The position numbers and the translations under genes were made by a program. From a virus, in the IMG/VR virus record IMGVR_UViG_3300025127_000022, positions 1-64,000 of that record: DNA of 64,000 nt, one strand, 5' to 3'. Position 1 is the first letter of the stretch. Each line of letters starts with the position of its first letter. The notes beneath the pieces are model-generated. The model was not told where the DNA came from. It searched no databases and saw only the letters and a program-made list of their open reading frames with translations. Positions 1 to 64,000 of the stretch are shown here, piece by piece.

Positions 1-480
1 CCTATAGTAAACACTTAAGTTATATACCTTAACGCAGTTCCTATAATATATAACCATACAGTAAAAGGATACATCCTATATATAATGGTTATACATAAGG
101 AACTTAACAATGACCCTATAGTATAATCCCTAAATTGGAATGTAATTCCTAAGGTAAAGATTAATCCCTCATGGTCCTCGACCATTGGTATCATATTACA
201 AGTGTTATTCGTAAACGTGTACTCACCTCCCAATTGGAATGGACTATGAAATCCTCATTAAATAAGACTAAAATAAAGGTCTAAATAAAAGACCATTGAA
301 GGGTCTTAAACAAGTCCCCCACACTGGTACTTATACATTTTTTTTAATGTCCTTATAGAGGTCCCTAGATACCTTAGAATGTATTATATGGTCTTAGACA
401 CTACCTAAATTAACGTGTTCCTTAATGACCCATAGTTATCGTATACTATTTACCACCTTTTACCACTAATTACCACACTA

Positions 481-1073
481 TGACACTATGTAAATTCCCT
501 CTAGGGAACTCCTATCTACAAATATACGAATAAATTACGTGTATCACAACACTAGGGGGAATTAGTTAATGGCCGCTAAAGGGATTGTGTCCTCTGCGAC
601 TCACGACTGACATTTTGACAAATCCAAATAATTAGACCACTATTTTAAAAAAGTTTTCAACATGACACCCTGTCAGGGGGAATTTAAAGGGGTACTGCAG
701 TGGGATTTTATATGTACCATAATGGGGACTAAGCATAACCCGCCCTTCCACACCCTAAAGGTACAAAAAATATTTTACATGGCCAAATTTTTATACTGAC
801 AATATGTCCATTGTTAATAACTTTTTTTTTATCAACACCCTATGTTAATAACTCTTAGAGGACCAGACAAATTGTCACCCATTTTATTTGGCCATCTCAA
901 AAAAAAGTGGTACCTTTAGGGTGGTAGTGGGAGGGAAGTATACTATGGTGAACCCTACACTCTAGGGCAGGTGGTGCCCTCATGGTCTTCCACCACATCT
1001 TATAATATAAAGGTACGAAAAATAAATGAGACTACCAAATTTTAGGACCACTTTCTTACATGACAATATGACA
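481..1073. promoter_or_regulatory. Cluster of TGACA-N3-TGTCA operator-like dyads
   Basis: Six sites fit the pattern: 481-493 (TGACA CTA TGTAA), 608-620 (TGACA TTT TGACA), 663-675 (TGACA CCC TGTCA, perfect), 797-809 (TGACA ATA TGTCC), 865-877 (AGACA AAT TGTCA) and 1061-1073 (TGACA ATA TGACA). All keep the same 3-nt spacer and differ from the perfect dyad at no more than one position. The same perfect dyad recurs between clpC and dnaK. A dimeric repressor or a replication initiator would fit; the protein is unknown. Confidence 0.55.
751..923. repeat. 14-bp exact inverted repeat
   Basis: CACCCTAAAGGTAC at 751-764 is matched by its exact reverse complement GTACCTTTAGGGTG at 910-923. The 145-nt interval holds two of the TGACA dyads. 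It could form a long-loop hairpin or be a pair of opposed protein sites. Confidence 0.6.
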
Positions 1074-1299
1074 ATCCTGCAGGGGGGCTTACATAGGGGT
1101 ATGCTATGGGGATGCAGCCCCTATACTAATACTCTCTCCCTATACCCCCTTATGGGTCCCTGGAGCGGCCCCCTGCCCCCCTGGCTGCTGGCCGTATCCC
1201 CCCTTACTAGCGGCTTTTGAGGGGGTATAATGGGGGGACGGTCCTAAAAAAGAAATGTGCACTAAAAATTTTTTGGGAAATTTTTTTATGAGAATTTGG

Positions 1300-1307
1300 T
1301 ATTTATT
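1300..1307 (+). promoter_or_regulatory. TATTTATT phage promoter
   Basis: TATTTATT lies 16 nt before the ATG at 1324. This supports 1324 rather than the upstream ATGs at 1255 or 1288. Confidence 0.45.
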
Positions 1308-1323
1308 GGGAAACCATATTACT

Positions 1324-1632
1324 ATGTTAAGAGATAAGATAAAAGAAGAACTAAGATTACTATCTGAACAACAATTAGATTATGACAGGTCTGGTGGAGA
1401 AGATACTAGAGACTGGTGGAGAGCAAAACTACAGAGTTATATAATGAGTGCTATAGAAGATGTGGACCAAATGATGTATGATGGTAGTAGGTCAATGGGT
1501 CATTACAATGAAATGGGTGTATATGTACCTTTAGCAGAACTTAAACGATTTAGTAATGCAGAGATAGCTGGGATTCTAGATAAGGTAATGAGAAGATTTC
1601 CCCCAGCATACGGAAACCCATCTGAATATTAG
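1324..1632 (+). CDS. Hypothetical protein, possible N-terminal capsid tag
   Basis: Unknown 102-residue protein. The first 17 residues (MLRDKIKEELRLLSEQQ) form a charged amphipathic helix ending in a SEQ-like site, similar to the tag on many proteins of this window, so it may be a packaged protein. The rest is mixed charged and has no recognisable domain. The frame stays open upstream to ATGs at 1288 and 1255, but those translate into an atypical segment and the TATTTATT box lies inside it, so I start at 1324. It is the first gene after the non-coding region. Confidence 0.6.
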   Translation: MLRDKIKEELRLLSEQQLDYDRSGGEDTRDWWRAKLQSYIMSAIEDVDQMMYDGSRSMGHYNEMGVYVPLAELKRFSNAEIAGILDKVMRRFPPAYGNPSEY

Positions 1633-1677
1633 TATATAGTGTAAATTTTTCCGGAGAAAATTTTTCGGGAATTTGAC

Positions 1678-1881
1678 CTATAGGTTTCTATCCCTATTAT
1701 ACAGGTCTTTTTCAAGTCGTACAATTTCTGACATTACCTTATCAGCTTCAAAAGTCTTTTCATCACTCTTAGTACGATTCGTCCTAGATAGTTTATAAGA
1801 TTCTTCCATTAGGGAATTATACTTATCATTAAGTTTTTCCAGTTCTGTTTTTCTTTTAAATAATTTCTTTATCCAATTCAT
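1678..1881 (-). CDS. Lacal_2735-like small protein
   Basis: A 67-residue protein of the kind annotated in flavobacteria as Lacal_2735 family. It has a basic amphipathic start (MNWIKKLFKRKTELEKL) followed by the characteristic Y-x-x-LMEE-x-x-KLS-x-x-NR-x-SDEK stretch and a helical tail. The function of the family is unknown. It is the last gene of a leftward run of very small overlapping genes. Its presence supports a flavobacterial host or gene source. Confidence 0.8.
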   Translation of the reverse strand: MNWIKKLFKRKTELEKLNDKYNSLMEESYKLSRTNRTKSDEKTFEADKVMSEIVRLEKDLYNRDRNL

Positions 1882-1886
1882 AATTT

Positions 1887-1967
1887 CTATTGTTTTCTTT
1901 TTTTAACCCAAATGTAGGCAAGTATCATCAAACCTATTCCCCAACTTATTTCGTAAATCTCAAACAT
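1887..1967 (-). CDS. 26-residue membrane peptide
   Basis: Starts MFEIYEISWGIGLMILAY and ends in a basic tail VKKRKQ, so one membrane segment with the basic end probably inside. Its start overlaps the stop of the gene upstream, as with its neighbours. No known family; the support is the overlap pattern and the membrane profile. Confidence 0.45.
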   Translation of the reverse strand: MFEIYEISWGIGLMILAYIWVKKRKQ

Positions 1968-2049
1968 TTCTCTTATTTTTTACCCACATATAAATTACCA
2001 CTATAAACGTTACAGCCCATAATAACTCTAAACAATCAAATATATTCAT
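1960..2049 (-). CDS. 29-residue membrane peptide
   Basis: One hydrophobic segment (LLWAVTFIVVIYMW) with a basic end VKNKRNV. Its ATG overlaps the stop codon of the upstream 45-residue gene, and its own end overlaps the next start. The architecture resembles the adjacent 26-residue peptide, so the two may be related. Confidence 0.45.
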   Translation of the reverse strand: MNIFDCLELLWAVTFIVVIYMWVKNKRNV

Positions 2050-2183
2050 TTCCTGGACAAAAATAAATAGGTTAAAATACAAGCTATAGTAATAACAGTC
2101 CCTACAATAAACACATCAGGCACTTCAATTATTTTACCATCAGCTGTTTTACCTATTTCAATCATATAATCTTTTACCTTCAT
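2046..2183 (-). CDS. 45-residue membrane protein
   Basis: A short polar N-terminus (MKVKDYMIEIGKTADGK) is followed by one membrane segment (FIVGTVITIACILTYLFL) and SRK. Both ends overlap neighbouring genes by a few bases. No family is recognised. Confidence 0.5.
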   Translation of the reverse strand: MKVKDYMIEIGKTADGKIIEVPDVFIVGTVITIACILTYLFLSRK

Positions 2184-2314
2184 TATTTCTTTTTTGTTAT
2201 TTGTCTAATCTTGTAAACAACGTACCCCAACATTGGAGTTCCCATCAATAAGGTTAGTAAACTAGGATGTGGTTCTCCACATAATCCCAACGTGTGTCTT
2301 AACCATTCAATCAT
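2183..2314 (-). CDS. 43-residue small protein
   Basis: MIEWLRHTLGLCGEPHPS leads into a weakly hydrophobic stretch and the basic end RQITKKK. The stop TAA shares a base with the ATG of the next gene. Unknown function; coding status is inferred from the overlap chain. Confidence 0.45.
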   Translation of the reverse strand: MIEWLRHTLGLCGEPHPSLLTLLMGTPMLGYVVYKIRQITKKK

Positions 2315-2475
2315 TTATTTATCTTTTTTACTTCTTCAATGTTTATCATGGTATTTAACGTTGTTCCTATACTAAAGTTTTGTTTTAGTAATACTTTATT
2401 ACCTACCACCTTCTCAACTGTATATGGGGAATCCATCCACCTTACAGTATCTCCAACTTTAATATTGTTCATCAT
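2311..2475 (-). CDS. 54-residue protein, possible small beta-barrel
   Basis: The sequence contains VGDTVRWMDSPYTVEKVV and VLLKQNF, which looks like a short KOW or SH3-type barrel with a G-D-x-V-x-W turn. Two adjacent ATGs are possible starts. A similar VGD element occurs in the 98-residue protein at 4676-4972. No named family is assigned. Confidence 0.5.
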   Translation of the reverse strand: MMNNIKVGDTVRWMDSPYTVEKVVGNKVLLKQNFSIGTTLNTMINIEEVKKINK

Positions 2476-2558
2476 TTTCTTTTTATTTTAAAAGATAATG
2501 TATCCATCTCATATGATTTTTGGAAAAACCATAATACCATTTTAATTATTTTGTTCAT
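2472..2558 (-). CDS. 28-residue basic peptide
   Basis: MNKIIKMVLWFFQKSYEM followed by a basic end. The stop overlaps the start of the downstream gene by four bases. The start resembles the 31-residue peptide at 5664-5759 (basic, then VLWW or VLWF). Confidence 0.4.
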   Translation of the reverse strand: MNKIIKMVLWFFQKSYEMDTLSFKIKRK

Positions 2559-2620
2559 ATTGGTTATTTTTACTATATACAATATACGAAAGTTGATAAC
2601 ATTTATGAAGTGTAACCTTA

Positions 2621-2863
2621 TTACTTTTTAAGGCGGCTACCGGAATCCTCCGGAAATTTTTTTTCGTCGGGTTCCCCGTTTTTTTGTAAGGGGTTCTTTT
2701 TATTGGTTTTTCGTGAAGTGTTATTAATCATTAGGGTTAATCTATCTAATTCTTGTTCTAACAACATCTCCGTTTCATTATCTAATGGTTTCCCATTTGC
2801 CATACCCATTTCTAACTGAAGTTCGATTTCAGCAATCTGGTTTAAGATTATCTTATTGTTCAT
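2621..2863 (-). CDS. 80-residue hypothetical protein
   Basis: A helical first half (MNNKIILNQIAEIELQLE, then LEQELDRLTLMINN) is followed by a Lys/Pro/Glu-rich disordered tail. The tail is encoded by an unusually G/C-rich stretch near 2630-2690, so the last ~25 residues may come from a low-complexity or regulatory DNA segment. Unknown function. Confidence 0.5.
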   Translation of the reverse strand: MNNKIILNQIAEIELQLEMGMANGKPLDNETEMLLEQELDRLTLMINNTSRKTNKKNPLQKNGEPDEKKFPEDSGSRLKK

Positions 2864-2864
2864 T

Positions 2865-3044
2865 TTACTTAATTACTTTGTATGTACAATTACTATCAGA
2901 ATTAACGTTTAATAGTTCACAAAATTTTATAGCTTCGGATTTTTCTAATTCCACAACAACCCCTAAACTATCATTTAGTAGAACTGTGATATTTTTTTCT
3001 ATTATTGTTTTTTGAATTTTATATGTTTTTATTTCTTTACTCAT
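2865..3044 (-). CDS. 59-residue hypothetical protein
   Basis: Begins MSKEIKTYKIQKTIIEKN and looks like a compact alpha/beta protein with a central LLNDSLGVVVELEKSEA segment. It sits two bases upstream of the 80-residue gene, and its start overlaps the end of the 25-residue gene above. No family is recognised. Confidence 0.55.
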   Translation of the reverse strand: MSKEIKTYKIQKTIIEKNITVLLNDSLGVVVELEKSEAIKFCELLNVNSDSNCTYKVIK

Positions 3045-3114
3045 ATTTGTTTTTATGTTTGCATTTTCGAGTGTATCGTTTTTTATTACGATAGATATTA
3101 GGACGTGTTGCCAT
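3037..3114 (-). CDS. 25-residue very basic peptide
   Basis: MATRPNIYRNKKRYTRKC and further Lys; almost half of the residues are Lys or Arg. It is probably the first gene of the leftward run 1678-3114. It could bind nucleic acid. Too short for a firm call. Confidence 0.4.
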   Translation of the reverse strand: MATRPNIYRNKKRYTRKCKHKNKYE

Positions 3115-3186
3115 TTTTATTTCTTGATATGTTATCTTTATAACTTTCACACTATGAATATAATGCAAGTTTTACATAAACACAAA

Positions 3187-3194
3187 TATTTATA
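3187..3194 (+). promoter_or_regulatory. TATTTATA phage promoter
   Basis: Lies 16 nt before the ATG of the lipoprotein gene at 3211, in a divergent intergenic gap. Confidence 0.55.
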
Positions 3195-3210
3195 GTAATA
3201 AATTGTTAAA

Positions 3211-3324
3211 ATGAAAAAAATATTTTACATAGTACTTTTATCCTTATTTGTCATTGGTTGTTCTACAACGAAAGAAGTTTGTGAGGAAGAAACTAAAAAA
3301 GAATGTTGTTCTAAAAATAAATAA
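3211..3324 (+). CDS. Tiny lipoprotein
   Basis: A 37-residue precursor: MKKIFYIVLLSLFVIGC gives a signal peptide with lipobox at the Cys, and the mature part is STTKEVCEEETKKECCSK. The mature peptide is short, charged and contains three more cysteines. Membrane-anchored by inference. It ends two bases before the next gene and shares its promoter. Confidence 0.65.
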   Translation: MKKIFYIVLLSLFVIGCSTTKEVCEEETKKECCSKNK

Positions 3325-3326
3325 AG

Positions 3327-4238
3327 ATGAAAAATACACTAAAAGAAGAGATTAATAGAATCAATCAATTATTAACTGAACGTGATATGAATGACGCTGC
3401 GATGGACGTTCATGGAGTAATGAGTGACGTTAATGTGAATAAAAGTGAGATAAGTGATATGAGAGGTGAGATAAGTGATATGGATGATATGCTAAACGAT
3501 GTTTTTGGAGATGAGATACGTAATAGGTTTTCTGAAAAAAATGTAGATGATATGTCTGGTGCTATTCACGACCTAGGTGATGCGGCTCAATCTTTAGAAG
3601 ATGCTGAAGATGAATTAGATATTACACATTCACAGTTAGAAGATTTGTATAATAGTTTACACGACATGGGTAAATCAGATTTACGTGATAGTTTAAGTGA
3701 AATGAGATTTGATGGTAAATCTACAGGTTTATTTAGTGATGAAGAAACTACTATGAATGAACTGGAGATTGATGAAAGTCATTGTAGTTCTAAAGATTTA
3801 GATGAAGGACATTGTAGTAGTAAAGGACTAGATGAAGATGAGGAAGAAGAAGTTTCTATGGCAAGAAAAAATAGAGTTCTTAGGAGACCTTATTCTTCTA
3901 GTGCAAAATTTAAAGCTGGTCTTAGTGAACAAGAGAGACCACCACTAGCTTTAGATAGGGAATTAAGTTTCGTTTTAGACGAAATACATGACGATTTATT
4001 TTATACCCTACCTGGACAATTCCAGGAATATAATTTAGGTGAACAAGTACGTCTATATCAAGAATTAAAAAGTAGATTAGATTCGTATCCAGCATCAAAA
4101 TCATTGCCTGAAGTTAAACAAATTCTTGACCGTATGGAATATGACCTAAGTGGTCTAGAAGGATTTAACGAAAGACTAGGTGAATTATTTTATATCTTAA
4201 CTGGTCGATACGAATTTTCTCCTGAAGCTAGAAGATAG
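3327..4238 (+). CDS. Tagged acidic protein, likely packaged in the head
   Basis: A 303-residue acidic protein. The first 20 residues, MKNTLKEEINRINQLLTE then RD, fit the shared N-terminal tag, with a likely cleavage after LTE by analogy with T4 (L/I)-x-E sites. Residues about 30-135 contain heptad-like repeats rich in Asp, Ser and Met and probably form a coiled coil. A direct repeat ESHCSSKDLDE / GHCSSKGLDE lies near residues 151-170. The C-terminal third is more globular. No enzymatic motif is seen. It is co-transcribed with the lipoprotein upstream. Confidence 0.75.
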   Translation: MKNTLKEEINRINQLLTERDMNDAAMDVHGVMSDVNVNKSEISDMRGEISDMDDMLNDVFGDEIRNRFSEKNVDDMSGAIHDLGDAAQSLEDAEDELDITHSQLEDLYNSLHDMGKSDLRDSLSEMRFDGKSTGLFSDEETTMNELEIDESHCSSKDLDEGHCSSKGLDEDEEEEVSMARKNRVLRRPYSSSAKFKAGLSEQERPPLALDRELSFVLDEIHDDLFYTLPGQFQEYNLGEQVRLYQELKSRLDSYPASKSLPEVKQILDRMEYDLSGLEGFNERLGELFYILTGRYEFSPEARR

Positions 4239-4244
4239 AAAAGA

Positions 4245-4337
4245 TTAAGAAGTTAAGTGAATTAGAGTCGCTATAATTAACCAAACTACAAATGCCTGTA
4301 CGTAATTAAATCTTTTCTTTTTTAATTTTTTAATCAT
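4245..4337 (-). CDS. 30-residue membrane peptide
   Basis: A basic start (MIKKLKKKRFNY) followed by one membrane helix (AFVVWLIIATLI). Its first codons overlap the end of the upstream gene. It is the last gene of the leftward run 4245-6893. Confidence 0.45.
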   Translation of the reverse strand: MIKKLKKKRFNYVQAFVVWLIIATLIHLTS

Positions 4338-4521
4338 TTTTTTCTTTTTCATTTTTTTTTGTTTTTAAAAACGGTATTCCCGTTCGTTCATTAATAATAA
4401 TCTCTTTATCAGAAGGTAAATCTATTTCTTTATAACCTTCTATAAGTTCCTTTCTGAATATACGCATTAGTATATTAGTCTCAGACATTTTTTCTTGAAG
4501 TATATAATCTTTATACTTCAC
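4330..4521 (-). CDS. 63-residue hypothetical protein
   Basis: The GTG start at 4521 gives MKYKDYILQEKMSE; an internal ATG at 4488 (MSETNILM) is the alternative. The longer start looks somewhat like the T4 internal-protein signal (MKTYQEF-type), but this is weak. Mixed charge, no domain. It overlaps both neighbours. Confidence 0.5.
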   Translation of the reverse strand: MKYKDYILQEKMSETNILMRIFRKELIEGYKEIDLPSDKEIIINERTGIPFLKTKKNEKEKND

Positions 4522-4675
4522 CTTTTTCTTTTTTTACTAGCTTTACCAGTTTAATTCCTACTATCATATTTTTATAAGTTATTTTATAACCCCCTATAAA
4601 CATTGGGTCCTCTTCTAAGATTCCTTCACATATTTTGCCACCCTCAGAAGAATTATAAAATTTTACTTTTTTCAT
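4511..4675 (-). CDS. 54-residue hypothetical protein
   Basis: MKKVKFYNSSEGGKICEG begins a small beta-rich protein ending in KLVKKEKGEV. Coding status is supported by the 11-base overlap with the downstream start and the 1-base gap to the upstream stop. Unknown function. Confidence 0.5.
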   Translation of the reverse strand: MKKVKFYNSSEGGKICEGILEEDPMFIGGYKITYKNMIVGIKLVKLVKKEKGEV

Positions 4676-4972
4676 TTAACCTATTAAGTCGTGATTATTA
4701 ACTTTTACTAATTGGTCTTCATTAAAAATATGAAGTAACCCGTAATTGTCCATTTCTCCCACCACTCTAACATTTCCGTTCTTAGTTTCAAATACCGACA
4801 CTATAGTACAAGGAAATTCATATCCTTTTGGTTTACGGGCCATATCACCTACTTTAAATTTAGGTTTTAATTGTTCACACAGTAAAGGATTTTTCTCACC
4901 AGTTAATTCTTCATAGTAAGGATTTAATTCACCAGTTTGAGGGTCGTATGTTGGTATTTTATTTTTCATCAT
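4676..4972 (-). CDS. 98-residue protein with SH3-like segment
   Basis: A proline- and tyrosine-rich N-terminus (YDPQTGELNPYYEEL) is followed by FKVGDMARKPKGYEFPC and a beta-rich C-terminus, which suggests a small barrel domain. Two ATGs lie in tandem at the start. It overlaps the cytidylyltransferase gene by 14 bases, so the two are probably translated together. Confidence 0.6.
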   Translation of the reverse strand: MMKNKIPTYDPQTGELNPYYEELTGEKNPLLCEQLKPKFKVGDMARKPKGYEFPCTIVSVFETKNGNVRVVGEMDNYGLLHIFNEDQLVKVNNHDLIG

Positions 4973-5420
4973 TTAAATTATTTAATATTTCAGGATTCTG
5001 TTTTAAAGTTTGTAATGTTATTAGATTTTTAATTTTAGTTGTCGACCAATTATGTGACCTAGTAGTGTATATTACCTTAGGTGGTAAATGGTCACCAGTA
5101 AAGGGTTTGCCAATGTAATCATCACCGAGTATTCTAATATCTGGTTGGTAAAAATTAATTAATCTTTCTAATTCTTCTTCAGTTTGATAGGTTTGAACCT
5201 CATCCACATATTTGATAGCCATTAAAGTTTTATACCTTTCGTATAGAGGTACTACAGGTTTATATTTAGTATTTCTCGTAGAAGAAGGGTCTCGTTGTAA
5301 AAAAACAATAAAATAGTCACAGTGTTCTTTTGCTTTTTCAAAAGTATATATGTAACCTGGATGCAGTAAATCGAAATTTCCTGCGGTAAACCCAACTACT
5401 TTTTTATCTCTTTGAATCAT
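4959..5420 (-). CDS. Cytidylyltransferase-like nucleotidyltransferase
   Basis: A 153-residue protein of the glycerol-3-phosphate/phosphocholine cytidylyltransferase superfamily, about the length of bacterial TagD. The N-terminal GNFDLLHPGY (residues 14-23) matches the substrate-binding HxGH motif except that the second His is Tyr; the C-terminal RSHNWSTTKIK carries the STT signature. These enzymes activate a phosphorylated alcohol or sugar with CTP for lipid or wall polymer synthesis. The altered HxGH makes activity uncertain. It sits among small membrane-protein genes and upstream of a thioesterase-containing run, which hints at envelope modification. Confidence 0.8.
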   Translation of the reverse strand: MIQRDKKVVGFTAGNFDLLHPGYIYTFEKAKEHCDYFIVFLQRDPSSTRNTKYKPVVPLYERYKTLMAIKYVDEVQTYQTEEELERLINFYQPDIRILGDDYIGKPFTGDHLPPKVIYTTRSHNWSTTKIKNLITLQTLKQNPEILNNLNDEK

Positions 5421-5676
5421 TATTTGTATTTTTAATAAATTTTATTTCATTTCTGGTTTCTATCCACACCCTTGCACCACAAGATAAAGGTTTATCTGGG
5501 GAATAAATTATGGTGGCTACCTCATCCCCATCCTTATCTTTAATAATCACTTTATCTGCATAATCATTAGTGTTATAAGTTTTACATGTAATTACAGGAT
5601 TTCTTTCACCAGTTTTGGTATTACGTCTAATCACATGTTGATTAATGTGGATTATTTTCTTTTTTAAAGTTCCCAT
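5404..5676 (-). CDS. 90-residue hypothetical protein
   Basis: A beta-rich protein (HVIRRNTKTGERNPVITC, then KVIIKDKDGDEVATIIY). The N-terminal piece HxIRRNxKTGExxPVIT recalls small phage proteins seen with DNA metabolism genes, but I cannot name the family. It overlaps the cytidylyltransferase start by 17 bases. Confidence 0.55.
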   Translation of the reverse strand: MGTLKKKIIHINQHVIRRNTKTGERNPVITCKTYNTNDYADKVIIKDKDGDEVATIIYSPDKPLSCGARVWIETRNEIKFIKNTNNDSKR

Positions 5677-5759
5677 ATGGATTTACGTTTATTTTTCTTT
5701 GGCCATTTATATGACCACCATAACACTATTTTAGCTATCAGTCTTTTCATCTTTTTCAT
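5664..5759 (-). CDS. 31-residue basic peptide
   Basis: MKKMKRLIAKIVLWWSYK then WPKKNKRKSIWEL: a short hydrophobic centre within a strongly basic peptide. It overlaps genes on both sides. The frame stays open upstream to an ATG near 5807, but the shorter start is preferred because the upstream stretch is used by the 58-residue gene in another frame. Confidence 0.4.
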   Translation of the reverse strand: MKKMKRLIAKIVLWWSYKWPKKNKRKSIWEL

Positions 5760-5907
5760 CTTTATATGCGGATGGTGAGGGTAAATCACTGTAATGGCAA
5801 TAAACATCTGCAGGATACCTTTTTATAGTACTAAAACTATATTTTAAATTTTCTTTTTTTTCCTTTTTTGGTTGGGGGGAATCTTCCCCAGTTTCCGTGT
5901 CCGTCAT
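5731..5907 (-). CDS. 58-residue charged protein overlapping the next gene
   Basis: Starts MTDTETGEDSPQPKKEKK and ends DEKDEKTDS; the middle is YPADVYCHYSDLPSPSAY. It overlaps the upstream 63-residue gene by 71 bases in a different frame, long for this window. Codon choice in the unique part looks like that of its neighbours. The overlapped part encodes low-complexity Lys/Pro sequence in both frames. Confidence 0.45.
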   Translation of the reverse strand: MTDTETGEDSPQPKKEKKENLKYSFSTIKRYPADVYCHYSDLPSPSAYKDEKDEKTDS

Positions 5908-6028
5908 AATCTATTATGTCATCTTTTAAAGTTATTTTATTTTCTATTTCTTTCTTAGTACTAAACATAAAGAAAAATACATAAGTAGCAAATATAATAA
6001 ATCCAGTTATGAATATTAAGAATCCCAT
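5837..6028 (-). CDS. 63-residue membrane protein, paralogue of next
   Basis: MGFLIFITGFIIFATYVFF forms one membrane helix, followed by a charged cytoplasmic-type tail ending KKGKKRKFKI. The N-terminus aligns with that of the adjacent 66-residue gene (MDILIFCIGFVIFVTYMFF), which indicates a tandem duplication with divergent tails. Confidence 0.6.
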   Translation of the reverse strand: MGFLIFITGFIIFATYVFFFMFSTKKEIENKITLKDDIIDYDGHGNWGRFPPTKKGKKRKFKI

Positions 6029-6216
6029 CTATCACTTATTTTATTTCGTGTTTCTTCTTCAAATGTATCTAACAATTTTTTATATGTATTAGTTTTGTAT
6101 TTATATTTACCCTGAGCTCTTTCTTGATGTTTATGTGCTCTATTAATCATTCTCAATAAAAAAAACATATAAGTAACAAAAATTACAAAGCCTATACAAA
6201 ATATTAATATATCCAT
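6016..6216 (-). CDS. 66-residue membrane protein, paralogue of previous
   Basis: One N-terminal helix (MDILIFCIGFVIFVTYMFF) with a charged helical tail (HKHQERAQGKYKYKTN). It overlaps its paralogue by 13 bases. Unknown function. Confidence 0.6.
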   Translation of the reverse strand: MDILIFCIGFVIFVTYMFFLLRMINRAHKHQERAQGKYKYKTNTYKKLLDTFEEETRNKISDRWDS

Positions 6217-6220
6217 AACT

Positions 6221-6385
6221 TTATTTTTTTAATGTGTTAAAAAAACAACCACATGCTAATATTGAGGGTACCCATATACCAACAAACATTCCTTCATCTT
6301 TGTATCCTAGGAACCATAACGTTACAGAAAATAAAAAGCTAATAAAAGCCAGTAGTATAGGGTAATATTTTTCTAAATTTTTCAT
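6221..6385 (-). CDS. 54-residue membrane protein
   Basis: Two membrane segments: LLAFISFLFSVTLWFLGY and MFVGIWVPSILACGCFF, joined by KDEG. It has the form of a small inner-membrane protein; no family is recognised. It lies four bases upstream of the 66-residue gene. Confidence 0.55.
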   Translation of the reverse strand: MKNLEKYYPILLAFISFLFSVTLWFLGYKDEGMFVGIWVPSILACGCFFNTLKK

Positions 6386-6390
6386 TTTTA

Positions 6391-6786
6391 TTAATTATTT
6401 TTTAATTTATGTTTTTCTTTTACTCTTTGTGAAATGGGTATAGCATCACCCTGTTCGTCTATTCTTACAAAAACCATATCAGTTGAAAGAATAACTGTTT
6501 GATGTCCGTCATAAACACTGTGACTTCTCGCTTCTAAGTTTAGTGTAATACTTGTTTTTCCTATTTTAGAAATTCCACCGTAAATTTTTAATAACTGACC
6601 TTCTTTGGCTGGTTTATTAAAAATACATTGGTCTATAGCTTTTGTTACCATTCTAGGAGTATCACACATTTCTGCAGCGAATCCTGCACCTGCAGCATCC
6701 ATCCACGCTAAAAGTTTACCACCAAAAAGATTTCCATGAAACCCTAAATCGGACTTTTTAATAGGATGTGTTGTGATATGTCTCAT
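6391..6786 (-). CDS. Acyl-CoA thioesterase, hotdog fold
   Basis: A 131-residue single hotdog domain of the YciA/BACH-like acyl-CoA thioesterase family, full length. The signature is HGNLFGGKLLAWMDAAG (residues 17-33), with the catalytic Asn19 and Asp30 positions filled, then RMVTKAIDQCIF and a beta-strand pair ending VFVRID. These enzymes hydrolyse acyl-CoA in the cytoplasm. As a phage gene it is an auxiliary metabolic candidate that may shift host lipid pools. Its start overlaps a 36-residue membrane gene by four bases, and the two share a host-like promoter at 6916-6923. Confidence 0.9.
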   Translation of the reverse strand: MRHITTHPIKKSDLGFHGNLFGGKLLAWMDAAGAGFAAEMCDTPRMVTKAIDQCIFNKPAKEGQLLKIYGGISKIGKTSITLNLEARSHSVYDGHQTVILSTDMVFVRIDEQGDAIPISQRVKEKHKLKNN

Positions 6787-6893
6787 TTATTTTCATTTTT
6801 TAAAAAGAAATATTCGATTAAGGCATAAAGTGCAGTTCCAGTAAGAATCACACACCAAGATACTGCTACAATCATTGCTATTTTTTCTTCCAT
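6783..6893 (-). CDS. 36-residue membrane peptide
   Basis: MEEKIAMIVAVSWCVILT continues into one membrane helix and a basic end. It is the first gene of the leftward operon, four bases overlapping the thioesterase gene and 22 nt after a TATATTTG promoter box. Confidence 0.5.
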   Translation of the reverse strand: MEEKIAMIVAVSWCVILTGTALYALIEYFFLKNENK

Positions 6894-6915
6894 ATTTATA
6901 TTTTTTTATTCACTA

Positions 6916-6923
6916 CAAATATA
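6916..6923 (-). promoter_or_regulatory. TATATTTG host-like promoter
   Basis: TATATTTG on the minus strand fits the Bacteroidota -7 consensus TAnnTTTG. It lies 22 nt before the ATG at 6893 and probably drives the leftward run. Confidence 0.55.
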
Positions 6924-6978
6924 CACCTAATAATCGATACAATCAAATGAACCGATTCTATTTTTTAGAAAGATTTAC

Positions 6979-6986
6979 TATTTATT
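6979..6986 (+). promoter_or_regulatory. TATTTATT phage promoter
   Basis: 15 nt before the ATG at 7002. Confidence 0.5.
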
Positions 6987-7001
6987 ATAAAAAACATTAT
7001 T

Positions 7002-7409
7002 ATGAAAAAACAATTTTTAATTTCACAAGAAGAAAAGAATAGGATTTTGGGTTTACATGAGTCTTATCTAGGTAATCACGGGACATCTTTAATTAAAGAA
7101 GAAAGTACTGCAGATAAAATGAGAGGTTGTCAAGATGAAAATGTTGGTAATTTTAATAAAAAGGACGAAGGTTTATTTGGTATTCTTTTTAACTCTATAA
7201 GTGGTCCAGGAACAAATGAAAAAGCAGTTAGAAAAGTTATATCTACAGATAATTTTAAATATTTTACAAAAGAAAAACAAAAACAATTTAGTGAAAGATT
7301 AAAATGTATCGAAGGTGATAAATTTAGTGGGATACTAAATTTTATCATGAACGACTTTTCAGGTAAAGAAAAAGATACTATTCAAAAACTATTATCTAAC
7401 ATAAAGTAG
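7002..7409 (+). CDS. Tagged protein with annexin-like GTNE segment
   Basis: A 135-residue protein. The N-terminus MKKQFLISQEEKNRILGL then HES is a clear member of the shared tag family. Residues 68-118 (GPGTNEKAVRKVI, then a run of helices) resemble one annexin repeat, in which G-x-GT-D/N-E starts a helix. Similar GTDED segments occur in the tagged proteins at 30381 and 44446. I infer a packaged virion protein; calcium or membrane binding is only a possibility. It is followed six bases later by the M15 peptidase gene. Confidence 0.65.
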   Translation: MKKQFLISQEEKNRILGLHESYLGNHGTSLIKEESTADKMRGCQDENVGNFNKKDEGLFGILFNSISGPGTNEKAVRKVISTDNFKYFTKEKQKQFSERLKCIEGDKFSGILNFIMNDFSGKEKDTIQKLLSNIK

Positions 7410-7415
7410 TGTAGA

Positions 7416-7889
7416 ATGTCAAACAAAATTAGTAAACATATAAGTTGGAAAGAGGGTACCTTTAGTAGGACAGCACTCAGAAGAGGTTTAGATAATACAC
7501 CAGATGAAAAACAACTTCAATGTATGAAAGAGGTTGCTGAAACTGTATTTGAACCATTAAGAGAATGGGTAGGCGGACCTATTAAAATTAATAGTTTTTT
7601 TAGGGGAGAACCTGTCAATACAGCGATTGGTGGTTCTAAAACTTCACAGCATATGAAAGGTCAAGCGATTGATATAGATGACACATTCGGACATAAAACA
7701 AATGCTGAAATGTACCATTATATTAAAGATAATTTAGATTTTGACCAGTTGATTTGGGAATTCGGTGACGATAAAAATCCAAACTGGGTACATGTTAGTT
7801 ATGTTTCTCACAGACCCAACAGAAAAAGACTTACTATAGCTAAAAAAATAAATGGTAGAACAAGATATATACACGAAGCACATTCTTAA
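7416..7889 (+). CDS. M15-type peptidase, candidate endolysin
   Basis: A 157-residue peptidase M15 domain close to the normal domain length. The zinc ligands are visible as His79 and Asp86 in SQHMKGQAIDID and His126 in NWVHVSY, together with the R-G-E-P-V-N substrate loop near residue 63. The family cleaves peptide bridges in peptidoglycan (D-Ala carboxypeptidase or endopeptidase). There is no signal peptide, so as an endolysin it would need a holin; nearby small membrane genes could supply one. It is co-transcribed with the tagged gene upstream, so a virion-associated murein hydrolase is an alternative. Confidence 0.85.
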   Translation: MSNKISKHISWKEGTFSRTALRRGLDNTPDEKQLQCMKEVAETVFEPLREWVGGPIKINSFFRGEPVNTAIGGSKTSQHMKGQAIDIDDTFGHKTNAEMYHYIKDNLDFDQLIWEFGDDKNPNWVHVSYVSHRPNRKRLTIAKKINGRTRYIHEAHS

Positions 7890-7897
7890 TTTAAAAA

Positions 7898-8608
7898 ATG
7901 CCTAAGTTACTTAACATATTAAAAGAACACATGTTACCATCTGATGTCCCATCAAACTCAGACTTAGATTTTGGTGGATTAGAAAATCTTATGGTTCAAG
8001 CTTTATTTAGACACGAGGGTGGTTGGGGAGTACCACCTAAGGCTTTTTTACTATACATTAGCCCTAGTGGAGTAATTAGAGGAATTAAAAATAGTCAACA
8101 TTCCTCACCTAGTGACCACCAATTTAGGGTAGGACAAAAAGTAAACTTATCTGATTTAATTGAGTTTGAGAATAATAGTAAGTTTGATTTACGTATGAAA
8201 GGTAGGATACGTGAAAGTAGGATGAATGAAGAAAAAAGTAATGTACATCCTATCATCACATATATGGAGAATATAAAACCCCATTATGATTTATTAGATG
8301 ATTACATCAAGTTAAGAGTTTATTTTAAGAATGCTGGATATAGTGAAGAAGATTTGAAATCAGTAAAAAGAGCACCACAGTGGGTATTTCAGATACAAAA
8401 CAGTTTTCCACTTAAGATAGAAAAAATGAAAAGAGACCTTCAAAAAATAGGAATACTTAAATTTAAGGGTTATCCTGACGGTGACGATAAAATATTAATA
8501 GATTACATTAAAAACGAACTAAAGAAGATAGACCAAGAGTTCCCAATGAATCCACCTGAAACTTCATATGTCCCACCCATAATGAAAGACGGTAGTCACC
8601 TTATTTAA
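7898..8608 (+). CDS. 236-residue protein, possibly tagged
   Basis: [16 protein letters not shown] resembles the tag only loosely. The middle part ([19 protein letters not shown], then [14 protein letters not shown]) looks like a compact beta-rich domain; the C-terminal half is helical and charged. No family is recognised. It ends by overlapping the convergent sdhB gene by four bases. Confidence 0.6.
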
Positions 8609-9345
8609 CCTACCATAGATTTTAAGTACTCTCTATTTAATCTAGCTATATTCTCTAAAGAAATGCCCTTAGGACATTCTACTTCACAAGCTCCAGTGTT
8701 TGTACAATTACCAAAACCCTCATTATCCATTTGTTTTACCATACTAACAACTCTTTCCTTAGCTTCTACTTTACCTTGGGGTAATAAAGAAAATTGTGAT
8801 ACTTTCGCCCCAACAAATAACATAGCAGAACTATTTTTACATGTAGCGACACAAGCCCCACAACCTATACAAGTTGCTGCTTCAAAAGATTTGTCAGCGT
8901 CTGTTTTGGGAATAGGTATAGTGTTTGCATCTATAACACTACCAGTATTTATTGAAATATAACCTCCCGCTTGTTGTATTCTATCAAACGCTCCTCTATC
9001 TACAACTAAATCTTTTATAATCGGGAATGCTTTTGCCCTAAATGGCTCAACGTATATTGTATCACCATCTTTAAAACTTCTCATATGTAATTGACAAGTA
9101 GTTACTCCTTTATCGGGGCCATGTGGTTCTCCATTAATATACATTGAGCACATCCCACAAATTCCTTCTCTACAGTCATGGTCAAAAGCGACAGGGCTTT
9201 CACCCCTCTTTATTAGATTGGAATTTAAAACATCCATCATTTCTAAAAATGACATATCACCAGAAATATCTTTTATCTGGTAAGTAACTATTTTACCTTT
9301 AGATTTTCTATTTTTTTGTCTCCAGACTTTTAGGGTTAAATTCAT
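8605..9345 (-). CDS. sdhB: Succinate dehydrogenase/fumarate reductase iron-sulfur subunit
   Basis: A complete 246-residue SdhB/FrdB of Bacteroidota type. All cluster ligands are present: 2Fe-2S (Cys58, Cys63, Cys66, Cys84, around [11 protein letters not shown]), 4Fe-4S ([11 protein letters not shown], residues 159-169) and 3Fe-4S ([12 protein letters not shown], Cys214, Cys220, Cys224). In cells this subunit carries electrons from the flavoprotein SdhA to quinone at the membrane anchor SdhC. Neither SdhA nor SdhC is encoded in this window. It could replace the host subunit in the host complex or act in redirecting electron flow during infection. Between a phage gene and a SET-domain gene, so the phage context is solid. 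Confidence 0.95.
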
Positions 9346-9380
9346 TAAATAATTTTTTCAAAATTTCAGGTCCACCTCAT

Positions 9381-9695
9381 TTAATTAGTGGGGTCGTACA
9401 TTCGATATTTTAAAGTTAATTCTTCACCTTCAGTAATATCATTTAAAGTATATAATTCATATCCATAATTTTTTGACATAAGTTTACAATTAGGTGATTC
9501 GTCGTGATTTATAAATCCACCTAGAGGAGTTCTAATATACTCTTCATTAAAATTTTTATTCATTTCACTACGATGAGTTATACCTAAATTAGTTCCTTTA
9601 GGTATATTTTTTACCGCAAATAAACCTAACCCCTCTATTCCAGATTTTTTAATTGTTACATTATCGGGTAAAGGTCTATAATATTTACTCATCAC
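9381..9695 (-). CDS. SET-domain protein, candidate lysine methyltransferase
   Basis: A 104-residue minimal SET domain. Motifs: GLGLFAVKNIPKGT (residues 22-35), FINHDESPNC (61-70, the N-H-x(4)-PNC core that binds S-adenosylmethionine and forms the pseudoknot) and EGEELTLKY (89-97) with the catalytic Tyr97. SET proteins methylate lysines. Bacterial and phage versions are often this short. The start overlaps the end of the coiled-coil gene by 11 bases. The target is unknown. Confidence 0.85.
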   Translation of the reverse strand: MMSKYYRPLPDNVTIKKSGIEGLGLFAVKNIPKGTNLGITHRSEMNKNFNEEYIRTPLGGFINHDESPNCKLMSKNYGYELYTLNDITEGEELTLKYRMYDPTN

Positions 9696-10029
9696 TAAAT
9701 TGATTAAATAAATTTTTTAATATTTCATGTCCTCCTGGTTGAGTTTCTATTTCACCTAACATGGAAGTAAAAATACCGTTTTCATCACTTAAACGTTTTA
9801 CTTCCTCATTCATTGCCGATAATTCACTCTCAGTCTCCAGTAAAGAATTTTCCAACTTTAATATTTTAATGTCTTTAATAGAAGATTCATCTTCCAGTTC
9901 CTTAATTTTATCTTTTAAAGACTCACAATATTTTTCTTCTTGGGTACTAACATACATAGGATAAAGAAATACAGCACTAATGAGTAACGCTACAATAATT
10001 AATGTTATTTGTTTAGCTTTCATTTTCAT
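9685..10029 (-). CDS. Membrane-anchored coiled-coil protein
   Basis: A 114-residue protein with an N-terminal helix (ITLIIVALLISAVFLYPM), then a long charged coiled coil through residue ~95. This single-helix plus coiled-coil form is like an inner-membrane spanin. The neighbouring minus-strand gene is a tiny lipoprotein that overlaps it by 17 bases, so a two-component spanin pair (i-spanin and o-spanin) is plausible. Confidence 0.6.
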   Translation of the reverse strand: MKMKAKQITLIIVALLISAVFLYPMYVSTQEEKYCESLKDKIKELEDESSIKDIKILKLENSLLETESELSAMNEEVKRLSDENGIFTSMLGEIETQPGGHEILKNLFNQFSDE

Positions 10030-10141
10030 TTTTTTTAATAGTTTCTATTTCACCATAAGCGTCACAATGTACTGTAGACGCACAACTTACACATATTGTT
10101 AGTAATAAAGTTATTAGTAAAATTAAATTTATTTTTTTCAT
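10013..10141 (-). CDS. Tiny lipoprotein, possible o-spanin
   Basis: A 42-residue precursor: MKKINLILLITLLLTICV, then SC as lipobox, then a short polar mature part. The frame is open further upstream, but the ATG at 10141 starts the signal peptide directly. It overlaps the start of the coiled-coil membrane protein gene, the classic arrangement of outer and inner spanin genes. The mature part is shorter than usual. Confidence 0.55.
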   Translation of the reverse strand: MKKINLILLITLLLTICVSCASTVHCDAYGEIETIKKNENES

Positions 10142-10202
10142 GTTTTTATTTTTTTTAAGGGGTTTAAAACAAAAATAGTAAAAAAAAATTATAATTACAA
10201 AT

Positions 10203-10319
10203 TTAAAAGAATCCTCTTCCACAATATTCCATGGCTTTTAATCTTTCTTTTTCAATAAATGTCCACCAGGAGTGCCATTTTTTTAACCTAATACACATTT
10301 TTTTTAAAATATTTTTCAT
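10203..10319 (-). CDS. 38-residue basic peptide
   Basis: MKNILKKMCIRLKKWHSW followed by a helix ending EYCGRGFF. Amphipathic and basic. Supported only by composition and its position in the leftward run. Confidence 0.35.
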   Translation of the reverse strand: MKNILKKMCIRLKKWHSWWTFIEKERLKAMEYCGRGFF

Positions 10320-10389
10320 ATTATACTTTTTATATAAATAATACTAAGATTTTAAAAAAATATTGTGTACTTATTCTAAAAAGATTCAA

Positions 10390-10449
10390 ATGATAGACCC
10401 TAATGAATGGGATGACGATGATTGGTACCCAGATAACCCAATTGGTTAA
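10390..10449 (+). CDS. 19-residue acidic mini-ORF
   Basis: Encodes MIDPNEWDDDDWYPDNP-IG and stops just before the TATTTATA promoter at 10456. The Asp/Trp-rich composition is unusual. It may be a leader peptide or chance. Confidence 0.25.
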   Translation: MIDPNEWDDDDWYPDNPIG

Positions 10450-10455
10450 TAATAC

Positions 10456-10463
10456 TATTTATA
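10456..10463 (+). promoter_or_regulatory. TATTTATA phage promoter
   Basis: 11 nt before the ATG at 10475. Confidence 0.5.
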
Positions 10464-10474
10464 AATAAAAACCT

Positions 10475-10678
10475 ATGAAAAAGTTTATGAAAAATAGATG
10501 GGTAAAACTACTTTTCTCACTCTCAATAATGTTATCGGCGGTTCCTTCCATATATCAGGACATTAATTATGGACATTCTGGTACTTGGACACATTACGGA
10601 ATGTTAATTGTTGGTTTACTTTACTTTATAGAGTCCTTATTATGGGTTATAGATATTTGGAAAGATGGCACTAACTAG
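10475..10678 (+). CDS. 67-residue membrane protein
   Basis: Two membrane segments (WVKLLFSLSIMLSAV and MLIVGLLYFIESLLWVIDIW) separated by a loop YQDINYGHSGTWTHY. Small size and topology would suit a holin or a CorA partner. Its end overlaps the start of the mini-CorA gene by 14 bases, so the two are probably translationally coupled. Confidence 0.55.
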   Translation: MKKFMKNRWVKLLFSLSIMLSAVPSIYQDINYGHSGTWTHYGMLIVGLLYFIESLLWVIDIWKDGTN

Positions 10679-11057
10679 AAAAGACATAGAAAAAAGATTG
10701 TACGAGTTCGAAGAAGCAATTTTTGAAGGGAATAGTATAGATATTAAAGAATTTTACTCTTTAAAAAAGATTTTAATAGACTCAAAAGACAAACATAAGG
10801 ATTTATTGGAGTTACATTTGATTTTAGAGGCTATGATAGAGAAATCACATAACGATTTAATGAATAAAAGATTAAATTTACTTACTATCTGGTCAACAAT
10901 CTTCTTACCTCTTTCATTTTACACAGGAATATTTGGGATGAACTTTGATGACGTACCATTTTTAAACAATCACCACGGATTTTGGATATTTTGTGGATTA
11001 ACTGTGTTTACAGCGGTCTTTATGTGGAAATATTTTAAGAAAAATAAGTGGTTATAG
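10665..11057 (+). CDS. CorA-like Mg2+ channel, membrane part only
   Basis: A 130-residue protein matching the C-terminus of CorA: a stalk helix (residues ~25-70), TM1 (about 72-91), the invariant YTGIFGMN signature (86-93) with the pore loop NFDDVPFLNNHHG, TM2 (about 106-122) and a basic KKNKWL end. Full CorA is ~320 residues with a large cytoplasmic N-terminal domain, which is absent here. CorA is a homopentamer, so this form could make an ungated channel or mix with host CorA subunits. I see no frameshift, so it looks like a designed short form rather than a broken gene. Confidence 0.85.
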   Translation: MALTRKDIEKRLYEFEEAIFEGNSIDIKEFYSLKKILIDSKDKHKDLLELHLILEAMIEKSHNDLMNKRLNLLTIWSTIFLPLSFYTGIFGMNFDDVPFLNNHHGFWIFCGLTVFTAVFMWKYFKKNKWL

Positions 11058-11402
11058 GTCTAACGTGTTTAAAAAGTCCCTTATTTTAGCAGCTTTTTCG
11101 TAATCTTCCTCTAAAAGAGCTATTTTAAGCTCATTTTTAAGATTCTCAACGTCATCCTCACCCCAATTTTTAGGATGTTCATACATAAGTTCATCAACTA
11201 AGTCAAAATCCTCTTTTTTTGTATTTAATTCAGGTTTATTTGAACTAAAATTTATGGGAGGGATGATATGTAATCTTTTTACTATGTTAGACCACACTCT
11301 TTTTTTCATTTTTTCTTCTTGGTGTCTTCTATACGCGTATCCCACTAAAAAACTTAGGATTGAGCTTAAAATTATGACTAATATTGTTAGAATAGTGTTC
11401 AT
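11052..11402 (-). CDS. Membrane-anchored protein with UVR-like helix pair
   Basis: A 116-residue protein with an N-terminal helix (ILTILVIILSSILSFLVGY), a basic patch, and a C-terminal KNELKIALLEEDYEKAAK then IRDFL that matches the UVR motif of UvrB/UvrC and ClpC. UVR motifs mediate protein contacts; the phage ClpC at 51559 has one as well (residues 303-315). A link between the two is speculative. It is convergent with the CorA gene and overlaps it by 6 bases. Confidence 0.6.
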   Translation of the reverse strand: MNTILTILVIILSSILSFLVGYAYRRHQEEKMKKRVWSNIVKRLHIIPPINFSSNKPELNTKKEDFDLVDELMYEHPKNWGEDDVENLKNELKIALLEEDYEKAAKIRDFLNTLDL

Positions 11403-11460
11403 ATGTATTAATATAACGTAGTGTACTTAAAAAATCAAAAAATATTTGTAATAATTATGA

Positions 11461-11468
11461 TATTTATA
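11461..11468 (+). promoter_or_regulatory. TATTTATA phage promoter
   Basis: 13 nt before the ATG at 11482. Confidence 0.5.
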
Positions 11469-11481
11469 AAGAAAAATACCT

Positions 11482-11949
11482 ATGAACTTACTAGAATCAA
11501 ATAAAAACGAAAAAAATAGAATATTAAAACTACATTTAAATGAACAAACCTCATCTTCTTCTGCGGGTGCATATGAAACACCTATGGCTTTCGATGGTGA
11601 AGTTGATGGTAGAAACAATAATTTAGTTGGTGTAGAATTAGTTATGAGTTTACCTGATGAATTTGATATTACTAAAGGTAAGGTTGGTGGTTTTGAAGAG
11701 GTAGATATGGAAACTTGTCCTACATGTGGTATGTGTCACGAGGGACCATGTAATCATGAAGAAATGGACGTAGAATCTTTTGACATGGATGATTTATTAA
11801 TGGAACCTACAGATGATACTCCAGATAGTGATGTTATACCAAATACATTACTTACTTTATTTGGTGATGTCAATGTAGATGGAGATTTAGAAATAGAAAT
11901 GGAGGAAGAGCCAAAAAAACTAAAAGGTTCTAGAAAATTTAGAAGATAG
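11482..11949 (+). CDS. Tagged acidic protein
   Basis: A 155-residue protein. The tag MNLLESNKNEKNRILKLH then LNEQ is nearly identical to that of the next gene (EKNRILKLHLQEK). The mature part is Ser/Gly-rich, then very acidic, with a CPTCGMCHEGPC cluster (residues ~74-85) that may hold a metal. SLPDEFDITKGKV aligns with LLPDEVDITKGSE in the neighbour, so the two are tandem paralogues. I infer packaged head proteins. Confidence 0.7.
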   Translation: MNLLESNKNEKNRILKLHLNEQTSSSSAGAYETPMAFDGEVDGRNNNLVGVELVMSLPDEFDITKGKVGGFEEVDMETCPTCGMCHEGPCNHEEMDVESFDMDDLLMEPTDDTPDSDVIPNTLLTLFGDVNVDGDLEIEMEEEPKKLKGSRKFRR

Positions 11950-12587
11950 TGGTAGAAAAAGAAAAAAATAGAATATTAAAACTTCATTTACAAGAAAAAA
12001 TAACAAGAGGTGGTAAGGGAGGAACCAATAGTAGTTCTTCAGGTTCTTATATTTCTACAGGAGCTTTTGAACCTGGTGGGATATTAACTACCAGTGGAAG
12101 AGAAAAAGACAAGGGATTACTTCCTGATGAAGTGGATATAACGAAAGGGAGTGAGGAATTCCAACTAGACCCAAAAATTTTTATTATAGATACAGGTGAT
12201 GATGACGACATTGACATTGACATTGATGACGAAGAGATTGATATAATTAAACCGAAGCCTAAACCCAAACCAAAACCTAAACCACCAAAGGAGCCAATTG
12301 AAGATATTATTCCTATAGCACTACCTAGCCCTGGTCCTATTACTAGTCCTATTGTTACACCACCAGCAGCACCAACATCACCCACACCAACACAACCTGA
12401 GGATAATGAAGAGATTAACAGACCTTTAAGTTTGAGTTGTTGTAAAAAATGTGATAACGGGATGTACACTAATAGATGTTTTCCGTTTGATAGTGATGAG
12501 GATGAAGATTGTAGGTTCCCTACTCTAGAAATTTGTGAAGATGAAAGTGACCCTAAACTTCCATCTATGTTAGATATTTTCGCTTAG
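11949..12587 (+). CDS. Tagged acidic, Lys-Pro-repeat protein
   Basis: A 212-residue protein starting at GTG 11949, which shares a base with the stop of its paralogue. The tag is MVEKEKNRILKLHLQEK. It continues with a Gly/Ser linker, LLPDEVDITKGSE, an Asp/Glu/Ile block, a (KP)n stretch (residues ~98-113), a Pro/Thr linker and a C-terminal Cys motif (CCKKCDNGMYTNRCFP). The low-complexity linkers resemble extended, injectable proteins. No enzymatic motif. Confidence 0.7.
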   Translation: MVEKEKNRILKLHLQEKITRGGKGGTNSSSSGSYISTGAFEPGGILTTSGREKDKGLLPDEVDITKGSEEFQLDPKIFIIDTGDDDDIDIDIDDEEIDIIKPKPKPKPKPKPPKEPIEDIIPIALPSPGPITSPIVTPPAAPTSPTPTQPEDNEEINRPLSLSCCKKCDNGMYTNRCFPFDSDEDEDCRFPTLEICEDESDPKLPSMLDIFA

Positions 12588-12791
12588 TAAACTAGAAAGT
12601 TTTTCTCTTTCTTCTCTCATCCCATCCAAAGTCCACCCATCATAGTAACGTCCATGAGATATTTCTATAGTTAGTTGATTTATCCTGTTTTTTATTTTGT
12701 TCTTTTCAATAGGACTTAACCCTTCTACCCAGGAAAGTAATTCACTTTTACTAGTAGAACGATATTCATCCCAAAATGTATCTTTATTCAT
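12570..12791 (-). CDS. 73-residue helical protein
   Basis: MNKDTFWDEYRSTSKSEL then helices rich in Glu, Lys and Arg. Its start overlaps the deaminase gene stop by 8 bases, and its end overlaps the convergent tagged gene by 18 bases. Function unknown. Confidence 0.55.
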   Translation of the reverse strand: MNKDTFWDEYRSTSKSELLSWVEGLSPIEKNKIKNRINQLTIEISHGRYYDGWTLDGMREEREKLSSLLSENI

Positions 12792-13239
12792 CTTTTATAA
12801 ATTTAACTTTTACACCACATTCATCAAACATTTGTTTAGAGATTTTCCACGATTCACCCCACTTGTGGTGTTTCCAGTCGGGTTTAGGTGAATAAACTTC
12901 TTTAATTCCAGATTGGATTATAGCTCTTGCACAATCACAACAAGGAAAATATGTGACGTACATTTTACAACCATCTAAAGATACACCATTTCTTCCTGCA
13001 GCATAAATAGCATTTCTTTCAGCATGTTCTACCCACATGTATTTTAATGGTTTTTCGTATCTTTTTTTAATGTCTACATTATCTAAGTCACAATTATTAG
13101 GTAAACCATTATATCCCATAGATTTTTCTCTATTATCTTGACCTACTATTACAGCTCCACATTTCCTATTAGGGTCTCTAGACCATTTAGAAATATGATT
13201 CGCTAAGTCTAAAAATCTTTTATTCCAGTTAGTTGACAT
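12784..13239 (-). CDS. dCMP deaminase
   Basis: A 151-residue deoxycytidylate deaminase, full length for phage enzymes. The zinc motifs are HAE (His72, Glu74) and PCCDC (Cys100, Cys103); MGYNGLPNNC (residues 41-50) is the typical substrate loop. It converts dCMP to dUMP, the substrate of the thymidylate synthase at 20396-21403. Together they supply dTTP for phage replication in an AT-rich genome. Confidence 0.92.
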   Translation of the reverse strand: MSTNWNKRFLDLANHISKWSRDPNRKCGAVIVGQDNREKSMGYNGLPNNCDLDNVDIKKRYEKPLKYMWVEHAERNAIYAAGRNGVSLDGCKMYVTYFPCCDCARAIIQSGIKEVYSPKPDWKHHKWGESWKISKQMFDECGVKVKFIKDE

Positions 13240-13582
13240 TTTGATTATCTAATTTTTCTTCAATACGTTCTATTAAGTTTTTACAGTCTTCTATATCTGT
13301 ATGAGTTTCTAATAGAGTATTAAATAAAGAATCGTTTTCCTCTTCATCTGGAAAACCGTTTTTATTTTTATCTATTGGGTAAAATTTGTAAGGGATTGTA
13401 TCCCAAGTACCATCTGACCATAAAATAATTTCTTCTTCTGTAAGAATTTTACACGTATCTTTTTTTACATTTTTAACTATTTTTTCATGTGTGTTATCTT
13501 TTTTTTGATTTACACTACAAACATAAAAAATACCTATAAAAAATCCCCAGAATAATAAGGAACCTAATCTTTTTTTGTTCAT
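13229..13582 (-). CDS. Membrane-anchored hypothetical protein
   Basis: A 117-residue protein with one N-terminal helix (LGSLLFWGFFIGIFYVC) and an exported or periplasmic-type remainder. It contains ILWSDGTWDTIPY and PIDKNKNGFPDEEEN; the latter looks like a single Ca2+-binding D-x-N-x-NG-x-D loop. It overlaps the deaminase by 11 bases. Confidence 0.55.
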   Translation of the reverse strand: MNKKRLGSLLFWGFFIGIFYVCSVNQKKDNTHEKIVKNVKKDTCKILTEEEIILWSDGTWDTIPYKFYPIDKNKNGFPDEEENDSLFNTLLETHTDIEDCKNLIERIEEKLDNQNVN

Positions 13583-13673
13583 CTCTAATCTTTTTAATAA
13601 CGATAATTAAATGAAGTTAAAAATTCAAGCGTTATCCATACGTTTAACCAGCCAACTTTAATACAAAGTTAAG

Positions 13674-13681
13674 TATTTATA
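13674..13681 (+). promoter_or_regulatory. TATTTATA phage promoter of the envelope operon
   Basis: 15 nt before the ATG at 13697; the following genes to 19401 overlap or nearly overlap, so it could drive all of them. Confidence 0.55.
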
Positions 13682-13696
13682 GTAAAACTTTAATTG

Positions 13697-14194
13697 ATGA
13701 AAAAATTCTTAATTTATTTTAATTTATTAGTATTTGTAACTTTATTTTGGGGTTGTGAAAAGGAAGACTTCGAACCTATAGTTTACGATGCTACTGAAAG
13801 AAATCTAGAAGGTGTATGGGAAATGACTAGTTTTAAATTTAGAGAAATAAATCAATGTGCTGATGTTGAGGACTCCACACTTAATTTAGGTACAGTCGTT
13901 ATTACTGATAAATTAGACTTCAACTCCATATACGGTACTAGAGATGAGGGTTATCCAGCTGAAATGAGATGGGGTAACAATGAAAACTCAGAACTAGAAG
14001 CAAACTCACTACTAGGGTGGGAATGGTGTGAAGAAAAACCTCTATGTAATATCACTTCCTTTGACTATGACTTAGAAGGTGACCAGTTAATAATAGGTAA
14101 TGAAATTTGGTTAGTGACCACTTCATTTGCAGATATATTGGTATTAACCAATAGCCGTGGTACCCAATACAGAGAGTTAGTATTAGAGAAGTAA
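13697..14194 (+). CDS. Surface-type lipoprotein
   Basis: A 165-residue lipoprotein: signal MKKFLIYFNLLVFVTLFW, lipobox GC, mature start CEKEDFEP. C-x-K-(D/E)-(D/E) is the published Bacteroidota lipoprotein export signal for surface display. The mature protein (NLEGVWEMTSF, beta strands, WCEEKPLC, LEGDQLIIG) looks like a lipocalin-like beta-barrel domain common in flavobacteria. A TTG at 13694 is ignored. Cell-surface location suggests a role in altering the infected cell, for example blocking other phages. Confidence 0.7.
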   Translation: MKKFLIYFNLLVFVTLFWGCEKEDFEPIVYDATERNLEGVWEMTSFKFREINQCADVEDSTLNLGTVVITDKLDFNSIYGTRDEGYPAEMRWGNNENSELEANSLLGWEWCEEKPLCNITSFDYDLEGDQLIIGNEIWLVTTSFADILVLTNSRGTQYRELVLEK

Positions 14195-14583
14195 TGGAAA
14201 AGTATATCTATAGAGCTAAATTAGAGAGAGTAATCGATGGTGACACTATTGATGCTCTTATCGATGTTGGTTTCGATATCTGGGTCAAAAAACGAATTAG
14301 ATACAAAGGCATTGATACTTGGGAATCTAGAACCAGAAACCTAGAAGAAAAGAAAAAAGGTTTAGCTGCGAAAACTAGAAATCAACAATTATTGGAAGAG
14401 ATAAGTTCTAAACCAGGATTCTTTAGACTAAAATCTTACGGTGTTGGAAAATACGGTAGGGTGTTAGGTGAAATTTTTATTTTAGATAAAGACGATAAAC
14501 CTATTAGTATAAATGAAACATTAATAAAGGAGGGCCACGCCTATGTTTATGAAGGTGGTAAAAAAAAATTATTTAAAGGATGA
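14194..14583 (+). CDS. Staphylococcal nuclease homologue
   Basis: A 129-residue SNase (thermonuclease) domain. The catalytic set is visible: DGDT at 15-18, Arg36, Asp41 and Glu44 in RIRYKGIDTWE, and Arg89 in GKYGR. The family hydrolyses DNA and RNA with Ca2+. There is no signal peptide, although the genes on both sides encode exported proteins. The start shares one base with the upstream stop (TAATG), and the stop overlaps the next ATG. Host DNA degradation is the likely role. Confidence 0.9.
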   Translation: MEKYIYRAKLERVIDGDTIDALIDVGFDIWVKKRIRYKGIDTWESRTRNLEEKKKGLAAKTRNQQLLEEISSKPGFFRLKSYGVGKYGRVLGEIFILDKDDKPISINETLIKEGHAYVYEGGKKKLFKG

Positions 14584-17500
14584 AAAAGTTACTATTCTTA
14601 CTATGTTTAATACCAACTATCGTATTAGGACAAAGCAGTTGGTTTAATTTACAAATACAATATGATTTTTATGCACCGTCAGAGTCTTCAGTTCTGATTA
14701 ATGGTAATGGTGATACCGTACTCACGCATCAACCCACTCAACCATATGAGTTCTTTCAGACAATAGTATATGTAGATTCTGGAGCATTTACCGTAAGTTT
14801 ATATGATTCATTTGGAGATGGTTGGATAGACTTTAACCAAACAGATGTGTGGGTTAAAGTTTCAAATCAATGTCAAGGTTCTATACTAAATTTAGACGCA
14901 GCTTTTAATTTTACACAATTTGATACGGTAATAAACATATTACCTTGTCCCCCACCTATATTGGGGTGTACAGATACCATGGCTACAAATTATGACCCTA
15001 CCGCTTATTTAGATGATGGAAGTTGTTCATATATTTTTGGTTGTACTGACCCCAATGCTGTTAACTACGACCCTAATGCGGCGATAGAGTTAGAAGGTGA
15101 TGTGGAAATATCTTCCTGTAATTCTATATGGACACAAAATTATTTTGGGATAAATTTAAATTTTTACAATTCAAATTCTTCCGCTTTTTCTATAGGTGAT
15201 AAAATTATTGTAGGTGGAATCGACTATTGGATTGACGCTATAGTACTCCCTACCAACTGTAACTCAAATGTAGCTTTAATTTATGTTGCTAATAGTCCAT
15301 ATGCTGTTGATGGTTCATGGACTTCTGTAGGTGGAGTGTTACAAAATCCAGTTGGGTTACAAGATAATTGGTCTATTGGTGGTTGTTATTACAATCCAGG
15401 ATGTACCAACCCTATGTATGTAGAATTTGACCCTAACGCTGATTTTGATGATGGTAGTTGTCAGACACTTGCAGTATTTGGATGTACGGATAGTACCGCA
15501 ATTAATTTTAATCCCTGGGCAGATAACGATAACGGTTCTTGTATTTTACCTCCTTCATGTGGTTTCACTGAGTTTGAATGTCAAGTTTCTCTTACTCTAG
15601 ATAATTACCCAGGTGAGACTGGATGGTTAGTTACTGCGGATAATGGAACTACAGTAGATACTGTATATTATGTACCACCAGGTTCATATAACTTTGGTCA
15701 GTCTGGAACTGTAGTTAATACAAATTTTTGTGTACCAGCGAATCTTAGTACATTTATAACTTTTACTTTAACAGATTCTTACGGTGACGGTTTAGCTGGA
15801 ACTACTACTGGTGGTACTGTTGATGGTGATGTTATAGTTGAAAATATTTCATGTGGTGACACTATATTTGAGTTACCTAACCCGTCTTTTGGTAGTTCAG
15901 TTTCTAGTGATGGGACGTACTCTAGTCCATGGCCTATGTTATGTAACGGGTTGTTAATAGTTCCTGGATGTATGGACCCACAATATCAAGAATATAATCC
16001 TTTAGCTACCAATGACGACGGAAGTTGTCAAACATTACACATTTACGGATGTATGGATACCACATCATTTAACTATGATTCAAACGCTACTTCTCCAGCT
16101 TACATTAGTCCTACACAATATCAAGTAATTTTAGAAGATGACGGAGGTGATGGATGGGGGAATTCCTTTATTGGTTTACGTCAAGGGAATCAATTATGGG
16201 ATTTTAAATTAGACCCAGGAGTTTTCGTAGATACATTCTATATTGATTTAACTGTAGACGTATATCAAACACCTTTAGAGATGTTTTATTTCGAAATACC
16301 TTTACCACAACAAAACCCGTCTCAGCTCCAAATTCAAACTATTCAAAATTCAGTTGTGGTTAAAAATGATTATGGGACAATAATAGAAGAAGGGACTTAC
16401 CCTTGGGCTAATGGAAATAAACTGAAAAATTTTAATGGTCCTCAGGACATATACAACGCTATTCCTTTTGGTGGGTATGATTGTACACCCAAAATTTATG
16501 GTTGTACAGATTCTACCGCACATGTAGATTCTTATAATCCTAACGCTAATACAGATGATGGTTCATGTTTTTATAATCCTGAATGTAACAATGCAGGATT
16601 TGTTGAATTTTGGGAGGCTGATTCTACAGTGGTAGATTATTGGAGCATAGATTACTGTTACACTACTGCTATTTTTGGTTGTACTGACAGTACAATGTTT
16701 AATTATAATTCTTTAGCAAATGTAGATAATGGTTCTTGTATTCCATATATCTACGGTTGTACGGACCCTACAATGTTTAATTATAATTCACAAGCAAATG
16801 TAGATGATAGTAGTTGTGTACCTTTCACTTATGGTTGTACTGACCCTACGATGTTTAATTATGACCCAGTTGCTAATGTAGATGATGGTACTTGTATACC
16901 ATATGTGTATGGTTGTACTGATAGTACAATGTGGAATTACGACCCCTTAGCAAATACCGATAATGGGAGTTGTCAACCATATGTTTACGGGTGTATGGAC
17001 CCTAATGCGTTTAATTATAATCCTTTAGCTAATACTAATCAGGTATCCGCTAACGACTTCTCCAACCCTTGTGTCCCAGTAATTTATGGTTGTACAGATT
17101 CAACAGCATTTAACTACGACTCTAATGCTAATACAGATGATGGTTCATGTATAATAACTGTTTACGGGTGTACAGATGTTACTGCGTATAATTATTTACC
17201 TACCGCTAATACAGATGATGGTAGTTGTTTATATGACGCTGGTTGTATAGATGGTCCTGGTGTACCTTATTGGTTGAATGACACTTGTTACGCTTGGGTT
17301 ATTTCAGTAGACCCTTATTGTTGTAACAATGTGTGGGACTCCTTTTGTCAAGCAGAATATAATTTCTGTCAAGATGGTACTCCATTAAATCTAGATGAAG
17401 TAGAAGATAATGGACGTAAAATTATAGTCTACCCTAACCCAACACAAGAACTTATTAATATAAAACATAACTTAAAAACTAATGTAATAGTAGAAATTAG

Positions 17501-17636
17501 AGATATGATGGGTAAATTAGTTACCACTTCTACTAATCAAAATAAAATTGATGTATCATTTTTATCTAGAGGTTTATATAACCTAACTATTAAATCTGAT
17601 GAAATTATAGTAACTAAAAGAATTATTAAACAATGA
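14580..17636 (+). CDS. Type IX-secreted repeat protein
   Basis: A 1018-residue exported protein. Signal peptide MKKLLFLLCLIPTIVLG. The body holds 14 copies of a ~21-residue repeat, GCTD-x-x-A-x-NYxPxANxDDGSC, each with two Cys, and three DSYGDGW-type blocks (near residues 80, 400 and 520). The end (about 940-1018, KIIVYPNPTQELINI to VTKRIIKQ) is a T9SS C-terminal sorting domain. Such proteins cross the outer membrane through the Bacteroidota Type IX system and stay on the surface. For a phage this is unusual; a role in adhesion between cells or surface masking is inferred. Overlaps both neighbours by four bases. Confidence 0.9.
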   Translation: MKKLLFLLCLIPTIVLGQSSWFNLQIQYDFYAPSESSVLINGNGDTVLTHQPTQPYEFFQTIVYVDSGAFTVSLYDSFGDGWIDFNQTDVWVKVSNQCQGSILNLDAAFNFTQFDTVINILPCPPPILGCTDTMATNYDPTAYLDDGSCSYIFGCTDPNAVNYDPNAAIELEGDVEISSCNSIWTQNYFGINLNFYNSNSSAFSIGDKIIVGGIDYWIDAIVLPTNCNSNVALIYVANSPYAVDGSWTSVGGVLQNPVGLQDNWSIGGCYYNPGCTNPMYVEFDPNADFDDGSCQTLAVFGCTDSTAINFNPWADNDNGSCILPPSCGFTEFECQVSLTLDNYPGETGWLVTADNGTTVDTVYYVPPGSYNFGQSGTVVNTNFCVPANLSTFITFTLTDSYGDGLAGTTTGGTVDGDVIVENISCGDTIFELPNPSFGSSVSSDGTYSSPWPMLCNGLLIVPGCMDPQYQEYNPLATNDDGSCQTLHIYGCMDTTSFNYDSNATSPAYISPTQYQVILEDDGGDGWGNSFIGLRQGNQLWDFKLDPGVFVDTFYIDLTVDVYQTPLEMFYFEIPLPQQNPSQLQIQTIQNSVVVKNDYGTIIEEGTYPWANGNKLKNFNGPQDIYNAIPFGGYDCTPKIYGCTDSTAHVDSYNPNANTDDGSCFYNPECNNAGFVEFWEADSTVVDYWSIDYCYTTAIFGCTDSTMFNYNSLANVDNGSCIPYIYGCTDPTMFNYNSQANVDDSSCVPFTYGCTDPTMFNYDPVANVDDGTCIPYVYGCTDSTMWNYDPLANTDNGSCQPYVYGCMDPNAFNYNPLANTNQVSANDFSNPCVPVIYGCTDSTAFNYDSNANTDDGSCIITVYGCTDVTAYNYLPTANTDDGSCLYDAGCIDGPGVPYWLNDTCYAWVISVDPYCCNNVWDSFCQAEYNFCQDGTPLNLDEVEDNGRKIIVYPNPTQELINIKHNLKTNVIVEIRDMMGKLVTTSTNQNKIDVSFLSRGLYNLTIKSDEIIVTKRIIKQ
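14964..17236 (+). repeat. Coding tandem repeat, 14 GCTD...DDGSC units
   Basis: Units of roughly 60-75 bp encode the Cys-bounded repeat of the surface protein. Units from about 16675 onward are nearly contiguous and most alike, which suggests recent expansion; the earlier ones are interrupted by inserted domains. Confidence 0.85.
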
Positions 17637-18718
17637 AAAAATTATTAGTAATCTTATTATTAACTCCGATTGTTTTATTGGGGCAAACAGAAAAAAACTC
17701 TGTTAAAAAAGAACCTTCTAAATTTTCAAAAGAAGTAAAACGTGTATTTAAGTACTCAACATTTTACGCCGCGATGAATGGTAGTAATTCGATTTCAGAT
17801 GGGGACTTATATACGATTACCCCACAAGGTCAACTATCTTATGATAGAGAACAAACACCTTTTGACTTTTCTATTGCTTTAGGAATTAGAAAACGTGCAA
17901 GATTCGGATATGAAAATAGAGCTAATACATTTTATGATGGGACTGAAAAATCATTAAGTGACGCATCTACCATAGGTAAGGTTAAAGGATTTGAATACCT
18001 AGCTGAAATAGACTATAGAAGATTGTTAGGTGAAAATTACCTAAATCAACATTATTTTTTAAGATATGTAGCTAAACACTGGTTAGCCAAAGTGGAATAT
18101 TTAGAAAATAATTTTACTGATATCAGTTTTTATGAAGCATCACAAAGATATAGATACAACGTAAATAATAAATTATCTTTTAATCTTGGTTTAGTACAAA
18201 GAATTTCTGCCCCTTATGGTTATGACCCAGTAGAAGAATGGTTAATAGAAAATGATTACGCCGACTACACCTATCTAGCACAAGAAGAAGGTTATAGTTT
18301 TGACCCTAACAATGGTAATTATTACAATGCTGATGGTACTTTAGTTGCCACTAGTAGTGCAGTTTTTGAAAATACAGTAATACCTACAGTGATTAGTGAC
18401 TATAGTAGACGTAAAAGGGGTGAAATACCATCACAGTGGTCTCACTCTTTAATTATAGGTGGTGATTACTACCACTTTACAGATGATTTTTGGACCCACG
18501 CTTGGATTAACGTATTACCATATCATTTAGATATTGGGAAAGATTACTCTTACCACCGTTTTAATGAAAATAAAAATTGGATAGATTATGGTGGAGGTTT
18601 AATTTTTGGTTGGAGAATAACTAAAAGTTTAGGAATCTTCCTTGAAGGAAACTACACGAAGTATTGGAATCGTGAGTGGCATGATTTTAAGGTGGGTGCT
18701 AACTATATTATATTTTAA
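17633..18718 (+). CDS. Outer-membrane beta-barrel protein
   Basis: A 361-residue protein with signal MKKLLVILLLTPIVLLG. The mature part has alternating aromatic/polar strands (FDFSIALGIRKRARFGY, FLRYVAKHWLAKVEY, LGIFLEGNYTKYW) and ends in Phe, the usual C-terminal signature of barrel proteins. It follows the T9SS cargo gene with a four-base overlap. In Bacteroidota, PorP/SprF-type barrels are often next to T9SS adhesins and anchor them; a similar partnership is plausible, though the family match is not certain. Confidence 0.7.
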   Translation: MKKLLVILLLTPIVLLGQTEKNSVKKEPSKFSKEVKRVFKYSTFYAAMNGSNSISDGDLYTITPQGQLSYDREQTPFDFSIALGIRKRARFGYENRANTFYDGTEKSLSDASTIGKVKGFEYLAEIDYRRLLGENYLNQHYFLRYVAKHWLAKVEYLENNFTDISFYEASQRYRYNVNNKLSFNLGLVQRISAPYGYDPVEEWLIENDYADYTYLAQEEGYSFDPNNGNYYNADGTLVATSSAVFENTVIPTVISDYSRRKRGEIPSQWSHSLIIGGDYYHFTDDFWTHAWINVLPYHLDIGKDYSYHRFNENKNWIDYGGGLIFGWRITKSLGIFLEGNYTKYWNREWHDFKVGANYIIF

Positions 18719-18732
18719 TACATAATTTAACA

Positions 18733-19023
18733 ATGACAAAAGAATTAAATGAAGACACATCGTTTAAAGTCAGTATTAAGACTTTAATTGCGATTGCAGC
18801 AGGAATAGCAACTGTGGTGGGAATGTGGTTTGCACTACAAGCTGATATAGAAGAAGCTAAAAAATTACCTGTACTAGAAATACCAGAACCCGAAGTTACT
18901 AGAATGGAATTTGACATGAAAGACCAATTAATTAGACAAACTATCATGACAACCCAACAAGATGTTGAAGAAATAAAGGAGGATTTAAAACGAATCGAGG
19001 AAAAACTGGATAAACTTAGATAA
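18733..19023 (+). CDS. Membrane plus coiled-coil protein
   Basis: A 96-residue protein: one helix (LIAIAAGIATVVGMWFAL, residues ~18-36) followed by a periplasmic-type coiled coil (VEEIKEDLKRIEEKLDKL). It resembles small phage proteins annotated as holin- or spanin-like, but the type is not certain. It lies in the envelope operon. Confidence 0.6.
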   Translation: MTKELNEDTSFKVSIKTLIAIAAGIATVVGMWFALQADIEEAKKLPVLEIPEPEVTRMEFDMKDQLIRQTIMTTQQDVEEIKEDLKRIEEKLDKLR

Positions 19024-19035
19024 CCTAACTAATTA

Positions 19036-19401
19036 ATGAAAACTTTTAAAATCTTATCTGCTTTAATATTAACATTAATGTGTTTTACCGCACAAGCACA
19101 AAGTAAAATGAATAAAATTCCTCAGTATGGGGTAGTGGTGGTAGAATTTAACGCTGGATGGAATTCCTCTAAAAATGTTACTTGGATTAACAAGTTAAAA
19201 GAGGCAGAAGTGGGGAGACTCTTGATAGACGAAAATCCTAAATTCCAATCAAAATATAAAATAGTGGTTGTGCCGACTCTAATAGTCTTTAAAGATGGTG
19301 TGGAAGTGCAAAGATTCCAAGCTAATATTATGATGGACATGGAAGCTACTTTAGAAGATGTTCAAGAGGGTGTGGATGATGCACACATGGAAGGATTTTA
19401 A
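19036..19401 (+). CDS. Exported thioredoxin-fold protein without CxxC
   Basis: A 121-residue protein with signal MKTFKILSALILTLMCF and cleavage near TAQAQ. The mature part has the thioredoxin pattern: VVVVEFNAGW (34-42), a central helix, and KIVVVPTLIVFKDGVEV (75-91) with the cis-Pro80. The active-site WCxxC is replaced by WNSSK (42-46), so it cannot do disulfide exchange. It may act as a periplasmic binding or decoy protein. It ends by overlapping a convergent tagged gene by four bases. Confidence 0.75.
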   Translation: MKTFKILSALILTLMCFTAQAQSKMNKIPQYGVVVVEFNAGWNSSKNVTWINKLKEAEVGRLLIDENPKFQSKYKIVVVPTLIVFKDGVEVQRFQANIMMDMEATLEDVQEGVDDAHMEGF

Positions 19402-19640
19402 CGTCTAAAACCTTTTATTTCAGTTCTAGTTCCCATTCCAATCATAGTATTAATAAAATTAATCCTTTCTTCTATTTTGTTCTTAGCGATTTGTAAAATT
19501 TCTAAATCAAATTCTGAGTCTACCCAATTTACAAAATCCTCACTACTAAAAGAAGCTTCATAATTTGTCAAATCGACCTCTTCTTCTATTTTATTTAGAA
19601 GTTTTTGATACTGGTGTTCTGTTAAAATAACTTTAGACAT
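19398..19640 (-). CDS. Small tagged protein
   Basis: An 80-residue protein with a clear tag (MSKVILTEHQYQKLLNKI, then EEE). The remainder is a helical pair ending KGFRR. A TATTTATA promoter reads into it from the right. It is among the smallest payloads of the tag family. Confidence 0.65.
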   Translation of the reverse strand: MSKVILTEHQYQKLLNKIEEEVDLTNYEASFSSEDFVNWVDSEFDLEILQIAKNKIEERINFINTMIGMGTRTEIKGFRR

Positions 19641-19656
19641 GTACTATTCTTTTTAT

Positions 19657-19664
19657 TATAAATA
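19657..19664 (-). promoter_or_regulatory. TATTTATA phage promoter (minus strand)
   Basis: 16 nt before the ATG at 19640; TATTTATA in the direction of transcription. Confidence 0.5.
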
Positions 19665-19744
19665 CTTATAAGTTAGGCAAGTTACTCCACCGAATAAACT
19701 TAATTTATTTATAGGACACGTTACACTTTTAAGATAATTTTTCC

Positions 19745-19752
19745 TATATTTG
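19745..19752 (+). promoter_or_regulatory. TATATTTG host-like promoter
   Basis: Fits TAnnTTTG; 19 nt before the ATG at 19772. Confidence 0.5.
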
Positions 19753-19771
19753 TATCACAAAAAAAAATGTT

Positions 19772-19981
19772 ATGGGAAAAATGAAAGAAGTTTTTATGAA
19801 AGAAAGAGAATCAGAAAATGATAAATATGTAGATGAATCCTATTTTTATAATAAATGGAAAGAGGAACAACAAGAACCAAAAAATTACATCGGTGGTGAT
19901 GAAGATTTTGTAGACTTTGTTGATGAATTACCTCCTGTAGTTCGAGAATATAAACCTGTGGACGATTCTAACGAATACTGA
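19772..19981 (+). CDS. 69-residue acidic protein
   Basis: MGKMKEVFMKERESENDK then an acidic, aromatic stretch (YFYNKWKEEQQEP, DEDFVDFVDELPPVV). Likely disordered. It is preceded by a host-like promoter, so it may be an early gene that binds a host protein. No family is recognised. Confidence 0.55.
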   Translation: MGKMKEVFMKERESENDKYVDESYFYNKWKEEQQEPKNYIGGDEDFVDFVDELPPVVREYKPVDDSNEY

Positions 19982-20035
19982 TATCTTTTCTTTAAAAATT
20001 TTCTTCTTTTATACCTGGGTGGGTTAACCGCTAAC

Positions 20036-20152
20036 TTAAATTGAATCACCATATTTGTCTTTTAAGTATTTGTGCCATTCTTCTTGTTTTCTTCCGTTTA
20101 CAAACATCCAACCTATTCTAAGGTCAAACCATCTTCTTAATTTTTTAATCAT
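20036..20152 (-). CDS. 38-residue basic peptide
   Basis: MIKKLRRWFDLRIGWMFV then NGRKQEEWHKYLKDKYGDSI. Amphipathic and basic. Its start overlaps the stop of the upstream gene by 8 bases. Confidence 0.45.
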   Translation of the reverse strand: MIKKLRRWFDLRIGWMFVNGRKQEEWHKYLKDKYGDSI

Positions 20153-20393
20153 ATTTAGTTTTTTTAATGTTTACAGTTATACCAGCTTTTCCTACCGATA
20201 AATCGTAAGTGTTACTTCTATTGTCATTTATGAATCCATAATCTTTAAAATAAAAAATAATTACTTCTTCATCATTTAACCATCCATGGATAGCGTTAGT
20301 AGCGTAGTCAATTGAGGGGTGTTTTATATATTCCATCTTCCAAGACTCACGGTATTCCTCAACTAGTTCATCAGGGGTTATATGTATTATCAT
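20145..20393 (-). CDS. 82-residue hypothetical protein
   Basis: An alpha/beta protein (MIIHITPDELVEEYRESW, later EEVIIFYFKDYGFIN). It lies two bases after thyA. No family is recognised. Confidence 0.55.
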   Translation of the reverse strand: MIIHITPDELVEEYRESWKMEYIKHPSIDYATNAIHGWLNDEEVIIFYFKDYGFINDNRSNTYDLSVGKAGITVNIKKTKYD

Positions 20394-20395
20394 TT

Positions 20396-21403
20396 TTAAT
20401 TACTAAGAGGTGCTTTAATCGGTGAGTGTGGGTTATAGTTTTCGAGAGACACTTCAGCGTATCCTAGTAACAAATCTAGATTACCTACCTTAACGTTTGG
20501 TAACTCCATAGGTTCTCTACTTAATTGTTCCTTAGCTTGTTCAAGATGATTGTTATATAAATGTACATCACCTAAATTTCCTATTAATTCACCTGGTACC
20601 ATATTAACTTCTTTAGCGATTAATTTTAAAAGTAACCCATAAGATGCTATGTTGAATGGTAAACCTAAAAAGGTATCTACAGAACGTTGGTTCCACATTA
20701 ATGATAATATTCTTTTAGGTACTCTTAAAGAATCTAATTTAATGTGTGAATCTACATCATGTTCACAAAATTCCTGTCTTTCTTTTAGACTTAACTCTCT
20801 TGTATAAACTTGAAATCCATAATGACATGGTGGGAGAGTCATTTTATCTAGTTCACTCACATTCCATGCGTTAACCATTAATCGTCTACTGTCTGGATTT
20901 GTTTGAAGTTCCTTTATAAGATTTTTGATTTGGTCAACAGAAGATTTGACATTAGGAAATGAGCCTTCATCAATTAATTGGTTATCGTATTTATCCCAAT
21001 TCCTCCATTGTTTACCATACACTGGACCTAAATCACCCCACTTCTTTGCGAACTCACCATCTGTTTTTATTGCATCAATGAATTCTGGTTGTGTCATCGT
21101 AGGGTAGGGATATGGAGATTCTTGACAATAAGCCTTATATGCGTCACCATCCCAAATATGACAATTGTTATCAACAAGATATTTGATGTTTGTATCACCA
21201 CGTAAGAACCATAATAATTCTGTCACAATTCCTTTCCAATACATTTTCTTTGTTGTTAGTAATGGAAAACCATTTTTCATATTATGTCTCACCGTGTAAC
21301 CAAATATAGATTTGGTTCCTGTGCCTGTTCTGTCTTCTTTATCCACACCATACTCCAGTATAGTTTTAAGTAATTCTTGATATTGTTTATCTAAGTTGTT
21401 CAT
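20396..21403 (-). CDS. thyA: Thymidylate synthase
   Basis: A 335-residue ThyA, longer than the E. coli enzyme because of two inserts, at about residues 95-150 and 200-225. The catalytic Cys193 is in LPPCHYGFQ; the phosphate-binding EDRTGTGT loop (23-30) and DSRR (171-174) are intact, as is QRSVDTFLGLPFNIASYGLL. It methylates dUMP to dTMP with methylene-tetrahydrofolate. With the dCMP deaminase it forms a dTTP pathway. It overlaps the upstream gene by four bases. Confidence 0.96.
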   Translation of the reverse strand: MNNLDKQYQELLKTILEYGVDKEDRTGTGTKSIFGYTVRHNMKNGFPLLTTKKMYWKGIVTELLWFLRGDTNIKYLVDNNCHIWDGDAYKAYCQESPYPYPTMTQPEFIDAIKTDGEFAKKWGDLGPVYGKQWRNWDKYDNQLIDEGSFPNVKSSVDQIKNLIKELQTNPDSRRLMVNAWNVSELDKMTLPPCHYGFQVYTRELSLKERQEFCEHDVDSHIKLDSLRVPKRILSLMWNQRSVDTFLGLPFNIASYGLLLKLIAKEVNMVPGELIGNLGDVHLYNNHLEQAKEQLSREPMELPNVKVGNLDLLLGYAEVSLENYNPHSPIKAPLSN

Positions 21404-21777
21404 TTTATTATTTTAACCTCTTTGTTTTTTAATTCATCATAAATAAATTCAATTAATTCGTCAATACCGTATTCACTTAAAAAGTCATCCCAGTCCATAG
21501 TAGAGTAGGTTTGATAGACAGTTTCTCTAGCGTAGTCCCAGTGGTCCTCAAAAGTTTCCAGGTCTCTTGTGTCCATAAAACTATTAAAAGAATCTGTATC
21601 TAAGAATTCTTCTACATCCCCATCTTCAGTGTATTTCACAATAATAATTTCATCATAATCACCATAATAATAGACATCATATAAATTACCATCATATTCT
21701 ACACATTCCTCCTTTTCTAAAGAATAGATATTTTTTTCAACGAAGGTTTTAAGTTGATTAAATTTAGATTTTTCCAT
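21400..21777 (-). CDS. Acidic 125-residue protein
   Basis: A highly acidic and aromatic protein (VYYYGDYDEIIIVKYTED, then FEDHWDYARETVYQ). It overlaps thyA by four bases. The strong negative charge could mimic DNA, as in several phage anti-restriction proteins, but no specific family is recognised. Confidence 0.6.
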   Translation of the reverse strand: MEKSKFNQLKTFVEKNIYSLEKEECVEYDGNLYDVYYYGDYDEIIIVKYTEDGDVEEFLDTDSFNSFMDTRDLETFEDHWDYARETVYQTYSTMDWDDFLSEYGIDELIEFIYDELKNKEVKIIK

Positions 21778-21823
21778 AATACTCCAATAATAAGAATTAG
21801 GTGGTAAAGTATCAAGTATATGA

Positions 21824-21831
21824 TATTTATA
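21824..21831 (+). promoter_or_regulatory. TATTTATA phage promoter, leaderless type
   Basis: Only 5 nt before the ATG at 21837, which decides that start over the ATG at 21801. Confidence 0.55.
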
Positions 21832-21836
21832 AAATA

Positions 21837-22550
21837 ATGAAAACAGGTTTATTAGACATATTAAAAGAATCTATAAATGAAGGTGGGGTCAAAAAAGACC
21901 TTTACACTAATTTAAAATTATCTAAACGTAATGAATTTTACGAAGAAGATGATTTAACACAGATACCACTAAGCCCACAAGAAAAATATGATAGAGAGGT
22001 AACTGAACTAAGAGTTAAAAATGATAAACTATTCGAAAAAAAATTAAGGCATTATTTTACTTATTTACAACGTTTAGGTGGGATGGACGAAGTAAAAAAT
22101 TCATTAGAAACTCATCCTGATGGCACAAGAAATGTCCCCGCTTATAAAGATGCGATAGGTGGATTAAAATTAGTTGGATTTAATCCTGAATATTATAGAC
22201 CCTTATCTATGGACTTAATGGATAAAATTTACGTGTTAGTCGTTAATTATATACACAATGGTGGAGACAGTAGAAATTTTATGGAAGGACCTTTAGACAT
22301 TATACCCGCTAAACAGTGGGACGTAGATACCGATTACTCAGAAGACGTGATTGAATATGGAACGTCTTTTGGTTCCGCGTATGGTGATAATGAAGAGCGT
22401 GTTAAAGAACTGGTGTTAGCTCATCCATGGCATTTCGAACAAGATAGAGAGACTCACGACCATGATTATGTGGGGGACTACAAAAGCAAAAAAATAACAA
22501 ATCTATCAGTTAAGGACATTAAATTAGTAAGACAAGCATTTGAACGATGA
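21837..22550 (+). CDS. Tagged hypothetical protein
   Basis: A 237-residue protein starting MKTGLLDILKESINEGG, a tag-like amphipathic helix with INE as a probable cut site. The body is helical and charged with aromatic patches (YFTYLQRLGGMDEVKN, LAHPWHFEQDRETHDH). No domain is recognised. The start is chosen at 21837 because the TATTTATA box lies between it and the upstream in-frame ATG. It overlaps the next small tagged gene by four bases. Confidence 0.65.
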   Translation: MKTGLLDILKESINEGGVKKDLYTNLKLSKRNEFYEEDDLTQIPLSPQEKYDREVTELRVKNDKLFEKKLRHYFTYLQRLGGMDEVKNSLETHPDGTRNVPAYKDAIGGLKLVGFNPEYYRPLSMDLMDKIYVLVVNYIHNGGDSRNFMEGPLDIIPAKQWDVDTDYSEDVIEYGTSFGSAYGDNEERVKELVLAHPWHFEQDRETHDHDYVGDYKSKKITNLSVKDIKLVRQAFER

Positions 22551-22738
22551 AAAATATAGAAAACAAAATTAAAAGAATGAGGAAATTAATGTTGGAGTCT
22601 GAAGGTAGCCCTGAAGAAAACGACTTTATAGATGGTGTCAGAGACATATTAAAAAAACAGAAAGAGAACAAGGATGAGAACGCTTATTACGATGATTTCC
22701 AAAAACTATTCAAAAAATTAGACATACCTTTTCATTAA
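22547..22738 (+). CDS. Small tagged protein
   Basis: A 63-residue protein, MKNIENKIKRMRKLMLES then EGSPEEND, which fits the tag pattern with a Glu-containing site near 18-19. The rest is one helix pair. Overlaps the gene before it. Confidence 0.55.
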   Translation: MKNIENKIKRMRKLMLESEGSPEENDFIDGVRDILKKQKENKDENAYYDDFQKLFKKLDIPFH

Positions 22739-22776
22739 ATTTGATTTTTAAGTTAAAGTTACTTATATTTTAAGTA

Positions 22777-22950
22777 ATGAAGTTAAGTAAAAAAAATAAA
22801 AAAATCTTGGGGGTCTGTGGTGGTATCGCTAAAAAACTAAATGCCGACCCAGGACTCACAAGATTTGTATTTATAATATTATTTTTATATCCAGGAACAC
22901 CAGCTATATTAATTTATTTAATATTCTGGTTAATAATGGAAAAAAATTAA
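22777..22950 (+). CDS. PspC-domain membrane protein
   Basis: A 57-residue protein consisting of a PspC domain: basic start MKLSKKNKKILGVCGGIAKK, then LNADPGLTRFVFIILFLY and a second hydrophobic stretch ending FWLIMEKN. The GVCGGIA-x-x-L-x-x-DP-x-x-x-R core is the family signature. PspC belongs to the phage-shock response to membrane stress. It could lessen envelope damage during infection. It converges on the phosphatase gene with a 4-base overlap. Confidence 0.85.
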   Translation: MKLSKKNKKILGVCGGIAKKLNADPGLTRFVFIILFLYPGTPAILIYLIFWLIMEKN

Positions 22951-23417
22951 AAATCACCAGGAGCAACTTGCATACAAGTTAAACCATTTTTTCTCCACAT
23001 ATCCACAACCTTTTGACGGTCATCGAAAACAGCTACAATTCTATCTCTTATATCACCAGGAAATAAGTCGTCTAACCAGTGTTGTTTTAATTCATCATCT
23101 GGCATGTACATCCACTCCTTACTTGTAGGTCTCATTTTAATAATGTGGTAAGGTACGTTATTTCTATTTAACCAAGATTTAGTAGTTAATTGTGTTCCTT
23201 TACTTCTCCCAGATAAAATTGCAATCATATGACCAGACTCTGCTAAGACTTGTGCCATTTTAATTACTGCAGGGTTAGGTTTATCTAATTTAATGTTTTC
23301 AGGGTCAAAAAATTTATCCCAATCCATTTTACCATTATCTTTTGTAGATAATTTTCTTCTCTCTTCGATGTTAGCGAGAGTACCGTCCAAATCAAATATT
23401 ACCCAAGAATCTTTCAT
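22947..23417 (-). CDS. HAD phosphatase, PNK 3'-phosphatase-like
   Basis: A 156-residue HAD protein: DLDGT with Asp9 and Asp11, ILSGRS (motif II, around residue 70) and VFDDRQKVVDMWR (motif IV, around 136-148). The ending MWRKNGLTCMQVAPGDF matches the phosphatase domain of T4 polynucleotide kinase. The kinase domain is absent. Removal of 3'-phosphates from nicked RNA or DNA is the likely activity. A host-like promoter lies at 23452-23459. Confidence 0.85.
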   Translation of the reverse strand: MKDSWVIFDLDGTLANIEERRKLSTKDNGKMDWDKFFDPENIKLDKPNPAVIKMAQVLAESGHMIAILSGRSKGTQLTTKSWLNRNNVPYHIIKMRPTSKEWMYMPDDELKQHWLDDLFPGDIRDRIVAVFDDRQKVVDMWRKNGLTCMQVAPGDF

Positions 23418-23451
23418 TTTTTGTTTTTGTTTTAAAAATTATTAATCAATA

Positions 23452-23459
23452 CAAATATA
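23452..23459 (-). promoter_or_regulatory. TATATTTG host-like promoter
   Basis: 34 nt before the ATG at 23417 on the minus strand. Confidence 0.5.
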
Positions 23460-23622
23460 AAAAAAAATTATCATTTGACCTAATTTATCTTAAAAAAACT
23501 TAATAAGTCTACCCTACCCCCTATTTATATAATATATAAGTAGAAATACGTACACCTTCCTTACGTGTTTATAAGGGACATTTATCTACTATAAGTGTCT
23601 ATAAAGTTAAAAAAAATATATT

Positions 23623-24474
23623 ATGAAAAAGTTACTCCTCGTACTACTATTGTTAGTACCATTTCTAGCTAAAACTCAATGTAATAACGGAACAAATTAT
23701 TATCCATCTTCAATATACACCCCAACACCTGATACTTGGGGGTATGCCTCTACATGTAACTGGGCAGGAGAAGTAATGAGAATGAATATTGTATCAGGAG
23801 ACTCATATCAATTTTCTACTTGTGATAATTATGGAGGTGTGCTTGCAAGCTATGATACACAAATCACTTTACGTGATGGTAGTGGTACATTATTAGCATA
23901 TAATGATGACTTTTCTGGTTGTTCTGGGTTTTCATCTTACTTGAATTGGACAGCAACTTATACAGGTGTATTATATGTTCATTTGAATGAATACAATTGT
24001 GCAACAAATATGGTATGTACAAGAATAATGGTATACCGAACAGAACCTATATCATTACCTATTACATTACATTACTTTGATGCATTTCACATAGACAATA
24101 TCGATAATACAATTCAAATAGAATGGATAACATATTCTGAACAAAACAATGATTATTTCACCGTATTAAAATCTTATGATGGATATGAATGGTCTGAATT
24201 ATGTAAGGTACCTGGTGCTGGAAATTCTAATATGGAATTATCATATTCAGTAAGAGATACAAATCCTCGACCAGGTGTACAATATTACAAATTACGACAA
24301 ACCGATTATGATGGGCAGTGGGAAGAATTCGATGTTGTATCAGTAATAATCAAAACAGAACGTAAAGAAATTGTAAGAGCTTACAATCAAATGGGTCAAG
24401 AAGTTGGTATAGATACTAAAGGCCTCTTATTTCTAGTGTGGGATAATGGTGATGTAACAAAAATTATAAACTAA
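23623..24474 (+). CDS. Secreted T9SS-style protein
   Basis: A 283-residue protein with signal MKKLLLVLLLLVPFLAKTQ. The first part (~20-130) resembles a pre-peptidase C-terminal type domain. Then comes the Bacteroidota module LPITLHYFDAF, QIEWITYSEQNNDYFTVL, GAGNSNMELSYSVRD and VQYYKLRQTDYDG (~145-235). The end KEIVRAYNQMGQEVG to GDVTKIIN is a shortened sorting domain. Surface or secreted location through T9SS is likely. The upstream gap of 205 bp (23418-23622) has no gene. Confidence 0.8.
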   Translation: MKKLLLVLLLLVPFLAKTQCNNGTNYYPSSIYTPTPDTWGYASTCNWAGEVMRMNIVSGDSYQFSTCDNYGGVLASYDTQITLRDGSGTLLAYNDDFSGCSGFSSYLNWTATYTGVLYVHLNEYNCATNMVCTRIMVYRTEPISLPITLHYFDAFHIDNIDNTIQIEWITYSEQNNDYFTVLKSYDGYEWSELCKVPGAGNSNMELSYSVRDTNPRPGVQYYKLRQTDYDGQWEEFDVVSVIIKTERKEIVRAYNQMGQEVGIDTKGLLFLVWDNGDVTKIIN

Positions 24475-24851
24475 TGAAAAATTTAATTTTAACTATAATT
24501 TTATTGGTCTGTGGCGTATCTTATGGACAATACCACGGTGTTGACTGGAATACCCAGGATAATTGCCAACATCAAACAATAATATATTACGATAACGGAC
24601 ATATAAAAGAAGTAGGTTGTCATAATAATGATTTAAAAAAAACAGGACAATGGCATATGTACGCACCGAACGGTGAAAGAATTGCACTTGCAGGATTTGA
24701 CCATCATGGTAAAAAACACGGTGAGTGGATGATATGGGATGACCAAGGTAAACTTAAAGCTCATATGATTTACGAACACGGAAAAAGAACTGGTGTGTGG
24801 AAAGCCTATTTAAGTGATGGTACTGTCCAAAAAAGAAAATATAAAGATTAA
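24474..24851 (+). CDS. Secreted MORN-like repeat protein
   Basis: A 125-residue protein with signal MKNLILTIILLVCGVSYG. It holds about four ~23-residue repeats of the form Y-x-x-G-x-x-K-x-x-G-x-W-x-x-Y/W-x-x-x-G (for example KKHGEWMIWDDQGKLK and KRTGVWKAYLSDGTVQ), as in bacterial MORN and YwqK-like proteins. Binding to a surface or lipid is possible. It shares a base with the upstream stop, and a strong terminator follows. Confidence 0.75.
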   Translation: MKNLILTIILLVCGVSYGQYHGVDWNTQDNCQHQTIIYYDNGHIKEVGCHNNDLKKTGQWHMYAPNGERIALAGFDHHGKKHGEWMIWDDQGKLKAHMIYEHGKRTGVWKAYLSDGTVQKRKYKD

Positions 24852-24927
24852 TTTTTTTAGGTCCAACCCAGACTTTTGCGAAAAAATCCTATATATATTA
24901 TAGCAGCATGCGTTAAAGCAAAAAGAA

Positions 24928-24958
24928 AAAAAGCAAGTTTTAAATAGCTTGCTTTTTT
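24928..24958 (+). terminator. Rho-independent terminator
   Basis: Stem AAAAAGCAAG / CTTGCTTTTT with loop TTTTAAATAG, followed by T residues. It ends the 23623-24851 unit. Confidence 0.85.
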
Positions 24959-25009
24959 AATGCTTGGAAAATCCAAAATTAATTTTTCATTTTATATGTT
25001 TAATAGAAC

Positions 25010-25017
25010 TATTTATA
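25010..25017 (+). promoter_or_regulatory. TATTTATA phage promoter, leaderless type
   Basis: 4 nt before the ATG at 25022. Confidence 0.55.
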
Positions 25018-25021
25018 AGAT

Positions 25022-25831
25022 ATGAAAAACGACATCCGTAAAGTTTTAAGAGAATACTGGGACAACCAACCAGATAAATGGGGGTTGTTAGAAATGGATG
25101 TTCGTGCTCTTACCGATAGAATTATTGAACGTCACAAAGATAACTGGGACGGGGACCAATACGCTGTTATTGATGCAATACAACAAGTATTTGAAGGTAT
25201 GTTCGAAAAAGTACCAATTAATGAAGTCGTAGATACTGTTGGTGGTGGAGAAGAAAAGTTAAAAGACTCTGGTAATACTCTTATCGGGTCACAACACTAT
25301 AGAGGTTATGGTGAGAATACGGGTTATTACGCTGAAACTATAAATAAAGATATGTTTTTTAACCTAATAAAAGCAATCGTCCAGTATACCCCTTGGGAAA
25401 AAATAGAAGAACTTAATGATGATGAAGCGTGGCGTTGGTCGGAAGTTATAAACCCCATAGTTAAAGTATTTGGTATTAAAGATATAAACTATTCACCAGA
25501 CGGATTAGGTACAAGAATTTGGTTTACAATTAAAAACCCTAAAAATTATGATGGTATAAAAGATGGTACCATCACTAACGTTAATGGATTAGAAATACCT
25601 GAAAGAAAAACTTTTGAAGTTTATATGGAACAAACTGAGAGGGAAAATGTAAGTTATAGATATACTGTAACTGTTGAAGGTTATGATGAAGACGCTGTTT
25701 ATAGTGCAGTAGAATACGATGAAGATGGTGAATATAATTGGTATGACTATGAAGACAGTAAAGGTTTTGATAGGGAAGTGTATGATGGAGAGTCAATGGA
25801 AAAAGAAGTTATATCCATAAAAGAAGTATAA
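25022..25831 (+). CDS. Tagged hypothetical protein
   Basis: A 269-residue protein. MKNDIRKVLREYWDNQ is a variant of the tag (x-D-IRK-VLRE), close to that of the next gene (NNDIRKAIRGVINEG). The body is helical at first; a C-terminal segment (~195-269, FEVYMEQTERENVSYRYTV) is an acidic beta-rich piece. No family is recognised. Inferred head-packaged protein. Confidence 0.65.
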   Translation: MKNDIRKVLREYWDNQPDKWGLLEMDVRALTDRIIERHKDNWDGDQYAVIDAIQQVFEGMFEKVPINEVVDTVGGGEEKLKDSGNTLIGSQHYRGYGENTGYYAETINKDMFFNLIKAIVQYTPWEKIEELNDDEAWRWSEVINPIVKVFGIKDINYSPDGLGTRIWFTIKNPKNYDGIKDGTITNVNGLEIPERKTFEVYMEQTERENVSYRYTVTVEGYDEDAVYSAVEYDEDGEYNWYDYEDSKGFDREVYDGESMEKEVISIKEV

Positions 25832-25843
25832 AGATTTTAAAAG

Positions 25844-25851
25844 TATTTATA
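25844..25851 (+). promoter_or_regulatory. TATTTATA phage promoter, leaderless type
   Basis: 4 nt before the ATG at 25856. Confidence 0.55.
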
Positions 25852-25855
25852 TAAT

Positions 25856-26458
25856 ATGAAAAGAAAAGTCACAAATAACGACATTAGAAAAGCCATTAGG
25901 GGAGTTATAAATGAAGGACATAGTTCGTATATGGCTAAGTCTCAGTTATACAACATCGCTAGAAAAGCACAAAGTATGTACGACCAATTAGAAAAGGGTG
26001 AACCTTTGGAAGATTGGATGGAATCTAATATTGCAAAAATGGACAATATGATGGACAGTGTTAGTGACGCTTTCTCATATGACCAACACCAGGAGAGAAG
26101 TTGTCCAGATGGAATGTACTGGTGTAATGAAGACCAAATTTGTAAACCTGACTCACAAGATATGAGTATTATGGTTTCTACACAGGAAATGAATGAAGCT
26201 ATAGGTTTTACTAAAAGTTATGAGGGTGAGTTAAAGACTCATATGGATGCTTTTATTAACATTGTATGTGGTTATATAAAAGAACAAGTAAGTAAAAAAT
26301 CTATGTATGGGGATGAAGTGATAGTACAAAGATTATATCAGTTATTAGCTGAGGGAGGAGAACTACATTCTCCAGTACAAGAACTTATAGATATAATAGA
26401 TAACTTACCTAATAAAGACCAAGGACCGATGGGTTTTAGAATAGGACAAAATTATTAA
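25856..26458 (+). CDS. Tagged hypothetical protein
   Basis: A 200-residue protein. The tag is MKRKVTNNDIRKAIRGVI then NEG. The body is mostly helical with a small Cys motif (SCPDGMYWCNEDQIC, ~81-95). It lies two bases before the next tagged gene. No enzymatic motif. Confidence 0.65.
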   Translation: MKRKVTNNDIRKAIRGVINEGHSSYMAKSQLYNIARKAQSMYDQLEKGEPLEDWMESNIAKMDNMMDSVSDAFSYDQHQERSCPDGMYWCNEDQICKPDSQDMSIMVSTQEMNEAIGFTKSYEGELKTHMDAFINIVCGYIKEQVSKKSMYGDEVIVQRLYQLLAEGGELHSPVQELIDIIDNLPNKDQGPMGFRIGQNY

Positions 26459-26460
26459 AA

Positions 26461-27741
26461 ATGACAAAAATTTTAATCTCAGAAAAACAATTAGAAAGAC
26501 TAAGTAAAATAGTTTTAAAAGAACAGAATAGACCTGTTACTGTAAGTCCAGGAGAATTGGTTCAGATGTATATGACAAACGACTTAAATAAAATTCTTTT
26601 AAGTAAACAAGATGAACTCGCGGGACAATATTTTATAGCTATTGTTGGGAATGATGAACAAATACAATTAAGATATGGTGAAAATGGTAGTGAAGGAGCT
26701 GAATTTGAAATGGAAGATTTTGGTACGAGAGGAAAAAGATTTAGACTACCCATTGGTAGATGGTCTATAACAGTACCTACTAACGATATTGATTTAATAG
26801 CTGAATTAGAAAATTCAGAACCTTATGGGAAAGATTATAAAGCGTTTTTTGCTGTTAATGACGATTTAACTAATTACGTTAAAAGAGAAATAAATAGAGT
26901 TAAAGTTAAATTTTTATTCTATATAGATAGACAAGCATCTAGTGACGGTTTCGGAGGTTTTACATTTTACCAATTACCAGGGAGGAAAAAACCTAAAGGG
27001 GTACCCATAGTTAATTTAGGGCAATCTTTCCCTATAACTGAAATTACTCCACTAGGAAGTAAAAGAGGTTCGAGAGCTAATACGATGGGACTCAAACTTG
27101 GTAAAAGAATTTACGGTGAGGTTTATGGTTCAGGACTACAAGCAAAACTCGAAAGATTACAATTAACTATCCCAGCTGAATTATTACCCCAAAAACCAGG
27201 AGGCGACCCAATAACAACACCAGATATACCAGAAGAAGATATCATCATACCTATATTTTCAGTTGTGGGTGCTAATTTACCATATGCGGATAATATGATT
27301 ATGCCTTACTTTAACAAATATCCACAAGCTGAAGAACATTTTGGTAAAATAGTTGAAGCTTTTGTAAAATATATAAATGCGGGTGGTGGTGACAAACTTA
27401 CTAATGTAACTATTAAAGGTAGTGCAGATTCAGCAGCACCAAATGAAAAGGTTCCTAGTGGCTATAATAAATTAGACCATCCAGGAGGTAAACTTTTCGG
27501 TGGAATTCCAAAAACTGACTTAAAAGGAAGAAACCAATGGTTGGCAGATAATAGAGCAAAACAATACGCTAATGCTTTAATTACAGCCATTAAGGATAGA
27601 ACTGGATTTGATTTGAAGATAGAAGTATTACCTGGAGATAACTACTATGGTCAAGGAAGTAGTAAACGAGGTCAGGAATATAGAAAAATTACATTAACAC
27701 CAAACGCTCCAACACACAAGGGTCCATCACAGAAAAAATAA
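26461..27741 (+). CDS. Tagged protein with OmpA-like C-terminal domain
   Basis: A 426-residue protein. Tag MTKILISEKQLERLSKIV then LKEQ. The middle is beta-rich. The C-terminus (~285-415) has the OmpA/Pal-type layout: YFNKYPQAEEHFGKIVEA, VTIKGSADSAAP, NQWLADNRAKQYANALI and a final YRKITLTP strand. This fold binds peptidoglycan. I infer a packaged or virion protein that meets the cell wall during entry. The OmpA assignment rests on pattern, not on a conserved catalytic residue. Confidence 0.7.
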   Translation: MTKILISEKQLERLSKIVLKEQNRPVTVSPGELVQMYMTNDLNKILLSKQDELAGQYFIAIVGNDEQIQLRYGENGSEGAEFEMEDFGTRGKRFRLPIGRWSITVPTNDIDLIAELENSEPYGKDYKAFFAVNDDLTNYVKREINRVKVKFLFYIDRQASSDGFGGFTFYQLPGRKKPKGVPIVNLGQSFPITEITPLGSKRGSRANTMGLKLGKRIYGEVYGSGLQAKLERLQLTIPAELLPQKPGGDPITTPDIPEEDIIIPIFSVVGANLPYADNMIMPYFNKYPQAEEHFGKIVEAFVKYINAGGGDKLTNVTIKGSADSAAPNEKVPSGYNKLDHPGGKLFGGIPKTDLKGRNQWLADNRAKQYANALITAIKDRTGFDLKIEVLPGDNYYGQGSSKRGQEYRKITLTPNAPTHKGPSQKK

Positions 27742-28275
27742 CTACTTGTTAAAATTTTCGGTTGGGAACATCTGAACAGCTATTATTAAATTTAATTTTT
27801 GATTATAAGTAATGTAGTGTCCATAATAAGATGTGAATGTTTTTCCTTTATTAAAAACGTCATGAACTTCTGTTAGAACATTCATTCTGTGATAGGTAGA
27901 ACTCATAAAATTATTATGGATTCTTTGAGCGATTTCTAAACTTGTTTGAGTACTATCATAATTAAAGGCTGTGATATTCTCTGAAGAGATAATATATTTT
28001 AAATCACTACTAATTTTAATTCTGTCATCTGGAAACTCATATAATGGATTTTCATTTGTGTGTGCGATTTTTTTACGGGTATCAACATTACTTAAATATA
28101 CCGCTTGAATTTTTGCCCCGTTATTAATCAACGTATCGGTTGCAAATGCACTTAATCCCCTACTAGACCTTTCTTTATTTATTACATTTAATAAATGTGT
28201 TTCTATCTCAGTAAAATTTTGAGAGTAACTTAAATTACAAACAAATGTTAATATGATTATTAGTATATTTTTCAT
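27742..28275 (-). CDS. Secreted CAP/SCP-domain protein
   Basis: A 177-residue protein with signal MKNILIIILTFVCNLSYSQ. The CAP fold is seen in LLNVINKERSSRGLSAF, LINNGAKIQAVYLSN, SENITAF and the His-containing NNFMSSTYHRMNVL, ending in LNLIIAVQMF. CAP proteins are secreted and bind lipids or other ligands. It is transcribed from a TATATTTG box four bases before the ATG, so it is probably leaderless. It converges tail to tail with the OmpA-like gene. Confidence 0.8.
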   Translation of the reverse strand: MKNILIIILTFVCNLSYSQNFTEIETHLLNVINKERSSRGLSAFATDTLINNGAKIQAVYLSNVDTRKKIAHTNENPLYEFPDDRIKISSDLKYIISSENITAFNYDSTQTSLEIAQRIHNNFMSSTYHRMNVLTEVHDVFNKGKTFTSYYGHYITYNQKLNLIIAVQMFPTENFNK

Positions 28276-28279
28276 ACTA

Positions 28280-28287
28280 CAAATATA
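28280..28287 (-). promoter_or_regulatory. TATATTTG host-like promoter, leaderless type
   Basis: TATATTTG then TAGT then ATG at 28275; only 4 nt between box and start. Confidence 0.55.
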
Positions 28288-28349
28288 AAAAAAATTTTGA
28301 TATAAACCAAGGAATTGGAGGATACTTATAAAAATTTGGTAAGTTAATA

Positions 28350-29687
28350 TTAAGATATTGACTTACAAGGGTTAAACGCTTTTCCTAGAGGTCTTTCATT
28401 TCCAGAAACATCTCCACTAATTTTTCCGTAAGGTTCTTTCGGACCATAAATTATTTTTTCTAATTTTCCATTTCTATCTACAGTGTACGCACATATCATA
28501 GGTGCATCACCATGGTATCCTTTTGTTTGACCTTTATCACTTCTTGTTAAACTACCTTGTTTACCCTCTATACTTAATTGTAATAAACCTGTAGGTGATT
28601 TTTCTATCATTTGTTTTAATAATTTGTCGTTAACTGCAAATACATTAACAGCTGACTCTCCCTCACCACCTCTTCCTGGTTCTGTTGGGGGTGGTTTACT
28701 AGGGGAAATTCTTTTGATTAAATTAGGATTATCTGATTTAGAAATACCCAGTCTAGTTCCACTCTTTTTCTTAAAGTACCCCTGACCGTTATTCATATTA
28801 GCAATACCGACTTCCACCCCATTACATTTAATATTAAAGGTAGCAAAATCACAACCATGTTCTCTACTACTTGCTGGTACAGTAATCCCATCAATAGTCT
28901 CACCACCACCACCTTTTTTAAAATAACCTACAATTATTCTTAGTCCACTAGCACATTTAAATAATTTTTCTTTTTGACCCGCACTAATTGAAAACCCGGC
29001 AAAAAAAGTAATGTCAACATATTGTCCAGGGTTGGGATACTTTGAAACATCTCTTTTTTCATCAATACAACCTCCAGTATCAGTAATTTTTGCGGTTATG
29101 TTTTGAGGAGTAATTTCATTCTTTACTGCAAATCCTATATCTTTACCTTTCTTTTTAATTGTACTAATTAATTTTTTCCATCTGTTTTCTGCATAACCCA
29201 GATTTTGGTCCCATCTTGTATTACCCGCTTTAGGTAAAGTTTCAAATGGGGGTTGGGAAAGCTCTACATCTGTATATTCCTTTCCTACATTATTATAAGT
29301 GGGTTGTAAAGCATATTCATTGTAGTTACTAGCGGACCCCACAACTCGTTGAACAGTGAGTACATCTATACTATGAGTATCTAAAAAATTTTTATTTTTA
29401 GGGAGTTGTTCTATCAATTTTTGTTTTACCATTAACAATGCTTTTTCATAAACTTTTTCACTAGATATGGTAGCTCCAAAGTAAGCTGTAAATCTAATTT
29501 TACACCTTTCTGGCTTACCATCATCACCTTTACTAACGGCTACGGTACGGAGCTTAGGGTCTGGAATATTATTACTTCCACTACAATTACCATATTTTTC
29601 TTCTTGCTCAGTAATGGTTTCACCTATATTATAATCTATAAGTGATTTCATTTTTCTGATTTCGTTCTCTACTAAATGTCTTTTCAT
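28350..29687 (-). CDS. Tagged protein with possible OmpA-like segments
   Basis: A 445-residue protein. The tag MKRHLVENEIRKMKSLID then YNIGETITEQEE is closely related to that of the gene at 30381 (NEDIRKMMGLIDYDRGKTLTEN). The body contains NLGYAENRWKKLISTIKKKG and KITDTGG-x(17)-QYVDITFFAG (~170-245), similar in layout to the OmpA-like domain of the 26461 gene. The C-terminal ~150 residues are beta-rich (LLQLSIEGKQGSLTR). Inferred virion-packaged. Confidence 0.6.
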   Translation of the reverse strand: MKRHLVENEIRKMKSLIDYNIGETITEQEEKYGNCSGSNNIPDPKLRTVAVSKGDDGKPERCKIRFTAYFGATISSEKVYEKALLMVKQKLIEQLPKNKNFLDTHSIDVLTVQRVVGSASNYNEYALQPTYNNVGKEYTDVELSQPPFETLPKAGNTRWDQNLGYAENRWKKLISTIKKKGKDIGFAVKNEITPQNITAKITDTGGCIDEKRDVSKYPNPGQYVDITFFAGFSISAGQKEKLFKCASGLRIIVGYFKKGGGGETIDGITVPASSREHGCDFATFNIKCNGVEVGIANMNNGQGYFKKKSGTRLGISKSDNPNLIKRISPSKPPPTEPGRGGEGESAVNVFAVNDKLLKQMIEKSPTGLLQLSIEGKQGSLTRSDKGQTKGYHGDAPMICAYTVDRNGKLEKIIYGPKEPYGKISGDVSGNERPLGKAFNPCKSIS

Positions 29688-29689
29688 AA

Positions 29690-30295
29690 TTAATCAAATA
29701 ATCCCATAGCCTTATAAACTTCGTATGCTGAAACTGGACTATTACCACCTACTGACCAGTAATCTATATCTTGTGGGTGAACACCATATTGTTTGTAGTC
29801 ATATATAGAAGCTCTAACACCATTGTCAAATTCAATGTCCCATTCCACCTGTGTTTTACCATCTGGGGAAGACTGGTCCCAGGTTGGTGGTCCGAATACT
29901 CTGACAATATCATCCATGTAAATACCTTCCAGTTCACCTTGTCTACTACCACCCACAAAAGGTAACCCTCTTTGGGGAGTACCAACTATAAAACCTCTAG
30001 GTTGTAATTCAAATTCCAAGTCTTCTAAATCCCAATCTGAAGACATAGGGTCGTAAGATTCAATAAATAACGAAAATAACATATCTATTACCTTACGGTC
30101 ATTACTAAAACCAAATAACTTAGCCTCATCCTCTATTAACTTATGTAGTGAAGAACTAAATCTATAAGTGTGTGCTTGACCTGGATGGGTTAACCTACCA
30201 TCTTCATGTATGGAATCTAGGTCTTCCGCCATTTCTATATTCATTTTAGGTCTAATGTGCCTAAATAATTGTTGTATAGTTTTAATATTGTTCAT
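29690..30295 (-). CDS. 201-residue hypothetical protein
   Basis: MNNIKTIQQLFRHIRPKM is a weaker tag-like start. The body holds RFSSSLHKLIEDEAKLFG and a beta segment FDNGVRASIYDYKQYG. The C-terminal part (DPQDIDYWSVGGNSP-like) resembles small phage proteins of unknown role. A TATTTATA box lies 5 nt before the ATG on the minus strand; the stop is two bases before the next gene. Confidence 0.6.
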   Translation of the reverse strand: MNNIKTIQQLFRHIRPKMNIEMAEDLDSIHEDGRLTHPGQAHTYRFSSSLHKLIEDEAKLFGFSNDRKVIDMLFSLFIESYDPMSSDWDLEDLEFELQPRGFIVGTPQRGLPFVGGSRQGELEGIYMDDIVRVFGPPTWDQSSPDGKTQVEWDIEFDNGVRASIYDYKQYGVHPQDIDYWSVGGNSPVSAYEVYKAMGLFD

Positions 30296-30300
30296 TTAAA

Positions 30301-30308
30301 TATAAATA
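30301..30308 (-). promoter_or_regulatory. TATTTATA phage promoter (minus strand)
   Basis: 5 nt before the ATG at 30295, so probably a leaderless transcript; covers the leftward 30295-28350 pair. Confidence 0.55.
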
Positions 30309-30345
30309 CCCTAACTCTTTATTAAAATTTTTCCTTTGTGAGGTA

Positions 30346-30353
30346 TATTTATA
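30346..30353 (+). promoter_or_regulatory. TATTTATA phage promoter
   Basis: 27 nt before the ATG at 30381, the longest spacing seen. Confidence 0.45.
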
Positions 30354-30380
30354 GTAAAATAAAATCATTAACCAAATATA

Positions 30381-32021
30381 ATGAAAAAAATGAAAAAGAA
30401 TTTAATTAACGAAGACATCAGAAAAATGATGGGTCTTATCGATTATGATAGGGGTAAAACTTTAACAGAAAATAAAGAATCTAATAAATCACAATTATTA
30501 AATGAAATTTTTCCCGCATTAGTAGCCTACGGTGCTGTAGCTGCAGGTCTATATAAAGCATGGGAATGGGGAGTAGACGCTTGGGGTTCTAAAAGTATAG
30601 ATGCAAGAATAACTGACGCTTTAGACCAGACAACTTGGCCAAAAATCGAGAAGGCTATTAGAGAGACTGAGAAAGCAACGGGAGAAGATATTGAAGGAAA
30701 GTTTGATGTGGCAAGTGCATCAGAAGCTAAAAGAATGGCTAACGATTTAAATGCAGCATTTGATTATACATTCGGAACAGATGAGGACAAAATAGGTGAT
30801 ACATTTGCTGATATGGGTTCATTTATGGATTTAGCACGTGTTTCTTATGAATATGGTGACCGTCCTGACGGTGATTTAGCTTATGAATTAGACGACGAAT
30901 TGAGTCAATCTGATTTTAAAACTTACGTAAGTAATAATATGAAAAGTAAACCTTTAGCTGTTTTTAATGGTAAATCTTACGATAGTCTAGAGAAATTATT
31001 AGCTGCTATAGCAGAAATGGCTAAACCAGCTGAGGAAGAAAAAACACCTAAATCAATCATTAAAGAAAAATTTGAAAATTTCCCATGTGTTCAGGTAGAA
31101 ATTGAAAACGCAAAAGAAATTAAATACCCTTATAAAGGAAAAGAGGACCGAGTATATATTATCGCAGAAAATGGCGACCTAATGTTAGTAACAGTAGATG
31201 GAAGGTATAAAGCTAAAGTGGGTGGAGAAGTATCTTCAGGTAATATTGAATGTCCAGATGATTTTAGTATTGAAGATGAAGGAGAATTAACATTATCAGA
31301 AGGTAGATATATTTTTGAACAAAACTTTGGTGGTATTAAATTAAATCCTAAAGGTAAACCTGCTGATGATGCCTCTGGTGAAGAAGAAGGTGGTGGAAGT
31401 TCATCTGGTGGAGGAAGTTCATCTGGTGGGGGAAGTAGATATACTAGAACCGATTTAGATTATATGGATGTTGTATCTTGTAATGGTGAAGTAAAAAAAG
31501 GTGATAGAGGACAAGTAGTGAAAGACATTCAATCAAAATTAAATGAATCTCCTAAAGTAAATCCTAAATTAAAAGTAGATGGTATATTCGGTTCAAAAAC
31601 TGAAGCAGCCATTAAACAAGCGGGGGGGACAAATGTATTTAACTGTGAACTTGCTAAAGCATTAGACGCTGAATCTAATAAACCTGAAGATAATGTAGCG
31701 GGTAAAGAAGAAAAAGATGGTGGTGAAAAAATAAGCCAAGCAGAAGCTAACGAACTAGATAAAGTTACAATAGAAAAAGAAGGTACTGATAAAGTGACCA
31801 TTAAAGACCAGATAGCTGATTTAAATCAAGCGATTAGTCAACAACCTACTAAAGATGATTGTAAAGATTTAATTGCAAGTGCAGCCGCAGGAATAAAGAT
31901 GGGTGTTCGAGTGAATGACCTTGGTTCATTAAAACAATGTTTTAATTCATATAATTTTTTCCCTTCTATTTCAGCGGGGAAAGTTAAAAAAACTTACGGA
32001 ATAAAAGGAAAAGGTAATTAA
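30381..32021 (+). CDS. Tagged peptidoglycan-binding protein with annexin-like segment
   Basis: A 546-residue protein. Tag region NEDIRKMMGLIDYDRGK then TLTEN and LLNE (residues 8-35). Then a hydrophobic stretch, an annexin-like FGTDED-x(40) helical segment (~131-190), a (SSGGG)n linker (~337-352) and a PG_binding_1 domain (~364-430; KKGDRGQVVKDIQSKL, KVDGIFGSKTEAAI). The last ~70 residues share KDDCKDLI and KKTYGIKGKG with the protein at 44446. Peptidoglycan binding is expected for the wall domain. It looks like a structural or injected protein that acts at the wall during entry. Confidence 0.75.
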   Translation: MKKMKKNLINEDIRKMMGLIDYDRGKTLTENKESNKSQLLNEIFPALVAYGAVAAGLYKAWEWGVDAWGSKSIDARITDALDQTTWPKIEKAIRETEKATGEDIEGKFDVASASEAKRMANDLNAAFDYTFGTDEDKIGDTFADMGSFMDLARVSYEYGDRPDGDLAYELDDELSQSDFKTYVSNNMKSKPLAVFNGKSYDSLEKLLAAIAEMAKPAEEEKTPKSIIKEKFENFPCVQVEIENAKEIKYPYKGKEDRVYIIAENGDLMLVTVDGRYKAKVGGEVSSGNIECPDDFSIEDEGELTLSEGRYIFEQNFGGIKLNPKGKPADDASGEEEGGGSSSGGGSSSGGGSRYTRTDLDYMDVVSCNGEVKKGDRGQVVKDIQSKLNESPKVNPKLKVDGIFGSKTEAAIKQAGGTNVFNCELAKALDAESNKPEDNVAGKEEKDGGEKISQAEANELDKVTIEKEGTDKVTIKDQIADLNQAISQQPTKDDCKDLIASAAAGIKMGVRVNDLGSLKQCFNSYNFFPSISAGKVKKTYGIKGKGN

Positions 32022-32022
32022 T

Positions 32023-32217
32023 ATGAATAAGTTAAAAGAAATATTCTCAAAGGTAACAAGTTGGGTGGACTCGAAAGGGTTCTCCGCTTTAGCATCTCTA
32101 GGAATTGGTATTGGTTTATGGATATTTGGATACAAAATTTATGCTGGAATTGCATTTGGTGTATTCTTAACCAGGAACTGGGACATTCTCCGAGGATGGT
32201 TAAAAAAAATAAATTAA
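32023..32217 (+). CDS. 64-residue membrane protein, holin-like size
   Basis: MNKLKEIFSKVTSWVDSK then one or two membrane segments (FSALASLGIGIGLWIFGY, IYAGIAFGVFLTRN) and basic LKKIN. It lies one base after the peptidoglycan-binding gene and is followed by a perfect terminator. Size and topology fit a holin, but nothing specific proves it. Confidence 0.55.
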   Translation: MNKLKEIFSKVTSWVDSKGFSALASLGIGIGLWIFGYKIYAGIAFGVFLTRNWDILRGWLKKIN

Positions 32218-32220
32218 AGA

Positions 32221-32244
32221 AAAAGGACTTCGGTCCTTTTTTTT
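32221..32244 (+). terminator. Rho-independent terminator with UUCG loop
   Basis: AAAAGGAC-TTCG-GTCCTTTT then TTTT: a perfect 8-bp stem closed by a UUCG tetraloop. Confidence 0.92.
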
Positions 32245-32260
32245 ATGCTCTAACGTAATA

Positions 32261-32268
32261 TATTTATA
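32261..32268 (+). promoter_or_regulatory. TATTTATA phage promoter, leaderless type
   Basis: 3 nt before the ATG at 32272. Confidence 0.55.
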
Positions 32269-32271
32269 GAT

Positions 32272-33276
32272 ATGTTAGAACTTCTTGAGTCAAAAAATAA
32301 AACACATATATTATCTAAAAAACTACCTCTAGAGTTAGATAATCGACTTTATAGTATGATTCACCTAATAGGTGGAATGGACTTTAGAGACGTGATAAGA
32401 TTTGCAAATAATGCAAGTTTTGACCAGGTAACAGAACTACAACAGAAGGTAGAACAATTCCCATCAACCATAGAAGAAATAATGCCTTATGTAGGTGGTT
32501 TTCAGTACCTAAAGGACTCAAAAGAATACAATGAAATTTTAGATTTAATCTTTAGTCCTAACCCAGAAAACTTATATGAAGATGTGGAAGTAGGACCTGA
32601 CGGCCTATACAATACAGACACTAACCCCTATTTTACCAGATACATCACACCAGAATTAAAAAAGATATTATTTAAAATGTGGGACAAAAAAGGGAGACCT
32701 AGTTACACAGATTTAAAATTATTGGGTGTTGATTCTGAAGAGTTATTCAAAGACGAACCGTTTGCGAATGTTCCCGATATTATAATGCCTGTCTTAATGA
32801 TAGAATGGGTAGGGGGTATTCAAAATACAGAATTTGCTAAAGATAAGAGTTTTATTACATGGGAAGGTAATACACAAGGAAGAGGAGATGGATTAATAAG
32901 ATTTAGATTAGAACCTACAGGTTTTGATTATTCATTTGATGAACAAGAAAATTTTGGTGACGCGGGTTATTCATGTTGGTTTCTGAAAATATACATAGAT
33001 AAAAATTCTATAGTTCCACGTAGTTACATCACCAGTAATGACAAGTTAGAATGGGAAGGGAGCAAGTGGAAAAGTGGTAAAGGTTATGGGGTGACGGAAG
33101 ACGGATTTATAAAAATAACTAACTTATTCCCACCAGAGTATCTTAATAAAGAAATGTCATATAGAGACTACACCAACCCACAAATGGACCTCATCGAAGG
33201 AATGTGGGAAAGTTACACAGAGTTAGCTTGTGAGTACTTCTGTAGTTTTTGTAGAGTGGAAGTAGTCTTAGTTTAA
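32272..33276 (+). CDS. 334-residue hypothetical protein
   Basis: MLELLESKNKTHILSKKL does not fit the tag well. The body is alpha/beta with Trp- and Gly-rich strands (VLMIEWVGGIQNTEF, GRGDGLIRFRLEP, AGYSCWFLKIYID) and a Cys-rich end (LACEYFCSFCRVEVVLV). No family is recognised. Its own promoter and position among tagged genes suggest late expression. Confidence 0.6.
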   Translation: MLELLESKNKTHILSKKLPLELDNRLYSMIHLIGGMDFRDVIRFANNASFDQVTELQQKVEQFPSTIEEIMPYVGGFQYLKDSKEYNEILDLIFSPNPENLYEDVEVGPDGLYNTDTNPYFTRYITPELKKILFKMWDKKGRPSYTDLKLLGVDSEELFKDEPFANVPDIIMPVLMIEWVGGIQNTEFAKDKSFITWEGNTQGRGDGLIRFRLEPTGFDYSFDEQENFGDAGYSCWFLKIYIDKNSIVPRSYITSNDKLEWEGSKWKSGKGYGVTEDGFIKITNLFPPEYLNKEMSYRDYTNPQMDLIEGMWESYTELACEYFCSFCRVEVVLV

Positions 33277-33440
33277 AGACTTACTTTATCCTCACTGTAT
33301 TTTTTACCCTCCTTTATAGATTCTAAATAAGCTCTAACTTTAGTACCAAGAGTAAAATTATTAGGGTTTTCTTTTCTTAAATTTTGTAGTTTTTCCAAGA
33401 TTTCTATGTAATCATGGATTGTCATTATTTTTTCTTCCAT
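33273..33440 (-). CDS. 55-residue helical protein
   Basis: MEEKIMTIHDYIEILEKL then basic and helical. The ATG at 33440 directly follows the upstream stop; a longer start at 33464 would overlap it. It converges with the gene on the left by four bases. Confidence 0.5.
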   Translation of the reverse strand: MEEKIMTIHDYIEILEKLQNLRKENPNNFTLGTKVRAYLESIKEGKKYSEDKVSL

Positions 33441-33441
33441 T

Positions 33442-33627
33442 TTAAATTGTTTGAGTGAACCCACTTAAATCCAATGATAGTTGGTTAGGGTTATTGTTTT
33501 TAATTTTTCTTATATACGTATTTCGTTCTTTTCTTTTTTTAATAGTTCTGGTATGAGCCTTTACAAAAGTACCGTCTTTTCTTCTATATTCTTTTATATG
33601 AACTTCAATATACGTTTCCATAACCAT
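33442..33627 (-). CDS. Basic small protein with RRKDGTFVKAHTR motif
   Basis: A 61-residue protein if started at MVMETYIEVHI; an ATG at 33657 would add ten residues. The segment EYRRKDGTFVKAHTRTIKKR is a motif seen in many phage and bacterial small proteins of unknown role. Strongly basic. Confidence 0.5.
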   Translation of the reverse strand: MVMETYIEVHIKEYRRKDGTFVKAHTRTIKKRKERNTYIRKIKNNNPNQLSLDLSGFTQTI

Positions 33628-33657
33628 AATTTTAAACAATTTTTTATACTTTGTCAC

Positions 33658-33665
33658 TATTTATT
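33658..33665 (+). promoter_or_regulatory. TATTTATT phage promoter
   Basis: 14 nt before the ATG at 33680. Confidence 0.5.
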
Positions 33666-33679
33666 ATAAAAAAAGTATT

Positions 33680-34027
33680 ATGAATTTAAATCATCCACGT
33701 TGGGAAGGACATCAGTTTAATTATAGAAGGTCAAATCCTGTTCACTATAATAACTCAGCTGGTGAAACTTCTAGAATTAGAAACTTGCACTCCACTAACA
33801 CTGAATCAAGTAAGAATCAATTAAATGAATGGGCTAGTTTAAGTTCAGATAAGGGACAACTTAACATGGAACCAGAAAACCACGCCTTATCTGATGATAG
33901 ACATGGTTTGGTGGTTAACCATTTAAATGAAGTTAGTCGATATGTTGACCAAGAGTCACTACATGAATTTGTAGAAGAGGTTAATAAAGTCGAGGAAAGA
34001 TTAGGGTACGTTAAGAAAAATCGTTAA
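33680..34027 (+). CDS. 115-residue hypothetical protein
   Basis: A polar, Asn/Ser/His-rich first part (MNLNHPRWEGHQFNYRRS) and a helical C-terminal half (LHEFVEEVNKVEERLGY). No tag and no known domain. It converges with the following minus-strand gene by four bases. Confidence 0.55.
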   Translation: MNLNHPRWEGHQFNYRRSNPVHYNNSAGETSRIRNLHSTNTESSKNQLNEWASLSSDKGQLNMEPENHALSDDRHGLVVNHLNEVSRYVDQESLHEFVEEVNKVEERLGYVKKNR

Positions 34028-34491
34028 GCGTTACCCCAAGTAATTTTTTTAATATCAATCCTTCTTCCTCCCCATGCTCTTATATCTTCACAAATACCAA
34101 ATAATTTAAGATAATTAGCAATTTTTTTCTGGGAAATACTACGAATATGCTCTCTAATTCGTTTGTGGTGTTCGTGACCCCAAGCTCTATCATAACGGTA
34201 ATAGTCATTTCTTCCCACTTTAGCTACTTCTTCGATAGGTTTTAAGTTATTACCATCATCATTCCAAGAACCTCTAGTGGTTGCAGTTCCAGATACAACT
34301 ATATTAACATATAACTTACTCCAAGAAGTAGGATTAAGTGGCGTTTCGTCTTCATACCAGCGTTCTTCTGTAGTTCCGATGGTCTGAATTCGAACAGTAA
34401 TGTCCACACCAGTATCACGGTCTTCTAAACTGTTAAACTTAAATCTTTCTTTCTTAATAATCTGTTGTATTTTTTTCGGTAATCTTTTCAT
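34024..34491 (-). CDS. 155-residue hypothetical protein, host-like promoter
   Basis: An alpha/beta protein with KLYVNIVVSGTATTRGSW, YDRAWGHEHHKRIREHI and a Trp/Arg-rich end (IRAWGGRRIDIKKITW). No family is recognised. TATCTTTG lies 4 nt before its ATG, the same TTTGTAGTATG context as the CAP and M20 genes, so it is probably an early leaderless transcript. Confidence 0.6.
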   Translation of the reverse strand: MKRLPKKIQQIIKKERFKFNSLEDRDTGVDITVRIQTIGTTEERWYEDETPLNPTSWSKLYVNIVVSGTATTRGSWNDDGNNLKPIEEVAKVGRNDYYRYDRAWGHEHHKRIREHIRSISQKKIANYLKLFGICEDIRAWGGRRIDIKKITWGNA

Positions 34492-34495
34492 ACTA

Positions 34496-34503
34496 CAAAG
34501 ATA
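34496..34503 (-). promoter_or_regulatory. TATCTTTG host-like promoter, leaderless type
   Basis: 4 nt before the ATG at 34491. Confidence 0.5.
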
Positions 34504-34545
34504 ATAAAAAAATCCTAACCACCAAACTAAATGTGAAATAAAATA

Positions 34546-34553
34546 TATTTATT
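34546..34553 (+). promoter_or_regulatory. TATTTATT phage promoter, leaderless type
   Basis: 3 nt before the ATG at 34557. Confidence 0.55.
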
Positions 34554-34556
34554 GGT

Positions 34557-35966
34557 ATGAAAATTAAATTATCTGAAGAACAGTATAAAAAATTGATGAA
34601 CGAAATAGGTGGGTATGATGACCCAGCTACAGGTATGAGAGATGAACAAGCTATGATGGATAGAGTAATCGAAGCTTATAAAAATCTCACAAACGGAATG
34701 AATATACTTAGTGATTTAATTCCAGGTGTCATAGTACAAGACCGTCTGAGAAACCAACTGATGGAAATTAGAGAATCTTTAGTTAATCCGTTAAATGGAT
34801 TTAGTGCACTATTGAGGGATATCCATGGTCAACAAGATGAAGGACATATGGAAGATACAGATATCGAATTAGATGAAGGAAGAAAAAAGAAAAGAAAATC
34901 TAAAAAGAAAAAATCTAAAAAGAAAAAATCTAAAAAAGGTGATAGGTGTACTAGAATAGCTAAAAGAAAATATGATGTATGGCCTTCAGCTTATGCGTCA
35001 GGTGCGGTAGTTAGATGTAGGAGAGGAGAGATTTGGAAAGGACTTAACGAAGAAGATATTTCAAATGTTAATGAAGGTTGGTCTGACGAATATAAAAAAT
35101 CCATAGATTGTAATAACCCAAAAGGATTCTCACAAAAAGCTCACTGTGACGGTAAAAAAAAAGCGTCACTAGAAGAAGCTAAAAGAAAAAAAAGAAAATC
35201 AAAAAAAAGAAAGTTAACTTCTAAACCTAGTTCTGAAGGCAGTTTACGTGATTGGTTTAAAAGAAAAGGTGCTAAAGGTAGTACTGGAGGTTGGGTAGAT
35301 TGTAACGCACCCGATGGTGATGGTGGTTATAAATCCTGTGGTAGACAAAAAGGCGAAAAAAGAAGTAAGTATCCCGCTTGTAGACCAACACCGTCCGCGT
35401 GTAAAAGTAAGGGCAAAGGTAAAAAATGGGGAAAAAAAGCTTCACGTAACGAATCTTTAATGTACCACCTAAAAAATAATATTCCTTTAAATGAAAGTGT
35501 TTTTAGATATGGGAGTGACTCTCACTTTAACTTAATTAATGACGCTAGAAATTTATTTAAAGAAAATGAGTTACAATTAAATCCTGTAGAAAAAGATTTG
35601 GTGGAAAGTGATATGGGTAGATTTGGTTATTACCAAAATGAGTTAGTCCCGTTAGACTTACCAATGGAACTTAATGAAGCTGAATATAGAGGTAAAAAAG
35701 TTACATTAAACAAACCTAAAAGAGGTGGGTCTAAAGCGTATTACGTTTACGTTAAAAATCCAAAAACAGGGAATGTTAAAAAAGTGGCTTTTGGTTCTTC
35801 AGGTCTTAGAGCAAAAATTAATAATCGAGGTGCTGTTAAGAGTTTTGTAGCACGTCATAGATGTAAAGAAAAAAACGATAAAACTAAACCAGGTTATTGG
35901 TCCTGTAGATTACCTAGATATGCTAAATCTTTAGGATTATCTGGTGGAGGTGGACAATGGTGGTAA
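34557..35966 (+). CDS. Tagged basic protein with viral Cys domains
   Basis: A 469-residue protein. Tag MKIKLSEEQYKKLMNEIG. After a helical part comes a block of KKRKSKKKK repeats (~104-124), then RCTRIAKRKYDVWPSAYA, a second KKRKSKK block, SLRDWFKRKGAKGSTGGW with CNAPDGDGGYKSC (a domain I believe is DUF5872, found in phages and giant viruses), and a C-terminal domain with YYVYVKNPKTGNVKK and HRCKEKNDKTKPGYW. The basic blocks suggest binding to packaged DNA. DUF naming is from memory; the tag and basic blocks are seen directly. Confidence 0.7.
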   Translation: MKIKLSEEQYKKLMNEIGGYDDPATGMRDEQAMMDRVIEAYKNLTNGMNILSDLIPGVIVQDRLRNQLMEIRESLVNPLNGFSALLRDIHGQQDEGHMEDTDIELDEGRKKKRKSKKKKSKKKKSKKGDRCTRIAKRKYDVWPSAYASGAVVRCRRGEIWKGLNEEDISNVNEGWSDEYKKSIDCNNPKGFSQKAHCDGKKKASLEEAKRKKRKSKKRKLTSKPSSEGSLRDWFKRKGAKGSTGGWVDCNAPDGDGGYKSCGRQKGEKRSKYPACRPTPSACKSKGKGKKWGKKASRNESLMYHLKNNIPLNESVFRYGSDSHFNLINDARNLFKENELQLNPVEKDLVESDMGRFGYYQNELVPLDLPMELNEAEYRGKKVTLNKPKRGGSKAYYVYVKNPKTGNVKKVAFGSSGLRAKINNRGAVKSFVARHRCKEKNDKTKPGYWSCRLPRYAKSLGLSGGGGQWW

Positions 35967-35970
35967 TAAC

Positions 35971-36231
35971 ATGAATTTTCCATTTAAAGAACATACCCAA
36001 GATGGGTACCACATTAGAACTTTTTCACAAAAAGTAGATAGTGAAGAATTAATGTGGCATAGAGACAAAGAAGATAGAATAGTGGAATCTGTTGGTGACA
36101 CTAACTGGATGATTCAACTAGATGACAAATTACCACAACCACTAACAGAAAAAGTATTTATACCCAAAGAGGTGTATCACAGAGTAATAAAAGGAAATGG
36201 TGATTTAACAGTAAAAGTTAAAAAATTATGA
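35971..36231 (+). CDS. Small cupin-like protein
   Basis: An 86-residue protein, MNFPFKEHTQDGYHIRTF, with LMWHRDKEDRIVESVG, WMIQLDDKLPQPL, VFIPKEVYHRVIKG and LTVKVKKL. This is the strand order of a small cupin with WHRD and HRVIKG as possible metal-contact regions. Phage homologues of this type are common, with unknown role. A longer open frame from 35944 overlaps the upstream gene and is rejected. It overlaps the SOD start by four bases. Confidence 0.65.
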   Translation: MNFPFKEHTQDGYHIRTFSQKVDSEELMWHRDKEDRIVESVGDTNWMIQLDDKLPQPLTEKVFIPKEVYHRVIKGNGDLTVKVKKL

Positions 36232-36875
36232 AAATTAGAATAACAGAGTCACAATATAATTTAATTCTAGAAGGTAAAGAAGATAACTTTAAAAGAGTTA
36301 AACTTCCTTATGACTATTCTGATTTAGAAAAATTTGTCGGTAGAGAAACCATGTGGGAGCACTATAATCGTCATTATAAAGGTTACACCACCAAACTTAA
36401 TGAAGCGTTTTCCCATAGAAAAAATCCACCTAAAGATATTGTAGGTATTATTAAAAACATTGGTAGGTACGATAAATTTACCAGAGATAATGCGGGTGGT
36501 TATTATAATCATAGTTTATTCTGGAATTACTTAAGTCCTAAACCTACTAAACCCTCACCAGAATTAAGTAAAAAAATAAATGAGGATTTTGGGAGTATGT
36601 CTAAATTTAAAAAGAAATTTGACGAAGAGTCTGCTAAAGTTTTTGGTTCAGGTTGGTGCTGGTTAGTATTTAAAAGTGGTAAACTCAAAGTTATTACTAC
36701 ACCAAACCAAGATAACCCTCTTATGGATAATTTAGGTAAACCTCTTTTAGGGTTAGATGTGTGGGAACACGCTTACTATTTAAATTACATGGCAGACCGT
36801 AAAAAATACATTAAAAATTTCTGGAAAGTAGTTAACTGGGATACAGTTTCTAAAGAATTTAATTTGGTAGTTTAA
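36228..36875 (+). CDS. Tagged Fe/Mn superoxide dismutase
   Basis: A 215-residue protein: an N-terminal tag MKIRITESQYNLILEGKE (1-18) followed by a complete iron/manganese SOD. Metal ligands: His45 (MWEHYNRHYKGY), His95 (NHSLFWNYL), Asp177 and His181 (LDVWEHAYYL). The SOD core markers GSGWCWLV and DNPLMDNLGKPLLGLDVWEHA are present. It converts superoxide to H2O2 and O2. The tag is the same as on neighbouring non-enzymatic proteins, so I infer packaging in the head and delivery to the cell with the DNA, where it could blunt an oxidative burst. Overlaps the cupin gene by four bases. Confidence 0.92.
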   Translation: MKIRITESQYNLILEGKEDNFKRVKLPYDYSDLEKFVGRETMWEHYNRHYKGYTTKLNEAFSHRKNPPKDIVGIIKNIGRYDKFTRDNAGGYYNHSLFWNYLSPKPTKPSPELSKKINEDFGSMSKFKKKFDEESAKVFGSGWCWLVFKSGKLKVITTPNQDNPLMDNLGKPLLGLDVWEHAYYLNYMADRKKYIKNFWKVVNWDTVSKEFNLVV

Positions 36876-36886
36876 AAAATTTTACT

Positions 36887-36894
36887 TATATTTG
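36887..36894 (+). promoter_or_regulatory. TATATTTG host-like promoter
   Basis: 25 nt before the ATG at 36920. Confidence 0.5.
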
Positions 36895-36919
36895 TATTAT
36901 AATATTTAAACCGATACAA

Positions 36920-37201
36920 ATGACAGTAAAAGAATTAAAAGAAAAATGTAGAGAACAAGGTCTGAAAGTTTCAGGTACTAAACAACAACTACTTGACCGA
37001 TTAAATAATCCTGACAGTGAAGATGTCATGACTCTACCTAACTCTAATAAAGTAATCGTAGGATTTGCACTAAAAGACCCCAACAAAATTAAACTTAATC
37101 CCTTACTTCTTAAAGGATTCGCTCATTTCAAGTATTATTCTTGCGATAAATGGTATTATGAAGTTAATAAAGAAAAATGGGCTGAAGCGTTAAAATCTTA
37201 A
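36920..37201 (+). CDS. SAP-domain DNA-binding protein
   Basis: A 93-residue protein. Residues 1-32 (VKELKEKCREQGLKVSGT then KQQLLDRL) form a SAP helix-turn-helix motif that binds AT-rich DNA. The C-terminal part (IVGFALKDPNKIKLNPLL, then WYYEVNKEKW) looks like a WGR- or BRCT-unlike small alpha/beta piece that I cannot name. A host-like promoter and DNA binding fit an early regulator or replication role. Confidence 0.75.
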   Translation: MTVKELKEKCREQGLKVSGTKQQLLDRLNNPDSEDVMTLPNSNKVIVGFALKDPNKIKLNPLLLKGFAHFKYYSCDKWYYEVNKEKWAEALKS

Positions 37202-37246
37202 AAAAAAAAGATAAAAAAAGTGACTTATCGTAATTTTTGATATATT

Positions 37247-37254
37247 TATCTTTG
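37247..37254 (+). promoter_or_regulatory. TATCTTTG host-like promoter
   Basis: TATCTTTG lies 2 nt before the hairpin that starts the candidate RNA at 37257; no start codon and reading frame follow. Confidence 0.4.
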
Positions 37255-37256
37255 TA

Positions 37257-37325
37257 TTACCTTAACAGGTAAAACTTTTACTTTCCTCATCATAAAAAAA
37301 AGGGACCCTCGGGTCCCTTTTTGTT
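37257..37325 (+). ncRNA. Candidate small RNA ending in a terminator
   Basis: A ~70-nt unit between a host-like promoter box and a strong terminator. It begins with a perfect hairpin TTACCT-TAAC-AGGTAA (37257-37272), has a pyrimidine-rich linker (AACTTTTACTTTCC), and ends with the terminator hairpin at 37299-37320. No open reading frame fits inside. It could instead be only the 3' end of the SAP transcript. Confidence 0.4.
37299..37325 (+). terminator. Rho-independent terminator
   Basis: Stem AAAGGGACC / GGTCCCTTT with loop CTCG, then TTGTTTT. Confidence 0.9.
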
Positions 37326-37416
37326 TTAGATACTTTCTCTCCTTTTTAAAATTTTTAGTAATGTTTATTTAACTAGTTACATCTATAAATATCATGTAAA
37401 AAGCGTAAAATAACCG

Positions 37417-37761
37417 TTACCTCCAAAAAATCTGTATCATTACTAACACTAAAGCAAGTGATAAAGAAACAAATGTTTTGGTGGTGATACCCTCACCCAT
37501 AAAAAACCAAGTACACGCAGCAAATATAAAAATTCCTAAACCAAAGCCTAAAAGTCTTTGAGCCCATAGAACATTATTAAATCCCTGATAACCAAGTTTA
37601 GTGGCTACTATAAAAAAATAACTAACTGGTGCACCCATTAAAGAAAGTACCAGTGGGTTTTTATCAAACCATTTCCAAATAAATTGGCCATTTAACTGAA
37701 ACCAAACACATATTTGCCCTACCATGAGGAGTAACATACAAAGTAATATATCTTTATTCAT
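37417..37761 (-). CDS. Four-helix membrane protein
   Basis: A 114-residue protein with four hydrophobic segments: ILLCMLLLMVGQICVWFQ, PLVLSLMGAPVSYFFIVA, LLGFGLGIFIFAACTWFF and FVSLSLALVLVMIQIFW. It has the form of a small integral membrane protein of a type found in marine bacteria and phages; the function is unknown to me. Confidence 0.65.
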   Translation of the reverse strand: MNKDILLCMLLLMVGQICVWFQLNGQFIWKWFDKNPLVLSLMGAPVSYFFIVATKLGYQGFNNVLWAQRLLGFGLGIFIFAACTWFFMGEGITTKTFVSLSLALVLVMIQIFWR

Positions 37762-37799
37762 AATTAAAATATAGTATTTTTATTTAAACAAGTCCACGA

Positions 37800-37807
37800 T
37801 ATTTATT
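37800..37807 (+). promoter_or_regulatory. TATTTATT phage promoter, leaderless type
   Basis: 5 nt before the ATG at 37813. Confidence 0.55.
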
Positions 37808-37812
37808 ATTAT

Positions 37813-40482
37813 ATGGAAAAATACAATCCTAAAATACAAAAAGAGTTAGTACAAATTTACCTAGAAAAATTCTGGCCTAAGTGGCGTAGAGAAATTTTTG
37901 GTGAATTATATCGTACTTTCCATCCTAGTACTTATGAAGAGAGTTTTTCGAAGCCTACAGACAACTTTATCGACATGTTAGATATTCTAGAAGATAAGGC
38001 GGTACGAGAAGGTGTAAAATTAGGTTTAATTAATCCAGATACTTTTAATAGTTTTCCTAGATTAGATGGTGAATTAATTATAGATGAAGGGGCTAATTTA
38101 GATTGGGTACATGGTATGTTACTTTATTCAGTAGTATATGATTTGGTGATGGACTTCAGATGTTACGAAGGTGCAAATGGTATTGACCCTAATTGTGAAG
38201 GAAAATATATGAATGATTTTTACTGTCTTAAACAAGTCTACGAAAAGTTATACGATTATATGTTAATGTTAGAAGATTTTAATATACCTGTCGGGGAATT
38301 AATTGGTCAAGAAAAATTAAAAAAAATTCCACTGGTGGATTTACCAGTAGAAGAAGAATGTAGTGGTCACAAACATTCGTGGAAAAGAATAGATAGAGAA
38401 ACTGAAGAATGTAGAGGAAGAGGTGGTTGTGGTCTTTTAAGAACTAACGCACTGGAACCAGGAGTTATGTGGAGAGGAACTGATGGTATTAATGATGAAG
38501 AAACTGAAGTTGTGGATACATTATATGGTGTAGATAATAACCAAGGTTTTGATGAAGATGATGTAATTCAGGATTACCAAGACCCTAACGAATTATTACA
38601 AGAAGCTTTAAAGGATGATACTGAGGTACAATACCTTTTAGATAATATAGACCTCGTTAAAGTAATGAAGGGACCAGACTCAATTCTTATCTCTGATTAT
38701 GTGGAAGGACTACGCGAGTGGGGAAGATATAATACGATTATGACAGATTTATCTCCATTTCTAACTGACCCAGAGACTGTACTTAAAGGAGAATTATCTT
38801 CAGAGATAATGCAGTGGGCAACCGAAAACGAATCTTGGCCCCCAAACTATGAAGAATTCTTCAACCAACAGGAAGACCCTTTACCTTACTTATGGGCTAT
38901 GAGACAAAAGATTAGAGACGCTATGACCAGATTAACCATGAGGTCTATGGAACAAACTGGCGAACCTATGGATATGGATAATGTAAATAAAATATTCAAA
39001 GAGTTAGCTAGAAGAATTTATGTTTTCGTATTACGTGGACCTCATCTTAAAAGAGCACAGGATAGAAAAAGAAGATTAGATGAAGCTGATGAACTTAATC
39101 CACCAGTACAAATAGGTGACGTAATAGAGTTACTACACTTAGAAGACCCATACAGTCCTATTCCACTTTTAACTAAAGGGATTGTTGTTGGATTCGATAA
39201 AGACCCGTGGGAAAATAGATTATTAGTTAGATGGATTATAGACCCTGATGGTCCAGAGTTTAAGAATATGCCTTTATATCCATCCATAGACGCTTATAGA
39301 CTCGTTAGAAGTGAAGAACTACTAGAAGAATCAATAATATTAAATGAACAATCCACACAAACAATTGATTACACCAGTATAAGTGAACCTAAATTCTATG
39401 GTGGTAAAGGGTTTGTATTTTTAAAAACTAATGATAAAATACGTCCTGGAGTTGAACAACTTGTCCTAGTGGGTCCCACATCCAACCACCCAACCATATC
39501 TATAGATTCTTTTGAAGCACGTCCAGGAAAATATGGAGGACTACAAGTAAATTACAATGTGGATACAAGAGGAGATTTTGATTTACTATTTAAAAAATTA
39601 GAAAGAACACAACCTAAAGAAAAAACTTGTAACTTTAATTGGGTCACTAACCCCAAATATTGGACAAGAAGTTCTTGGAGAAAAAAGTTAGCTAAAGTAA
39701 TTCAAGATAGTCTTAATGAAATGTATGCTCAATATAAGGCTCCAGATGGATTACCAACACCTAATCATATTAAAAATGGTTTTATTAATGTCCCTGGTAC
39801 TGAAGCTCATGGAACTAATCATGGATGGTCTATTTTAAACTTTTTTCAAACTAACCCGTTAGTTAGACAAATTTTAATTAAAGAGTATGAAAAATTTGTT
39901 AATAACCAAGACGGAAATGATATAAAATATGCGGTAGGTTGTAAATTTAATATAGATGAGTTTATAAACTGGATTGGTACTAACAAACAATCTCTTTTCG
40001 GTATGAATAGTTCCACGTTCAAAGAAATGGTGAGAAGAAATCAGTCTTCTTGGAAGAAGGGGAACGAAAACGAACAGAAAGCCGCTCAAGAACTAATGAA
40101 ATTATATGATGGGTGGGATGTTATATATGGTGGTGAACCAGGTATTTTTAGAGATGCTTTAGAAGGTTCTGATATTAGAATTACTAATAAAGAAACGGGT
40201 GAAAGTATGGAAATACAAGTTAAACCCTTACAAAAATCCAGTGATGTTTATCAACAAGATGGTAAATGGTGGGTTAAGTCTGGATGGTTAAAACAATACC
40301 CACTTAGTGTAACACACTATTTATTCGGACCTTCAAAAGATTCTGATGAAAAGGTAGTTATTTTTAAAAATGAAGGACAGGGACCCACACACACTAAAGA
40401 AGGTGAATTTATGATATTTAACTCACCACCATTAAATAAAGGTGTTGTTAATGAATCAGTTTATAGTTCTTTTTGGAGTTAA
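37813..40482 (+). CDS. Large protein with PD-(D/E)XK-like C-terminal domain
   Basis: An 889-residue protein, MEKYNPKIQKELVQIYLE. Residues ~190-210 hold a possible zinc site (CSGHKHSW and CRGRGGC). The middle (~400-520) contains IGDVIELLHLEDPY and LVRWIIDPDGPEF, a possible small barrel. The C-terminus (~745-805) has GNENEQKAAQELMKL, GSDIRI and MEIQVK, the E-...-D-...-(Q/E)xK pattern of PD-(D/E)XK nucleases. No tag is present. One end overlaps the convergent 40479 gene. A virion-associated or DNA-processing nuclease is an inference. Confidence 0.6.
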   Translation: MEKYNPKIQKELVQIYLEKFWPKWRREIFGELYRTFHPSTYEESFSKPTDNFIDMLDILEDKAVREGVKLGLINPDTFNSFPRLDGELIIDEGANLDWVHGMLLYSVVYDLVMDFRCYEGANGIDPNCEGKYMNDFYCLKQVYEKLYDYMLMLEDFNIPVGELIGQEKLKKIPLVDLPVEEECSGHKHSWKRIDRETEECRGRGGCGLLRTNALEPGVMWRGTDGINDEETEVVDTLYGVDNNQGFDEDDVIQDYQDPNELLQEALKDDTEVQYLLDNIDLVKVMKGPDSILISDYVEGLREWGRYNTIMTDLSPFLTDPETVLKGELSSEIMQWATENESWPPNYEEFFNQQEDPLPYLWAMRQKIRDAMTRLTMRSMEQTGEPMDMDNVNKIFKELARRIYVFVLRGPHLKRAQDRKRRLDEADELNPPVQIGDVIELLHLEDPYSPIPLLTKGIVVGFDKDPWENRLLVRWIIDPDGPEFKNMPLYPSIDAYRLVRSEELLEESIILNEQSTQTIDYTSISEPKFYGGKGFVFLKTNDKIRPGVEQLVLVGPTSNHPTISIDSFEARPGKYGGLQVNYNVDTRGDFDLLFKKLERTQPKEKTCNFNWVTNPKYWTRSSWRKKLAKVIQDSLNEMYAQYKAPDGLPTPNHIKNGFINVPGTEAHGTNHGWSILNFFQTNPLVRQILIKEYEKFVNNQDGNDIKYAVGCKFNIDEFINWIGTNKQSLFGMNSSTFKEMVRRNQSSWKKGNENEQKAAQELMKLYDGWDVIYGGEPGIFRDALEGSDIRITNKETGESMEIQVKPLQKSSDVYQQDGKWWVKSGWLKQYPLSVTHYLFGPSKDSDEKVVIFKNEGQGPTHTKEGEFMIFNSPPLNKGVVNESVYSSFWS

Positions 40483-41426
40483 TCATCTAGGTCTTCTAAA
40501 CTTTTTTTCATGGCTTGTGCCATATAAGTATACTCTAAACTTTTAGTCACTAGACTATCTACATCCAGTGTTGTTGTAGTGTTATCTTCATATAATGTCC
40601 ATTGAGGTTCTACAGTTGTTTGTGTTGTTGGTGTTGGATTTCCATCATATACGTCTGCTCTTACCCCAAAATCTATAGGTATTACATTACAATTATCAGC
40701 ACTTTTTTTTAGTTGTTGTGCTCTTTCTTTGTCCCTACCTTTAAAGTAATCTGAATTAGGTTGTTTAATGGTTAAATAATGGTCTAAAACAATTTGTGTA
40801 ATTTTAGAAGGTACATCAAGTGTAAGAGAGTCTACTTTCCTATCTTCAACATCCCACCAACTCATCTCTATACTTTTATTTTTTTCAAAATACCAATGAA
40901 CACCAAATTTTTCATCTGTACCTAATTTTATGACGTATAGTAATACCCCGTCATTTGAATAATTGTAAAAGGCTTTGTCATCTTCTCTACTACTCGTACA
41001 CCACTTAGTTCCCGCACCATAAATTTTAGAAGACTCATAACTTAATGGTTTTATTATTAACCATTCTTTGTCTTTATATAAAATAGAGATTTCTTTTTTT
41101 AAATCTTTTTTCTTTAGTTTTAATTCAGCATAAACTAATTGTTCATGTAAATCTCTAAAATCTTTAATTAGTGATATATCCTTAATATTAGTTCTATTAT
41201 TATTTAAGTGTTCATTAAAATCTCTTAATGCACGTAAATTTTCTATACCAATCAAATGAGTTATTTCAGATGTGACATATTTTTTAAACTCAGAAGATTC
41301 TTCTTTAAATCGTTTAAGTAATAATGTTAGAAACTTATTAGTTTTTGAAGGGTCTAGTTCTGCTAGGATATCAATAATATTAATAACCAAGCCCTTATGT
41401 TGGTTTTTTAAATCTTTTTTTCCCAT
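40479..41426 (-). CDS. KWCTS-motif phage protein
   Basis: A 315-residue protein. The central KIYGAGTKWCTSSRED (135-150) followed by a beta domain (LLYVIKLGTDEKFGVHWY) is a motif found in many large-phage proteins of unknown function, often preceded by a segment like WLIIKPLSYESS. The N-terminal half is helical, the C-terminus low-complexity Thr/Asp. A TATTTATA box faces it at 41478-41485, 52 nt upstream. Confidence 0.6.
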   Translation of the reverse strand: MGKKDLKNQHKGLVINIIDILAELDPSKTNKFLTLLLKRFKEESSEFKKYVTSEITHLIGIENLRALRDFNEHLNNNRTNIKDISLIKDFRDLHEQLVYAELKLKKKDLKKEISILYKDKEWLIIKPLSYESSKIYGAGTKWCTSSREDDKAFYNYSNDGVLLYVIKLGTDEKFGVHWYFEKNKSIEMSWWDVEDRKVDSLTLDVPSKITQIVLDHYLTIKQPNSDYFKGRDKERAQQLKKSADNCNVIPIDFGVRADVYDGNPTPTTQTTVEPQWTLYEDNTTTTLDVDSLVTKSLEYTYMAQAMKKSLEDLDD

Positions 41427-41477
41427 AACATAATTGTATTAATTTTTTTTAGTAAAGGAAATGTCTTTTGCTTACAT

Positions 41478-41485
41478 TATAAATA
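41478..41485 (-). promoter_or_regulatory. TATTTATA phage promoter (minus strand)
   Basis: 51 nt before the ATG at 41426 in the sense direction of that gene; the spacing is long, so the assignment is tentative. Confidence 0.35.
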
Positions 41486-41509
41486 CTTATTCTCAAAAAT
41501 AATATCATT

Positions 41510-41656
41510 ATGGAATTGTACGACATTATAGAATTACTAAATGAAGCCATTCAAGACGAGGATTGGGATTTAGTAGAAACATGTAAGAACAAGTTAGAGG
41601 AGGCTTATGATTTAAACGACGGTAGTCTAGACAATTATTTTGAAATAGAGGACTAG
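41510..41656 (+). CDS. 48-residue acidic peptide
   Basis: MELYDIIELLNEAIQDED continues as a helical, acidic peptide (LVETCKNKLEEAYDL). The LLNE near the start recalls the tag, but the length speaks against it. It overlaps the convergent lipoprotein gene by four bases. Confidence 0.5.
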   Translation: MELYDIIELLNEAIQDEDWDLVETCKNKLEEAYDLNDGSLDNYFEIED

Positions 41657-42564
41657 TTAATTCTTTCCATCCACACACTTATAGAACCCGAGGTTCCAAA
41701 AATACCATTCATTGTAAGGTTATTTAATTCTCCTTCATCGATGAAAGACAACCCTACTTGCCCTGAATAGTTACCACCAAAAGTCACACATTCGTATAAT
41801 GTAAGATTATAAAGATTATTACCAGTATTGTTAGAGAAAGAGTAAGTATTAGGATTGGAACCGTTTATATCATAGGAAACACCACTTACAAAGTTAATAG
41901 TATCATTAGGATAAACTGGTGTCATACCATCATCATATCTAGTGATAACCCAAGAAGTACCATTTAATTGTAAATGTCCAGGAACTGTACCAGTCACTAA
42001 ATCTACGGTTCCACCGTATTCATAGTCAAATTGACTGTCGTAAGTACAAGAGGGACAACTATAGCCACTTCTTACAAAAGTTAAAACACTGTAGTAGTGG
42101 TAATTATCACCATGATTAGATTCATTAGATTCGTATACTTTAACATTTAAAACATCATCAGTGAAATTTAAAATTCCTAAACTTCTCGCAGACCCATAGG
42201 GAGGTATACCTAAAAGTCTATACTGTGTCCTACTTCCACTACCATGAGTACTATACTCATAAGTGTTACCATTATCTAAAGTAAAAATTCCATCCTCAAA
42301 ATACCAAGTAGTAACATTTTGTTCTATGTTGTCTACATCCACTAAAGAACCTCCGAATATATCTAAATTAGATACTGTCTGATTACCATCAAAATGGTCA
42401 TAATAAATCAAATCTCCTGTAGTTAAATTTTCAGTATAAACTTTTGCATTAACTAAAACCCACTCAGTACCTTCAATGGTCGGTATGTCTACCTCAAATT
42501 CATATTTTTCACAACTCGTGAAAACTAAACTCAATAAAGTAAGATATAAAAAAATTCTGTTCAT
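41653..42564 (-). CDS. Surface-type lipoprotein
   Basis: A 303-residue lipoprotein: signal MNRIFLYLTLLSLVFTSC with the lipobox Cys, mature start CEKYEFEV, close to the Bacteroidota export signal C-x-K. The mature part is a duplicated lipocalin-like unit: IEGTEWVLVNAKVY (~30-175) and LNGTSWVITRYDDG (~200-300). The resemblance to the 13697 lipoprotein (NLEGVWEMTSF) is in the layout only. Probably at the cell surface. A TATCTTTG box lies 41 nt before the ATG. Confidence 0.7.
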   Translation of the reverse strand: MNRIFLYLTLLSLVFTSCEKYEFEVDIPTIEGTEWVLVNAKVYTENLTTGDLIYYDHFDGNQTVSNLDIFGGSLVDVDNIEQNVTTWYFEDGIFTLDNGNTYEYSTHGSGSRTQYRLLGIPPYGSARSLGILNFTDDVLNVKVYESNESNHGDNYHYYSVLTFVRSGYSCPSCTYDSQFDYEYGGTVDLVTGTVPGHLQLNGTSWVITRYDDGMTPVYPNDTINFVSGVSYDINGSNPNTYSFSNNTGNNLYNLTLYECVTFGGNYSGQVGLSFIDEGELNNLTMNGIFGTSGSISVWMERIN

Positions 42565-42605
42565 AGATAAATGTTTTAAATGTGTGTATTTTGTCTTTAA
42601 TAGTA

Positions 42606-42613
42606 CAAAGATA
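42606..42613 (-). promoter_or_regulatory. TATCTTTG host-like promoter
   Basis: Minus strand, 41 nt before the ATG at 42564. Confidence 0.45.
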
Positions 42614-42637
42614 AATAATTATTCTTTAATAACCAAA

Positions 42638-42645
42638 TATTTATA
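42638..42645 (+). promoter_or_regulatory. TATTTATA phage promoter
   Basis: 15 nt before the ATG at 42661; heads the 42661-44395 tagged gene block. Confidence 0.55.
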
Positions 42646-42660
42646 GGAAAAAAGTATAAA

Positions 42661-42984
42661 ATGGGAAACGCATTTAAATTAAGTCTTCATCTTGAACATA
42701 TTGTAAAAGATATAGTTAACAAGAAAAAAGTGCACTACACTGAAGAAGGTTTAAGAGAAAACATATTTACCTTTCTTGATACTATTTATGATAATAGGAA
42801 GAAGTTTAAATTGACCGAAGCAACAAAATTAATTAAGGGAGGTTTTAGGGACCAATTAATTGAAGAAGCTGTATGTGAAATGTCAGATGATGAAGATTAT
42901 CTTACTTCTACTATTAATAAAAAAATTAATAACCTTTCAAAACACTACATAAGAGAGTGGATAAATAAAAAAATAAGCAAATGA
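42661..42984 (+). CDS. 107-residue helical protein
   Basis: MGNAFKLSLHLEHIVKDI then VNKKKVHYTEEG is a tag-like start with basic residues. The rest is helical (RDQLIEEAVCEMSDDEDY, HYIREWINKKISK). It heads a block of five genes, all with tag-like starts. Unknown function. Confidence 0.6.
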   Translation: MGNAFKLSLHLEHIVKDIVNKKKVHYTEEGLRENIFTFLDTIYDNRKKFKLTEATKLIKGGFRDQLIEEAVCEMSDDEDYLTSTINKKINNLSKHYIREWINKKISK

Positions 42985-43301
42985 AAAAAGTAATAAGACT
43001 TACTGAATCTGAATTAGTTAGAATTATAGAGAATTTAACCTTAGGTCATGAATTAGAAGAAAAAAAAGAAACCTCTAAAACAAAAAGTGAACCATTACCT
43101 AAAAGTGCTAATCCCGTAGCTAAAGATATTTTTAAAAAAATTGAAGGACATTTAAATGCAACTAAAGGAGCTTTCAGCTTAAAAGATAAAAATGTAACTG
43201 AAAATTTTGAAGACGATAAGTTGTATAAGAAATGGAATTGGAAAACCAATAATGGTAAAGTTAATGTAACTGTTACTGTTGATGTTAAAATGAATGATTA
43301 A
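42981..43301 (+). CDS. Small tagged protein
   Basis: A 106-residue protein with a model tag MKKVIRLTESELVRIIEN then LTLGHELEEKK. The mature part is Lys-rich with a beta-strand end (WNWKTNNGKVNVTVTVDV). It overlaps the gene before by four bases. Confidence 0.65.
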   Translation: MKKVIRLTESELVRIIENLTLGHELEEKKETSKTKSEPLPKSANPVAKDIFKKIEGHLNATKGAFSLKDKNVTENFEDDKLYKKWNWKTNNGKVNVTVTVDVKMND

Positions 43302-43303
43302 TA

Positions 43304-44395
43304 ATGAATAAGGTAACAGTAAATGAAACTGAATTAATTACAATCATTAAAACAATGATTAGTGAACAAGAAGGTACTGCTGGAGGTGGTGTTGAAGCTG
43401 GAACTTCAGATGCTGGTGGTACTGGTGCAAAAACGTGGGAAACTGGTTTAACCAGAGGTTCAGCTAATCCTGCTGGTGGTGGTGTAAGTCACTGGGCAGA
43501 CTCTTATTCTATTAGTAGAGGTAAAGCAAATCCTTTATGGGAAGATAGTGATGAAGAAGGTATGTTTGATATGGAGGTAGAAGATGATGGGTTTACTACA
43601 GCAGATAGAGATATTAGGTCTTATTATAACAAACCTTCATTTGATGAGATGAAAAGAAAACATTCATTAGATTATGATACAGAGTTTGATGTGGACTTAC
43701 TAAATGAAAGTAAGTGGTACAATACTTTTTTAGATTTTGTGGGGATTGTAGACCCAACAGGTATCGCTGATGGTATTAACGCCATGTCTTACTTTAGACA
43801 AGGTGATATTCTATATGGAATGTTAAGTTTGATATCTCTAGTACCATATGTTGGAGACGCTATAGCTAAACCATTTATTGGTTTAATGAAAGCAGGAAAA
43901 ATAAATGCTAAAGCTATTAACGCTGGACTTAAAAGTGGTAATGCTGCTAAAGTAGCTTCGGAGATGGGTAAAACAAAGGCTGGTAAAGCTGTTCTTGAAA
44001 GTATGAAAAATCCATCAACACAAGGATTCTTAGGTAAGATAATATCTAAAATAGGGAAATTACCAGGATTTAGGGCTTTCTCTAAAGACGCAAAGACATA
44101 TGTTAGAGTATTCACTCAAGCAGCAAAACAAACAGGAAAAGTTAAAATATTCCGTAAGAGTGGTGGATTACTAACTAGAATGCAAAGAAAAGGATTATTA
44201 AACAGAACAAAATTATATTCTAAATTTATAAACTACCTTACAGGAACTGGTGTAGGAGCAGCAGCAATAGAAGGTATGGATGAAGGAACATTAAATGGCA
44301 AATTTGAGGAATTTTTAAAGTCAGACGAGGGAACCAGTTTCTTTAACGACTTAAATAAACAAGACCAAGGAGATTTTGTGGATGCCTTAAAGTAA
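43304..44395 (+). CDS. Tagged protein with pre-toxin-like hydrophobic domain
   Basis: A 363-residue protein. Tag MNKVTVNETELITIIKTM then ISEQEG. A Gly/Ala/Thr linker follows (~25-65), then a segment (~143-191) FVGIVDPTGIADGINAMS and LISLVPYVGDAIAKP that matches the PT-TG (pre-toxin) linker of polymorphic toxins, followed by a Lys/Ala/Gly-rich helical part. No toxin catalytic motif is visible. A membrane-active, injected protein is a reasonable guess. It lies two bases after the previous tagged gene. Confidence 0.65.
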   Translation: MNKVTVNETELITIIKTMISEQEGTAGGGVEAGTSDAGGTGAKTWETGLTRGSANPAGGGVSHWADSYSISRGKANPLWEDSDEEGMFDMEVEDDGFTTADRDIRSYYNKPSFDEMKRKHSLDYDTEFDVDLLNESKWYNTFLDFVGIVDPTGIADGINAMSYFRQGDILYGMLSLISLVPYVGDAIAKPFIGLMKAGKINAKAINAGLKSGNAAKVASEMGKTKAGKAVLESMKNPSTQGFLGKIISKIGKLPGFRAFSKDAKTYVRVFTQAAKQTGKVKIFRKSGGLLTRMQRKGLLNRTKLYSKFINYLTGTGVGAAAIEGMDEGTLNGKFEEFLKSDEGTSFFNDLNKQDQGDFVDALK

Positions 44396-44424
44396 TAAAC
44401 AATAAATTTTAATAGATAACTAAA

Positions 44425-44432
44425 TATTTATA
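44425..44432 (+). promoter_or_regulatory. TATTTATA phage promoter
   Basis: 13 nt before the ATG at 44446. Confidence 0.55.
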
Positions 44433-44445
44433 AAAAAAAACAAAA

Positions 44446-46803
44446 ATGGAAAAACCTAAAATGTCATTGACCGAAGAACTAAGAAAAATAGACCATTTAA
44501 ATGGCTATGATAAAGAATTTACCTTAGAAGAGTCAAAAAAATACAGTGAAGAAACTAAAAATCGTACTTACGATTTAAACATATTAACAGAAGAAGAAGC
44601 TAAAATCAAATATAAAGATTTTTTAAATGAGGGAAAAAAACCTGAACTACTTCTAGAATTTTTACCTGCTATTGCTAGTGGTATCGTTAGACTTTTACCT
44701 TTTGCTGGAAGAGCTCTTGCAAGTGTAGGTAGGTTCGGAGCTAGAGGGGGTAAACTATTTAAAAAGTTTCCTAAAATGGGAAAAGCTTTAGGTTTTGGTA
44801 AAATTTCAACAAAAGGATTAAACCTTGGTAAGGCAACTCCATTAGCTGCTAGAGGTTTTACAGGTGCGGGTGGTAAAATGGGTGGTAAAGTAGTACCAGG
44901 TTTACTTAATGCACAAGCTACTAGAGGATTAGGTTCTTTACTTACATGGGGAACTGGAGCGTGGTTGGTTAACTCTTTTGCAAGTGGTAGTAGTACCCCT
45001 TTACCAGGAGACGCGGTAGCGGGTCAAGAAGATTGGGCAAATGGTGAACAACCATCAAAAGAAGATTGGATGTCTATGTGTTTTGCACCCGAGTACTATG
45101 AAAGTTTAGTACAAATGGATAATGATGATAGTAATGTAACCGTAACTTTTCAGTCAGAAGCAGATATTGTACAAATCGCAACAGCTATTAATGACGCTAC
45201 TGAAGGTGGTGAAAAATATTTTGGTAAAGGTATTGTTGATTTTTTAACTTTTGATGTAGCCGCGGGAGCAGGTACTGACGAAGACACTATTTTTAGAGCC
45301 TTCCAACAAATTAATACTGTTGGGGACTGTTCACATCTAGCTAAAATGTATCAACTTAAATTTGATGTTCCTTTAATAGAGGAATTATATGATGAATTAG
45401 ATGAAGCTGACTTAAATCAAATTTACAATATTCTAAAAGGAAAACCATTAGCAATTATTAATGGTAAAAGAATATTCACTAATGATGATTTAGATGAGTT
45501 ATTAGAAAAAGAAGCTAAAGAGGTAATTGAAAGACCTGAAGGTTTACCAGCTTATAGATTAAAATTTAATAGTTTATTTGGAGGAGCACTGGTAGATGTA
45601 TTTGTAGGTGTGGATGACGCGGGAACTTCAGCATTAGCAGCTGTATTTAAATCTGGTAGTAAAGATTATTTGGGACAATTCCAATATGTAGAAAACTCTG
45701 AAGAAAAATACTTTTTCCAAACACCAACAGGTGAAGTAGGTGCAGTTACTGATGAAGACGACAAAGCAAAACTTGCAAAAATATTCGGTAAAGCAGATGA
45801 TGAATCAGACGCGGAAAAAGATATATTAATTTTAACTAAAGATATTGAAGTTGATGGTACAATATATGATGTAGACGAAAATTTGGCAGACATCGAAGGA
45901 CCAGAAGGTACTGCTGATGAATATATAGATGAGTTAGTTAGAGATAACCCTACTACAGCTAAAAGAAAACCTACCGCACTCCAAGGAGCTGCTATCGCAT
46001 TAGCGATGGGTGTTAAAGATTTTGAGGTTTTAACAGAATCAATCACAGGATTAGCTGAAGTTTTAGGTGAAAGTAAATTAGTCGTAGAACAAAAATACAC
46101 CGTTAACTTTGATAAAGATGATGACAAATACTCAATTCGAAGAGTAAGAAGAACAAGTGGAAATACTGAAGAAAAACCAGAAACTACAAAAGATGATAGT
46201 AGTAGTAGTTCATCTTATGGTGTAGCACCAACGTTAACTGCAGTTGCAGCTGGTAATGGGATAATCAAGAAAGGTATGAGAGGAGATTCAGTAGCAGCAA
46301 TACAAAGAATGTTAAATATGAGTCCTATAACTGGTATATTTAATTCAGCTACAGAAAAAGAAGTGAGAGATTACCAATCTTCAAATAGACTTAAAGTAGA
46401 TGGTATAGTTGGTCCAGAAACTGCTGGTTTAATGGTTAAAGGAATGGATTTTAAAGGAAATGAAAAACCTACACCAGAAAGAGAAGTCGCTTCTTCGGAA
46501 ACCAAATCTACTGAAGAAGAAATAAAAAATACTTCTGGAAGATTTAGTAGTAAAGATGCCGCTGAACAAAGTTTAAAGAATCTAGAAAAGATAAACGATA
46601 CCAAAGCTACAAAAAGTGAATGTGTAATGGTTATAGCTGCAGCATCTAAAGCACTACCAACAATAGGAGGACCTAACACTTATAAAGTATTACAATACTG
46701 TTACGCAGCGTACAACTTTGGTTTAGGAAAAGAAACTAGACGTGTTAAAAGAGCGTATGGAATTAAAGGTGACGGTGATTTAAGAAATAAAAGAAGAAGA
46801 TAA
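44446..46803 (+). CDS. Tagged peptidoglycan-binding protein, membrane-active and annexin-like
   Basis: A 785-residue protein. The N-terminal ~65 residues hold several tag-like units (MSLTEELRKIDHLNG, LEESKKY, ILTEEEAKIKYKDFLNEG). A hydrophobic, glycine- and lysine-rich stretch (~68-175; LLEFLPAIASGIVRLLPF) could insert in membranes. Then AGAGTDEDTIFRAF (~274-287), an annexin-like segment, a repeat-containing middle, a PG_binding_1 domain (~603-666; KKGMRGDSVAAIQRML, LKVDGIVGPETAG) and the C-terminal KRAYGIKGDGD block. It is paralogous to the 30381 protein in tag, GTDED segment, wall domain and tail. Probably a virion protein acting on the wall. Confidence 0.72.
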   Translation: MEKPKMSLTEELRKIDHLNGYDKEFTLEESKKYSEETKNRTYDLNILTEEEAKIKYKDFLNEGKKPELLLEFLPAIASGIVRLLPFAGRALASVGRFGARGGKLFKKFPKMGKALGFGKISTKGLNLGKATPLAARGFTGAGGKMGGKVVPGLLNAQATRGLGSLLTWGTGAWLVNSFASGSSTPLPGDAVAGQEDWANGEQPSKEDWMSMCFAPEYYESLVQMDNDDSNVTVTFQSEADIVQIATAINDATEGGEKYFGKGIVDFLTFDVAAGAGTDEDTIFRAFQQINTVGDCSHLAKMYQLKFDVPLIEELYDELDEADLNQIYNILKGKPLAIINGKRIFTNDDLDELLEKEAKEVIERPEGLPAYRLKFNSLFGGALVDVFVGVDDAGTSALAAVFKSGSKDYLGQFQYVENSEEKYFFQTPTGEVGAVTDEDDKAKLAKIFGKADDESDAEKDILILTKDIEVDGTIYDVDENLADIEGPEGTADEYIDELVRDNPTTAKRKPTALQGAAIALAMGVKDFEVLTESITGLAEVLGESKLVVEQKYTVNFDKDDDKYSIRRVRRTSGNTEEKPETTKDDSSSSSSYGVAPTLTAVAAGNGIIKKGMRGDSVAAIQRMLNMSPITGIFNSATEKEVRDYQSSNRLKVDGIVGPETAGLMVKGMDFKGNEKPTPEREVASSETKSTEEEIKNTSGRFSSKDAAEQSLKNLEKINDTKATKSECVMVIAAASKALPTIGGPNTYKVLQYCYAAYNFGLGKETRRVKRAYGIKGDGDLRNKRRR

Positions 46804-46816
46804 AATATAATAGATA

Positions 46817-47665
46817 ATGTCTAAAATACAATTTAAAGAATCAGAATTAGTATCATTTATTGAAGATTTAGTAAATGAAGAAAAAGTAAAACAACAAAAA
46901 CCAGTTCTTTCAGAATCAAAAGAAAGAAAAATAGGTATATGGATGGATAGATTTTCCAGAAGAAATCAAGGTAAATCACCAGACACTATATTTGAAAACT
47001 ATGTACAAGAAATCCATAGATTAAATAGAAATGGGATTACTACTGACGACTTATCTAACTATCTTGTAAAACATGAAAATATACTTAGTGAACAAGCTGC
47101 ATTTACAATGTCTCAAAACCAAGGAGTTATGGGTACATTGTGGGAAACAATTCGTGAAAAATTATATAGATGGATTTTAGGTTTTATGGGCATTAAAGAC
47201 GGTGAATTAAAAGAAATACTTGCAACATCTCTAGGTAACGTACCATTTACCCAGTTACCTAAATTAATGAATTGTGAATACTTAACTCCTATATTAACTA
47301 AAGGTGTTTTAGAATATGGTGTAAGAAGAGTTAACAGACAATTAACTGGTATGGGTGGAACAGTAGAACAAATATTTGGTAACTCACTGACTAACTTAGG
47401 TGATAACATGGAATTCTATAAAGAATTAGAAAAACAAGTAAGAGACTATCTATGTGGAGCTTTAGGTAAAAAGAAAGACCAAGTACAGGATGCTTTAAAG
47501 GATGTAGAAGAAAAGAAAAACCAACAATTTAAAGGGCAAGACCTTGGTGGTGGTGGAGAAGTACCACCTGAAACATCAGGTCAAGGTACCGCATCTTCTG
47601 GTGGCGGACTTAGTGATATAGCTCAAAAGTATTTCCAACAGTTTATGCAAAATCTCGGAAGATAA
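46817..47665 (+). CDS. Tagged hypothetical protein
   Basis: A 282-residue protein. Tag MSKIQFKESELVSFIEDL then VNEEKVKQQ. The body is helical with TLWETIREKLYRWILGF (~117-133) as a possible membrane-associated helix and a Gly/Ser-rich tail. It is the last gene before a strong terminator. Unknown function. Confidence 0.65.
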   Translation: MSKIQFKESELVSFIEDLVNEEKVKQQKPVLSESKERKIGIWMDRFSRRNQGKSPDTIFENYVQEIHRLNRNGITTDDLSNYLVKHENILSEQAAFTMSQNQGVMGTLWETIREKLYRWILGFMGIKDGELKEILATSLGNVPFTQLPKLMNCEYLTPILTKGVLEYGVRRVNRQLTGMGGTVEQIFGNSLTNLGDNMEFYKELEKQVRDYLCGALGKKKDQVQDALKDVEEKKNQQFKGQDLGGGGEVPPETSGQGTASSGGGLSDIAQKYFQQFMQNLGR

Positions 47666-47690
47666 TTATTAAATAATACATAAAAACAGA

Positions 47691-47716
47691 AAAGGTCCCA
47701 ATCGGGACCTTTTTTA
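47691..47716 (+). terminator. Rho-independent terminator
   Basis: AAAGGTCCC-AATC-GGGACCTTT then TTT. It ends the plus-strand tagged block and stands at the 3' side of the opposing tmRNA. Confidence 0.9.
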
Positions 47717-47718
47717 AT

Positions 47719-48127
47719 TGGTGGAGATGGGGGGATTCGAACCCCCGTCTTGTCCACTGTCTATTGTACCTATCCTACACGCTTAGTTTATTCTTTTATT
47801 CTCGGACTTACCCTTCTAGAATAAACAACCATCCAGAAGCCCCAACCATAATGTTGTTTAACCACCTTAATGGTATTGGTGCGGTCGATTTGTAGGATGA
47901 CACCTCATATACTATAGAAACAAATCTTAAATTCTATAGAAGAGATGGAGCTTTAGTCGTAATTTAATTACGCTACAGCTACAGTTGACTCCTCACGGAT
48001 AAGACCGAGAGTTGCCATGGTATCTAATACGTCGCCGATTAGAAGTATAAACCAGTTTTACAAGGTTAGTTTAGCCTCGACGTGCTGATATCAATCAAAC
48101 TAATGTCAATCAATTCCAGTCATCCCC
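47719..48127 (-). ncRNA. ssrA: tmRNA
   Basis: A 409-nt tmRNA. The 5' end GGGGATGACTGGAATTGA pairs through GGGGATG with CATCTCC before the encoded CCA at the 3' end; the T-loop region is GGGGGTTCGAATCCCCC. GCACGTCGAGG and CTTGTAAAAC match conserved blocks. The mRNA-like frame (48036-47968) follows TCTAATC, analogous to the usual UAGUC before the resume codon: it starts GGC GAC (Gly-Asp) and ends ACT GTA GCT GTA GCG TAA (Thr-Val-Ala-Val-Ala-stop), giving a 22-residue tag beginning GDVLDTM. This is longer than most, and the end is AVA rather than LAA. Trans-translation rescues stalled ribosomes and marks products for proteolysis. Confidence 0.93.
47968..48036 (-). other. tmRNA tag-peptide reading frame
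   Basis: 23 codons including stop; encodes Gly-Asp at the start and STVAVA at the end, with IREES in the middle. The first codon is inferred by alignment with known tmRNAs. Confidence 0.7.
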
Positions 48128-48183
48128 ATAATTCAAAGAACTTATATAAATACACCCGATAAATTAAAAAATTTATCTTAGGG

Positions 48184-48260
48184 TAGACGGAATGGGACTT
48201 GAACCCACATGTAACCAGTTACCCTTTCTACAAGGTATAAGCTTGAGGGGATACCCGTCT
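48184..48260 (-). tRNA. tRNA-like element, anticodon unclear
   Basis: A 7-bp acceptor (AGACGGG with TCCGTCT), discriminator A and a normal T arm (GTGGG-TTCAAGT-CCCAT) are clear. A short variable arm GTAAC-TG-GTTAC is possible. However, the D arm and a 7-nt anticodon loop cannot be drawn in the normal way; CCTTGTAGAAAGG suggests GUA (Tyr) or UGU (Thr) at best. GGTAT/ATACC can pair instead. It may be a degenerate tRNA or an unusual structure. Confidence 0.45.
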
Positions 48261-48268
48261 ATATCTAG

Positions 48269-48342
48269 TACACCCGATAGGATTCGAACCTATGACCTAC
48301 TGCTTAGAAGGCAGTTGCTCTATCCAGCTGAGCTACGGGTGC
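48269..48342 (-). tRNA. tRNA-Arg (UCU)
   Basis: A 74-nt canonical tRNA: acceptor GCACCCG / CGGGTGT, D arm GCTCAGCTGGATAGAGC, anticodon arm ACTGC-CTTCTAA-GCAGT with anticodon TCT, T arm ATAGG-TTCGAAT-CCTAT. CCA is not encoded. It reads AGA, by far the commonest Arg codon in these genes. Confidence 0.95.
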
Positions 48343-48350
48343 ATGTTGGG

Positions 48351-48436
48351 TACTCGGGGCGGGAATCGAACCCGCACGGACCTCACGGTCCAACAGATTT
48401 TAAGTCTGTCGTGTCTACCTATTCCACCACCCGAGC
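48351..48436 (-). tRNA. tRNA-Leu (UAA)
   Basis: An 86-nt class II tRNA: acceptor GCTCGGG / CCCGAGT, anticodon loop with TAA after CAGACT, long variable arm TTGGACCGTGAGGTCC, T arm GCGGG-TTCGATT-CCCGC. It reads TTA, the main Leu codon here. CCA is not encoded. Confidence 0.95.
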
Positions 48437-48535
48437 ATGTTTGTGTGATGATTACAGGACAAATATAGAATATAATTTCAATTAAACCAAATTAAAAAAG
48501 TTTAAATTTTATTTTTTTGTTTAAAATATTATTTG

Positions 48536-48543
48536 TATATTTG
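48536..48543 (+). promoter_or_regulatory. TATATTTG host-like promoter, leaderless type
   Basis: TATATTTG-TAGT-ATG with the start at 48548; 4 nt between box and ATG. Confidence 0.55.
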
Positions 48544-48547
48544 TAGT

Positions 48548-49369
48548 ATGAATAGAGAAACACTAAATAAATTAAAAAACTTACTTTCCGTCCCTACCCA
48601 TACTTGGGAAGAGGATAGACTCATAGAACATGTTATTAATTATATTAGTTCTCTAGACTCGGTTAATTATTATCAAGATAAGTTGGGGAGTCTCTATATT
48701 ACTAAAGGAGATTCTTCGACCTATCCTTGTTTAGTAGCTCATCTAGATAGTGTGCATAGTATTACTGAAATGGAGGTTATGGAGGAACAACTACCTAACG
48801 CACAGGGTGAACTTAAATTAGCCCTAAAAGCTTACGACAAAGAAGAAGGTTTGCCCACTGGTATCGGTGGGGACGATAAAGCAGGTGTATTTATCTGTTT
48901 ACAATTACTAGAAAAATTAGACTCATGTAAAGTATTTCTACCCGTAGCGGAAGAAACAGGATGTAATGGTTCAAAAGAAGCTGACCCTAAATTCTTTAAA
49001 GATGTGGGTTATGCAATCCAATTCGACTCTACAGAAAATGATACGATGAGTAAAACTTTAATGGGTGTTAAATTATATGAAGAAGAAAGTAAATTTTTTG
49101 GTTCTGTAAAAGATATAATTTTAGAACACGGTTTCACTAAATGGTTAAATCACCCATATACTGATACAATGATGTTAAAGAAAAAATTTAACTTCCCATG
49201 TTTAAATTTTGCTGCGGGTTATTATCGTTATCATACCTCTAATGAATATGTGGTGGTTGAGGATGTTCAAAACGCTATTAATTTAGGTTTTAAAGTAGTT
49301 AATCAACTAGGGAACAAAAAATACGAGTTTATCCACGTACCTCAAACCTATCCCTATAATCTTTTATAA
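48548..49369 (+). CDS. M20/M42-type metallopeptidase
   Basis: A 273-residue two-zinc aminopeptidase-like protein, close to peptidase T in outline but shorter. Ligands: His65 and Asp67 (VAHLDSVH), Asp110 (GIGGDDKAGV), the Glu pair 135-136 (VAEETG), Asp160 (IQFDST) and His229 (YHTSNEYV). It would hydrolyse di- or tripeptides in the cytoplasm. A TTG at 48533 is not used; the ATG at 48548 directly follows the host-like promoter. It may finish peptides released by ClpC-ClpP turnover. Confidence 0.85.
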   Translation: MNRETLNKLKNLLSVPTHTWEEDRLIEHVINYISSLDSVNYYQDKLGSLYITKGDSSTYPCLVAHLDSVHSITEMEVMEEQLPNAQGELKLALKAYDKEEGLPTGIGGDDKAGVFICLQLLEKLDSCKVFLPVAEETGCNGSKEADPKFFKDVGYAIQFDSTENDTMSKTLMGVKLYEEESKFFGSVKDIILEHGFTKWLNHPYTDTMMLKKKFNFPCLNFAAGYYRYHTSNEYVVVEDVQNAINLGFKVVNQLGNKKYEFIHVPQTYPYNLL

Positions 49370-49389
49370 TCTTATTTTATTATCGGTAA

Positions 49390-49397
49390 TATTTATT
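49390..49397 (+). promoter_or_regulatory. TATTTATT phage promoter
   Basis: 14 nt before the ATG at 49412. Confidence 0.5.
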
Positions 49398-49411
49398 ATA
49401 AAACAATAGAT

Positions 49412-51124
49412 ATGCCATTACCAATACCTTTTTATTTAAGAACAAGTCAAAACACAGCACTAACACATGCTCAGTTAGATGGAAACCTTAGTATTTTAAG
49501 TACTAAAATAGATAATACAACCTGTGGGAATATAGGTACAGGGATTGGTATTTTCCAAACTAAAGAAATAGGTAATAATGACGGTTTAATGAATTTACGT
49601 TCATTATCTGGTACTGGAGGTATTCTTATAGGAATAACGGGAGATAGTATCGTAATTGATGGTTCTGGTACAGGTGGTGGTTCTAATTTTTGGGCAGAAT
49701 TCGGGACATTTAATAAAGCTTTAAAAGACGTTAAAGGAACTTATAATACAAGTGGTACTTCCACTAATACATTAATCGCTGGTGGAAGTGGACACACATC
49801 TCACAATACCCTTACAAGTTTTTTCGGTGGTGGTCAAGTTAATAGAATAATTTCTGGTAATACTTCAGCAATAGTTGGGGGTAAATACAATACTATAAAA
49901 GAGGGAGACGGTAATGTTATTATAGGTGGGTCAGGAAATACAATGGGTGACATTAGTTCATGGAATGTAGTTACGGGTCTAGGAAATGAATGTTCTGGGT
50001 CCACCTCTGTAGTTTTTGGAGGACTCCAAAAAAACGGTATTTCAGGAAATACAGTCATCGGTCATGGAAACTTTGTTGAGGGGTCAGGAAATAATATACA
50101 AGCAAATTTTAATTTCGTTTCAGGTACATTTATAGACTCTAAAGCTAACAACATATCTTCATTTGGTTCTAATCATAGAATAAATAATACGGGTGTTCAG
50201 TACACCGATTTTGTGCAAAGTTTTGTTACTGGATTAAATCATATTGTGGGTAGTGATGTACAAACTACTACTCTTTTCGGACAAGCACACCAAATAGGTA
50301 CTATAGTGGGTGAAGAAGGCAAAGAATCTCCAGTAAAAACTTTAATAGCTGGACTATCCAATATGGTTACTGGAGCCACATCAGCATCTTCTATTTTATC
50401 AGGTCAAGATAATAGAATAGGATATGGTTCTGGAACGGTAGTAAATAACTCAGCAATCTTAGCAGCAAAAAACAGTTGTTTAGGTGCTGGAGGAAGAGTA
50501 AGACAGAGTAGTATATTAGCTGGACAAAGTATGTCAGCTTATACTGATGATACCGCTTATGTACAAAAATTACAACCAACAGAAAAAGTTAGAGTTTCAA
50601 GTTATGATTATATATTATCTAATAGTATTACTACAACAGATAGCCCCACTATACATAATGTAGTTCACGACACTAATCACATAGATGCAATTCCTATAAA
50701 TGATGGTGGTGGAGAAATTGTTAGATATGGTTTATGTGCTTCCGAAGAAGTAGTGTACACTGCAGGTCAATTTGTAAATTTAGAAGGTAATGGGTGTTGG
50801 AAAAGAACTGATGTCTCTACAAGTGGTAGAACAGACGGAAGAATGGTAGGTTTCGCCTTATCTAATAGTCCTACTGTTGCGGGAGCAGGTAAAGGTATAT
50901 TAATTAGAGGTCATTTAAAATTACCTAGTTTACCAGAAGGAGCACTACCTGGAGAACCACTCTATTTAGATGCTAGTGTTACAGGAGCTGTTACAAAAAC
51001 ACCACCTGCAAGTTCAGGAAATATAGTAAGAGCGGTAGGTCATTTAGTGGGTGGGCCATCTTTAGACCCAGAACAAGGTTATATGTTCCTTAATCCAGAT
51101 ATAACTTATTTACAAGTTACTTAA
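49412..51124 (+). CDS. Tail fibre or decoration protein with YadA-like repeats
   Basis: A 570-residue protein. The N-terminus LRTSQNTALTHAQLDGNL is the start of many phage structural proteins. Residues ~120-370 are short Gly/Asn-rich repeats (GGGQVNRIISGNTSAIVG, GKYNTIKEGDGNVIIGG) like the trimeric YadA-head beta-roll. The C-terminal ~130 residues (VRYGLCASEEVVYTAG, GALPGEPLYLDAS, VRAVGHLVGG) match the end domain of phage fibre or coat-associated proteins. Trimeric fibre or head decoration is likely. Followed by a Cys-rich partner one base later. Confidence 0.8.
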   Translation: MPLPIPFYLRTSQNTALTHAQLDGNLSILSTKIDNTTCGNIGTGIGIFQTKEIGNNDGLMNLRSLSGTGGILIGITGDSIVIDGSGTGGGSNFWAEFGTFNKALKDVKGTYNTSGTSTNTLIAGGSGHTSHNTLTSFFGGGQVNRIISGNTSAIVGGKYNTIKEGDGNVIIGGSGNTMGDISSWNVVTGLGNECSGSTSVVFGGLQKNGISGNTVIGHGNFVEGSGNNIQANFNFVSGTFIDSKANNISSFGSNHRINNTGVQYTDFVQSFVTGLNHIVGSDVQTTTLFGQAHQIGTIVGEEGKESPVKTLIAGLSNMVTGATSASSILSGQDNRIGYGSGTVVNNSAILAAKNSCLGAGGRVRQSSILAGQSMSAYTDDTAYVQKLQPTEKVRVSSYDYILSNSITTTDSPTIHNVVHDTNHIDAIPINDGGGEIVRYGLCASEEVVYTAGQFVNLEGNGCWKRTDVSTSGRTDGRMVGFALSNSPTVAGAGKGILIRGHLKLPSLPEGALPGEPLYLDASVTGAVTKTPPASSGNIVRAVGHLVGGPSLDPEQGYMFLNPDITYLQVT

Positions 51125-51125
51125 A

Positions 51126-51569
51126 ATGGCAATCAGAGCAATATATGGTATAGAATGGTGTACCAAAGTAGAAAAGGTTTTTAGTCGACGAGCAAAAAAT
51201 GGAGCTCATCATGTAAGAAGTTTTATGGGTAATCAATTAGAGACTTGTAGTGAAGGTGGTAGTTGTAACGCCATCTTATTAAAATCCAGTAAAGCTAATT
51301 GTGTTGCAAAGGATGGTCCTTGTAATATTGGCCTTCCCTGTAAAACTTTTTATAGTAATAAATCCAACCCATGTCTACTAACCACAGGTGACTACATATA
51401 CGAAACCAGTGAATGTGTGTGTACAGAAACTACATCAGCTTTTCCATTATACTTTTCCAATGGAACTGGTGAAGGTTGTACGACCTGTGAGGAAGGACAA
51501 ATAAAGTGTTTTACTAGAGACGCAGAAACTTGTCAAATTAAAGCCACAGACTGTGGTTCTAAAAAGTAG
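51126..51569 (+). CDS. Cys-rich structural-type protein
   Basis: A 147-residue protein with about 18 Cys (for example CSEGGSCNAILL, CVAKDGPCNIGLPC, CVCTETT, CTTCEEGQIKC). Many paired Cys suggest disulfides or metal sites in an extracellular or virion protein. It follows the fibre-like gene by one base and converges on clpC by 11 bases. Two more small Cys-rich proteins (56752, 63623) lie in the structural region. Confidence 0.6.
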   Translation: MAIRAIYGIEWCTKVEKVFSRRAKNGAHHVRSFMGNQLETCSEGGSCNAILLKSSKANCVAKDGPCNIGLPCKTFYSNKSNPCLLTTGDYIYETSECVCTETTSAFPLYFSNGTGEGCTTCEEGQIKCFTRDAETCQIKATDCGSKK

Positions 51570-53595
51570 ATACCACAACTTTATTATCTTTATCTACACT
51601 TAAAGAATAATGTACATCTTCTAGAATGTCACCTTTTAATATATTTTCAGAAATAAAATCTTCTATCTTATTTTGAATTGCTCTTTTGATTGGTCTAGCA
51701 CCGAACTTTTCATCATACCCCTCTTCAACAATATACTTTGTAATTGAATTATCAAAAGATACGTTATAATTCTTTTCAACTAACCTATCCTGTAGTGATT
51801 TTAATTCTAATTTAACAATTTTAGATATTACTCTTTTTTGTAATGGTTTAAATACGACAGTTTGGTCTATTCTATTTAAGAACTCTGGTCTAAATGTGTT
51901 TTTTAAAGCTTTTTTAATAATAGCTTCCTTTTTTTCTTCCATTCTAGACTCGGTATCTTTGGTAGAAAAACCTAAGGGTTTATTAAATTCTGAAACTTGT
52001 TTAGCTCCCACGTTCGAGGTCATAATAAGTAGAGTATTTTTAAAATTAATTTTTCTACCTAAACCATCAGTTATGTGTCCATCATCAAATATTTGGAGTA
52101 ACAAGTCATATATGTCCGAGTGAGCTTTTTCTATTTCATCTAAAAGAATTACAGAATAAGGTTTTTTTCTAACTGCTTCCGTTAGCTGCCCACCTTCATT
52201 ATAACCAACATAACCTGGAGGAGAACCTATTAGTCTGGTAGAATTAAATTTTTCTTTATATTCTGACATATCTAATCTAATTAAAGCATCTTCACTACCG
52301 AATATCTCTTTTGCGATTGCTTTAGCTAGATGAGTTTTACCTACACCAGTAGAACCTAAAAACATAAAAGAACCGATAGGTTTTTTAACTTCACGTATAC
52401 CCACCCTATTTCTACGAATTGCTTTTGCTATTTTTTTAATAGCTTCATCCTGGCCTATTACTAGTTTTTGTAAAGACTTTTCTAAATTTAGTAAACTTTT
52501 TGTTTCATTACTATCTAGTTTAGTTAAAGGAATTTTAGTTATTTGAGATACTACTTTATATATGTCCTCTTCAGTGATGTCTATCCTACTTTCTTCCATT
52601 TGGATTTCCCATTCTAATTTTTTATCCTCAAGTAAACCTATAACTTTTCTTTCTTCATCTCTAAGTTCAGCAGCTTTTTCATATTTTTGTGACTTAACGA
52701 CATCCACTTTTTCCAACTTTAAATTAGATAATTTATTTCTAAGGTCTTCTATTTCTTGTGGAAAAGCTACGTCTACTTGTACTTTAGCTCCCACTTCATC
52801 CATAATATCTATAGCTTTATCGGGGAACTCTCTATTGGTAATATATCGTTCTGCTAACATGACACAGGTTGATAAAGAATCTTCTGTAAACCTAACTTTG
52901 TGATGGTCCTCATATCTTTCCTTAAGATTTTTAAGAATTTGTAATGTTTCTTCCATAGTGGTTGGCTCAACCATTACTTTTTGAAATCTTCTTTCTAACG
53001 CTCCATCCTTTTCGATGTTTTCTCTATATTCATCTATAGTTGTAGCACCAATACACTGAACTTCTCCTCTAGCTAAAGCTGGTTTAAAAATATTAGCAGC
53101 ATCTAGAGAACCTGAAGCATTACCAGTCCCTACTACAGTGTGAATTTCGTCTATAAAAATTATAATGTCTTCATTTTCTTTTAACTCATCAATTATAGCT
53201 TTCATTCTTTCCTCGAACTGACCTCGATACTTTGTTCCCGCAACAATAGAAGTTAAATCTAGACCTATAATTTTTTTATCTAAAAGATTACGAGGGCATC
53301 TACCTTCACTAATTTTAATAGCTAGTCCTTCTACTAGAGCAGTTTTACCACATCCTGGTTCCCCAATTAAAACTGGATTATTCTTTTTTCTTCTAGAAAG
53401 TATTTGAGCTATCCTATTTATTTCCGCTTCTCTACCAACAACTGGGTCTAATTTACCTTCTTCGGCGTATTGTATTAAATCTCTAGAAAAGTTATCGAGA
53501 ACTGGAGTCCTACTTTTAATACTACTTTTTTCTTTTCTTGGTTTACTTTTAGAATCGTCCGACTCAAAATCTGCGTAATTTCCTTCTAATCTCAT
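51559..53595 (-). CDS. ClpC-like AAA+ unfoldase without N domain
   Basis: A 678-residue Clp ATPase. It lacks the ~145-residue N domain of ClpC; a Ser/Lys-rich leader (~1-30) replaces it. D1: Walker A GEPGCGKT (79-86), Walker B IIIFIDE (144-150), GALERRF. The middle has a UVR-type helix ([15 protein letters not shown], ~304-318), typical of ClpC. D2: GSTGVGKT (414-421), VILLDEIEK (482-490), NRID. LGF (541-543) corresponds to the ClpP-binding loop. It would unfold proteins and feed host ClpP, which is not encoded in this window. Missing N domain means host adaptors should not work, so targets may differ. Divergent from dnaK. Confidence 0.93.
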
Positions 53596-53678
53596 TGATA
53601 TATTTTTTAATTTTTAATTCACTATAATATTACTCATAATTGTACCAATAATCAACCATTGTATTTATGTCATACATA

Positions 53679-53695
53679 ACTGACAAAATGTCAGT
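53679..53695. promoter_or_regulatory. Perfect dyad between clpC and dnaK
   Basis: ACTGACA-AAA-TGTCAGT, a perfect 7-bp inverted repeat with 3-nt spacer, in the 198-bp divergent gap. It has the same core TGACA-N3-TGTCA as the sites at 481-1073. It fits an operator controlling both chaperone genes. Confidence 0.65.
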
Positions 53696-53793
53696 ATTTT
53701 TCTTATGGTATGTTATTTGACTACTTGATTTAATGAAAAGTATTAATATATTTTTCATAAATAAACAAATAACCATAAATAAAAAAAACAAAA

Positions 53794-55659
53794 ATGGGAA
53801 AAGTAATTGGTATAGATTTAGGAACGACAAATTCCTGTGTTGCCGTAATTGAGGGTAACGAACCTAAAGTTATTGTTAATGGTGAAGGTCAACGAACCAC
53901 ACCATCTGTAGTAGCTTTTAAAAATAAAGGAGAAAGAGTAGTGGGTGACCCTGCTAAACGACAAGCGGTCACTAATCCTGAAAAAACTATCTACTCAGTA
54001 AAAAGATTTATGGGTAGTACATACTCAGAAATTAAAAAAGAGGCAAGTAAGATGCCATATAAAGTATCACAAATATATAATAATGGTGTGGGTATAGAAA
54101 TAGATGATACGGATTATATTCCACAAGAAATTTCAGCTGTGGTATTACAAAACCTTAAAAAAACAGCAGAAGAATACCTTGGTGAAACCGTAACAGATGC
54201 GGTTATTACAGTACCAGCTTATTTTAATGATTCACAAAGAAACGCAACTAAAGAAGCTGGAGAAATTGCTGGTCTAAATGTTTTAAGAATTATAAACGAA
54301 CCAACCGCAGCTTCATTAGCTTATGGTCTGGACGATAACAAAGATAAAAAAGTTGTGGTATACGATTTAGGTGGTGGTACTTTTGATGTCTCTATTTTGG
54401 AAATGGGTGACGGTGTTTTCGAAGTACTATCTACAAATGGTGATACACATTTGGGAGGTGATAATTTTGACGAAGTAATTATGGATTGGATAATTACTGA
54501 ATTTAAAAAAGAAAACGGAGTTGACATTAGTAAGGACCCTATGGCTTTACAAAGAATTAAAGAAGCCGCGGAAAAAGCAAAAGTAGAATTATCTTCATCT
54601 AGTAATACTGAAATTAACCTACCTTATTTAACAGCTGATTCTACAGGACCTAAACATTTAGTGGTTTCATTATCACGTTCTAAGTTTGAAACAATGGTGG
54701 GTGAACTAGTAAATAGAAGTATTAAACCTTGTGAAAAAGCTCTTAAGGATGCTAAAGTTAAAGTAGATGATATCGATGAAGTATTATTAGTTGGGGGCTC
54801 AACTAGAATTCCTGTTATTCAAGAATCGGTAGAAAAGTTCTTTAAACGTAAACCGTCTAAAGGTGTTAACCCTGATGAGGTAGTAGCTATGGGAGCAGCT
54901 ATCCAAGGAGGAGTATTATCTGGAGAAGTTAACGATGTTTTATTATTAGATGTCACACCACTTTCACTGGGTATTGAAACTATGGGTGGGGTAATGACTA
55001 CATTAATTGAATCTAATAGTACTATCCCTACCTCTAAATCCCAAGTTTTCTCTACAGCAGTAGATAATCAACCAACTGTAGATATACATGTATTACAAGG
55101 TGAAAGACCTATGGCTGCGGACAATAGAAGTTTAGGTAGATTCCAATTAACCGATATTCCACCAGCTCCAAGAGGGATTCCTCAAGTTGAGGTTACTTTT
55201 GATATTGACGCTAACGGTATCATTAATGTAAACGCTAAAGACAAAGGTACTGGTAAGTCCCAGAATATAAAAATTGAATCTGGTACTACTTTGTCTGATG
55301 AAGAAATCGAAAGAATGAAAATGGAAGCTGAACAAAATCAAGCTAAAGACCAAGAAAAAAAGGAAAAAGTGGAAAAACTAAATGAAGCTGACACTATGAT
55401 TTTTCAAACTGAAAAACAAATGAAGGAATATGGTGATAAATTAAGTGAAGAAGATAAAAATAGATTAACACAGACTTTAGATAAACTTAAAGAATCTCAT
55501 AAGAGTGAAGATTTAGAGTCTATAGAAGAATCTCTTAAAAATCTTAATGAAGAGTGGCAATCCATATCTACAAAGATGTACCAACAAACAGAACAACCAT
55601 CAGAAGGTACTGATAAAGAAGAGGAAACAACTGACGTTGAATACGAAGAAGTAAAATAA
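53794..55659 (+). CDS. dnaK: Hsp70 chaperone DnaK
   Basis: A complete 621-residue DnaK. Nucleotide domain: [13 protein letters not shown] (5-17), [34 protein letters not shown]. The substrate domain carries [14 protein letters not shown] and [10 protein letters not shown]-like segments ([18 protein letters not shown]), then the helical lid. It ends DVEYEEVK, like bacterial DnaK tails. It assists folding with DnaJ and GrpE, which are not in this window and would come from the host. No TATTTATA box lies upstream. A full-length phage DnaK is rare and suggests help in folding many virion proteins. Confidence 0.96.
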
Positions 55660-55660
55660 T

Positions 55661-55906
55661 ATGGGAGTTTTATCTGAAATTTACAGCGGAGATAGAATTA
55701 TTAATCAATATAAATCTTCTAACATTAAAGGGTCAATCTACAATAGGTCCACTAAAAAACTTATAGTTGAATTCAACGCGGGACGTAAATACGAATATGA
55801 AGATGTGCCTGATAATGTAGCAGCTGGGCTAAGAATAGCTAAAAGCCAAGGTAGTTACTTTAATAAACAAATAGCTAAAAAGTACAAATATAAATTACTT
55901 GACTAA
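55661..55906 (+). CDS. KTSC-domain protein
   Basis: An 81-residue protein with the KTSC domain: YKSSNIKGSIYNRSTKKL, VEFNAGRKYEYEDVP and GSYFNKQIAKKYKY. The family is common in phages and next to RNA and DNA enzymes; its role is unknown, with proposed nucleic-acid binding. It lies one base after dnaK. Confidence 0.8.
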   Translation: MGVLSEIYSGDRIINQYKSSNIKGSIYNRSTKKLIVEFNAGRKYEYEDVPDNVAAGLRIAKSQGSYFNKQIAKKYKYKLLD

Positions 55907-55923
55907 CTTACGTTAATATGAAG

Positions 55924-55931
55924 TATTTATA
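55924..55931 (+). promoter_or_regulatory. TATTTATA phage promoter, leaderless type
   Basis: 3 nt before the ATG at 55935. Confidence 0.55.
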
Positions 55932-55934
55932 GGT

Positions 55935-56699
55935 ATGAACTTAGCAGATAGAATTTTACAAAGTTTCGACCAAAAGAAAAGTTTGAATCCCGAAATCTGG
56001 ACCTTAGATAAAAACAAACGTTATCGTCTAAGAAAAGAGGTTCGGGATAAACTTTTGCTTAGTGCTAATGATTTTTTAGATTTTGTCGATATAGAAAATT
56101 TAGATTGTGATACTAACACCCAAGATTGTGATATTGCAGATATAACTATTACTGGAAGTATCTGTAACTATAATTGGTCCCAGTATTCAGATATAGATTT
56201 ACATATTCTTTTTGATTTTGAATTAATAGATGAAAATGTAGATTTAGTTAAAAATATATTGAACACTAAAAAAAATCTGTGGAACGCTTCACACGATGTC
56301 CAAGTTAAAGGATATGAAGTAGAAGTGTACGCGCAAGATGTAGATGAAGTTCACCATTCTAGTGGAGTTTATTCAGTTCTTTTTGATAAATGGTTAATAC
56401 CACCTAAAAGAACTAACGTAGATATCGACATGGGTAAAATATTAGAAAAAGCTCAAGGATGGATGGAAATAATAGATACCATCCAACACGAAGCGTATCA
56501 AAAATCACCAGAAGAAATACTAGATTTAATAGAAAAAATTAAAACTAGATTAAAAAAATTCAGAGCTACTGGGTTAGAAAAAGGTGGTGAATATTCTTAC
56601 GAAAATTTAACCTTTAAATTTTTAAGAAGAAGTGGATACATAAAAAAATTATTTGATTTAAAAAATAAAGTGGTAGATTTAACTCTAAGTTTAGATTAG
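55935..56699 (+). CDS. Pol-beta-type nucleotidyltransferase
   Basis: A 254-residue protein. GSICNYNWSQYSDIDLHI (74-91) matches the GS-x(9-10)-S-D-x-D motif, with a third acidic residue likely in EVEVYAQD (~125-132). The C-terminus is helical (~165-254). Substrates of this fold include tRNA CCA ends, antibiotics and proteins (AMP or UMP transfer). No antitoxin partner is next to it. Expressed from a leaderless-type promoter in the structural half. Confidence 0.8.
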   Translation: MNLADRILQSFDQKKSLNPEIWTLDKNKRYRLRKEVRDKLLLSANDFLDFVDIENLDCDTNTQDCDIADITITGSICNYNWSQYSDIDLHILFDFELIDENVDLVKNILNTKKNLWNASHDVQVKGYEVEVYAQDVDEVHHSSGVYSVLFDKWLIPPKRTNVDIDMGKILEKAQGWMEIIDTIQHEAYQKSPEEILDLIEKIKTRLKKFRATGLEKGGEYSYENLTFKFLRRSGYIKKLFDLKNKVVDLTLSLD

Positions 56700-56725
56700 A
56701 AAGGTTTTTTTTCTACTAGAGTTAA

Positions 56726-56733
56726 TATTTATA
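56726..56733 (+). promoter_or_regulatory. TATTTATA phage promoter
   Basis: 18 nt before the ATG at 56752. Confidence 0.5.
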
Positions 56734-56751
56734 TAAAAAAATAAACTTATT

Positions 56752-57105
56752 ATGGCAAATTACGCTGGACTATCATATGGAGAAGAATTGTACTGTGGAA
56801 CTGGGATACAACCATTTCTAACAGCTGCTGGTGATTTAACAGGTAAAACTTGTACTTCTATCCGTGCTACTGGTGCTGTATCTGGTTTAGTTATAAACGG
56901 TGCTACAGTTAATATTAGTGACGGTAATTCTTTAGATATTGTTATAAAGAATGTGAGTGGTACACTAACCAACGCTTGTTTCTTATGTGATTGTAGAACC
57001 TGTTTAGACCCAGATGGTAACGCTCAAAGAGCCACATTCAGTGGGCAAACAATAAACCCAGCAAGTCCTTACACTTTAATAGGTATGGGATTTTTACAAA
57101 GTTAA
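56752..57105 (+). CDS. Small Cys-containing beta-rich protein
   Basis: A 117-residue protein, MANYAGLSYGEELYCGTG, with beta strands (VSGLVINGATVNISDG, LDIVIKNVSGTL) and CFLCDCRTC (~76-84). It has the form of a small virion decoration or tail protein. It heads the block that leads to the terminase. Confidence 0.55.
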   Translation: MANYAGLSYGEELYCGTGIQPFLTAAGDLTGKTCTSIRATGAVSGLVINGATVNISDGNSLDIVIKNVSGTLTNACFLCDCRTCLDPDGNAQRATFSGQTINPASPYTLIGMGFLQS

Positions 57106-57132
57106 ATAAAAAAAGAAATTAAATAACAAAAA

Positions 57133-58644
57133 ATGGCAGATTTAAAACCAGTAGGGAGTGAAAAACTTCCATTAGATAAAAAACTCCAAAGAATAATGGA
57201 GATAGCTAACTATGGAATGACACCTAAAGTTAAAACCCATAAGACAGCTTCTTTAGAATATACAATTAAAGCAGCTGATGGTAACAAATATGGTATTGTT
57301 AGAGAAAATGCACAATACATGATATTGAAAGAGGGTACTGATGGATACACTTACATGTCAGGAATGAGAAATAATTCTAGATATACTTTTAATTCATATT
57401 CCGAAGCTCTAAAAAAGCTTAATCTACTTATGAAACCTTTAAATGAAAATTATAATGGTGGAAAACAATTAAATCTAATTGGTGAACAAGAGGAAGAAGA
57501 AACAAAATTTGTACTTAAACAACCAGAATCAGAAGATGCTGGTGAAGAAACTGAAGATTTTGGATTTGACGATGCTATGGATATGGGTGGTGAAGAAGAA
57601 ACTACAGACATGGACTTAGATATGGAAGATGATTTAGGTGGTGAAGAGATTGAAGCTGATGTTGATGTTGAAGTTACAGATGATGAAGATGCTACAAAAG
57701 CCATTCAAAAACTAACTGGTAAATTGGGTCAAAAACTTAGAGACTTACCTGAACCAGAAATGACTGCAGATATCATTAAGTATGTTCTTAATTCTGTTAT
57801 TTCAGCTGTTGATTTAGAAAAGTTAAGTTCTGACGACAAAGACGAAATTGTAGAAAAGTTCGAAGATGAAGATATTGAATATACTGAAGAAGGAGAATTT
57901 GATGTTGAATTATCTGGTGATGAAGAAATGGATTTAGGTGATAATGATTTAGGTGGTGATGACCTAGATATGGATTTAGAAACTGAATTAGCTGAAGGTA
58001 TGGTTATGGGTGACGACGAAGAAATGGATGAAAATCTAGGAGCGTTAGCAAGAATGGCAGTAGGAGCTGCAGCAGCAGGGTTTGGTGAAAGAGCCGCAGA
58101 CAAGGTTTTCAGTGAAGAAGAAGATATGGAAGAAAGTTTTGTTTTAGCAGCAGATGAAGCAAGAGATAAAGGTAAAAAAGAATTTGAATATCCTAAAGGT
58201 AGTGGAAAAATGCATCCAGTAACAATTAAAACTGACATTGATGTTAATGAAGAAGACACAATAAATTTTGCGGGTGATGAAGAAGACGTAGATGCTGTAT
58301 CAGCAATCGCTGATGTATTCAACGAGAGTACAGTAAACAGAACTTTATCTAAATACTTTCAGTTAACACCACAAGAAAAGAAACAACAAAAAATTAAACA
58401 ACAAAGAAGAATAGAAGAACAAAAAAGAAGAAAAGAAAACTTTTTAAATGAAAGTATAAAACAAGTAAAAAGAAAAAGACTAGTAGAATCTTCTTTTAGT
58501 TCTTACGAACAAGAAAGAACAACTAAACAATTTTTAAGAGAAAACAGAAACTTTAACTTTATTGGAAAAAATAAAAGAGGTGGTTTAGTTTTTAAAGAAA
58601 ATAAAAATTTAGTAGAAATAACGACAACAGGAAAAGTTCTTTAA
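57133..58644 (+). CDS. Very acidic 503-residue protein
   Basis: Residues 1-110 form a globular part (YTIKAADGNKYGIVRENA, YMILKEGTDGYTYMSG). Then NLLMKPLNENYNGGKQL (~97-113) is tag-like but internal. The centre (~120-300) is rich in Glu, Asp, Gly and Met. The C-terminus is basic and helical (KQQKIKQQRRIEEQKRRK, NFLNESIKQVKRKRLVES). A scaffold or internal head protein is plausible: an acidic centre with a basic, LNE-containing tail is like the T4 core proteins. No homology is claimed. Confidence 0.6.
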   Translation: MADLKPVGSEKLPLDKKLQRIMEIANYGMTPKVKTHKTASLEYTIKAADGNKYGIVRENAQYMILKEGTDGYTYMSGMRNNSRYTFNSYSEALKKLNLLMKPLNENYNGGKQLNLIGEQEEEETKFVLKQPESEDAGEETEDFGFDDAMDMGGEEETTDMDLDMEDDLGGEEIEADVDVEVTDDEDATKAIQKLTGKLGQKLRDLPEPEMTADIIKYVLNSVISAVDLEKLSSDDKDEIVEKFEDEDIEYTEEGEFDVELSGDEEMDLGDNDLGGDDLDMDLETELAEGMVMGDDEEMDENLGALARMAVGAAAAGFGERAADKVFSEEEDMEESFVLAADEARDKGKKEFEYPKGSGKMHPVTIKTDIDVNEEDTINFAGDEEDVDAVSAIADVFNESTVNRTLSKYFQLTPQEKKQQKIKQQRRIEEQKRRKENFLNESIKQVKRKRLVESSFSSYEQERTTKQFLRENRNFNFIGKNKRGGLVFKENKNLVEITTTGKVL

Positions 58645-58645
58645 A

Positions 58646-59053
58646 ATGAAGTTAGTATACATCAATGGATTAGGTTCTAATTTCAGAGGTAATTATGTAT
58701 ACGAATTCATCTTTTCTTCTGAACTTGTAGACATATGGGGACCAGACTGGGATTCAACTCCAGCACTCGGAAAACCATTACCTCCCGACATTGAGTATAT
58801 TGAAAAAGTGGGGACACTTTCAAAAGAAGGTCTGGAATTTGAATTAGTTCAAAATTCAGACTATTTTTCATTTACTGACTCAATTGATGATGTTATAGCG
58901 TTAGGGTGGGAAAAGTACGATGAAGAAGAAGACATAAAAGATACTAGGTTGGTATTTAGGTTTGGAGAAACTATGGAATCTGTAACAGATAAACTATACT
59001 CAAGAGATTTAATTTTAACCTCAAATGAAACAGAAAAACATGAAAAAATTTAG
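58646..59053 (+). CDS. 135-residue hypothetical protein
   Basis: A conserved-looking alpha/beta protein, MKLVYINGLGSNFRGNYV, with VDIWGPDWDSTPALGKP and DVIALGWEKYDEEED. Similar short proteins occur beside structural genes in other large phages, as I recall; the role is unknown. Its end overlaps the next gene by 14 bases. Confidence 0.6.
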   Translation: MKLVYINGLGSNFRGNYVYEFIFSSELVDIWGPDWDSTPALGKPLPPDIEYIEKVGTLSKEGLEFELVQNSDYFSFTDSIDDVIALGWEKYDEEEDIKDTRLVFRFGETMESVTDKLYSRDLILTSNETEKHEKI

Positions 59054-60467
59054 TAAAATAGATACATTATCCAAACTAGTAAAAGAAGGTTTTAACATTG
59101 ATACACTTTTAAAGTTTGACAATAATCAACTTCAAGCTCTTAGAGAAAGAGTTTTAAATGAACAAACTACAACACAATCGACTACCACAACTTACGATTT
59201 AAAAAATCCTGGACAAAAAGAATCATTTATAGATAAAGTTACTTCTGATGTTGATGATTCTGAAAATGTAGATATAGACACTACGGGAGACACAGCTAAA
59301 GTAACTGAAATGAATGAGGACCAAGAACTTACACCTACAAACACACCAATTCAAAAATATCAAAAAGGTGGTAAAGAAGTGGAAGTGTTAGAAAAAGAAG
59401 ATTTAGATGAAGTCATAATGGATATGGGAGCTGGTGATTTTGATGAGACTTCTTTTGAAAATCCAGACGATGGAGGATTTCATACTTCCCAAGGACCTAT
59501 GGATTCTTATTACTCAACAGACAATAAAGGAACTTTAATAGGTGCAGGTACAAAACAAAATAAAGGACAATATAGTGGAAACGCAAAATATTTAGACACA
59601 CCATCATTCCATAATCCAGACGCTGAAGGTTTTGATTCAGACGGACCAATGGATTCTTATGGTGGAAACGGATGGGACGAAGAAGGTTTCGCTGGTGAAT
59701 TAAATGAATTTGCACCAGAACCAAAATACTCATTTATGAATCCTGTCGCAAAGGGACATCAATCCGATGGACCAAGAGGACACAGTAGTGGTTTACACGA
59801 AGATGCTGAACAGGAGTTAGTACGTACCCAAAAAGATAAAGCGGGGTATGATACAGACCAAGACGCACCACAGAAAGGACCAGATAATGATGATAACTCT
59901 GATGATGGTATGGGTATGTTTGAAAGACATATAACAAAAAAAGATTTAATGGAAGTAGCTAAATCTAAATCACAATATAATTTTCATAAATTAGTTTTAG
60001 CTTGTAAAAAAAGTAAGTATAAAGATTGTGGTGATGGAAGAAACGATAATGCAGTTCTTAAAGCAGCTAAAGAGATGTCTTTAGAATCTATAAAGGATTA
60101 TACTGACACACCTAATCCAGAAAATTTACCCGAAAAAGTTGATGAACAAAAATTAACTGAAAATTGGTTACTAGGATTAGTAGAAAAATATGAAAGACCT
60201 TCTATGACAAAATCACAATTTTTACAAACTTTAAATGAGATTGCTGTGGAAACACAAGATGTGGAAGTTGTTGATAATGACGTTGATGATGCTAAATATG
60301 AATTACCAGCTTGGATGGATTTCGATACTTTATTTATGAACGCACCGTCTCCGACAACTAAACCAGCACCAACCAAGACTCCTTCTCCTACTAAAAGACC
60401 AGGTAGAAAGTCACCTTACCAACCTAAACACAAACCAAGACCAAAAGCGAGAAGAGATGAAAAGTAA
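59040..60467 (+). CDS. Tagged low-complexity acidic protein
   Basis: A 475-residue protein from ATG 59040 (five more residues from 59025). MKKFSKIDTLSKLVKEGF and later NNQLQALRERVLNEQTTT (~28-45) make a two-part tag with LNE. The body is Asp/Gly/Ser-rich with repeats of the type FHNPDAEGFDSDGPMDSY (three copies with variation, ~140-240). The C-terminus is Thr/Pro/Lys-rich (TPSPTKRPGRKSPY). Likely a head-internal or scaffold-type protein. Confidence 0.6.
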   Translation: MKKFSKIDTLSKLVKEGFNIDTLLKFDNNQLQALRERVLNEQTTTQSTTTTYDLKNPGQKESFIDKVTSDVDDSENVDIDTTGDTAKVTEMNEDQELTPTNTPIQKYQKGGKEVEVLEKEDLDEVIMDMGAGDFDETSFENPDDGGFHTSQGPMDSYYSTDNKGTLIGAGTKQNKGQYSGNAKYLDTPSFHNPDAEGFDSDGPMDSYGGNGWDEEGFAGELNEFAPEPKYSFMNPVAKGHQSDGPRGHSSGLHEDAEQELVRTQKDKAGYDTDQDAPQKGPDNDDNSDDGMGMFERHITKKDLMEVAKSKSQYNFHKLVLACKKSKYKDCGDGRNDNAVLKAAKEMSLESIKDYTDTPNPENLPEKVDEQKLTENWLLGLVEKYERPSMTKSQFLQTLNEIAVETQDVEVVDNDVDDAKYELPAWMDFDTLFMNAPSPTTKPAPTKTPSPTKRPGRKSPYQPKHKPRPKARRDEK

Positions 60468-61860
60468 AAGAACATTAAAAGAATTTAAACGACAGTTATT
60501 TGAAGCACCTATTGATTATGGTGATAGACCAGAAAGAATGGACCCTTCCTTACAAAGAAAAATAGAAACTGGAGATTTTCCAGGTGCAGATTCTGACGCT
60601 TATCCTTCAGTAGACCCTTCAGGTATCCCAAGTAATTTTGAAGAGTTGGTAGCTTCAGAAAGATTTAAATCAGTAGTAGATAAGGTTAAAAATTACACGG
60701 GCTTAAGAAACGTTACCCCACAATCGTTTATGCAATTACAACAAATGTTAATGGGTGCAACACAAAGAATATTACAACTAGAATCTCAACACAAACAAGA
60801 ATTAGAAGAACTCGCTGTAAAAATAGTAAGAGAAGAAATGGCTATTCCACCAGACGCTCTACAGTTTGATGCAAAAATTGTCGGTATGGGTGAAATTAGT
60901 ATGGAAGGAATGCAAGGCCAATCTCAAGAACAACAAACTCCACAACAACAAACTCCACAACAACAGATGGACTCTGAAGAAGAAGCAATGGAAGAGTTTG
61001 AGGACTTCGATATAGAAAAACAAAAAAGAAGATTTTTAAATCAATTAATCCAAGGAGCTTCTAAAAAAGGACATTATATGTTTCATTTAGTCGAAGAAGA
61101 ATTAAATAACATTAGTCCTGATTTAATTAATTTATATGGGGTAATGATGTCTATTAATGATTTGGTGTACTGGATTATGCCTGACCAAACAACTATGATG
61201 ATGGCTCAAAGTGGTCAAGGTATGGCTGGTAAAGAAGAAGTAGACCCCGATACAGACCCACCTACTGTTAAAGCTCAAGGAATAACTTTTCCTGTATTAG
61301 TTCACGAATTAGTTAAAGGTGTTATGGAAGTACTTGCCACTCAAGGTTTACCCGACGACCCAAATAAAGCACAACGAGTAATGGATTCAGAAGATACATT
61401 AGTTGCGGAAGTTTGGGATTTAAGATTAGGTCCAGTGATTTGGGAAAAATTTAGAGAATCTTATCCAGAAGACTTACTTCAGGATGATAAAAGAGAAATT
61501 CAAAATTACTTATTTAGTGAGTTTGCTAGTATGGAAGCGACTGACATGTTTGCATTAGCTAAGAAAATTTTAAGTGGTGGTGATGAAGGTAGAAAAGAAT
61601 TAGAAAGAATCGTTAAAGGAATTATAGCTCAATTAAATGAAGAAGCTTACGAAGACTCTACTGGTGACTATGAAGATGATGGTGATACTGCAGTTGCGGG
61701 TTCTGATACAGCAGATATACTAGGAACTCTCGATGTACCTAAACCTGACACAGGTCAAGAATATGACGTTGACGATATTTTAGATAAAATAGGTAGAAGT
61801 GGTATGGCCTCTTTAACTAAAGGTGAATTAGAATTTCTGAGAAATCAATCCAAGTCTTAA
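60457..61860 (+). CDS. 467-residue structural-type protein before terminase
   Basis: MKSKRTLKEFKRQLFEAP is tag-like, close in shape to the T4 internal protein start (basic, then EF, then a Glu site). The helical body has SEEEAMEEFEDFDIEKQK (~173) and PVLVHELVKGVMEVL (~275). A Gln/Pro-rich linker (~150-170) separates two helical halves. It overlaps the previous gene by 11 bases. Unknown role; the place just upstream of terminase suggests a head or packaging role. Confidence 0.6.
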   Translation: MKSKRTLKEFKRQLFEAPIDYGDRPERMDPSLQRKIETGDFPGADSDAYPSVDPSGIPSNFEELVASERFKSVVDKVKNYTGLRNVTPQSFMQLQQMLMGATQRILQLESQHKQELEELAVKIVREEMAIPPDALQFDAKIVGMGEISMEGMQGQSQEQQTPQQQTPQQQMDSEEEAMEEFEDFDIEKQKRRFLNQLIQGASKKGHYMFHLVEEELNNISPDLINLYGVMMSINDLVYWIMPDQTTMMMAQSGQGMAGKEEVDPDTDPPTVKAQGITFPVLVHELVKGVMEVLATQGLPDDPNKAQRVMDSEDTLVAEVWDLRLGPVIWEKFRESYPEDLLQDDKREIQNYLFSEFASMEATDMFALAKKILSGGDEGRKELERIVKGIIAQLNEEAYEDSTGDYEDDGDTAVAGSDTADILGTLDVPKPDTGQEYDVDDILDKIGRSGMASLTKGELEFLRNQSKS

Positions 61861-61877
61861 TAAAGACTAAAATCAAG

Positions 61878-61885
61878 TATTTATT
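61878..61885 (+). promoter_or_regulatory. TATTTATT phage promoter, leaderless type
   Basis: 3 nt before the ATG of the terminase gene at 61889. Confidence 0.55.
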
Positions 61886-61888
61886 GGT

Positions 61889-63613
61889 ATGGGAATGACT
61901 AAACAAGAACTCATACAAGAATATGTTAAGTGCCATGGTAACACACCATATGCACTTAAAACTTATTTGCAAACTTACGATAATACACAACAAAAACATG
62001 TACCATTTGAATTGTTTCCAGAACAAAAGGAGATGATAAATGATTTTGAAAATCATGCTGACAATATAGTACTAAAATATAGACAAGCTGGAGTTTCAAC
62101 AGCAACAGCTGGATGGATTTCTAAAAAACTACAATTTGCTTCAAAAGAGTCACCAGAAAAAATTCTTATACTTGCTAATAAATTAGATACTGCCACAGAA
62201 ATGGCAAACAAGATAAAAGGTTTTTTAAGACAATGGCCTGATTGGATAAATGTAGGATTTGATAAAGACAAAAATTCACAAAAACATTACAAACTTAATA
62301 ATGGGTCTGAGGTAAAAGCAGTTGCGACTTCAGTAGATGCACTTAGAGGTTATACCCCAACCATATTAGTATTTGATGAGGCGGCTTATATAGAATCTGG
62401 TGCGGATTTATGGGCGGCATGTATGGCGTCTTTAGCTACTGGAGGTAAAGTAGTTGTAATTTCTACACCTAATGGATTTGACCAAATATACTATGAAGTT
62501 TTTGACCAGTCAGTTAGGGGATTAAATAATTTTAAAATAAGTTATTTAAGTTGGTATCACGACCCTAGATTTACACAAGACCTAAGATGGGTCAAAACTA
62601 AAGATATTGTACATTTCCTTTTAAATAGAGATGAATATAAGGAAGAAGATATATTAGTAGATATAGATAAAGATAACTATCAAACTTATTTAGATAAGGG
62701 TTACAAACCATTTTCAGATTGGTTTGAAGCTATGTGTAAAAAATTAAAATTTGATAGACGAAAAATATCACAAGAGTTAGAGTGTGCTTTTTTAGGTTCT
62801 GGAGATAATGTAATTAACAGTACAACCATGGACCAACTACAGGAACATATTTGTGAACCTACAGAAAAATGGGTAGGTAATGGTTTATGGGTTTGGAAAG
62901 AACCAATACCGGGTCACAAATATATTATGGGTATTGATGTTTCTAGAGGTGATAGTGAAGATTCTAGTGGTTTTGTTATAATAGATTTTGATGACCGAGA
63001 AGAAGTTGTAGAATATTTAGGTAAAATCCCTCCTGATATTGTAGCAGATTTAGCTAATAAATGGGCTACAAAATACAGTTGTTTTGTTGTTATAGACATT
63101 ACAGGTGGAATGGGTGTAGCTACCTCTAGAAAAATGTTAGAACTGGGGTATAAAGATTTTTACTACGATGGGGTAAAACCAGATGAGATGTGGAAATTTA
63201 ATCCTGACACTAAAACTCCAGGTATAAACTTTAATAGTAAAAGAGCTCAGTTGGTACAAGCTTTAGAAGAACAATTAAGAACAGGCTTTAAAATAAGGTC
63301 ACAAAGATTGATGAATGAATTAAAAACATTTGTTTATATTAATGGTAGACCTGACCACATGAAAGGTCATCATGATGATTTAATTATGTCTTTAGCTATG
63401 GCACTTTATGTAGCACAAAACTCATTCACACAATTAAAAAAGAATGTAGCTCAAGCAAAAGCAATGATAGATGCGTGGGTTACAGATGAACGTAAATTTA
63501 ATACAACCAAGGGAGAACCAGTTTTTAAACCTGGAAAAGTGAGTGGTAGAGCTTTACCACCATCTTCTAATGACCCTAAAGACTATTTATGGATGTATAC
63601 AGGATTAAAATAA
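61889..63613 (+). CDS. Terminase large subunit
   Basis: A 574-residue T4 gp17-type terminase. ATPase: an adenine-motif-like FELFPEQKEMI (40-50), Walker A KYRQAGVST (63-71), Walker B LVFDEAAY (160-167), coupling motif ISTPNG (191-196). Nuclease (RNase H fold): Asp350 in MGIDVSRGD, Asp403 in VIDITGG and Asp497 in HHDDLIMSL. It pumps DNA into the prohead and cuts concatemers, so headful packaging is likely. The Walker A lacks the classic GKT and reads G-V-S-T, as in related phage terminases. The small subunit is not identified. Confidence 0.95.
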   Translation: MGMTKQELIQEYVKCHGNTPYALKTYLQTYDNTQQKHVPFELFPEQKEMINDFENHADNIVLKYRQAGVSTATAGWISKKLQFASKESPEKILILANKLDTATEMANKIKGFLRQWPDWINVGFDKDKNSQKHYKLNNGSEVKAVATSVDALRGYTPTILVFDEAAYIESGADLWAACMASLATGGKVVVISTPNGFDQIYYEVFDQSVRGLNNFKISYLSWYHDPRFTQDLRWVKTKDIVHFLLNRDEYKEEDILVDIDKDNYQTYLDKGYKPFSDWFEAMCKKLKFDRRKISQELECAFLGSGDNVINSTTMDQLQEHICEPTEKWVGNGLWVWKEPIPGHKYIMGIDVSRGDSEDSSGFVIIDFDDREEVVEYLGKIPPDIVADLANKWATKYSCFVVIDITGGMGVATSRKMLELGYKDFYYDGVKPDEMWKFNPDTKTPGINFNSKRAQLVQALEEQLRTGFKIRSQRLMNELKTFVYINGRPDHMKGHHDDLIMSLAMALYVAQNSFTQLKKNVAQAKAMIDAWVTDERKFNTTKGEPVFKPGKVSGRALPPSSNDPKDYLWMYTGLK

Positions 63614-63622
63614 AAAACTAAA

Positions 63623-63910
63623 ATGGCAATAATTAAAAAACCTGGATTTGGTTCGGGAGGTAGATACAGAAGTGGTAAGTTACTAAGACAAGTTTTAGGG
63701 ACTACAGTATACTCATGGAAACCTACACCACCAGATTATGTGGTTAAAAATAGTGGTACAATAGAATCTTCTCCAGAGAAGGAATGTTGTGAGATTTGTA
63801 ATGGACTAACAATAGATAATTGTGTCACATATGTTAATGGTGGAAGTTGTAATGACGGACTAGGTTCCCCACCAACAGCCGCTTATGTAAAGTGTGATTA
63901 TGTTGTTTAA
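63623..63910 (+). CDS. Small Cys-rich protein
   Basis: A 95-residue protein, MAIIKKPGFGSGGRYRSG, with a basic start and six Cys (CCEICNGLTIDNCVTYV, CNDGLG, VKCDYVV). The Gly/Arg-rich start and Cys-rich end are like the other small structural-type proteins here. It sits between terminase and portal. Confidence 0.55.
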   Translation: MAIIKKPGFGSGGRYRSGKLLRQVLGTTVYSWKPTPPDYVVKNSGTIESSPEKECCEICNGLTIDNCVTYVNGGSCNDGLGSPPTAAYVKCDYVV

Positions 63911-63950
63911 GTGTTGACTAGACCAAAAAATTGTGTAAAATTATAAAGTT

Positions 63951-64000
63951 ATGGCAGAACAAAATAGAATGACAATTTTCCAAAGGTTAAATAACCTTTT
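63951..64000 (+). CDS. Probable portal protein, start only
   Basis: Only 16 residues are in the window (MAEQNRMTIFQRLNNL). The pattern with FQRLNNLF and the place after the terminase gene are typical of phage portal proteins. The call rests on context. Confidence 0.5.
   Translation, partial: MAEQNRMTIFQRLNNL

Follow-up and report, generated by a model that had tools for sequence, protein, structure and literature searches.

The window, by which we mean the whole stretch of 64,000 bases analyzed here (bases 1-64000 of a 76,275-base IMG/VR virus record), comes from a T4-like phage that probably has Bacteroidota as host. The ORF at 36228-36875 on the plus strand starts with ATG and encodes an Fe/Mn superoxide dismutase (SOD) of 215 aa. 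It belongs to a transcription unit whose first gene (34557..35966, +) encodes a K-rich protein that is tagged, i.e. provided with an N-terminal leader, here MKIKLSEEQYKKLMNE. This protein matches phrog_7595 and phrog_727, both annotated as unknown function, and in other phages its type of conserved domain is combined with six or more different leaders. The second ORF (35971..36231, +) encodes a small conserved protein of 86 aa, counted from ATG, and its stop codon overlaps the SOD start (ATGA). No PHROG match was obtained for the 86-aa protein, which in other phages is fused to or located beside the 34557-type domain; the succession of the 34557 C-terminal domain and the 86-aa protein is kept in Flavobacterium phage immuto (101270-102086) and Methylophilales phage Melnitz. 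Directly 3' of the SOD gene lies an ORF for a small SAP-domain protein (36920-37201, +; 1.3e-11).

A promoter-like element, TATTTATTGGT (34546..34556, +), abuts the ATG of the first gene of this unit, and a near-identical TATTTATTGGT-ATG element (61878-61888) precedes the terminase gene. In five related phages, the motif TATTTAT was located mostly 10-13 or approximately 21-27 bases before the first genes of transcription units, and its occurrence there was far above its density (window, G004, G006, G007 and G012). It was present upstream of 17/22 tagged transcription units vs 106/342 (p 2e-5), and we read it as a putative late-type promoter element, the timing being presumptive. The T4 late promoter TATAAATA was rejected as the promoter of these units, the enriched element being TATTTAT on the coding strand. 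A Bacteroidota-type TAnnTTTG was noticed by eye before some other genes.

The preliminary description had named a complete Fe/Mn SOD with four metal ligands at this position, which our analysis bears out. Pfam identified both domains in the window SOD, Sod_Fe_N (4.9e-15; 56.2 bits vs a curated cut-off of 27) and Sod_Fe_C (1.2e-41; 141.3 vs 20.9 bits), and in an alignment of 26 phage and cellular SODs the ligands H45, H95, D177 and H181 as well as the second-sphere residues H49, Y53, Q161, W143 and E180 were invariant. The expected residue set, consisting of the active-site Tyr/His/Gln and the dimer-bridging Glu (E180), is thus present, and the active-site Gln occupies the C-terminal NQDNPL position, which is typical of Mn enzymes. 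The closest solved structures are the Mn-SODs of Sphingobacterium sp. T2, with 5a9g as top match of a PDB sequence search (1.7e-58), and the predicted fold superimposes on 6gsc with a TMt of 0.92 (AF2 model, pLDDT 88.6, core ordered). Pfam, PDB sequence, fold and ligands together delimit a Mn-type SOD catalytic core of residues 21-215 plus stop (36288..36875, +). Compared to the 80%-identical relative L004, this core has a dN of 0.12 and a dS of 2.45, indicating strong purifying selection. Judged from sequence and model, the enzyme is apparently catalytically intact.

In front of this core, residues 1-20 (MKIRITESQYNLILE followed by GKEDN; 36228..36287, +) make up a proposed capsid-targeting propeptide that is likely cut after E15 (ILE/G). 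The window SOD has 25 residues before the LPY anchor, while cytoplasmic Bacteroidota SODs have about 7, and the leader is missing from cytoplasmic cellular SODs. The Pfam match begins at residue 22, and the N-terminal sequence is exactly as first described. In the AF2 model residues 1-20 have a pLDDT of 46-55 and form one helix (residues 7-15) outside the ordered core. Against L004, the leader has a dN of 0.41 vs 0.12 for the core, and with a dN/dS near 1, estimated from few sites, its residues tolerate substitution. The first 40 codons of the window SOD allele, whose protein is identical to that of L002, contain no further ATG, GTG or TTG start, so internal initiation cannot yield an untagged form there, and an alternative downstream start was ruled out for this allele. 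As the ATG that overlaps the upstream stop codon is the sole start nearby, the leader should be translated.

SOD relatives were found at 22 viral loci. The SODs most similar to that of the window (L002-L004) begin with the leader MKIxI(S/T)ESQY(N/K)LxLE or close variants, while their sister SODs (L006-L012, some on contigs of up to 298 kb) begin with M(K/R)xLIKKIL(K/R)E...(L/I/V)xEA. More distant phage SODs have other extensions (L015, L017 and L018) or none (L019, L021 and L022); the latter three and the leader-less SOD of Vibrio phage 2.275.O indicate that a phage SOD needs no packaging. In a tree of 93 rows, 15 phage SODs clustered together and were separated from 77 cellular SODs, of which nearly all came from Bacteroidota. 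This placement makes a Bacteroidota source probable, and a cellular Bacteroidota Mn-SOD likely gave rise to the phage gene. The two leader types correspond to sister clades on this tree, so the leader switched type at least once yet was kept. The swap is a single event on the tree; every SOD of the tagged clade has an extension, which was replaced by another member of the leader set but never lost.

The leader is not confined to SODs. Within single genomes, the N-termini of different genes were much more alike than internal or shuffled segments; the numbers of pairs scoring at least 40 (N-termini vs internal vs shuffled) were 44 vs 2 vs 1 in G006, 28 vs 0 vs 1 in G007 and 8 vs 1 vs 0 in G000. 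Leader patterns matched 58/1828 N-termini and 0 internal pseudo-starts, a count that is only illustrative because the patterns were designed on N-termini. In a scan of IMG/VR DNA, in which all counts are lower bounds, the pattern MKKxIRLTES(D/E)L was detected in at least 120 stretches and its reordered residues in 0, and the second leader, MKNLIKKILxE, gave at least 59 matches. Chance similarity was rejected on the basis of the internal, shuffled and reordered controls. The leader was not found in the cultured-phage collection, nor did any cultured phage turn out to encode homologues of three leader-bearing proteins from the window, and a search for virion proteomics of these uncultured phages found none. 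The evidence throughout is sequence-based, and the virus records are uncultured and possibly fragments.

Proteins were considered dissimilar if ungapped identity across the 40 residues past the leader was below 35%. Among 111 dissimilar carriers, columns 13-22, which lie outside the search pattern, read xRIVKRVI(K/N)E, and the information content was 3.0 bits at E22, followed by 1.1 and then 0.3. This drop means that homology stops directly after (I/L/V)xE, the form of a T4 prohead-protease site. Of the 111 carriers, 108 have I, V or L at position 20, and 96 have E22 together with I, L, V, M or T there; P1' was mostly Q, N or S in this family, compared with A or S at the T4 sites examined. The SOD's own subclass, MKIK(I/L)TESQ(Y/F), was present on 26 mutually dissimilar proteins. 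The strict putative cleavage motif (I/L)xE, which is short, occurred in 12/26 tagged N-termini vs 77/671 (p 2e-5), and the relaxed motif [ILVFM]xE was dropped as cleavage evidence due to a background of about 42%. The loci L287-L464 and L585-L646 encode mostly orphan proteins with the common N-terminal leaders MKK(I/V)IRLTES(D/E)LxR(I/L)VKR(V/I)I(K/N)E, MKNLIKKIL(K/R)E or MKIK(I/L)TESQ(Y/F). These proteins are candidates for injection by uncultured T4-like phages and form a very large family.

Further tagged ORFs of the window are located at 42981..43301 (+, leader MKKVIRLTESELVRIIENL), 26461..27741 (+, MTKILISEKQLERLSKIVLKE) and 19398..19640 (-, MSKVILTEHQYQKLLNKIEEE). The SOD is the sole recognised metabolic enzyme with a leader within the window. 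Ten other enzymes or chaperones (thymidylate synthase, dCMP deaminase, polynucleotide phosphatase, thioesterase, cytidylyltransferase, SET protein, nuclease, ClpB, DnaK and SdhB) begin at their domain without a leader, which sets the SOD apart from the remaining host-like enzymes of the phage. The SdhB ORF (8605-9345, -) encodes a full-length succinate dehydrogenase/fumarate reductase iron-sulfur subunit (NF005746, 2.2e-131); no other subunits of this complex were noticed in the window. A Pfam match was obtained for only some dozen of 117 dissimilar leader carriers, including SOD and peptidoglycan hydrolase or peptidoglycan-binding domains. A further carrier, from a related 232-kb SOD-bearing phage, is a hydrolase with M23, SLT and peptidoglycan-binding domains (L065:16728-18170, +), possibly a head-delivered wall enzyme. 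Another, an AAA_33/Zeta-toxin-like kinase (L006:7021-7686, +), is encoded shortly downstream of a leader-bearing SOD, and in Flavobacterium phage immuto a leader-like N-terminus was observed on a 5'-nucleotidase-like protein just below the Pfam cut-off. Phage immuto, whose host is Flavobacterium sp. LMO8, has leaders of similar style together with the syntenic locus, and no SOD was noticed in it. Other genes of the window include an ORF of 1018 aa (14580-17636, +) whose product is apparently secreted and ends in a type IX secretion C-terminal sorting domain (Por_Secre_tail, 1.1e-13), from which the phage may use the T9SS of its Bacteroidota host, as well as three tRNA genes (Ile-tat, Arg-tct and Leu-taa; 48182-48437, -). 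A defence-system search gave no match.

The T4-like head module starts in the window with the terminase large subunit (61889..63613, +) and continues just past it with a T4-type S77 prohead protease (record positions 67358-68074), an ORF in scaffold position (68179-69888) and the gp23 capsid protein (69926-71749), whose candidate propeptide site HLINE/ATSS matches the FLTE/A of T4 in position and form. S77 protease and gp23 are also present in several SOD-bearing relatives of the phage. Among leader contigs of at least approximately 60 kb, S77 was detected in 22/31 with the first and 6/14 with the second leader. Random contigs of at least 60 kb had it in 7/17 cases (p 0.065 against the first leader), so co-occurrence with the protease alone is weak; it was dropped as stand-alone proof and only its terminase-conditioned version is useful. 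A T4-type terminase was present in 27/28 S77-positive leader contigs. Two terminase tests detected none in 10 S77-negative leader contigs, which probably just do not include the head module. No leader contig with terminase and without S77 was found, the terminase check having covered one of the eight S77-negative second-leader contigs. A leader common to unrelated proteins, swapped on the same cargo, with a protease-like end and in a phage with S77 and gp23 corresponds well to the packaging-type tag that the preliminary description had proposed.

We suggest that the SOD is prohead cargo, brought in by a T4-style leader, trimmed and delivered with the DNA, a reading to which we assign a probability of roughly 0.6 on the strength of gene anatomy. 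This anatomy fits the capsid-targeting sequence (CTS) system of T4 in the tested respects except for leader homology, which makes prohead cargo the most likely role, and a kind of leader common to more than 100 unrelated phage proteins likewise indicates that the SOD is probably packed into the head and delivered with DNA. The SOD would be expressed, presumably late, from the operon that it shares with the tagged 34557 protein and that has the TATTTAT-type element. By analogy with the internal proteins of T4, the amphipathic leader would attach the SOD, once folded, to the scaffold core of the prohead. The S77 protease encoded by the phage would then cut past the terminal (I/L)xE, here ILE/G. 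The SOD would stay among the DNA in the head and enter the host with it, where, within minutes of the start of infection, it might remove superoxide and protect Fe-S enzymes and the incoming DNA, or alternatively counter an oxidative response. For the broader proposal that large T4-like phages of Bacteroidota possess a modular injection system, with a few interchangeable protease-trimmed leaders and a large, fast-changing, mostly orphan cargo including SOD, we consider the chances to be about even.

Alternatively, the leader could be a docking or localisation signal for a site other than the head (replication compartment, tail/baseplate or membrane) to which the SOD is recruited. Some leader carriers are peptidoglycan hydrolases or proteins with peptidoglycan-binding domains, and such proteins frequently belong to the tail or serve in lysis; muralytic domains also occur in head proteins that are ejected, e.g. 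T7 gp16. The end of homology at (I/L/V)xE fits removal by a prohead protease, and each tested leader contig with a terminase also has S77, so we regard docking elsewhere as unlikely. The evidence for packaging would equally accommodate a SOD that acts in the particle, shielding the genome stored there or the proteins of the head against oxidation, rather than as a delivered effector. We know of no superoxide-making metabolism in a particle and give this role little credence. Comparable T4 cargo is ejected and enters the host along with the DNA (PMC7411985, PMC12373910). An ordinary auxiliary metabolic gene that acts in the infected cytoplasm and has an incidental N-terminal extension would be in line with the existence of untagged phage SODs and the numerous host-like enzymes of phages. 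It is improbable given that the extension is exchanged and not lost throughout the tagged clade, that the ten other enzymes of the window are without leader and that the leader recurs genome-wide and across phages. Finally, a Sec or lipoprotein export signal, common at the N-termini of cellular relatives, was rejected as highly implausible, since exported Bacteroidota SODs have obvious hydrophobic signals, while the charged, amphipathic N-terminus of the window SOD (mean hydropathy -0.16) contains neither a hydrophobic stretch nor a lipobox.

If packaging of the SOD is true, the phage would arm its host against superoxide at the onset of infection, ahead of any reading of phage genes. By implication, the early phase of infection in these bacteria would be limited by an oxidative burst or by oxidative damage. 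The leader alone would then allow the injected proteins of uncultured phages to be listed. As a general handle on such candidates, the leader family flags more than 100 phage proteins, otherwise unannotatable and mostly without a known domain, as candidates for injected effectors, and it opens the injected proteome of uncultured jumbo phages to direct testing. Virion SODs (chlorovirus, Cu/Zn) and T4 CTS cargo are known already. Within the phages searched, it is fair to speak of an injected effector of a new kind, as the preliminary description did; a SOD packaged in virions has precedents in PBCV-1 and giant viruses (PMC7019647, PMC9405923).

With regard to the enzyme, cellular Bacteroidota Mn-SODs such as that of Sphingobacterium sp. 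T2 (5a9g/6gsc) share fold, ligands and about 46-53% identity with the window SOD. The cellular enzymes, in contrast, begin at the domain or with an export-type N-terminus, and none was seen with the leader. Jumbo phages with an Fe/Mn SOD also include Wroclawvirus (MIJ3, PA5oct) and Vibrio phage 2.275.O, at about 30% identity. Both MIJ3 and Vibrio phage 2.275.O have the S77 protease. The MIJ3 SOD (L025, 2953-3501) begins with MNDSIKKYISIAEA / MNDSIKKYISIAEAASS, which by eye resembles a T4-type CTS; the main text of the MIJ3 proteomics paper does not mention this SOD.

Like the SOD proposed here as cargo, PBCV-1 A245R and megavirus-type SODs are virus-encoded and packaged, with superoxide inside the infected cell as their presumed target. 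A245R differs in belonging to a eukaryotic virus and in its Cu/Zn fold, the window SOD being Fe/Mn according to Pfam, and to our knowledge no prohead leader or protease is associated with it. PBCV-1 virions package their SOD, and superoxide build-up in infected cells was below that with SOD-less virus (PMC7019647); a giant-virus SOD provides a further precedent (PMC9405923). In phage P1, an N-terminal signal sends the anti-restriction protein DarB to the head (PMC9024508), although signal and cargo differ from those described here.

A close parallel is T4, in which capsid-targeting propeptides bring internal proteins into the prohead and are removed by gp21. For foreign enzymes to be packaged and delivered, the N-terminal 10 residues of IPIII are enough (PMC9026906, PMC5694885, PMC7411985), and the leader is the only part shared by Ip1-3, which inhibit host restriction systems (PMC12373910). 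T4 cargo is known to be packaged, whereas packaging of the window SOD is a proposal based on genes. The T4 CTS MKTYQEFIAE and the window leader are not alignable and by inspection share shape only, and in contrast to T4 there are several leader classes per phage group and an antioxidant metabolic enzyme among the cargo. As with IPI, IPII, IPIII and Alt of T4, a short N-terminal leader with a hydrophobic-x-Glu end is found on unrelated proteins, and both systems combine an S77 protease (gp21 in T4) and a gp23 head with cargo that varies between relatives.
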